A stretch of DNA of 27,705 nucleotides, taken from positions 1-27,705 of IMG/VR virus record IMGVR_UViG_3300030430_000681. One strand, written 5' to 3'. The notes under the pieces were generated by a model. It did not search any database. It was not told the origin of the DNA and saw nothing but the letters and a program-made list of their open reading frames with translations. Position 1 is the first letter of the stretch. Each line of letters starts with the position of its first letter. This document shows positions 1 to 27,705 of this stretch, piece after piece. This DNA is from a virus. Position numbers and translations under genes: made by a program.

Positions 1-378
1 CTGCGCCACCGCTTTGGCGTCGAGGCGGTGGCACTTTATTACGGTGAGACACCACAAGATCAACGGCAAGATATTGTCGAAAGCTTTCAAGACAAGGACA
101 GTCCCTTGCGTTTTTTTGTCGGTCAACCCAAGACAGGAGGGTACGGCATTACCCTGACAGAGGCAACCACAGTCATATATTTCAGTAACAGTTATGATTT
201 GGAGATTCGGCTACAGTCCGAGGACCGTGCGCATCGGATTGGGCAACACCACCCTGTTACTTACATCGATTTGGTATCGCCAAAGACAATAGACGAGAAG
301 ATACTTCAGGCGTTGCGTAGTAAAATTAATTTAGCTGAGAAGGTCTTGGGCGAGGACGCAAGGCAGTGGTTAACTTGA
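1..378 (+). CDS. SNF2-family DNA helicase/translocase, C-terminal part (5' end outside window)
   Basis: The reading frame is open from the first base, so this is the last 125 residues of a longer protein. An in-frame GTG at position 28 is probably internal. What is visible is the end of helicase domain 2 of superfamily 2, SNF2/RapA branch: a motif V-like GGYGITLTEA at residues 46-55 counted from the window edge, and a motif VI QSEDRAHRIGQ at 72-82 with the arginine-finger Arg pair. The QxxDRxHRIGQ form is diagnostic for SNF2 ATPases. Such proteins translocate on double-stranded DNA; in phages they lie in replication/recombination modules, often with a VRR-NUC nuclease and a DNA polymerase. 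It is the only plus-strand gene here. Its stop overlaps by 9 bases the stop of the converging structural gene, so no dedicated intergenic terminator separates them. The family call is sure; the exact role is inferred. Confidence 0.9.
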   Translation: MRHRFGVEAVALYYGETPQDQRQDIVESFQDKDSPLRFFVGQPKTGGYGITLTEATTVIYFSNSYDLEIRLQSEDRAHRIGQHHPVTYIDLVSPKTIDEKILQALRSKINLAEKVLGEDARQWLT

Positions 379-1566
379 CATAAACTGCTGATATGAACCA
401 ATGCCCCGTGGGCCGCGGTACATGTCACGGGCTGTATCACTGAGAGATCCTATGCCTTGAACGGATCCGCCGTCAGCTTTTCTTTGTAATTCTTCCTGTC
501 TTGCCCGCTCGGCAATGTCCTGAATTTTTTCTTCAGCAAAGTCTGTAAACTCTCTAAGTTCCTCAACCTTGTCTTTGTAAATCCTGTCTGCACTTCTGAT
601 ACGCATTTGGCGCATTTCTTCTGTTAAATCAGAGGGAGTTTCGCGGACCATCTGCATCGAAGGGTTGACATTAAATCCGGCCTGACGGAAAGCTTCATCT
701 GTTGTATAATCTTCGACCAGTGTGCGGAGGTTTGGAAACTCATCAATCCCCTTTGGATTTTTAGCTGTGTGTAAACCTCTTTTTTTTGCTTCATTGACTA
801 AAGTTTTAAAATTTGGCAACTCATCTATTTTATCGCTATAGTATGTACTTCCGAAAGAAGGGTCGTATCGATAAGATGCAATTTCTTCTAAAGCATCATC
901 ACTTGCCGTTTTAAAAAACGACGGATCCAATTCATCTAAAACTTCTCGAACTTCATTAAAAATTTCTGTTTCACTTCGATCAATAAAAACTTCTGCATCA
1001 TCCCGAATTCTCATTGCGTCAGCGTTTGGAGATTCAATTTCTGCCGCTTCATCAAGTATTTGATATTTTTCATCAATCTGACCTTTTAAAGCCCTGATGT
1101 TAGCCATAGCCATATTGATTGGGTTGATAGGCGCTCTACTACCCGTCTTCGCTGCTTTTGTCACAACATCTGTAATAACATCAGGCGCTAGTGCCGCTAC
1201 GGGGACCGTGGCTGCCGCTCCGGCAAGAAAGTTTCGTCGGCTTGGGTCCGCCAACACGTCTTCGGCAATATCTTTAGTTGCTCCCGTTGGAGCTAATACA
1301 TCCATTAAAGTTGCCTTAACAGGCTGCTTTGCCAACGCGCCAAGGCCCATCATCATCAAAGGAGAAGCTGTTTCGACGCCCGCTTCTATCAATGCCGCCT
1401 TGCGTTGTTCTGGTGTAAGGTCTGAATCAGCAGCACGTCCGCTTGCAGCCATGCCGCGCATGATGCCTTGCACCGGATCTACCGCCGACAACAGGTTCAT
1501 TATCTGTTGGCCCCTTTCCCTAAGTTCGGGCGGTATAAAGTAAGATATGCCCTGTCCGTTTGACAT
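370..1566 (-). CDS. putative virion/internal protein with twin-arginine-like motif
   Basis: The product has 398 residues and is the last gene of the minus-strand structural block. Its N-terminus (ISYFIPPELRERGQQ, residues 7-21) and the following Met/Ala-rich helices are of a type I recall from marine phage contigs, without known function. Residues 109-116 read SRRNFLAG, followed by an apolar stretch to about residue 130. This matches the Tat consensus (S/T-R-R-x-F-L) but sits inside the protein. Residues 140-360 are charged and probably helical. A late GG motif (ADGGSV, 364-369) resembles motifs in neighbouring virion proteins. The start is ATG four bases after the stop of the upstream gene, with GGATAAGG just before it. 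Position at the end of the ejection-type gene run suggests an internal virion or injected protein. An enzymatic role is not visible. Confidence 0.72.
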   Translation of the reverse strand: MSNGQGISYFIPPELRERGQQIMNLLSAVDPVQGIMRGMAASGRAADSDLTPEQRKAALIEAGVETASPLMMMGLGALAKQPVKATLMDVLAPTGATKDIAEDVLADPSRRNFLAGAAATVPVAALAPDVITDVVTKAAKTGSRAPINPINMAMANIRALKGQIDEKYQILDEAAEIESPNADAMRIRDDAEVFIDRSETEIFNEVREVLDELDPSFFKTASDDALEEIASYRYDPSFGSTYYSDKIDELPNFKTLVNEAKKRGLHTAKNPKGIDEFPNLRTLVEDYTTDEAFRQAGFNVNPSMQMVRETPSDLTEEMRQMRIRSADRIYKDKVEELREFTDFAEEKIQDIAERARQEELQRKADGGSVQGIGSLSDTARDMYRGPRGIGSYQQFMSS

Positions 1567-1569
1567 TCC

Positions 1570-2526
1570 TTATCCTAGCGGCGGAAGCACGAGTGGATTT
1601 ACCGCGGGCGTATAAGCTTCAGGAGTAAATGCCGTAAAAGTGTAGGGTTGTATTGTTGACGTGTCAGTGCTTGGTAATCCCGCAATGCCTGCCGTGCTGA
1701 CATTTGCAGCGGGAACTATTGGAGCGTATCCTGTATACGTTGCAGGGGCCACAGGGGTCATAGAAGTATTTACTGCCGGAGTTGTGGCGACGTTATTTAT
1801 CATATTGGCTCCAGGGGTCGTTGTGGCAATAGTGTTTATATTTGCAAGATTGTTTGCAGCAATTTGATTATTAAGAGTGTTTATAAGACCAGAATAATCT
1901 GTGCCTGTAGCGGTGCCCAAAGTAGTAAGAGCACTTACCCTATCCGCATCGCTTAAACCAGAGGTAGGGTCTAAAGCAACATTAGATAAATTCTCAACTG
2001 CAAATTGCACCCCCGCACCATCAGGAACTCCTAAATTTGCCCCAAGAGACTGCGCAAACTCTAACTTTTGAGCCGCCGTTAAATCATCTCGTTGATTTAC
2101 CATATTGATAATAGACTGATCTGCCACCCCGGGATCTAAAGTCGTGATGCCCCCATCAACAGTTGCGGTAGTGGTTGCTGCTCCTTGTTGCTCCGCAGCC
2201 GCAGCAGCAGCTTCTGCCGCAGCTTGACGTGCGCGTCTTTTTTTTCTTCTTTTTTTTCTACGGCTTGCAGCAATCTCTAAATTTTTTTTACTAGCTTCCG
2301 TTTTTTCCCGATACGCCTGAGACTGTTCACTAATTGGTTTTCCTGCGTTATCCATAATTTCTTTGATATCGGATTTAATCTGAGAACCAATGCTCGCAAT
2401 ACCGCTTTTTAGTTTGGAAAGTATGCCACCACCGTTTGAAAATTCCATGGGCACAGTGGCTAACGAGGGAAGACCCCCGCCATTGCGGTAAGCCATAATC
2501 TGTTTGGGCATATCACTTCTCATCAT
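1570..2526 (-). CDS. putative internal virion protein with Arg/Lys-rich tract and GGG motifs
   Basis: The 318-residue product has three visible parts. The N-terminus carries two GGG motifs (YRNGGGLP, residues 13-20; SNGGGIL, 30-36) like those in neighbouring genes. Then comes a charged helical region ending in an almost pure Arg/Lys run (residues 89-100, 11 of 12 basic) followed by an Ala-rich helix. The C-terminal half is Thr/Ala/Asn/Pro-rich and probably extended. The basic run is encoded by two A8 tracts on the coding strand. The start ATG overlaps the TGA of the upstream gene (ATGA), which suggests translational coupling. The basic tract is compatible with DNA or membrane binding. No enzyme domain is recognised; the role as a virion component is inferred from the block it sits in. 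Confidence 0.68.
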   Translation of the reverse strand: MMRSDMPKQIMAYRNGGGLPSLATVPMEFSNGGGILSKLKSGIASIGSQIKSDIKEIMDNAGKPISEQSQAYREKTEASKKNLEIAASRRKKRRKKRRARQAAAEAAAAAAEQQGAATTTATVDGGITTLDPGVADQSIINMVNQRDDLTAAQKLEFAQSLGANLGVPDGAGVQFAVENLSNVALDPTSGLSDADRVSALTTLGTATGTDYSGLINTLNNQIAANNLANINTIATTTPGANMINNVATTPAVNTSMTPVAPATYTGYAPIVPAANVSTAGIAGLPSTDTSTIQPYTFTAFTPEAYTPAVNPLVLPPLG

Positions 2527-5500
2527 ATCAGGCTTCCTATTCCTTCTCTGTTTTTAATCATACTCGAAATCGGGTCGTTTGGAAATAAAGCGGCATACCT
2601 AGACTGGACCCCGGCCCGCGAAACATTGTTTGGGACAACTGGCGCAGGGGCCGCGACCTGTCTAGGCTGCACCGCCGGACGGTTGGTGGGAGGAACCGTC
2701 TGGGGTATATTTATTCTAGGATCAATTGGAACAATTGGAGCGACAGGAACTTCATCGGGGACAGTCCGTGTTTTATTTCTACCACGTGCCCGTGCTCTTC
2801 TTTCTTCATCTTCCTGTCTTTGTATTTCATCCAACCTTTTTTGATCAGAAGGTAATGTCACATCTTCTTCTTCTTCAATAGTTCTCACGATATATGGTAC
2901 TCGACGCCCTGTTTGTGATGCAACAAGACCAAAACCTTTTTCAAGATTAGCCAGTGCGTTATCTAAATCTTGCTTACTTTTTATTGTTTTCATAGCAGAA
3001 GCTAATTTTTTTGGATCAGAAAACAATTCTGTCATAACTTTTATTCTTTGAGCCTCGGGACCTTTTAATAACAAGCGTTGAACCACTTCTGAGCCTGTTT
3101 GTTCTGCAATTAAACCGCCTCCCATTTGTGGCAAGCCTAACAAACTTTTCATTTTGTTTTGAATCGCACCACCTGCGGTTGCTCCAAATATTCTTACATA
3201 GAAGAGTTTTGCTAAACTGGGCTGTTTAAACAAAACATTTTCAAAATCCCCTGTTTGAAAAGCCTCTTCAACGCCTCGCATTGTTTTAATGGCTTTCTCA
3301 AGCTCCTCGACTTCGTCTACGGTCATTAAATCTTTACGAATCATAAAATCAGCCAAATTAAATTTTATGTTTGGAGGCACTCCCTCTAATTGACCAAACA
3401 AAGTTTCTTGTAAAACTTTTGCATTCGGTGTTCCACCCATGCCTGATTTAGTTAAAGCGTGATTAATAATAGCTTGCTTTAAGCCTTGCATAGCTTGATC
3501 TTTTGTATATTCAGATTTTGTAAAATTTGTATCTTCAACGATATTGTATAGCTCATTCATTGCAATGGTCGGACGTGGGGATTTTAAAGACTCTGAAACA
3601 AGTTTTCCTGTATCTTCATACTCCAAAGCCATATTGATAGCTTTTTGTTTATACATCTGAGCTATTTGTTCTTCCGAAAACCCCCTTTGTCGGGCTTGAG
3701 ATGGTCTTAAACGATCCGTAACATCTACTAAAAAACCATCAAGAGTGTTTTGAGCCGCTTCTAAAGAAGCAAAATCATTTGCAAAATCTTCACCTAACAA
3801 AGTCATCAATTGCTGTGACTCTGGTTTTTTCATAAACGTATTGTATTTTGTTTCGTTTATGACATATCTTTCCACATTTTTACCAGTTAATGGATCTTTA
3901 AAGGGTTTTTTTTCAATAAACTGATCTAAGGAATCTCTGATCGCATTTTGCATGATGCCTGTTGAACCCATGGCGTTTACTTGTTCTTCAGAAAAACCCG
4001 CCTCATCAATTAGAAACCTACCCGCCGCTTGTATTTGATCATACCTTTGAACAGTGCTATTTGGCCCACCTTTAAAAAAGGCATCCAGAAGTTCTTTTGG
4101 ATCCATGATTTTTGACCTAAACTTATCAACCGTTTGTAAATCGTTAATAAAGCTTCTAGTAAAAACATTATTCCTTGCAAAGGTGTAGGATCTTGCTGCG
4201 TTATATGCGGCAGAGGCGTCATTTTTTTGTCCAGTTAAATCACGAAGAAGTGCATCAGCAACTTTACTTAATCTTTCAGCGGCTTTTACCTGACCATTTG
4301 CTCTAAGCCTTGAAGCTTCGTCAAGAACGTCAGATCTCATTTCAAAAAACCTTTGAGCCGTTGCAGGGTTTTTACCTACTCCTTCTTGAAAATATTCTCT
4401 TAATTCCTCAATGTCATCCATTGTGCCCTGCAAAGTTTTATTAAATCTTTTTTGCGAGCCTTGTGAAGCAAATTTTAATCCTCCTCGTGAAGAGGGTTTG
4501 TCCAAAAGTTGTAAGATATTCGGCTGTTTAATTTGCCTACCGTTCTTTGCATAAAACTCGGTTAGTTGATAATTTCCAACATCTTTCCAAAGTTCAGTCT
4601 CTCTTTTTTTACTCAATTGAATTTGATTATCTAAAATGTCATACAATTTTTCAGATAAATTTACTCTTTGAGATACTAAATCAGGGTTTTCGGCAGCGTC
4701 TCGACCAAGCACAGTTGCGGCATTATCGAACAGACTATTTACCCCGTTCTCAATATTATCAATAATATTTTGTTCAAACAAACCCTGTTGAATACGAGCC
4801 GCAATTACAATAGCCTGCGGATCTCCTGTAGCCGCAAGGGTTCTTATTGCATTTAATGCTCCTGCCTGTAACTCCTCTCTTCCACGCCCTGTTGCAAATT
4901 GTAAATCAGTGCTAGATTTTTCTAGTTCGTTTTGAATTGTTCTAATCGTGCGGGAAAAAGGAAGTTGATTTAGTTCAGCTAAATCAGCCGCGGTGAATGC
5001 AACAGGATTTCCGTCCGCGTCAACACTTACTTCATTAAGTTGCTCAATAAATTTAGCTAATTTTTCCTGAGGTTTAACTTCTTGTCCGGCGGCATTTAAC
5101 TCTGTAATGTATTCGTCAGACTTTTCGATAGCCATCATAATTCTTCTTACAGAATCTTTTTCAAATTTTTCACTAAGTAATCCTTTATCAGCTTTACCCC
5201 ACCAATTTTTGACTGTCTGATATACGTCTGGAGCCGCTTTTACCCCGACCTCTACGACAGCAGGAACAAGTAGAGAACCTCCAACCTCACCAATTAATCG
5301 ACTTGTTTCGCTGTACGGATCAAGCTCTTGCGCAAGACCCGCCCCATATGCAGCGCCTAAACCCGCCGCACCTTCGATTGTAAGAAAACGCTTTGGCTGT
5401 AAGCGGGCTTTTTCTAAAGATCTTTGAATACCCCCTTCAATGCCTCCAATGACTCTGGCTGTGACGGGTCCTTTTCGTGGATCAATGAAAAAACCTGCGG

Positions 5501-6368
5501 GGTTAAATCTTGTAAAACCGAGGTCAATGCCTAATCCGCTTCCAAACATGGGGCCACGAGAAGCTTTGTCGCGAGCCTCGTTTGCTTTTTTAAAAGCATT
5601 TGCAGATAAACCAGAGCCTTTTGCCGTAAGTTCAAAAGCGTCATCTGCTTTTTCAGCAAACTTCCCACTTGCTACATTTCTAAAATTTTCAAGAAAACCT
5701 AAAGCGCCTGTGCCACCTTTTGAAATTGATTTAGGCGCAAGTGACCATGGAGAAGTTAGAAAGGTCGCTGCAAACATTCCCGTTTCTCCAAAATTTACAT
5801 CTGGTTGCAAACTTGGAATTACAGGGTCTTGCTCCCCTAAAATAGCATCTTCCGCTTCTCCCGCAGCCGTAGCAGCCAAAATAGATCCGCCTACGGCTCC
5901 TCCCAAATAAACTATACCACGAGCAGCTAAACCGGGAAGACCCATTGGAGGAATCATTTGTGCAAAAGGTGATACAGCCTTAATTCCTAAAGCTGCACCA
6001 CCTAAAGCCCCTATGGCTTCAGGTGCAGATCTCCCTGCTCCGTATAATTTTGCACGGCCCTCTGCCCCAGAACGCTCTTCTTGTGGGCCAAACATACCAA
6101 AATCTCTGACATTTGTAAAAATGCTAAGTATTTCTTCATCGCCAAGCTGACGATCTTTAGGGTCAATACCTTGATATCTTCTAATTCCCTCAAACCCGGG
6201 CCAAGTTCCATCTCTTAGAACATCTAATGTAACACCTTGGTCAAAACCTTGTTGTTTTAAAAGTCTATCTGCTTCAATAACAACGCCCTCTGTAGTCTTT
6301 GAAAGACCACGATCTGTCATAAAAGATTTAAACTCAGCATCAGAAAAATTTATTAATTTATCTGCCAT
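2523..6368 (-). CDS. large putative ejection/internal virion protein (1281 aa)
   Basis: This is the largest gene in the window. After an N-terminal region of about 100 residues there are two Gly/Ala-rich hydrophobic stretches (about residues 117-170 and 330-375) with glycine-zipper spacing, suited to inserting into or crossing a membrane. Residues 395-1130 are long, charged and mostly helical. The C-terminus is Pro/Val/Arg-rich and ends in a short ordered block containing RYAALFPNDPIS (about 1256-1267), a tail-end motif I recall from other marine phage proteins. Size, helix content and place after the nozzle-like gene resemble the large ejected proteins of podoviruses (T7 gp16, P22 gp16/gp20 roles), but no lytic transglycosylase motif was found. 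ATG follows the upstream TAA directly. Function is inferred. Confidence 0.75.
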   Translation of the reverse strand: MADKLINFSDAEFKSFMTDRGLSKTTEGVVIEADRLLKQQGFDQGVTLDVLRDGTWPGFEGIRRYQGIDPKDRQLGDEEILSIFTNVRDFGMFGPQEERSGAEGRAKLYGAGRSAPEAIGALGGAALGIKAVSPFAQMIPPMGLPGLAARGIVYLGGAVGGSILAATAAGEAEDAILGEQDPVIPSLQPDVNFGETGMFAATFLTSPWSLAPKSISKGGTGALGFLENFRNVASGKFAEKADDAFELTAKGSGLSANAFKKANEARDKASRGPMFGSGLGIDLGFTRFNPAGFFIDPRKGPVTARVIGGIEGGIQRSLEKARLQPKRFLTIEGAAGLGAAYGAGLAQELDPYSETSRLIGEVGGSLLVPAVVEVGVKAAPDVYQTVKNWWGKADKGLLSEKFEKDSVRRIMMAIEKSDEYITELNAAGQEVKPQEKLAKFIEQLNEVSVDADGNPVAFTAADLAELNQLPFSRTIRTIQNELEKSSTDLQFATGRGREELQAGALNAIRTLAATGDPQAIVIAARIQQGLFEQNIIDNIENGVNSLFDNAATVLGRDAAENPDLVSQRVNLSEKLYDILDNQIQLSKKRETELWKDVGNYQLTEFYAKNGRQIKQPNILQLLDKPSSRGGLKFASQGSQKRFNKTLQGTMDDIEELREYFQEGVGKNPATAQRFFEMRSDVLDEASRLRANGQVKAAERLSKVADALLRDLTGQKNDASAAYNAARSYTFARNNVFTRSFINDLQTVDKFRSKIMDPKELLDAFFKGGPNSTVQRYDQIQAAGRFLIDEAGFSEEQVNAMGSTGIMQNAIRDSLDQFIEKKPFKDPLTGKNVERYVINETKYNTFMKKPESQQLMTLLGEDFANDFASLEAAQNTLDGFLVDVTDRLRPSQARQRGFSEEQIAQMYKQKAINMALEYEDTGKLVSESLKSPRPTIAMNELYNIVEDTNFTKSEYTKDQAMQGLKQAIINHALTKSGMGGTPNAKVLQETLFGQLEGVPPNIKFNLADFMIRKDLMTVDEVEELEKAIKTMRGVEEAFQTGDFENVLFKQPSLAKLFYVRIFGATAGGAIQNKMKSLLGLPQMGGGLIAEQTGSEVVQRLLLKGPEAQRIKVMTELFSDPKKLASAMKTIKSKQDLDNALANLEKGFGLVASQTGRRVPYIVRTIEEEEDVTLPSDQKRLDEIQRQEDEERRARARGRNKTRTVPDEVPVAPIVPIDPRINIPQTVPPTNRPAVQPRQVAAPAPVVPNNVSRAGVQSRYAALFPNDPISSMIKNREGIGSLI

Positions 6369-9203
6369 TTAATTAACCTTCCCTCCCAATGCTCGAACAT
6401 CGGATGCTGTGTCTTCATCGCTTGCAGGGTTTCTGACAAGAGGCGCACTTCGAGTTCTAAAAGCGGACTCAAATTTAAGCAATTCATTGAGAAGAGGTTT
6501 GGCATTTATCATTCTCAAACGAGCACCTTCTTGTTTTGCAGAACCAAAATACGCACCTTCCGTGCCTCCATAATCCGGCAATAGGTTTCTATCAACTTCC
6601 ATCTGTAAAACAACTTGATCGGTTAAAGCTTTGAATGCCGACGCTGCATCCGCATCAGTTTTAAAGAAAACTCCGCCGGGTTGAATTCTAGCTAAAAACT
6701 TGTTTATTTCATCTTGGACTGACTTTAATACACGATCTTCCCGTCCAGAGGTTAAGAATTGATTTAATATAATACTTATATTATCTAAATCGGAAACAGC
6801 TTGTTTAACATTTGCTGCTTCTTCCCCTGCATAAACATTACCTTCATTATCTGAAAATTCGTCAAGCCCCTCTGCAATGGCTGTCCTAACTTGAGGAGCT
6901 ATTCTGCTCGCACCGATAACAACTTTATAATCCACATCCGGTTTAAATAAGGTAGTTGGTGAATTTACAAAAGTAGGATGATTTCGTATCACCATTCCTT
7001 GCGCGTTGAAAAGCTCCCCTTTAGCTTGTGGAATATTAAAATAAGTCTGACCAGGGGGTAATTGTCTGGGCGGCTCCTCTCCTGTTACCTGATAATAAAG
7101 ATCAGGACTTCTTTCCCGTATTTCATTTAACACTTGCGCACTTAAGGTATTACCAGTTGTGTATTGTTTACCCGTAGTAGGATCAAGACCTTTTGTTTTT
7201 TTAGTATATTTTAAAACACGATTCTCAAAAGTGTTACTGTCAGCAAGCGAACCATCTCCGTAAGCTGCTGCGTTTTGAACAATGTAATCTAATAAATTAT
7301 TGTCGTTAGTTATTTCGGCCGCCGCTGCTTTCGCTTTATAATCGTCAATCTCCAATTGTCGATTTGTAGCAAATTGATCAAATATTTCTTTTGCTCTTGC
7401 CAAAGAAAGCTGTTCATCAGTTTGCATTAAACGATGCTCTGCTTGCGCCGTCTGGATCATAAACTGAGCCTGTTGCTGTGCGCGAGCAGCTTGAGCATCA
7501 TTTAATCCCATGTTTTTCAATTCAATCTGCAATTCGCGATTAAAATCATCTTGTTGCTCTTTGAACGTCCTGTCTTTAGCACCCTCACTGCGTGTCAGCA
7601 TACGATTAAGCGCAGCTTGTCCCGCAGTAAATGCTTGTTGATCCTCTTGTTTGATACGATCTAATTCTGCAATTAATTTTGTTTTCTCTAAATCAAATGT
7701 TTGAGCATCTGCGATTTTTGCTAAGTCATAAGCATTTGCCACCTCCATTTTATTTAAGTCACGAGATAGACTTAGTGCAGAACTAATTCGAAGGTTTTCT
7801 TGTTGATATTTGTTTTGTAATTCTAAAGATTCTTTAGAGTTATCAAACTTCAAAGCTGTAAGTTTTACTTCGTTTTCTGCTCGCCTATCTTCAAGGGCTA
7901 ATCTATCTTCTTGCGCGGAAGTAGCCATGCGTTCTTGAAAATTAAAATTGTCGTCTTGAAGTTTTAAACGAAACTTATTATTGAAATCGGCTAAATCTTT
8001 TGCAGCAGCAGCTCTGGCTGCAATCGCTTCTTGCCCTATCTCACCCTCTAACACTTTCAGACTTCTAGCCGCGTCAATTTGTAAATTAGCCAAATTAGTG
8101 CGCAAATCTCTTTCTGATTGGTTTTCTCCCGCTGTAAATGATTGTTGTTGTAAGAGTTTTGCCATGTCATTGGCAGCATCAATGCCTCGTAACTTAATTT
8201 CCTGCTCTCTCTGCTCTGCTGCACCAAGAGATCGCTCCGCAGATTCTAACGCGCTGAGTTTAAGCTGTTGATCCTGCTGTTTTTGCACATCTTTCATTTG
8301 TTGAAACTGTGCCGCTCGTTGACCAATTTTAGGAGCTAATTGTGATTCTGCTAATGCATTTGCTAATCTTTCAGCAACAGAGCGCCCATCAGTAGATCCC
8401 GCAAACTGTAAGCCTGCCTGCGCTATATCAAATAACATCTGAGCTTGAGTCAAACGCTTTTGTTCTTCAAGTTGCGCGGCTCTTTCTTGAGGTGTTCCCA
8501 GGATGTTTTGTCTTGCCTGCATTGCTCGATCCAAAAACGGATTGATACTTAAAATATCAGAGGCCACAGGAGGCTGCGTTAGTGGTCCACCCGTCTGCAA
8601 TTTTCGGACCATCACAGGTCCACCTTGGTTAAAATTTACGGGTGGAGTGTTGCCCGCCCCCATTGCCATGAGTTCGCCAACGCCTTGGGACATCTGCTCC
8701 CCTTCAGCCATACCAACGTCTTGGACAAGAGCCTGCATCAACTCGCCAATCCCGCTGTCTACCGCGCCCTCCTCTGTCATCATTATGGTCGGCTGCACCA
8801 TTGCCAACACACTTTCTGGCGTTCTGTTTGCATCAGCTTCCCCAACATACCCTGCAAGTTCCGCGTACCGCGCTTCAAGGGGCTTTTCATTGCCTCTAAA
8901 TGCATCGATCAAATCTTTGGCATCATCAGCCGCGTCAATATTTGTAATCATCTCCGAGGCGTAAGCCTGACCTAACTGTTCGCCTTGTCCCATTGCAAGA
9001 TCTTCCATGCCTTGCACCTGTGCCACCTGTTCAGGATTTACTTGGGGTGGTGCCATGCCCATCATCGGCGGAGCCGCAGGGCCGCCCATCTGACGAAATA
9101 AAGGCCGATCCATTACGGACCCACCGCCATAAAACTTCTTGGCTGCCTCTGGATCGATTTTTCTTTGCACATATTCTGGAAGTGCTTTAAATCCTTCGTT
9201 CAT
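6369..9203 (-). CDS. putative internal virion protein with long coiled coil (944 aa)
   Basis: The N-terminal 210 residues are Met/Pro/Gly-rich and carry Gly-Gly motifs at 26-28 (FYGGGSVMDRPLFRQMGGP), 40-41, 194-195 (NQGGPVMV) and 205-206 (QTGGPL). Residues about 235-620 are rich in Gln, Glu, Ala, Leu, Lys and Arg with almost no Pro, as expected for a long coiled coil or helical rod. About 650-944 looks like a globular domain. The product is followed by the 1281-residue protein and preceded by a Gln/Ala-rich protein, an arrangement like the internal-core or ejection protein sets of podoviruses. The start ATG overlaps the stop of the upstream gene (TAATG). The N-terminal block is of a kind I recall from marine phage contigs annotated only as structural. 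Biochemical role unknown. Confidence 0.75.
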   Translation of the reverse strand: MNEGFKALPEYVQRKIDPEAAKKFYGGGSVMDRPLFRQMGGPAAPPMMGMAPPQVNPEQVAQVQGMEDLAMGQGEQLGQAYASEMITNIDAADDAKDLIDAFRGNEKPLEARYAELAGYVGEADANRTPESVLAMVQPTIMMTEEGAVDSGIGELMQALVQDVGMAEGEQMSQGVGELMAMGAGNTPPVNFNQGGPVMVRKLQTGGPLTQPPVASDILSINPFLDRAMQARQNILGTPQERAAQLEEQKRLTQAQMLFDIAQAGLQFAGSTDGRSVAERLANALAESQLAPKIGQRAAQFQQMKDVQKQQDQQLKLSALESAERSLGAAEQREQEIKLRGIDAANDMAKLLQQQSFTAGENQSERDLRTNLANLQIDAARSLKVLEGEIGQEAIAARAAAAKDLADFNNKFRLKLQDDNFNFQERMATSAQEDRLALEDRRAENEVKLTALKFDNSKESLELQNKYQQENLRISSALSLSRDLNKMEVANAYDLAKIADAQTFDLEKTKLIAELDRIKQEDQQAFTAGQAALNRMLTRSEGAKDRTFKEQQDDFNRELQIELKNMGLNDAQAARAQQQAQFMIQTAQAEHRLMQTDEQLSLARAKEIFDQFATNRQLEIDDYKAKAAAAEITNDNNLLDYIVQNAAAYGDGSLADSNTFENRVLKYTKKTKGLDPTTGKQYTTGNTLSAQVLNEIRERSPDLYYQVTGEEPPRQLPPGQTYFNIPQAKGELFNAQGMVIRNHPTFVNSPTTLFKPDVDYKVVIGASRIAPQVRTAIAEGLDEFSDNEGNVYAGEEAANVKQAVSDLDNISIILNQFLTSGREDRVLKSVQDEINKFLARIQPGGVFFKTDADAASAFKALTDQVVLQMEVDRNLLPDYGGTEGAYFGSAKQEGARLRMINAKPLLNELLKFESAFRTRSAPLVRNPASDEDTASDVRALGGKVN

Positions 9204-10342
9204 TATAATAGCCCCGCTCTTTGTGCGCCCGCCGCGGCGCTAAGTCCTGATATACCCAACCCTAATGCGGTTTGGAAAGGTGAAACTTGTGGCGCAGATG
9301 ACGCCGTCAGTGTTGATTGCGAACTTGGAATGCCTGCGTAAATATCAGACAAGAAACCAAACTGTTGATACGGATATTGCTGCGCCTGCACATTAGTCAA
9401 TCTAGTTGCATCCAGACCCGCTTGTGCCACACCGCGTTGGATATTACCCGCCTGCAATGCCGCATTGATTTGGTTCTGACGTATGTTCTGACCGATTTCG
9501 CCAATACCCGCCTGTTGTACGCCTAATTGACCTAAATTAGTACCAAAAGTGCCCAATTGAGCAGCTAACGATCCAAGACCCTGACCAAGTGCAAGCTGTC
9601 TACCTGCAAGGTCGCCTAGTTGCGATACGTCTGCTTGACCTAATTGTCCAAACTGTAAACCTAAATTACCAAGTAGTTGAGCCTCTTGTAAGCGTCTTGC
9701 CATGGAGGCATCAAATCCGGCCTGTCTAAGCTGACCAGATGTTCTACCCATCTGCTCTAGTGCATTTCTAAAAAGCTCTTGTTCAGCCACCGCCTGACGG
9801 GATCCACCAAAAGCACCAGATCCAACCGCTCGTGCTGCCAACCCCTGTTGTTGCAAACCTGCTTGTCTAGCAATATCAGCAAGGCTCCTTTGTACAACCT
9901 GTTCCTCAAATGGGTTGAAAGCACCGATGCCTCTAGCTGTCTGAGCCGCGGCCTGTTGATATGTGTACGGCACCGCTCGCTGCGCCGCAGCAAGTTGGGC
10001 GGCTTGGTTAATGATATCTTGAGTTTGTCCAGTGGTCGTTTCAGCCTGACGAAGGGAAGGAATCGCAGCTTGTGTTACAATGTTCTGCCCACCTTGTATC
10101 GCCGCTTCTCCTGCCTGTAGAAAAGGCTGATACGCTCCAATGCCAGACTGAGCAGCCCCTATAGCAGCACTTTCTGCGGGCGTCAAACCCGCAACTTGAT
10201 AAGCCGTCTCTGGCGGCATACCTGCGGCAACTTGATTTTTTACAAACTCTTGAACGTCCCGAAGTAAACCTAAACGGTAAGCTTCAATGGCAGGATCCTG
10301 CCGTTGAATCTGAACCATTGTTTGTTGATCACCATTTGCCAT
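9203..10342 (-). CDS. Gln/Ala-rich putative ejection protein (379 aa)
   Basis: The product is extremely rich in Ala, Gln, Gly and Leu and almost free of Pro over its middle, so it should be largely helical. Residues 173-183 (VGSGAFGGSRQ) form a compact Gly motif that I recall as conserved in marine phage proteins of this type. Residues 225-285 repeat L-G pairs about every seven positions (LGNLGLQFGQLG, QLGDLAG, LGQGLG), a glycine-zipper-like pattern. The C-terminus has YPYQQFGFLSDIYAG (323-337) and a final apolar Ala/Gly tail. Composition resembles small ejected proteins such as P22 gp7 or T7 gp14-type components, but this is analogy and not shown homology. ATG overlaps the upstream stop as TAATG, so it is probably translationally coupled to the 537-residue protein. 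Confidence 0.72.
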   Translation of the reverse strand: MANGDQQTMVQIQRQDPAIEAYRLGLLRDVQEFVKNQVAAGMPPETAYQVAGLTPAESAAIGAAQSGIGAYQPFLQAGEAAIQGGQNIVTQAAIPSLRQAETTTGQTQDIINQAAQLAAAQRAVPYTYQQAAAQTARGIGAFNPFEEQVVQRSLADIARQAGLQQQGLAARAVGSGAFGGSRQAVAEQELFRNALEQMGRTSGQLRQAGFDASMARRLQEAQLLGNLGLQFGQLGQADVSQLGDLAGRQLALGQGLGSLAAQLGTFGTNLGQLGVQQAGIGEIGQNIRQNQINAALQAGNIQRGVAQAGLDATRLTNVQAQQYPYQQFGFLSDIYAGIPSSQSTLTASSAPQVSPFQTALGLGISGLSAAAGAQRAGLL

Positions 10343-11955
10343 TACGCTACCGCTCCTCCCTCAAAGGACCGCATGATATCATACATCTTCCTAAAGCCTT
10401 GTTCGCGGCTGCCGTTGCCCGCCCCTTTTACAGCTTTTGCAGTCATTACAAACTCACCATCAGATAACATTGCGGGAATATCATCGGACGTTTCGGTTCC
10501 CGGCCCCTCTATTTGGCCCGTGCGCCGTGGAAAGTTCATCGCGCCTCCCGATGCAGCATATGTGGCAGGCACAATTGGGTCCTGAAAATAGGGATTATAA
10601 ATTATATTACCCAAGGCATCTCGACCATAAGACGGGGCGGGACGCATTCCTGTGATAGTGCGATCAAATCCCGGAATGTCATCATCCATTTGTGCTACTT
10701 GAATCTCACTTAGAGCTTCTTCACTTGGAGTAACCGCATTGGTTCCTGCGCCGACAGGTATGAGATTTGCATATAAATTATCAATATTTCCTTGGCTTGG
10801 TCCGTACAACGCGGCTGACGGAACCGTTATTTGACTTGGGGTAAAATATGTGGTCCTCGGGACGGAGCCAACTCTATACGCACCCTCATTTGCATCGAGA
10901 ACACTGGTGGTTGATGCTATTGGGTTGGCTGCGCTTGTTTGGTCAGTTAAATCAAGCCCTGCAACCTCTGTAACTTCCTGTGCGGGAATTGGATCAAGAA
11001 GCCCTGCTGCATCTGCCGCAGCTAATCCAATACCTCCATACAACGCTGCATTTTTTAAAGAGAACCCAGAACCTGCTGCTGCCGCATTTGCAATGTTCTG
11101 AGAATTTTGAGCTAATGCCATTGCTTCTGTTGAAGGGATGCCCGCATCTACGTTTTTCAGGTATTCTGCTCTTAGATCAAAAGGTTCTGGCGCTGTTTTT
11201 GGCATTAGTGGTTCAAAACCTGCGTCCATCGCACGACCTGTGCCTAAAGGATCAAGAAAACCTGGGGCGTTTTCGATCTTAAAGCGATTTGTAAAAAATC
11301 CTACATCTTGAGAAGGAAAAGCACCTTTAAAACCTGTTATAAATCCTTGACCAAGTGTTTGTTCTGTTCCAATCGAACCCAAAGCGCCTGAAACGCCAGA
11401 GGCTATACCCGCAGTTATGCCCCCAAGGGCGGCGCTTTTTAACGCATCTCCAAAACTTTCACCCTGAATTAAACCTCCAATACCTGCACCTATTGTACCG
11501 GACGCTATGGCACCCATACCCGGAAAGAAATAATTTAGACCGACAGGGATAATTATCTTTGCAGCTTTCTTAAATACTTTCTTGATGCCTTTTACGAGCT
11601 TTTTAAGAAAAAACTCACGCTGCCCCGTCATTGGGTTGATTGAGTTCCTATCAGAACCTACGACATAGGCTTCGGGGTCCGCGCCCTCTGCTGCAATAGC
11701 ATCTTTTATTTCTGCAACAAGCTGTGGATTGTTTTCTGCAACCTCTCGAGGCACCATGACCTCTTTTTCAGAAGCGTGTACAACAAAAGTGTCCCCTTCA
11801 CGGCCCATTTTAGCCATGCGGTCTGCCACTTCTTTCATAGAGTTGATGCCGCCTGCGTTACCAAACATCAGGATATTGTCATCTATCTCATCCATATTGG
11901 AAGTAAGAAACGAACCGATACCTGCGTCTGGCATTGTTATTGTTTCATACTGCAT
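10342..11955 (-). CDS. putative internal/tape-measure-like virion protein with membrane-active region
   Basis: This 537-residue protein has several recognisable pieces. A conserved N-terminal block runs over about 30-115 (FGNAGGINSMKEVADRM, TFVVHASEKEVMVPREV, then SINPMTGQREFF). A cationic amphipathic helix follows at 118-134 (KKLVKGIKKVFKKAAK), then an apolar Gly/Ala-rich stretch to about 195 that could insert into a membrane. The middle is Ala/Asn/Pro-rich. The C-terminal block (469-537) contains GPGTETSDDIPAMLSDGEFV at 484-503, a signature I know from phage tape-measure and other virion proteins, and ends in FEGGAVA. The position between the nozzle-like gene and the coiled-coil ejection genes fits a delivered protein. 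The start ATG overlaps the TAA of the zinc-ribbon gene (TAATG). Function inferred. Confidence 0.74.
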   Translation of the reverse strand: MQYETITMPDAGIGSFLTSNMDEIDDNILMFGNAGGINSMKEVADRMAKMGREGDTFVVHASEKEVMVPREVAENNPQLVAEIKDAIAAEGADPEAYVVGSDRNSINPMTGQREFFLKKLVKGIKKVFKKAAKIIIPVGLNYFFPGMGAIASGTIGAGIGGLIQGESFGDALKSAALGGITAGIASGVSGALGSIGTEQTLGQGFITGFKGAFPSQDVGFFTNRFKIENAPGFLDPLGTGRAMDAGFEPLMPKTAPEPFDLRAEYLKNVDAGIPSTEAMALAQNSQNIANAAAAGSGFSLKNAALYGGIGLAAADAAGLLDPIPAQEVTEVAGLDLTDQTSAANPIASTTSVLDANEGAYRVGSVPRTTYFTPSQITVPSAALYGPSQGNIDNLYANLIPVGAGTNAVTPSEEALSEIQVAQMDDDIPGFDRTITGMRPAPSYGRDALGNIIYNPYFQDPIVPATYAASGGAMNFPRRTGQIEGPGTETSDDIPAMLSDGEFVMTAKAVKGAGNGSREQGFRKMYDIMRSFEGGAVA

Positions 11956-12185
11956 TAGGCTTCTCCTGAGATTGGATCTGGTGCGGTTACAGTGATTGCT
12001 GTATGACGTTTAGTGTCTGCTGTCCATGATGCTCCACATTTAGGACACTTTCCATCTGGATACGATGCAACTTCTTCTGGAGTGTCAACTAAATTACCAC
12101 AACTATGACATTGTAATTTATCCACTGAGGTAGAAGGTCTAAACTTGGAACCGTCTCCTAAAACTATAATATGTTCATCACTCAT
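11955..12185 (-). CDS. small zinc-ribbon protein (76 aa)
   Basis: The sequence shows two CxxC pairs, Cys26-x2-Cys29 (CHSCG) and Cys47-x2-Cys50 (CPKCGASW), spaced by 17 residues. This is a classic four-cysteine zinc ribbon. The knuckle is preceded by a short N-terminal strand region and followed by a Thr-rich tail. Zinc ribbons usually bind nucleic acid or stabilise protein contacts; here the gene lies inside the structural operon between the nozzle-associated genes and the internal protein genes. It overlaps the upstream 98-residue gene by four bases (ATGA) and its stop overlaps the next start (TAATG), so it is translated as part of the chain. Whether it is a virion part, an assembly factor or a regulator cannot be told from sequence. 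Confidence 0.8.
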   Translation of the reverse strand: MSDEHIIVLGDGSKFRPSTSVDKLQCHSCGNLVDTPEEVASYPDGKCPKCGASWTADTKRHTAITVTAPDPISGEA

Positions 12186-12478
12186 GTTGTGCTCACTGTT
12201 ACTGATCCAACTGTTCCTGTGCCTTGAGATCCACGAAGAAAAGCGGAGTGGGTTAAAGGTACTCTAACATAACCATCATGCTGAAATAAAGCCCCCGGTT
12301 CTAATCCGCTGTCATCTGTCTGCAAATCAGTTATAGTTATGTCTGTTGCCCTTACGTCACCTGGGTTTTGAATCTGCTCTAAAAACACAGAAAACGCACG
12401 AATTACCTCTGCGAAATAGGTTCTTTGATATTGATCCGGTGGTATTGGAAAATATGGACGGGATAAACGTCTAGACAT
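12182..12478 (-). CDS. small conserved tail-region protein with C-terminal beta-repeat (98 aa)
   Basis: The N-terminal part (RPYFPIPPDQYQRTYFAEVIRAF, residues 7-29, split here as RPYFPIPPDQYQ and RTYFAEVIRAF) is a helix-containing block that I recall as conserved next to nozzle-like genes in marine phages. A central strand-rich stretch contains LQTDDSGLEPGALFQHDGYV. The last residues, GTGTVGSVTV (86-95), match the repeat unit of the 235-residue repeat protein at 15518-16225 and of the cupredoxin-like protein at 22920. It starts on the stop of the nozzle-like gene (TAATG). Likely a small tail or adaptor accessory. No function is known to me. Confidence 0.7.
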   Translation of the reverse strand: MSRRLSRPYFPIPPDQYQRTYFAEVIRAFSVFLEQIQNPGDVRATDITITDLQTDDSGLEPGALFQHDGYVRVPLTHSAFLRGSQGTGTVGSVTVSTT

Positions 12479-14397
12479 TAACGCCTCCCATCTGGTCTAA
12501 TATCGAGACGAGGCGACCCTAATCTCCAAGTAACACCAAGATCCTCAGATTCAATTTTAAACCTCATTTGTCTACCACGAAGTCGAAAGTATAGTTGCTC
12601 AGTTCTCGCACTAACAGCCGCAGCTTGTGTTTTAACAAAAGTATCTGTCTCTGTTTTAGAATACGTGCCGTCAGGTGCGTTTTTTACATCTAAAGTGATG
12701 TTTACATCCGGAAGCACAGCAGTAGAGTCTCTAAAATCTACGTCTGGAATCATTTTGCGAAGCAACATAAACTGTTCACCGTCACCTATATCCATAGGAC
12801 TTGATTGAATATAGGCATTGATGGCTGTAGTTGGATTAGTTGTACCATCATCAAATCCGATTTCATGCTCATAAATATAACCGTCAGCATTTGCTGCAAA
12901 AGGAAAATCAAAAATACCCCTGTCAATCCATGCAGTTCTACCAAAAGATCCATAATACCAAACCTGTTCCTGATAATTAAAAACAACGTACCTGTTTACT
13001 TCAGAACTATTTGCAGACGGATAATACCACCAGATCTCAGAATGCTCTGTGTTTAAAGCAGCGTTAATTTTGTCTAACTGTTCTTCATTAATATCCGAAA
13101 AAATAAAATCTCTGACTAAGCACGGGAGTCTTTGAACGGCACCACTGTACACATAAAACTCTGCCCGACCCATCCAATACACGTTGTCATCCACCGCTAC
13201 AGCAGCGTTTGGGCCTGCAATTGTTATATTTTCAGATAAAGAGTTTACACCAAATGTAAACGGCGGTCCAAGAAACTGCATTGAATACAGTGTTGTGTCA
13301 GTAAAAACTAGGATCTGTTGTCTGGTTTCAAGAGCAGTGACAATCTCTGAACCAGAACCGAGACGCAACTCTCCTGCTGTGTTGGTTGCTGTGGATGCCC
13401 AGTCGGTTAAAGATTCTTGGGAGGAAAATCGTATAGCCAACGGATCTTGGACACCCGGATTAGCCTCTGTATCACAACCAAATGCTATGATATGTCGGTC
13501 TCGGTCTGATACTAATACTTGTTTTGCAACCGTCGGCGCACTATCAGAGCCTGCCAGAGTTGTTATATCAACCCCTCTTGTAGACAATGTGTTAGTCTCA
13601 TCCCAGTAATATATACCCCCATCTCTCACGTTCATTATAAGGTCTTCACCAAAGTTATCATGCGACCAAAGACGAAGAGTGCTCGTTACGATTGCATCAG
13701 ATGAGGCTGATCCCCATGTTCCTCGGCCCCATGTTCCTGCACCCCACCCTGCACCAGATACACCAATATCAAGTCCTGTATTAATTTGATACGCACCAAC
13801 AACAGAACCTCCACCGTTACCTGTATCAGATCCGTTAGCTGCAACAAGACTCGGATTCAGTTGTCCGTTATATGTTATATCAGATATAGAAGTATCCGCT
13901 GCTCTGGCTTTAATTTTGTAACTACTTGCATTTACAACCTCTGTCACATAATATTCTTGATTGAGAACATTAGCAGTAATTAAGCCACCAAGACTTGCTG
14001 CACCGGAGTATGTTACAAAATCGTTTACAACTGCACCATGATTAGAATGACTAACTGTTAGTTCAGATGACCCATTAGTTGCAGTAAAGGTAATCGCTCC
14101 CGCAGAAGTTGTAAGGCGTAAAGGTGTTACATCGTTATAAAATCCACCCTCATCAATGTAGTATTTGAGATGTGTGCCTACACCCACGTATTGATCTCTA
14201 CTTAAAGAAACCCAAGGATGAAGAGCACGACAAGTACCAAGGAATGAATATGAAGATCTTTTTTGCCAACCACCTATTTTTTCTGGATAGCCCTTTTGAA
14301 ATCTAACATTATCAATATCAAACCAACCGCCCTCGTTAGAGTAGGCGGTTATCTCTCGATTAACACCGGGTTTGAATTGTAGTTTGGACAGAGGCAT
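12478..14397 (-). CDS. tail nozzle / packaged-DNA stabilisation-like protein (P22 gp10 / tail tubular B type)
   Basis: This 639-residue protein begins with KLQFKPGVNREITAYSNEGG (residues 5-24), the strand-rich start of phage nozzle proteins that read 'F.PG..R..T.Y.NEGGW.D...VRF'. The body alternates strand motifs ending in aromatic pairs (RLWSHDNFGEDLI 242-254, GIYYWD 261-266, VYWMGRAEFYVYSG 406-419, NRYVVFNYQEQVWYYGSF 468-485), as in a beta-propeller. About residues 100-170 look like an inserted small beta domain. The C-terminus ends with TWRLGSPRLDIRPDGRR. In podoviruses such proteins form the distal tube that closes the tail and holds packaged DNA. Two adaptor-like genes lie upstream, past the fibre block. 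ATG overlaps the upstream stop (TAATG). The family assignment is by pattern; fold is inferred. Confidence 0.8.
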   Translation of the reverse strand: MPLSKLQFKPGVNREITAYSNEGGWFDIDNVRFQKGYPEKIGGWQKRSSYSFLGTCRALHPWVSLSRDQYVGVGTHLKYYIDEGGFYNDVTPLRLTTSAGAITFTATNGSSELTVSHSNHGAVVNDFVTYSGAASLGGLITANVLNQEYYVTEVVNASSYKIKARAADTSISDITYNGQLNPSLVAANGSDTGNGGGSVVGAYQINTGLDIGVSGAGWGAGTWGRGTWGSASSDAIVTSTLRLWSHDNFGEDLIMNVRDGGIYYWDETNTLSTRGVDITTLAGSDSAPTVAKQVLVSDRDRHIIAFGCDTEANPGVQDPLAIRFSSQESLTDWASTATNTAGELRLGSGSEIVTALETRQQILVFTDTTLYSMQFLGPPFTFGVNSLSENITIAGPNAAVAVDDNVYWMGRAEFYVYSGAVQRLPCLVRDFIFSDINEEQLDKINAALNTEHSEIWWYYPSANSSEVNRYVVFNYQEQVWYYGSFGRTAWIDRGIFDFPFAANADGYIYEHEIGFDDGTTNPTTAINAYIQSSPMDIGDGEQFMLLRKMIPDVDFRDSTAVLPDVNITLDVKNAPDGTYSKTETDTFVKTQAAAVSARTEQLYFRLRGRQMRFKIESEDLGVTWRLGSPRLDIRPDGRR

Positions 14398-14783
14398 TAA
14401 CTGATCTCTTCATACGACACTATAACTTTAAAATCATTTGCACCACCCGCAGTGGCACTTAAAGATGTTCCTGTGCTCCCGTTCTCTTCTAAATATATCG
14501 GTGAATCTTTAGTAATTACATCAAAGAAATCATTGTTATTTACAGATTTTAGCTGCACAAGTTCTGTGGCTGTGCCACCTGCGTTGTTTGCATTGTGATA
14601 ACTCACTGTGCATGTGCTTGCGGCACTACCGTCTACGTTGACTATGCGTACAAGATTAACCTTTAGCACCTTATTATTTGATCCGGCGTTATTTAGAACC
14701 GCTGTTTGTGATGTCGTTGTCAGGTTGGTCACAGTGACCTTTCCTGTCATCGTTGTTAAAGCTGCAATGTTTGGCTCTGCCAT
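14397..14783 (-). CDS. small beta-rich virion protein (128 aa)
   Basis: The product is rich in Thr, Asn, Val and Ser, with strand-forming segments such as KVTVTNLTTTSQTAVLNN (15-32) and KVLKVNLVRIVNVDG (38-52). It ends with FKVIVSYEEIS. I recall comparable small proteins in marine phage genomes near fibre or nozzle genes, with no assigned role; a jelly-roll or Ig-like trimeric fold would fit the pattern. A good ribosome site (AGGAGA, 5 bases before ATG) marks the start, and its stop overlaps the start of the nozzle-like gene. It may be a minor tail or fibre-attachment protein. Nothing catalytic is visible. Confidence 0.65.
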   Translation of the reverse strand: MAEPNIAALTTMTGKVTVTNLTTTSQTAVLNNAGSNNKVLKVNLVRIVNVDGSAASTCTVSYHNANNAGGTATELVQLKSVNNNDFFDVITKDSPIYLEENGSTGTSLSATAGGANDFKVIVSYEEIS

Positions 14784-14792
14784 GTCTGTCTC

Positions 14793-15509
14793 CTATCCCA
14801 AAATAATACTAAGGGCTATTGATGTGTTTGGTGCAAGGTTAGAGAACCCTATAGTTCCTGACCCGTCTGTAGTCAAAGCTCTATTCGCACTCCCATCTGA
14901 GGTCGGTAAAGTAAGAGCAGTAACAAAACCCTGAAGGTTTGCATCATAGGCAAGAACATTTGATCCAATCGCTAACCCAAGGTTTGTTCGAGCATCAGCA
15001 GCAGAACTGCCGCCTGTTCCGCCATCCGTAATAGCTAAATCTGTAATACCTGTTATTGATCCGCCTGTAATATTTACGCTACTCATACCAAGGTTTGCTG
15101 TAATATCCACAACAGCAGCCCCTGATCCTGCACCGTCAGCGTAGATTATGGCATTGTCACCGTTTGCTACAGTGACATTTGCGCCCGATCCCTGACTAAA
15201 CGTACAAGCTTGACCAGATCCGTTTACCACAAAGTATATGTGTTGACCGTCATTTGGAGATATCGTAATCGTACAAGCTTGAGTCGCTCCAGACAAAACA
15301 AGAGTTTTAAACTGACCGTCTGATAAAGCTCCATCACTTGTGGTAAGGGTGTGCGCTGCGCCAGAGGAGCTAAGATCTATTGTACCAACACCGTTGGTGA
15401 GCCGATCTACTATATTAAGATTATTATTGGTGGTTGTGCCCCATGTACCCGACTGTTCGCCGTTTCTTATGAGTTCGATACCACTATTTGTTGCATATGT
15501 ACTTGGCAT
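14793..15509 (-). CDS. tail fibre-like protein (238 aa)
   Basis: The N-terminal 45 residues (MPSTYATNSGIELIRNGEQS, then GTWGTTTNNNLNIVDRL) form the common attachment-type start of fibre proteins in marine phages. A strand-rich domain with Ala/Gly/Asn turns spans about 46-140. Residues 161-178 (TDGGTGGSSAADARTNLG) are the widespread fibre motif GGTG...AA.ARTNLG, which in many phages precedes the distal domain. The last 50 residues are short strands. This is a short fibre or a connector for another fibre rather than a full adhesin. It has AGGA seven bases before ATG and lies between the repeat protein and the small beta protein in the adhesin block. The fibre call is good; the receptor is unknown. 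Confidence 0.78.
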   Translation of the reverse strand: MPSTYATNSGIELIRNGEQSGTWGTTTNNNLNIVDRLTNGVGTIDLSSSGAAHTLTTSDGALSDGQFKTLVLSGATQACTITISPNDGQHIYFVVNGSGQACTFSQGSGANVTVANGDNAIIYADGAGSGAAVVDITANLGMSSVNITGGSITGITDLAITDGGTGGSSAADARTNLGLAIGSNVLAYDANLQGFVTALTLPTSDGSANRALTTDGSGTIGFSNLAPNTSIALSIILG

Positions 15510-15517
15510 GTTTTTTC

Positions 15518-16225
15518 CTACGCAGCTACAATTTCTGTCCAGACAGTATCATAATCTGGAATTATTCTACCCCAAACTAACACAGTTCCTACTTCTCCGC
15601 TACCCGCAACTCCTCCAACTGTTACAGAAGAACCACCGTTTATTGTAACAGAACCAACAGCGCCTGTGGCAGCTAAAGATACAGCGGGTATAACCGCAGT
15701 TGTTCTTTGTGTAACTGTGCCCACACTTGCAGTAACAGATAGACCTGTTTCTGGGACAATCGCATCTCCAATAACGGTAACTTGATGGAGGTTAGCACTT
15801 GCTGAAAGACCAGTGATCGTTGGTTGCACGTTGATAACTACGCTTACTGAACCAACCGCAGACGATAAAGCAGAAACAGTCGGGAGATTTACTAGAGCCG
15901 AGCCTGTAACAGTCGGCAATGTAACTCCTCCAGTTCCTGCTACCCCTGTGACACTCACATCTACGTTTGTGACAGGTGTTACATCGTTTGTAGAACCTGT
16001 TGCAGTTAAGCTTCCGACAGGAATAGCAACACCGCCGCCTACACTAACAGCCACCGTGCCTACTGCACCTGTACCGACGAGTCCACCTGCGGCTAGATTG
16101 TTGTCTGTAACGAGAGAAACTGTACCAACAGAACCTGTTGCACCAACGCCTGTCGCCAGAACACGAGTAACGGACGCATCATCACCTACTGGTACTTGAG
16201 CTATCGATGTTGCGCCAAAAAACAT
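15518..16225 (-). CDS. beta-repeat structural protein, about nine 22-25-residue units (235 aa)
   Basis: Nearly the whole protein is a degenerate repeat of about 22-25 residues with the core (A/T)-x-G-x-V-G-x-V-x-(V/L); examples are ATGSVGTVSL, GTGAVGTVAV, SSAVGSVSVV, ATGAVGSVTI and GSGEVGTVLV. About nine units can be counted. Composition is dominated by Val, Gly, Thr, Ala and Ser with almost no charged residues, as in a beta-solenoid or stacked Ig-like rod. The C-terminus breaks the repeat with VLVWGRIIPDYDTVWTEI, a tryptophan-bearing cap that I recall in similar marine phage proteins. Shorter versions of the same repeat occur in the proteins at 22920 and 12182. It lies inside the fibre block, so a rod or spacer in an adhesin complex is likely. 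Confidence 0.75.
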   Translation of the reverse strand: MFFGATSIAQVPVGDDASVTRVLATGVGATGSVGTVSLVTDNNLAAGGLVGTGAVGTVAVSVGGGVAIPVGSLTATGSTNDVTPVTNVDVSVTGVAGTGGVTLPTVTGSALVNLPTVSALSSAVGSVSVVINVQPTITGLSASANLHQVTVIGDAIVPETGLSVTASVGTVTQRTTAVIPAVSLAATGAVGSVTINGGSSVTVGGVAGSGEVGTVLVWGRIIPDYDTVWTEIVAA

Positions 16226-16236
16226 TTAGCTAATCC

Positions 16237-18129
16237 CTACCCCTTTACCAATAGCTTTGTTGCTGAAAGTGCTAACCCTGCCTCAACCGAGGGTGAGTCT
16301 GCTGTAGCAGATATTGTTCCATCACCTCGCACAAATTGTTTTACAGCAGGTGTCATACTTGATTGTGCATCATCTATTGCACCCATAGTTTGAACGGTCG
16401 CTGTTTGACCATCAGAATAAGCTGCATCAGATATTCCAATATAATTAGTTGTTGTAAGATTTGTCGATGCTGTACCTAAATTTGCAACATTTACTCTACC
16501 TTGAGGATTAGTATTTACCCAAGGAACAAGCATTTTATTATCATCATAAGTATTACCCATATTTATTCCACTAAAAGGAAGTCTTTCACTTTTTCTATCT
16601 ACGGTGTCTCCTGCGCTGCTTAATACTTTTGCTGCGTTAGATTGAAATGTTAGAGAGTTTGTTCCTACAGCTGCATGTATTAAAGAAGCAAGGTTGCTAT
16701 TACCTCCATCCCTATAAAAAATAGCCACTCTATTTAAATTGCTATCATATCCTATAGAAGTAAATTGGGAGTTTGCACTGTTAAAAACTTGCACAGAACC
16801 ATAAGTATAAGAATTACTACTTGAATCATAAGTAGCAACTACTGTTGAGCCATAATTACTATTGCTGTCATCTCTAAAAGCTAAAACAACTTTACCACCC
16901 GTAGTGTAAACAGCACTTAAATAAGTACTGGAGCTGGTAACACCGCTAATAGCTTGACTTGAAGCGGCTGATGCATTTGTTCCACTTAAACTAATAGCAT
17001 TAGTTTTTATCTTACCGCTATCTCCAGTTTCAATAAATGATGCAACAAATCTTGAACTAGCACTGTCATAACATAAAGTCACATAAGAAGTTGTATTATT
17101 TGATACTTGATATTCAGTTCCAAATGAAAAATTAGTGCCATCAAAAGTAAAACCTTTGACATAACATTCTGAACCATTACCTTTTCGATAAACACAAACA
17201 AAACCACCACTGCCATTTGTAGCAATTCTAGGTTGACTATGACCAGTACCAGAACTTACTTGAGCGACGGTATTAAAAGATCCAACACTTATATTTCTTG
17301 GATTACTAGAATCACCATGGCTTAATGGTCTAATTTTAACATCTGAAAAAGTTCCTTCTGTATAAACAATTAAATGTTTATTGGAGTTTGAATCATAAAC
17401 AATATCAATATCGTCATCACCTTGAACAGCCGAACTATTAATACTAAATTCACCTTCAACGTTTAATTCGCCATCACTGCGAATTGTCATAGAGTTGCCT
17501 TTACAATAATTACTGTCACCTTTGTCTTGAAACGCAATAATAAAACACCCATTTCCATTTCCACTTGTACCAGAGTTATAAGATGCGCTTACTGAACTTG
17601 TATTTGCATTGTTATATATTGCTGCGTTGTTATAGCCTAATGTTGCAGGATCGTTTAAATTTTGGGTAACGGCAGGTTTACTTACCGTACCATTAGCATT
17701 TATTATAACTGCATCACCATTTGCTAAAGCACCTGATGCAGTCGCTTCAAAAGTATTAGCACCACCAACTCCCCCTGCTGTAATTGCAGCAGCAGTTGTA
17801 GCATCAATACTTGCTATATTGCTTAATTGTCTAGCGTTGGTTATTACGTCTGTGCTGTTGACTTGTAGTTTAGTAGAAGCATTTAATGTGGTAGCTGTAA
17901 CTGCCGCAGCGGAATTGCCTCCTATAACAGCGCCATCTATAGCTCCTGCATCAATATCTACTGTTGCAAGTTTTGCTGTGCCTGTAACGTCTAAAGCCTG
18001 ACTAGGAGTCGCGGTTCCTATACCGACTCGATTGTTGGTGCTATCAACTACAAGCGTGTTTGTGTCTACGACAAGTTCTGGTGCTGCGCCATCTGCTATA
18101 AAGTCTCCTAAGTCTCTTGCTCTAGTCAT
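16237..18129 (-). CDS. tail fibre-like adhesin with predicted beta-propeller (630 aa)
   Basis: Residues 1-55 are a fibre-type stalk start, including NNRVGIGTATPSQALDVTG (32-50), the well-known GIGT.sP...LDV.G motif of fibre proteins. From about 190 to 555 a unit of about 50 residues recurs: a hydrophobic strand pair after an Asp/Asn turn, as in DIVYDSNSNKHLIVYT (242-257), RIATNGSGGFVCVYR (301-315), TLCYDSASSRFVASF (351-365), TTGGKVVLAFRDDSN (409-423) and SIGYDSNLNRVAIFYRDGG (458-476). Six or seven blades would fit. Such propellers occur in lectins and sialidases, but no catalytic Arg triad or true Asp-box (S-x-D-x-G-x-T-W) is seen, so sugar binding is likelier. The C-terminus ends in a short fibre-type cap. 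AAAGGAG precedes the ATG. Confidence 0.78.
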   Translation of the reverse strand: MTRARDLGDFIADGAAPELVVDTNTLVVDSTNNRVGIGTATPSQALDVTGTAKLATVDIDAGAIDGAVIGGNSAAAVTATTLNASTKLQVNSTDVITNARQLSNIASIDATTAAAITAGGVGGANTFEATASGALANGDAVIINANGTVSKPAVTQNLNDPATLGYNNAAIYNNANTSSVSASYNSGTSGNGNGCFIIAFQDKGDSNYCKGNSMTIRSDGELNVEGEFSINSSAVQGDDDIDIVYDSNSNKHLIVYTEGTFSDVKIRPLSHGDSSNPRNISVGSFNTVAQVSSGTGHSQPRIATNGSGGFVCVYRKGNGSECYVKGFTFDGTNFSFGTEYQVSNNTTSYVTLCYDSASSRFVASFIETGDSGKIKTNAISLSGTNASAASSQAISGVTSSSTYLSAVYTTGGKVVLAFRDDSNSNYGSTVVATYDSSSNSYTYGSVQVFNSANSQFTSIGYDSNLNRVAIFYRDGGNSNLASLIHAAVGTNSLTFQSNAAKVLSSAGDTVDRKSERLPFSGINMGNTYDDNKMLVPWVNTNPQGRVNVANLGTASTNLTTTNYIGISDAAYSDGQTATVQTMGAIDDAQSSMTPAVKQFVRGDGTISATADSPSVEAGLALSATKLLVKG

Positions 18130-18143
18130 GTGTTACTCCTTTA

Positions 18144-20147
18144 CTATGCGACTGCGTAGAAAATATATTCAGTGCCACTTGCATTAATATCTGGATTTCC
18201 AGTTGCTATTCCAAAACCCGCAGAATGAGCATTAAAGTTATTAGCAGTTGCACTTTGAGCAGCAGTATCGTTAAATTCAATTTGTGGATCATACCCACCT
18301 GTAGATATGCCTCTTAAAGAATCAATTAAAATCCAAGGGCCACTACTATCAGAGGCTTTAAGTAAAACAAATCTAGCACCACTGCTAAAACCACAGTCAA
18401 TATTTTGTGCCGAACCTGTGCCAGTATAGCCTCCTACTTTTGAAATACCAGGTAAAGTAGCGAATAAATATGCTATTACATCGTCACCTGTATTAAAACC
18501 ACCTGCACCATTACTCAGCATATTAATTTGCGTACTGGTAAAGTTTTTGTGATAACCTTGTTGAGAAGAAGCATTAACATTCCAATCTTGAAATGTATGC
18601 CTAGTGTTTTCATTAGCACTATCCCAATTTGTCATATCTTTGTGAGCAATAAACCAAGAACCATCACCGTTTCCGCTCTGGTTTCTATTTTTACTGATGA
18701 TAAATTCAGGAACAACCCCTAAATTATGATTGATGGTTTGATTGCCAGTTGCATCTACTTTCCACGTAGTTACATCAAAAAATCCAGGTGCGCGTTTCCA
18801 CATCCAACTATAGGTATTAGTACCACCCCAATTCTGATCTATGTGACCGTCCATAAAATCAAAGCCTGCCTCACTTGCATTAGCCTCCGCATTTCTACTA
18901 GTTACTTTTAAATATTTTTCACCCATTAGTCGTGCATAATTAAAAGCACCTCCACCACCACTGCCACCAGAGCCTACTGGTCTTACAAAAGCCATATCAA
19001 CAATATGATTGCTATCAAAATAAGGAGCACTACTGCCTTGAGTATCTATACTGAAAAGCTTAGTCACATCTTCTGGTATAGCTAGTGGGCCTCTGCGTAT
19101 TGCCATGTAAATGTAGTTGCCGCCAGATGCGTTAATTTGAAAAGAAGTTGTTTCAGGCTGAAATCCTGTTGGTGTCGGACTCATATCACGATAATTTTCT
19201 GCATCGGGTAAATTCCAACTGACTTCTGCACTAGCAGTGGTATTAAAATCTCTCATTGAATCATAAACATTCCAGTTTCTACCACTAGCATCGGTGCGTT
19301 TTACCATAAGAAACTGAGGTTCAAACCCAAGATTTAATATTGGCCCAGTAGAAGAACCATTTCCAGTATAACTTCCACATTTAATAACATCTTTATCCTT
19401 ATCAGGCCCGAACTCACCGTCATTGTTGTTATGTGCGAATACGTATAAGACAGTATTCTGGCTATCGTAACCTGCATGAACCCAAGAACCTGGGATTGTT
19501 ATGCTTGTAGAAGATGTGCTAACACCTGTACCTCCAAAGTAACCCTTAGCATCTGTGCTAAAGTCCATAACATAATTACTACCTAAATCTTTATGCCATA
19601 CTATCCAAGCATTAGTATGAGAGTATACCTTGGCAATAATCATCCCAACATCACAGCCTAAATTGTGATTAAGTGTAACAGTGCTAGGTTCAGAACCTGT
19701 TTGGGTATGATTAATTATATCAAAAAATTTAGGGGCCTTCCTCCATGTCCAAGAGACGTATTCGTAAGAACTATAATTTATGCTAGTGAATTGACCATCA
19801 CCAAGAGTAAATCCATTGCTGTTAAAAGATGTTAAATCATCTCCACCTGCATAATGCCCTGCTGTTAAATTTGATGCAAAGTAAGCCCCTGCACCACGTG
19901 CTGTATCAAACAAAGCATGATTTAAATTACCATCTCTACGTTTAATCCAAACAAGCCCACCTTCGCCAGAAAGGTCAATTCCGTTGTTAATAGTTTGTGT
20001 AGTGCCAGAAGAGGCTGAAGCACTATTTCCGTCATATACAAACGTGCTAAACACCTCGTCTACATCAAGACCTGCGCCTGCCGCTGCTGCACCAATGCCG
20101 CCAAAACTTCTGGCTGAAGCTGCACCAAATGTTGAAAGTAAGGGCAT
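18144..20147 (-). CDS. large putative receptor-binding protein built from a duplicated three-domain unit (667 aa)
   Basis: The product shows a repeated domain pattern: a Gly-Phe turn, a strand with K-R/K-N, then W-x-(V/I)-x-D/H-(S/K)-(L/M/D)-(R/D)-G. Six copies can be placed at about 60-140, 156-240, 254-352, 372-458, 468-566 and 570-667. Copies 1 and 4 end alike (VSWTWRKAPKFFD / YSWMWKRAPGFFD), copies 2 and 5 begin alike (TLNHNLG / TINHNLG, both with a later HKD), and copies 3 and 6 begin with GSYTGNGS / GGYTGTGS. So the protein is a tandem duplication of a three-domain block. I recall this domain type as a phage-specific family of unknown function (DUF7483-like). It lies among fibre genes, so adhesion is the likely role. 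AAGGA sits six bases before ATG. Confidence 0.78.
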   Translation of the reverse strand: MPLLSTFGAASARSFGGIGAAAAGAGLDVDEVFSTFVYDGNSASASSGTTQTINNGIDLSGEGGLVWIKRRDGNLNHALFDTARGAGAYFASNLTAGHYAGGDDLTSFNSNGFTLGDGQFTSINYSSYEYVSWTWRKAPKFFDIINHTQTGSEPSTVTLNHNLGCDVGMIIAKVYSHTNAWIVWHKDLGSNYVMDFSTDAKGYFGGTGVSTSSTSITIPGSWVHAGYDSQNTVLYVFAHNNNDGEFGPDKDKDVIKCGSYTGNGSSTGPILNLGFEPQFLMVKRTDASGRNWNVYDSMRDFNTTASAEVSWNLPDAENYRDMSPTPTGFQPETTSFQINASGGNYIYMAIRRGPLAIPEDVTKLFSIDTQGSSAPYFDSNHIVDMAFVRPVGSGGSGGGGAFNYARLMGEKYLKVTSRNAEANASEAGFDFMDGHIDQNWGGTNTYSWMWKRAPGFFDVTTWKVDATGNQTINHNLGVVPEFIISKNRNQSGNGDGSWFIAHKDMTNWDSANENTRHTFQDWNVNASSQQGYHKNFTSTQINMLSNGAGGFNTGDDVIAYLFATLPGISKVGGYTGTGSAQNIDCGFSSGARFVLLKASDSSGPWILIDSLRGISTGGYDPQIEFNDTAAQSATANNFNAHSAGFGIATGNPDINASGTEYIFYAVA

Positions 20148-20156
20148 TATTAATCC

Positions 20157-21515
20157 TTAAGCAAATTGCGTTTGAGATGCTAAAACTGTAAACGTAGCAT
20201 CTGCTGTTTTAATAATCGTGAATGAATAGGCATCAATACCTGATGCGTTACCTGCGGATGGAGCTGATCCACCAGACCATTTTGGTGTGACGGATGAGCC
20301 ATCTACTTGATAAGCGTTGAGGTAGTATGCTGTAGAGCCTTGAGTCATTAATATAGCAACAGTTATTGACTGACCTACAGCTAAGTTTGAATTTACGTTG
20401 CTAAAATTTATTGTTCTGTTTGCAGTTTGGTTAGCCGTATAAAGTTCTACCGCTTGTGCGGTTGTATCAAATGTAATCGTACCTGTTGTAGAAGTTTGAA
20501 CTGTAACTTTTTCATAGACTTCTTCAATATCTAATGTACCATCAACCGTTGCTTTTGTTGTGAAAGTTGGGGATGCAAGAGGAGCCTTGGCGTCTAATTG
20601 TGTTTGTATTGCAGATGTTACCCCATCAACATAATTTAATTCAGTCGCTGTAGCAGTGACACCATCTAAAATGTTAAGCTCTGCCGCTGTAGAGGTTATA
20701 GCGACACCGCCAATTTGCAAAGCTGTAGATGCGTTAATAGTAGGTGCAGTTGCAGAAACCGCAAACGTAACTGCCCCTGTTGAGGCAATACGCATACGCT
20801 CAGTGCCATCGGTCTCTACAGTAAACGTGTCAACCGCAGGAAAACGTATTGCAGTGTTTGTATCGCCACTGTGAACAATCTTATCAGCAATCGTTACATC
20901 ACCGCTAAACGTGCTTGTTGTACCAGAAAGATCACCTGTAAGCGTTCCACCTGTAAGCTGTAAATATCGAGCATCTGATTGAGTTTGTGTATAAACATTT
21001 GCTACGGTCTGTGTCGCAAATGCAACAACATCTATGGTGTCTCCTACCGTTGCGCCAGAGGCAAGAACTACTGAAGTCCCATTAGTGGCGGTGAAATCTG
21101 CTGCCGAAAGTTTAGATCCATTTAAAAATACTTCTACAAACCCCACAGTATATGAGACTGAAAAGGTTGTCTGGTTAGCTGTTGCAGTAAAAACAGTAGT
21201 AGTAAAAGTTGTAGGTTGTATATCCGCAGCTATCGCTGTAATAAATACGATAGCGTCTCCAGATAAACTTATCGCATTGTCACTGTTGCTACTTTCAGAA
21301 ACAACTCTAGTGAGAGTTGTCCCTGAAGCAGTAAAAACACCTGAACCAAGCTCGAAGCTACTTGTGCCGTCTTCTATACAGTACCTGACTGTATCTCCAT
21401 CGGCTACACCTGCTGCGGTAAAAGTCTGGAAACCGTCAACCGCTGAACCCAAAGTGATTGTGCCAGTACCCGTAGTGGCGGTTGTCATCTTGGCACGATT
21501 GACCAGTTTTACCAT
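20157..21515 (-). CDS. tail fibre protein (452 aa)
   Basis: The N-terminal 100 residues ([20 protein letters not shown], 5-24) are a typical virion-proximal fibre domain. A second domain at about 105-170 ([20 protein letters not shown]) is a common fibre connector. Then come [12 protein letters not shown] (187-198), the paired repeat [10 protein letters not shown] / [10 protein letters not shown] (278-287, 291-300), and [14 protein letters not shown] (306-319), all motifs of trimeric phage fibres. The C-terminal 120 residues contain [20 protein letters not shown] (411-430) and end in VLASQTQFA, a distal domain I recall in marine phage fibres. GGAG lies seven bases before ATG. It is the most conventional fibre of the block and may carry or join the other adhesins. 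Receptor unknown. Confidence 0.85.
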
Positions 21516-21537
21516 AGCGGCACTCCAAACTTAGTTG

Positions 21538-21975
21538 TTAAGCAATGCGAATGATTGCGTTACTTGCGTCAGCCGTTGGGAACACAATCTGAAAGTCCCC
21601 AGAAGTTGATGATTTATCAGAACCAAAATCTAGAACAACTACACTTGGATCTCCTGTTGCACTGTCGTTATAAATCAATGCGCCACGAGCAGTGATTGTT
21701 GCAGATGTAAACGTAAGATCTGCAAAGTCAGTCAAAGCTGTAGTTCCTGATGTTGTAGGTGTTACGTTTGTAAGAGAGCCGCCACCCGCAGAATACGTCC
21801 CAGATGCACTTACCTCATTAGAAGTAGTGTACGCTGTAGTTGCTGCGTTGAAAGAAGCACTGTTAGTATACAAAGCTAGTTTAAAAGTATTACCACTTGA
21901 GTTGGTAAAGTTGTGTGTTGCAGTCATCAATTCTTTCTTGAATGATGTGCACATAAAGTTGCCGCTAAATGCCAT
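21538..21975 (-). CDS. conserved beta-rich virion protein (145 aa)
   Basis: The protein starts with a short helix-forming segment (CTSFKKELMTATHNF, residues 9-23) and continues with strands (TFKLALYTNSASFN, 30-43) and a Thr/Ser-rich middle. It ends with the compact C-terminal motif FGSDKSSTSGDFQIVFPTAD (116-135) plus NAIIRIA. I recall proteins of this type as widespread in marine phage structural modules, without a defined role. AAGGAGA precedes the ATG. It is the first gene of the fibre block after the adaptor genes, so a tail-collar or fibre-attachment function is a reasonable inference. Confidence in the gene is high; in function low. Confidence 0.75.
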   Translation of the reverse strand: MAFSGNFMCTSFKKELMTATHNFTNSSGNTFKLALYTNSASFNAATTAYTTSNEVSASGTYSAGGGSLTNVTPTTSGTTALTDFADLTFTSATITARGALIYNDSATGDPSVVVLDFGSDKSSTSGDFQIVFPTADASNAIIRIA

Positions 21976-21976
21976 T

Positions 21977-22273
21977 TTACATTCTCCTTATAAGCTCGGC
22001 TAGTTCAGGATGACCTGCGTCCTTGAGGGCATTATACACAGATGTACGGTCACTGTGAATAGCTTGTCTCATGTAGTAGGCCACCAGTTTCTCCAGATGC
22101 TTAGAGAAGGCATTAGCCTGATCCCTTATTACTGGATGCGCTGAATCCGATACAGATATGATCTTCTGTACACACTGTTCGGATAATTCATCAGGGGTTA
22201 GACCCCGGTTATGAGTTGTGTTTATCTGTACCAGAGATTCATCTTTAGGTACGCTTACATCTATTTTAAACAT
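21977..22273 (-). CDS. small helical protein of unknown function (98 aa)
   Basis: I do not recognise a characterised family. The protein has an N-terminal strand region (FKIDVSVP), then charged helices (LTPDELSEQCVQKIISV, KHLEKLVAYYMRQAI) and a C-terminal helix ending ELAELIRRM. I start it at the ATG at 22273, which overlaps the upstream TGA as TGATG and has GGGAGA seven bases before it; a TTG one codon earlier is possible but weaker. It is coupled to the adaptor-like gene upstream, so it may be an assembly factor or chaperone for fibre or adaptor proteins, as small helical genes beside fibres often are. That is inference only. Confidence 0.7.
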   Translation of the reverse strand: MFKIDVSVPKDESLVQINTTHNRGLTPDELSEQCVQKIISVSDSAHPVIRDQANAFSKHLEKLVAYYMRQAIHSDRTSVYNALKDAGHPELAELIRRM

Positions 22274-22923
22274 CAAGTCTTCTCCCTAAGAACTTTTCCT
22301 CGACGATACTCATCAGTAGTTTCTTTTGCTTCGCCAAGCATTTTAATACCAATTAGAGATTCTTGGAAGCGTTTGTTGTACATTGCCATGACATCTTGTT
22401 CACCCTTCATGTAAATATATGCCTCAATAAGTGCTCCATATAACAAAGCCATTTCAGCATTTTCACTTAACCATGTTGTTGAACTATCGGATAATTCTGT
22501 AATACTTTGCGGTCTATAGAAATAATGAAGCTCTGCGGTAAACGCCGCATTTGGCGTAGGTGCTAATAAAAAGTTATCAACATCAAACACACAGTAATAT
22601 CTTGGTGATCCCGTTGTAGTCGGATCTGGTGTATACTCCTGCACAAAACTAGGATCTTTGAAATCTAAAAAAAATTTGTCCCCATCAGTTCCCGTCATGC
22701 TCATAGAAAAGGGTGCTAAGAAATCTGAGGGAACTTTTATATATTGAACAGAAGCACTTGTTTGTGCGTTTGCATTTTTACGAAACAAACTGAGTTGTAC
22801 GTTTTTAAGAATACGCTCTTCAGATAAACGAATAAACAATGGTATGTTGTTTACAAAGCTTGTTTCCTCATACTCGGTGTAGGCTTTTATAGCATCTTTA
22901 AGTTGTAAATATGTAAAGCTCAT
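22273..22923 (-). CDS. head-tail adaptor-like protein (216 aa)
   Basis: The pattern is that of phage adaptor proteins: an N-terminal helix pair with aromatic residues (SFTYLQLKDAIKAYTEYEET, 2-21), a core of strands with FLAPFSMSMTG, a Pro-rich turn with the YYCVFD strand, and a C-terminal helix bundle (MALLYGALIEAYIYMKGEQD, then MAMYNKRFQESLIGIKMLGE). The phrase L.YGAL.EA..YMKGE....Y..RF is one I associate with SU10-type adaptors and related connector proteins. Adaptors sit as a ring between portal and tail tube. The gene overlaps its upstream neighbour by four bases (ATGA). A second protein of related layout lies at 23711. Which of the two contacts the portal is not visible. Confidence 0.78.
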   Translation of the reverse strand: MSFTYLQLKDAIKAYTEYEETSFVNNIPLFIRLSEERILKNVQLSLFRKNANAQTSASVQYIKVPSDFLAPFSMSMTGTDGDKFFLDFKDPSFVQEYTPDPTTTGSPRYYCVFDVDNFLLAPTPNAAFTAELHYFYRPQSITELSDSSTTWLSENAEMALLYGALIEAYIYMKGEQDVMAMYNKRFQESLIGIKMLGEAKETTDEYRRGKVLREKT

Positions 22924-23711
22924 GTCGTGTTAATTTGACCTCCCATGCCTGAGTGGTATTGACAATAGTAGTACAAGGTCGGCGCACCAACAGCTACTGT
23001 AATTGTAGATGTATACGCTCCTGTATTAATTGTCACTCCTGTTGTGTATTCCGATCCACCACCATGCGTTCCATCCGATGTGGTTGAAAAACGAAGAGGA
23101 TGCCCTGTAGCTGCTGACCAATTGAAGACATACGTGCTACCTTCAGACAAGTTAAGTGTAGGTTGTAAAGCACCATCAATATAGTATTTATTTCCTGACC
23201 CCGGATTAGCCACAGTGACAGTATAGACAGTATCTCCTGTTACCGTTGGAGAGCCTACGGCTGAAGTTCCCGCAGAACCTGTGGGATTAACTGTAACGTC
23301 TGCATCTCCTGTTGTGCTTATAGTAACAGATCCCATAAGAGCGTTTGCAGTGACACCAGATGGTGTAATGTCATCATTACCGGAGTCTGATGTAGTTATC
23401 GATACAGTTCCTACTTCTCCATCTGCAACAAGATTATTTGCAGGAGTTATCCCTGGAACGTCTCTAAAACCAACAGGATTGTATCCATGTTGTATAGATC
23501 GTTGCTCTGTCAGTTCACTCTCTGGACGAGGATCGCGTAGTGCTTGTGGGTCTGGAAACGCTCTCGGTGGAAACAACTGCGGATGCTTTGGCTCAAACTC
23601 ATCAGGACCAACCTTTGCGCCAGTCCACTCTGTCCTCATCTCACGAAGACGGTAACGGCGACCTGACCGATCCGATATACCATAAGCATGTTTACCACTA
23701 GCGTATGCCAT
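22920..23711 (-). CDS. tail-region protein with cupredoxin-like C-terminal domain (263 aa)
   Basis: Three parts are visible. Residues 1-90 form a charged conserved block (GKHAYGISDRSGRRYRLREM, 6-25; then EPKHPQLFPPRAFPDPQALR). Residues 95-160 hold about three copies of a short beta-repeat (GEVGTVSITT, NALMGSVTIS) shared with the repeat protein at 15518. Residues 172-260 resemble a cupredoxin: YYIDGALQPTLNLSEGSTY, then TGHPLRF with His204, and near the end YYYCQYHSGMGG with Cys250, His253 and Met256. His, Cys, His and Met are the four ligands of type-1 copper. Copper binding is inferred and unproven. The start is ATG at 23711, overlapping the TGA of the adaptor-like gene (TGATG) with GAGGG before it; GTG one codon upstream is the alternative. 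Probably a minor tail or adhesin component. Confidence 0.78.
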   Translation of the reverse strand: MAYASGKHAYGISDRSGRRYRLREMRTEWTGAKVGPDEFEPKHPQLFPPRAFPDPQALRDPRPESELTEQRSIQHGYNPVGFRDVPGITPANNLVADGEVGTVSITTSDSGNDDITPSGVTANALMGSVTISTTGDADVTVNPTGSAGTSAVGSPTVTGDTVYTVTVANPGSGNKYYIDGALQPTLNLSEGSTYVFNWSAATGHPLRFSTTSDGTHGGGSEYTTGVTINTGAYTSTITVAVGAPTLYYYCQYHSGMGGQINTT

Positions 23712-24376
23712 CACACCCTCAGATAACTCAAACTAGGCTGCAACTTCAAAGGTGTTCGACCTTGATCCTCATCCGCTGCACGTTGGAACTCTTCTTCGTA
23801 TACTGACTTCAACATCTGTATGCGATCTGGTGCTCGTTTCATTGCCATGTAATAAGCTAGCCCCGCCACCATACAAGGATAAAAACGAAAAGGCATGTCA
23901 GTAGTATTAACAAAAGCGTCAGCATCTTCTATCCTTCGTACATAATAGTAACGTACCTGATCCGTAGAGTTTTCAGGAGTAGACCACAAGTACATTACAG
24001 GGGTAATCTGTCGATCCAAGAAAAATTGACTCGGTCTACCCTGCGTAGATTTATTTGGAAGCGTTGCATAATCGCCACGACTAATTCGTTGAAGCTCGTA
24101 GTCTGTACCACTTCTACGAATAACTACGTCTAAAACATCAACAATATCCGCAGCTAAGGAGTACTCTGATGTGCCTTGTGTAACTGTAAAGTTTGCTTCT
24201 TTAACAGTCCACAAGTTAAGTCCACGGTTAGCCCAGTCAGCAAACATCAGGTTCATAGACCTACGTGCCGTTTTAGCATCATAGCCTGTGCGAACCTCTA
24301 ATCCGCATCTTTCGTATGCTTCTTCAATTACCTCTGCCACATCGAGGTTAAAGTCTCTTGATCCTGATGTTGTCAT
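23711..24376 (-). CDS. head-tail adaptor/tail tubular A-like protein (221 aa)
   Basis: The N-terminal helices (AEVIEEAYERCGLEVRTGYD, 14-33; then KTARRSMNLMFADWANRGLN) have the layout of gp4/gp11-type connector proteins, in which two helices precede a beta core (NFTVTQGTSEYSLAADIVDV). The C-terminal part has the strand QVRYYYVRRIEDA and a helix bundle (FYPCMVAGLAYYMAMKRAPD) like those of adaptors. This family closes the portal and receives the tail tube. With the 216-residue protein it makes a pair of adaptor-type genes flanking the cupredoxin-like gene. The RBS is weak (GAGTTGATGCT before ATG) and the gene begins five bases after the stop of the tiny upstream gene, so coupling is likely. Assignment by fold pattern. 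Confidence 0.78.
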   Translation of the reverse strand: MTTSGSRDFNLDVAEVIEEAYERCGLEVRTGYDAKTARRSMNLMFADWANRGLNLWTVKEANFTVTQGTSEYSLAADIVDVLDVVIRRSGTDYELQRISRGDYATLPNKSTQGRPSQFFLDRQITPVMYLWSTPENSTDQVRYYYVRRIEDADAFVNTTDMPFRFYPCMVAGLAYYMAMKRAPDRIQMLKSVYEEEFQRAADEDQGRTPLKLQPSLSYLRV

Positions 24377-24380
24377 AGCA

Positions 24381-24548
24381 TCAACTCATATGTGGTTTCT
24401 GATTAGTTTTAATCATAACGCAACCGCCTTTTTTAAAACCTTTAACCATACCGCCTTTTTTCATGTAACCCATTTTTTTAACTGTTTCAGGGCTTTCTTT
24501 TTTTAAAGCAGCTAAACCTGGTTGCGTTTCAGGATTAATCTTCTTCAT
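24381..24548 (-). CDS. tiny Lys/Gly-rich protein with two GG motifs (55 aa)
   Basis: I start this at the ATG at 24548, where AGGAGG stands six bases upstream; a longer version would lack such a site and would overlap the upstream gene more. The product begins MKKINPETQPGLAALKKESP and then carries GYMKKGGMVKGFKKGGCVM (27-45), two copies of the K-G-G-x-V motif that recurs in the Lys-rich proteins nearby. It overlaps the end of the His-rich 230-residue gene by 14 bases. Function unknown; size, charge and motif place it with the small basic proteins at 25233-26942. It may bind DNA or be a virion-associated peptide, but neither is shown. Confidence 0.68.
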   Translation of the reverse strand: MKKINPETQPGLAALKKESPETVKKMGYMKKGGMVKGFKKGGCVMIKTNQKPHMS

Positions 24549-25227
24549 CGTTATCCTCCTGATTATAAAGATTATCAAATATTCTATTCACATCTAGTGT
24601 ATAGTCTAAATCACTTTTTGAATAGTGTATATGTTGTGAGGGTCTAAAGTCTGGAGCACCCTCACCCACTGCAAACCAAGCAGGATGTGTAACCCTGACT
24701 CGATTATTTGGTAACGCCACTATGTTTCCTGTCCACTCTCCTGCATCCAACAACTGCATTACATGGCTTTGTTTGTGTTGTGCTGGATCATCTGCGATCT
24801 CACTGTCAGTGTAGTCTACAGTGAATAAATACTTGGCGGGAAACATCTCGCCGTTTATTTTAGCTAACCACGGACATGGTGTAGCTCTGTCTAATGTATA
24901 TACTGCATGATGATGTGAAGAGCAGTCCCAAGGCTGCGCATCATGTGTTGCCATAGGTTCAGGCCACTCTTCGAGCGGGATGTCTGCAACCAGTGCTGTG
25001 ATAGGCATTCTTGCCCACATTGCACCACCATGAACGGTATCTTCTTCTTCATCTTCTGCTTCACAACCAGTAAAGATAACTTGAAAGCTAAGAGACCGAT
25101 TTGGAATTGTAGTTACAGCAACAACCATGGCATGTAAAAATTCGCCGTGATACTTCTCATGATTGTGAGTGTATTCACGACGAACCCATGCTTTGAAGTA
25201 AGGGATGTTACTTTGTAGGTAAGGCAT
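24535..25227 (-). CDS. conserved His-rich protein of unknown function (230 aa)
   Basis: I do not know a characterised family, but the sequence resembles a conserved protein I recall from marine phages including cyanophages and pelagiphages. It starts MPYLQSNIPYFKAWVRREYT and has 14 histidines, with clusters at 21-32 (HNHEKYHGEFLH) and 105-107 (HHH). Cysteines lie at 55, 102 and 118, and there are several Trp (AMWARMP, DAQPWDC, ATPCPW, AGEWTG, HPAWF). Unlike its neighbours it is acidic, ends in an Asp/Glu run, and looks like a globular beta-rich protein with a possible metal site. It lies between the Lys-rich cluster and the adaptor genes, six bases after the repeat-protein gene. A virion or assembly role is possible; enzymatic activity cannot be excluded. 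Confidence 0.75.
   Translation of the reverse strand: MPYLQSNIPYFKAWVRREYTHNHEKYHGEFLHAMVVAVTTIPNRSLSFQVIFTGCEAEDEEEDTVHGGAMWARMPITALVADIPLEEWPEPMATHDAQPWDCSSHHHAVYTLDRATPCPWLAKINGEMFPAKYLFTVDYTDSEIADDPAQHKQSHVMQLLDAGEWTGNIVALPNNRVRVTHPAWFAVGEGAPDFRPSQHIHYSKSDLDYTLDVNRIFDNLYNQEDNDEED
24549..24560 (-). promoter_or_regulatory. strong ribosome binding site fixing the start of the 55-aa gene
   Basis: On the minus strand AGGAGG (24560-24555) is followed by six bases and ATG at 24548. It lies inside the 3' end of the upstream His-rich gene. This decides for the 55-residue start over the longer reading. Confidence 0.75.
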
Positions 25228-25232
25228 TTCAG

Positions 25233-25544
25233 TTAGAAGATCCTTACAGGTTTCATCCCTTGAGGCATAAGACCACCTGCATTTGATCCTTTAGCTTTAA
25301 TTTTGCCGCCGTTCTTCATACCTTTAGGCATGACCTTACCGCCCATTTTCATTCCTTTGGGTTTTACTTTGCCACCCATTTTCATTCCTTTGGGTTTTAC
25401 TTTGCCACCCATTTTCATTCCTTTGGGTTTTACTTTGCCACCCATCTTCATTCCCTTGGGTTTTACTTTGCCACCCATTTTCATTCCCTTGGGTTTTACT
25501 TTGCCACCGTTACGGTAACCTTTCTTCTTCTTTTTCATAGCCAT
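25233..25544 (-). CDS. Lys-rich protein made of 11-residue repeats (103 aa)
   Basis: After a basic leader (MAMKKKKKGYR) the product consists of eight consecutive 11-residue units of the form (M/N/A)-G-G-K-V-K-P-K-G-M-K, residues 12-99. The first five units agree from the second residue on; later ones change (MGGKVMPKGMK, NGGKIKAKGSN, AGGLMPQGMK). Gly, Lys, Met and Val make up nearly everything, with no acidic residue at all. The likely state is extended and polycationic, able to bind DNA or an acidic capsid surface. AAGGAGA lies before the ATG. Repeats of this type occur in marine phage genomes, but I know no experimental role. The protein lies with other basic small proteins between head-decoration-type and adaptor genes. 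Confidence 0.75.
   Translation of the reverse strand: MAMKKKKKGYRNGGKVKPKGMKMGGKVKPKGMKMGGKVKPKGMKMGGKVKPKGMKMGGKVKPKGMKMGGKVMPKGMKNGGKIKAKGSNAGGLMPQGMKPVRIF
25281..25511 (-). repeat. 33-bp in-frame tandem repeat array (7 units)
   Basis: Seven 33-base units encode the GGK repeats of the Lys-rich protein; 25347-25511 hold five near-identical copies differing mainly at silent positions. A degenerate eighth unit follows to about 25248. There are no spacers, so it is a coding microsatellite-like array and not a CRISPR. Copy number could change by slippage in steps of 11 residues. Confidence 0.9.
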
Positions 25545-25556
25545 GTGAGTTCTCCT

Positions 25557-25940
25557 TTAAAACTGTCTAACGGCACCCTTAGTTCTTTTACGACGATCAG
25601 GCATGATCGCCCCGCAACCTTTAGCCACTGCTGTACCTTTTTTTGACTTACCTCTAAAAGGTCTTTTTGGCTTAGTTGTTTTTATCTCACCCCCGTTTTT
25701 TAAATTTTTAACTTCTGCTGCTTTCGTATTCTTAACGACAGTTTTACCTTTTTTACCCGCTCTTTTTTTCTTCTGAGCAGTTTTCTTTCGTTCTGCTTTA
25801 GAAAGACTTTCTGCTTTTGCTCTTGGTAAACATCTATCAGGATTCTTTTTATTTTTAGATGTACCGCATTTTCCTTTTATGCTACCATCAGAGCCAATCC
25901 TAACCCAATCTTGTTTCAACCATTTTTTAAGTTCACCCAT
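25557..25940 (-). CDS. small basic protein with conserved WVRIGSDG block (127 aa)
   Basis: The N-terminal 40 residues include DWVRIGSDGSIKGKCGTSKN (11-30) and NPDRCLPRAKA (33-43), a conserved block with Cys25 and Cys37 that I recall in pelagiphage and cyanophage proteins. The middle is an Arg/Lys/Ala helix (about 45-70). A GG motif (NGGEI, 82-86) links it to its neighbours. The C-terminus has AKGCGAIMPDRRKRT (106-120). The overall charge is strongly positive. It overlaps the upstream DUF5872-like gene by eight bases (ATGGGTGA). Zinc or nucleic-acid binding is conceivable but the two Cys are not a complete site. Function unknown. Confidence 0.72.
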   Translation of the reverse strand: MGELKKWLKQDWVRIGSDGSIKGKCGTSKNKKNPDRCLPRAKAESLSKAERKKTAQKKKRAGKKGKTVVKNTKAAEVKNLKNGGEIKTTKPKRPFRGKSKKGTAVAKGCGAIMPDRRKRTKGAVRQF

Positions 25941-26220
25941 TAGATTTACCGCGCTTTTTTCTAATTGCTTCTTTACCCTTTTTAGCGATTTGAGCTTGTT
26001 TTAGTTTTCCCGCTACCTTTGCTCTTTGTTCTAAAACTGTCAATATTTGTATCTTTCTGGCAAAAGGCTTCTTTATTCTTTTTACTTTTGCGACTGTGTC
26101 TCTGGCATCTTTTTCTGTTGCGTATTTTATAGAGACAGTGTCTTTAGGATTCTCATCCGTGTAAAGCCTACGACCACTTTTTTTAGGCTTTTTACCAGTT
26201 CCTTTTTTAGGGTCAGCCAT
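25933..26220 (-). CDS. small basic protein, DUF5872-like (95 aa)
   Basis: Residues 5-27 contain KGTGKKPKKSGRRLYTDENP and DTV, a signature that I recall as DUF5872, a family of unknown function found in marine phages and some bacteria. The rest is helical, with KKPFARKIQILTVLEQRAKV (50-69) and a Lys-rich C-terminus. The family is usually followed by the helix with H/K-A-R-x-x-Q-I, here ARKIQI. Start ATG overlaps the TAA of the upstream gene (TAATG). The net charge is strongly positive, so nucleic-acid binding is plausible. The family assignment is from memory; no experimental role known to me. Confidence 0.75.
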   Translation of the reverse strand: MADPKKGTGKKPKKSGRRLYTDENPKDTVSIKYATEKDARDTVAKVKRIKKPFARKIQILTVLEQRAKVAGKLKQAQIAKKGKEAIRKKRGKSNG

Positions 26221-26489
26221 TACCTACCTTTACGTTTGCCGCCCTTCGCTTTTTTAGCATAGTTCGGATCTTTACAATATTTAGATGCAGCAAGATTTGC
26301 ATACGCTGATGGATATGTATCAAAGGTTCTTTTTGCCCAAGCTTTACCCTCTGGACATATCTTACTACCTTTAGATTTAGCAGAAACTTTTCCGCCTTTT
26401 TTGTAATAGGTTAAACCTTTCGGAGTGCCTTTACTCTTTTGAGGCGGCTTCGAAATTTGCTGTCGCATCTGCGCCCTGGACATTGCCAT
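26220..26489 (-). CDS. small basic protein with conserved SKICPEG...YPSAYAN block (89 aa)
   Basis: Residues 41-60 read GSKICPEGKAWAKRTFDTYP, followed by SAYANLAASKYC, a block I recall in many marine phage proteins and named only hypothetical. Cys45 and Cys72 bracket it. It is preceded by a YYKKGGKV motif (28-35) and followed by a Lys-rich tail KGGKRKGR (82-89). The start ATG at 26489 has GGAG seven bases upstream although it lies 59 bases inside the preceding small membrane-protein gene. The protein is basic and may be partly folded around the YPSAYAN helix. It may bind DNA or protein; function is not known. Confidence 0.74.
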   Translation of the reverse strand: MAMSRAQMRQQISKPPQKSKGTPKGLTYYKKGGKVSAKSKGSKICPEGKAWAKRTFDTYPSAYANLAASKYCKDPNYAKKAKGGKRKGR

Positions 26490-26661
26490 ATCGTATCTCC
26501 ATTTGCGTTTTCATAAAATCAATCTGTGAGGCCATGACCTCTGTTCGTTTATCTACAGCGATTAGAGTCTTCGTGACCCAATCAGCCCAACTGTATCCAA
26601 CACCTCCGACGCCAAGGATGAAAGCTGTTACAAGAGTTACTGTCACTTGTTTATTTAGCAT
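26431..26661 (-). CDS. small single-span membrane protein, possible holin-like (76 aa)
   Basis: The product has one clear hydrophobic helix near its start (VTVTLVTAFILGVGGVGYSW, about residues 6-25) followed by a charged coiled-coil-like region (VDKRTEVMASQIDFMKTQME). This is the topology of small phage membrane proteins such as type III or XhlA-like holins and spanin-like accessory proteins; a true holin cannot be claimed, and no endolysin is present in the window. The start is ambiguous: ATG at 26661 with AAGG five bases before it, or GTG two codons earlier (26667). It overlaps the end of the upstream basic gene by 7 bases and the next gene by 59 bases. It is the only membrane-type gene in the Lys-rich cluster. 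Confidence 0.66.
   Translation of the reverse strand: MLNKQVTVTLVTAFILGVGGVGYSWADWVTKTLIAVDKRTEVMASQIDFMKTQMEIRYGNVQGADATANFEAASKE
26490..26500 (-). promoter_or_regulatory. ribosome binding site inside the upstream gene
   Basis: GGAG (26500-26497) followed by seven bases and ATG at 26489 on the minus strand. It supports initiation inside the coding region of the small membrane protein and so confirms a real 59-base gene overlap in different frames. Confidence 0.65.
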
Positions 26662-26942
26662 CTCCACCTTTTCCTAGCTTGTCTTAGACGTGAGTTTGGA
26701 TCTTTAGCTGCTTTTGGAAACTTTTTCATCTGACCCGCAGATCGAGCACAAAAAGATTTACGACGTGCTTTTTCTGATTTAGTCAGACCTTTTTTCTTAG
26801 TCACCGCAGTTTTTAATTTAGAACCGGGATTTTTACGACGGTATGCTTTCACACCCGCCTCAGTCATTCCCGCCCCTTTTTTTGTGGGGCGGAAATTTTT
26901 CTTGTTTCTTTTTGGCATCTTATCGCGTTTACGCTCTGCCAT
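26655..26942 (-). CDS. small basic protein, DUF6321-like (95 aa)
   Basis: Residues from about 25 onward include GMTEAGVKAYRRKNPGSKLK, TAVT and the C-terminal SFCARSAGQMKKFPKAAKDP plus NSRLRQARKRW. I recall this signature as DUF6321, a family of marine phage and cyanophage proteins of unknown function. The sequence is extremely Lys/Arg-rich with nearly no acidic residues in its C-terminal half, so nucleic-acid binding is a natural guess. I start at ATG 26942, four bases after the upstream TAA; an upstream TTG start at 26975 would overlap the upstream gene by 29 bases and lacks support. It overlaps the next gene by 7 bases. Confidence 0.76.
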   Translation of the reverse strand: MAERKRDKMPKRNKKNFRPTKKGAGMTEAGVKAYRRKNPGSKLKTAVTKKKGLTKSEKARRKSFCARSAGQMKKFPKAAKDPNSRLRQARKRWRC

Positions 26943-26946
26943 TGTA

Positions 26947-27219
26947 TTACCCAAAGAATCCAGTGATTGAATCAATATTAGTGAGCGTCACATGACACTC
27001 ATCACTAAAAATCATACCATGATCTGGAATAGTAATCTGGTTATCATCACTTTGATGAAAAACCATTGATAGTAAAGTTGCTCCACCACTACCGTTTTTA
27101 AACACAACAGCAGGAGAACCGCTACCCGCAGTTTTTACATAAAATGCTTTTAGTCTAGTTCGACCACCTTGTAATGTGCCAGTCGCCGTAGCTGTCTTTG
27201 CAGAAATAGAAGCAGCCAT
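26947..27219 (-). CDS. small beta-rich virion protein (90 aa)
   Basis: The sequence shows strand-forming segments (RLKAFYVKTAG, AVVFKNGSGG, LLSMVFH) and a C-terminal motif ITIPDHGMIFSDECHVTLTN (62-81) ending SITGFFG. The pattern (I/L)P..G(I/M).F...(V/C)...LT.I.S.T.F.G is one I recall from small structural proteins of marine phages. GGAGG stands a few bases before the ATG. It follows the 153-residue decoration-type gene, so a head-surface or minor capsid role is likely. No function is established. Confidence 0.72.
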   Translation of the reverse strand: MAASISAKTATATGTLQGGRTRLKAFYVKTAGSGSPAVVFKNGSGGATLLSMVFHQSDDNQITIPDHGMIFSDECHVTLTNIDSITGFFG

Positions 27220-27231
27220 TGTGCCCTCCTA

Positions 27232-27693
27232 TTAGCCAAGGTTATTGTTTTGAGCATACAAAATAGTAATACGGATCTCACCCGCAGATGTTGCAGCAGA
27301 GTTAGTTACAGTCAAACGAATGTCTGCTGTTCCTGTATCTTCCCATGCCAATGCACCACCAGATTGAGTAGTTGGATACTTGCGACCCGCAGTCGTTCCA
27401 ATGGCAAACGTATTTACAAGAGTTGCTGCACCACCAACAGTGTCTCCAACACTTATATTTGTAGCTCCACTTGCTGCTGTGATAACGTCAAGCACACAAT
27501 CAATAATCTGAGAGTTTGCAGGAATAACAACGTCTGTGACTTGTGCAGCTAATGCACCACCAGATAGATCTGCTGCAAATGTCTGAGACATTACTACTTG
27601 ACCAGTGTTTTTGATATTTGAACCAAGGGTTGTACCCGTAGTTTCTTTGATGGTTCCTGCTTTAATAGGACCAGAAAAAGTTGTCGTACCCAT
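27232..27693 (-). CDS. putative capsid decoration/cement-type protein (153 aa)
   Basis: The product starts MGTTTFSGPIKAGTIKETTG, a conserved opening I recall in marine phage structural proteins next to the major capsid gene. It continues as a Thr/Ala/Gly/Ile-rich strand protein (TDVVIPANSQIIDCVLDVIT, GDTVGGAATLVNTFAIG) ending EIRITILYAQNNNLG. The alternating strands and lack of helices suit a jelly-roll or beta-sandwich cement protein. AGGAG lies six bases before ATG at the window's right edge. It is the first complete gene in this block; the capsid gene is expected just beyond the edge, outside the window. The cement function is inferred. Confidence 0.72.
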   Translation of the reverse strand: MGTTTFSGPIKAGTIKETTGTTLGSNIKNTGQVVMSQTFAADLSGGALAAQVTDVVIPANSQIIDCVLDVITAASGATNISVGDTVGGAATLVNTFAIGTTAGRKYPTTQSGGALAWEDTGTADIRLTVTNSAATSAGEIRITILYAQNNNLG

Positions 27694-27704
27694 GTCGATC
27701 TCCT
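27694..27704 (-). promoter_or_regulatory. ribosome binding site of the decoration-type gene
   Basis: AGGAG (27704-27700) followed by six bases and ATG at 27693 on the minus strand; this confirms the start although the gene lies at the window edge. Confidence 0.7.
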
Positions 27705-27705
27705 G

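Follow-up and report, generated by a model that had tools for sequence, protein, structure and literature searches.

A cupredoxin-like domain with a conserved, predicted type-1 copper site in a structural gene of a short-tailed phage

In amicyanin, the copper ion is held by His53, Cys92, His95 and Met98 (PMC12723479), and the blue-copper signature PROSITE PS00196 takes the form [GA]-x(0,2)-[YSA]-x(0,1)-[VFY]-x-C-x(1,2)-[PG]-x(0,1)-H-x(2,4)-[MQ] (PMC517927). Among phages, the plastocyanin gene petE occurs as an auxiliary metabolic gene in cyanophages (PMC3037559), and HxH motifs that bind iron have been proposed for the tail fibres of phages, marine ones included (T4 gp37 and Alteromonas phage R22Y; PMC11705849). 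In phage SU10, the connection between portal and nozzle is made by a dodecamer of the adaptor, which also keeps the long tail fibres in place (PMC9509320). The literature searched, which comprised open-access papers only, contained no account of a cupredoxin in a virion. To our knowledge, phage structural proteins are not generally regarded as copper proteins.

The locus described here lies in a 27,705-nucleotide stretch of DNA from an uncultivated marine phage (IMG/VR record IMGVR_UViG_3300030430_000681, positions 1 to 27,705), referred to below as the window, and comprises the following features.

23711..24376, minus strand: upstream neighbour, SU10_adaptor family head-tail adaptor (PF24175, E 1.2e-15)
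22920..23711, minus strand: whole gene, 263 amino acids from ATG (open reading frame and translation)
23514..23711, minus strand: residues 1-66, conserved N-terminal domain, zinc-ribbon-like without Cys, presumed virion anchor (phrog_28581, E 4e-14; relatives with CDxCG and CPxC)
23238..23513, minus strand: residues 67-158, Gly/Ser/Thr-rich linker with short TSAVGSxTV-like repeats (sequence; whole-protein model)
22923..23237, minus strand: residues 159-263, cupredoxin-like domain of about 105 residues (AlphaFold2 pLDDT 93.4; cupredoxin matches by Foldseek and VIA-align; PF00127 in 12 of 45 relatives)
23100..23102, minus strand: His204 codon, predicted copper ligand (invariant in 71 of 71 representatives)
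22962..22964, minus strand: Cys250 codon, predicted copper ligand and the protein's sole Cys (invariant in 71 of 71)
22953..22955, minus strand: His253 codon, predicted copper ligand (invariant in 71 of 71)
22944..22946, minus strand: Met256 codon, predicted axial copper ligand (invariant in 71 of 71)
22273..22923, minus strand: downstream neighbour, second SU10_adaptor family protein (PF24175, E 2.1e-23)

The gene runs from an ATG at 23711 to a stop at 22920 and overlaps both neighbouring genes by a few bases each. An in-frame GTG at 23714 forms the mechanical start of the open reading frame, but the adjacent ATG, which overlaps the stop of the upstream gene (TGATG), is the likelier start and yields the residue numbering of the original prediction, in which His204, Cys250, His253 and Met256 had been identified in type-1 order; all four are present at those positions, in the minus-strand motifs TGHPLRF (H204) and YYCQYHSGMGG (C250, H253, M256). 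The interval first assigned to the domain, 22920-23183, does contain the ligands but misses one or more initial strands, as the domain begins near residue 159 (about 23237). In the whole-protein model only the two end domains are confidently predicted, with pLDDT below 50 across residues 44-158, and the linker repeats have similar counterparts in relatives.

With the protein at 12478-14397 and the downstream adaptor as yardsticks, the nearest named phages include DSL-LC04, Roseobacter phages CRP-901 and CRP-902, and Pelagibacter phages HTVC027P and HTVC023P. A conserved anchor gene lies between the two adaptor genes in an order shared with HTVC027P and its neighbours, as expected for a virion structural protein of an SU10/HTVC023P-like short-tailed phage. 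The earlier description of the product as a tail-region protein thus stands in so far as the gene belongs to the structural genes of a short-tailed phage, but its position between two SU10_adaptor genes is that of a neck or adaptor cluster and not of tail-knob genes. Beside the adaptor genes, the protein encoded at 24535-25227 (minus strand) matches phrog_3704, labelled ‘ferredoxin’, at E 2e-27, which is probably a problem with the label. Elsewhere in the window, a DUF7483 fibre-like protein at 18144-20147 (minus strand) is free of the copper domain, which is present in related fibre proteins at two other loci (L190 and L055).

The C-terminal domain was modelled with AlphaFold2 from an alignment of 44 phage and bacterial relatives, giving a mean pLDDT of 93.4 and nine strands, in keeping with the Greek-key beta-sandwich of eight or nine strands that defines the cupredoxin superfamily. 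The top solved structures in Foldseek were rusticyanin, the Hyphomicrobium three-domain nitrite reductase, multicopper oxidases, amicyanin and plastocyanin, with a best E of 5e-4 for rusticyanin and the N-terminal cupredoxin domain of the nitrite reductase. VIA-align ranked the nitrite reductase highest (Z 9.5, 2.4 angstrom across 92 residues), followed by rusticyanin (Z about 8 to 8.8) and then by laccases, a Nitrosopumilus cupredoxin and plastocyanin. These matches to solved cupredoxins bear out the fold that had been proposed, and the domain almost certainly adopts it, as judged from the model.

Sequence evidence is weaker than structural evidence and points in the same direction. The window domain scored 15.7 bits (E 0.02) against PF00127 (Copper-bind), below the curated cut-off of 21.2 bits, and the relatives that matched this family did so at E up to 1, with a best value of 3e-5. 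The NCBIfam amicyanin model TIGR02657 did not recognise the window domain at an E threshold of 1 and matched two relatives only (best E 0.007); plastocyanin and amicyanin profile models recognise a few relatives. Alignment of profiles against three cupredoxins with hhalign gave a pairwise E of 1.5e-4 with a probability of only 52, and placed the first His, the Cys and the second His in alignment; HMMER and hhalign agreed in setting these three residues in register with plastocyanin and amicyanin. Profile searches returned marginal matches to plastocyanin, copper oxidase and nitrite reductase, mixed with unrelated proteins, and a single-sequence phmmer search of the PDB returned none.

The four residues occur in the type-1 order H...C-x2-H-x(2-4)-M, invariant in 71 representatives, and in the domain model the Cys (model residue 99) closes the penultimate strand while the Met (105) immediately precedes the last, an arrangement shared with cupredoxins. 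The Met is followed by seven C-terminal residues, the same number as in amicyanin and spinach plastocyanin. The C-x2-H-x2-M spacing had been remarked on as shorter than that of plastocyanin, which is correct, but it is no anomaly since the spacing in amicyanin is identical (C92, H95, M98; PMC12723479). Two departures from classical blue copper proteins were found, namely an HP pair at the first His where those proteins have HN, and a Cys-His interval that contains neither Pro nor Gly. Because of the latter, none of the 139 family domains matches PS00196, whereas amicyanin and plastocyanin controls both do. A chance motif was ruled out, since H-x(28-90)-C-x2-H-x2-M arose in 2 of 20,000 shuffles of the protein and the residues are strictly conserved. 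Retention of the Cys for an intra-domain disulfide was likewise ruled out by the presence of exactly one Cys in 137 of 139 domains, and a c-type heme or iron-sulfur site by the lack of any CxxCH or Cys cluster in the protein. Taken from sequence and model, the predicted site likely binds metal, and the metal is probably copper.

Conservation was assessed in a set assembled from scans with patterns that were ligand-free, or mostly so (five of six patterns), together with tblastn matches in named phages; the use of ligand-free patterns avoids circularity, and homologues from genome collections and further loci found with ligand-containing patterns were left out of the count. Among 139 distinct full-span domains, 137 retain all four ligands, and the frequent loss of Cys or His that would have spoken against a metal site was not seen. 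One of the two exceptions (L244) is truncated by the contig end, leaving a single real variant (L200) among 138 complete domains. In 71 representatives at below 85% identity, which do not include this variant, the four ligands are invariant, and the highest conservation among the other fully covered columns is 97%. Synonymous codons vary freely at both His and at the Cys, so that selection acts on the protein, and the four ligands appear to be kept under strong purifying selection. In the variant L200 (ORF frame + 0, residues 137-240) the first His is replaced by Asp and the Met by Leu, with the Cys and second His retained, so that this naturally occurring form offers a test of whether the domain depends on metal. 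In cyanophages Syn1, S-CAM4 and S-H9-1, large structural proteins (L087, L174 and L178) each contain one extra, decayed copy of the domain in which the copper ligands have been lost, indicating that ligand loss is possible while another copy remains.

The N-terminal anchor is common to HTVC027P, HTVC023P, CRP-902, DSL-LC04 and 023Pt_psg01. The orthologues in the first four of these carry the anchor and lack the copper domain, which 023Pt_psg01 instead has as an N-terminal fusion to the upstream adaptor; the domain therefore behaves as an added surface module. Among open reading frames on viral contigs that contain the copper domain, 82 have the anchor and 92 do not, several of the latter being fibre-like, and the isolate annotations of domain carriers are virion structural or tail fibre proteins. 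Cultivated relatives with the domain include Pelagibacter phages HTVC028P and EXVC032P Baldr and cyanophage S-TIM5. No virion proteome naming the domain or the product of the containing gene was found in the open-access literature searched. The anchor itself (23514-23711) aligns with four-Cys zinc ribbon phage proteins (CDxCG...CPxC), but the Cys residues are gone in the window (SDRSG...GPDEFE) and in most relatives; the anchor thus seems to have lost its zinc site while the domain persisted.

Outside phages, the domain occurs in marine bacterial and archaeal assemblies, including SAR86, Flavobacteria, other Gammaproteobacteria and metagenome-assembled genomes labelled Euryarchaeota, although part of these matches, such as those in Pelagibacter, may be phage sequence. 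By inspection only, several cellular-looking carriers have a lipoprotein-like signal followed by poly-Gly, cadherin-like repeats, metallopeptidase-like HExxH motifs or a terminal membrane anchor. Four of the exported-looking marine bacterial proteins (L127, L131, L145 and L164) combine the domain with metallopeptidase-like HExxH regions, a lipoprotein signal or a C-terminal membrane anchor. No plasmid-borne relatives were found. Small beta-sandwich proteins of pithovirus-like and marseillevirus-like giant viruses (BFVD A0A481Z6J5, A0A481YVH3 and A0A481Z7Q7) also match the domain model, with a TM-score of about 0.7. The cellular carriers fit an exported cell-surface module common to bacteria and phages, and the copper-type domain is a swappable module, present also on phage fibres and exported bacterial proteins.

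The best reading of these observations, to which we give about even chances, is a copper-locked beta-sandwich that serves as a display or adhesion module near the virion neck. The protein would be a virion component, with its zinc-ribbon-like N-terminus anchored near the head-tail adaptor, as gene position and conservation suggest, and its flexible Gly/Ser/Thr-rich linker would present the cupredoxin domain outward. One copper ion would be bound by His204, Cys250, His253 and Met256 in an amicyanin-like loop. Free copper in the cytoplasm is very low, for which reason the ion would be acquired after lysis, in seawater or at a cell surface. Bound copper would then lock the small beta-sandwich rigid, giving a display module that aids adhesion to cells or surfaces, a role consistent with the presence of related domains on exported bacterial proteins. 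We infer copper as the metal, the virion location and the adhesion role alike, the last from location and company only.

A metal-free domain, in which a cupredoxin-derived beta-sandwich acts as a spacer and the ligands are kept for packing only, is unlikely. Such a relic could account for the ligand-less second copies in the structural proteins of Syn1, S-CAM4 and S-H9-1 and for the variant that keeps Cys and His with the other two ligands lost, but ligand loss is nearly confined to extra copies, and no other fully covered column is as well conserved as the ligands, a distinction that packing by itself would not be expected to produce. The roles put forward in the original prediction (stabilising a tail knob, sensing the periplasm, or a relic fold used for structure) are candidate roles, and a functionless relic is disfavoured by strict ligand conservation, despite the degenerate second copies in cyanomyoviruses. 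It is unlikely that the same fold and ligands hold another metal such as zinc, or a mixture, in a purely structural role: the His, Cys, His, Met order and the fold are those of the type-1 copper set, and an invariant Met would be unexpected for zinc, even though sequence alone cannot determine the identity of the metal and the protein is synthesised in the cytoplasm, a compartment in which zinc is much easier to come by than copper.

Two further readings give the copper a part in infection itself. Displayed copper might let the phage dock on an outer-membrane receptor of the host, one for copper uptake or another, as a copper analogue of the iron Trojan or Ferrojan horse, but this is improbable, since we know of no copper receptor that acts as a phage receptor in these hosts, a type-1 site usually holds its copper tightly and mostly buried and would make a poor bait, and the domain also serves non-phage cell-surface proteins. 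Such bait would have a precedent in the iron-binding HxH motifs proposed for marine phage tail fibres (PMC11705849), and it would suit the finding that in many marine phages the neck and fibre proteins carry conserved metal ligands. A redox or sensing role is highly improbable, in which the copper centre would pass electrons to or from the host envelope, or monitor the redox state of that envelope, and take part in triggering tail opening or genome release; the complete ligand set, axial Met included, resembles that of electron-carrying cupredoxins and is strictly conserved throughout, yet no redox partner gene was seen adjoining, related phages whose orthologous genes lack the domain infect well, and a floppy linker is ill suited to mechanical triggering. 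In its broadest form, the idea that many marine phage virions carry functional type-1 copper on neck or fibre proteins, with redox switching or metal exchange aiding attachment or the triggering of genome release, is unlikely.

Ligand retention is near-universal in the marine phage relatives examined and suggests that copper, or another metal, is carried by many virus particles in the sea. If abundant marine phage virions do hold copper, viruses would join the oceanic pool of copper-binding ligands, in parallel with the proposal for iron-binding fibres, and the part played by copper in adsorption would become a directly testable question. An annotation would also follow for a frequent ‘hypothetical’ domain, seen in marine phages and in exported proteins of marine bacteria, to which Pfam and PHROGs give a weak name or none.

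Amicyanin of Paracoccus denitrificans (TIGR02657; PDB 1aac) resembles the window domain in predicted fold, ligand order, C-x2-H-x2-M spacing and the seven residues after the Met. It differs in that identity in structure alignments is about 15-20%, the window domain fails the curated amicyanin cut-off, has no Pro in the Cys-His loop and has Pro instead of Asn after the first His; amicyanin is also a periplasmic electron carrier, whereas the window domain is part of a phage structural protein. Among solved structures the best matches, at low identity, are rusticyanin and the N-terminal cupredoxin domain of the Hyphomicrobium nitrite reductase, and unlike the window protein they are redox carriers or enzymes; the copper-ligand loop of rusticyanin is longer. 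Plastocyanin shares the fold and, by HMM alignment, the first His, Cys and second His, but has a C-x2-H-x4-M spacing, and cyanophage petE is a separate soluble photosynthesis gene, unlike a domain within a structural protein. The iron-binding HxH fibres are alike in that conserved metal ligands are proposed for marine phage surface proteins, and differ in that paired His residues bind iron in a trimeric fibre, in place of the single-chain, predicted type-1 copper site here. The virion structural protein H6WFV3 of cyanophage S-TIM5 shares the domain (BFVD TM-score 0.90, 55% identity, ligands identical), and similar domains with shared ligands occur in phages of Kyanoviridae, Pelagibacter and Methylophilales; the carriers there are baseplate, fibre and large structural proteins and not an anchor gene between two adaptors. 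The fold family is known, and what is new is this variant and its unusual location.
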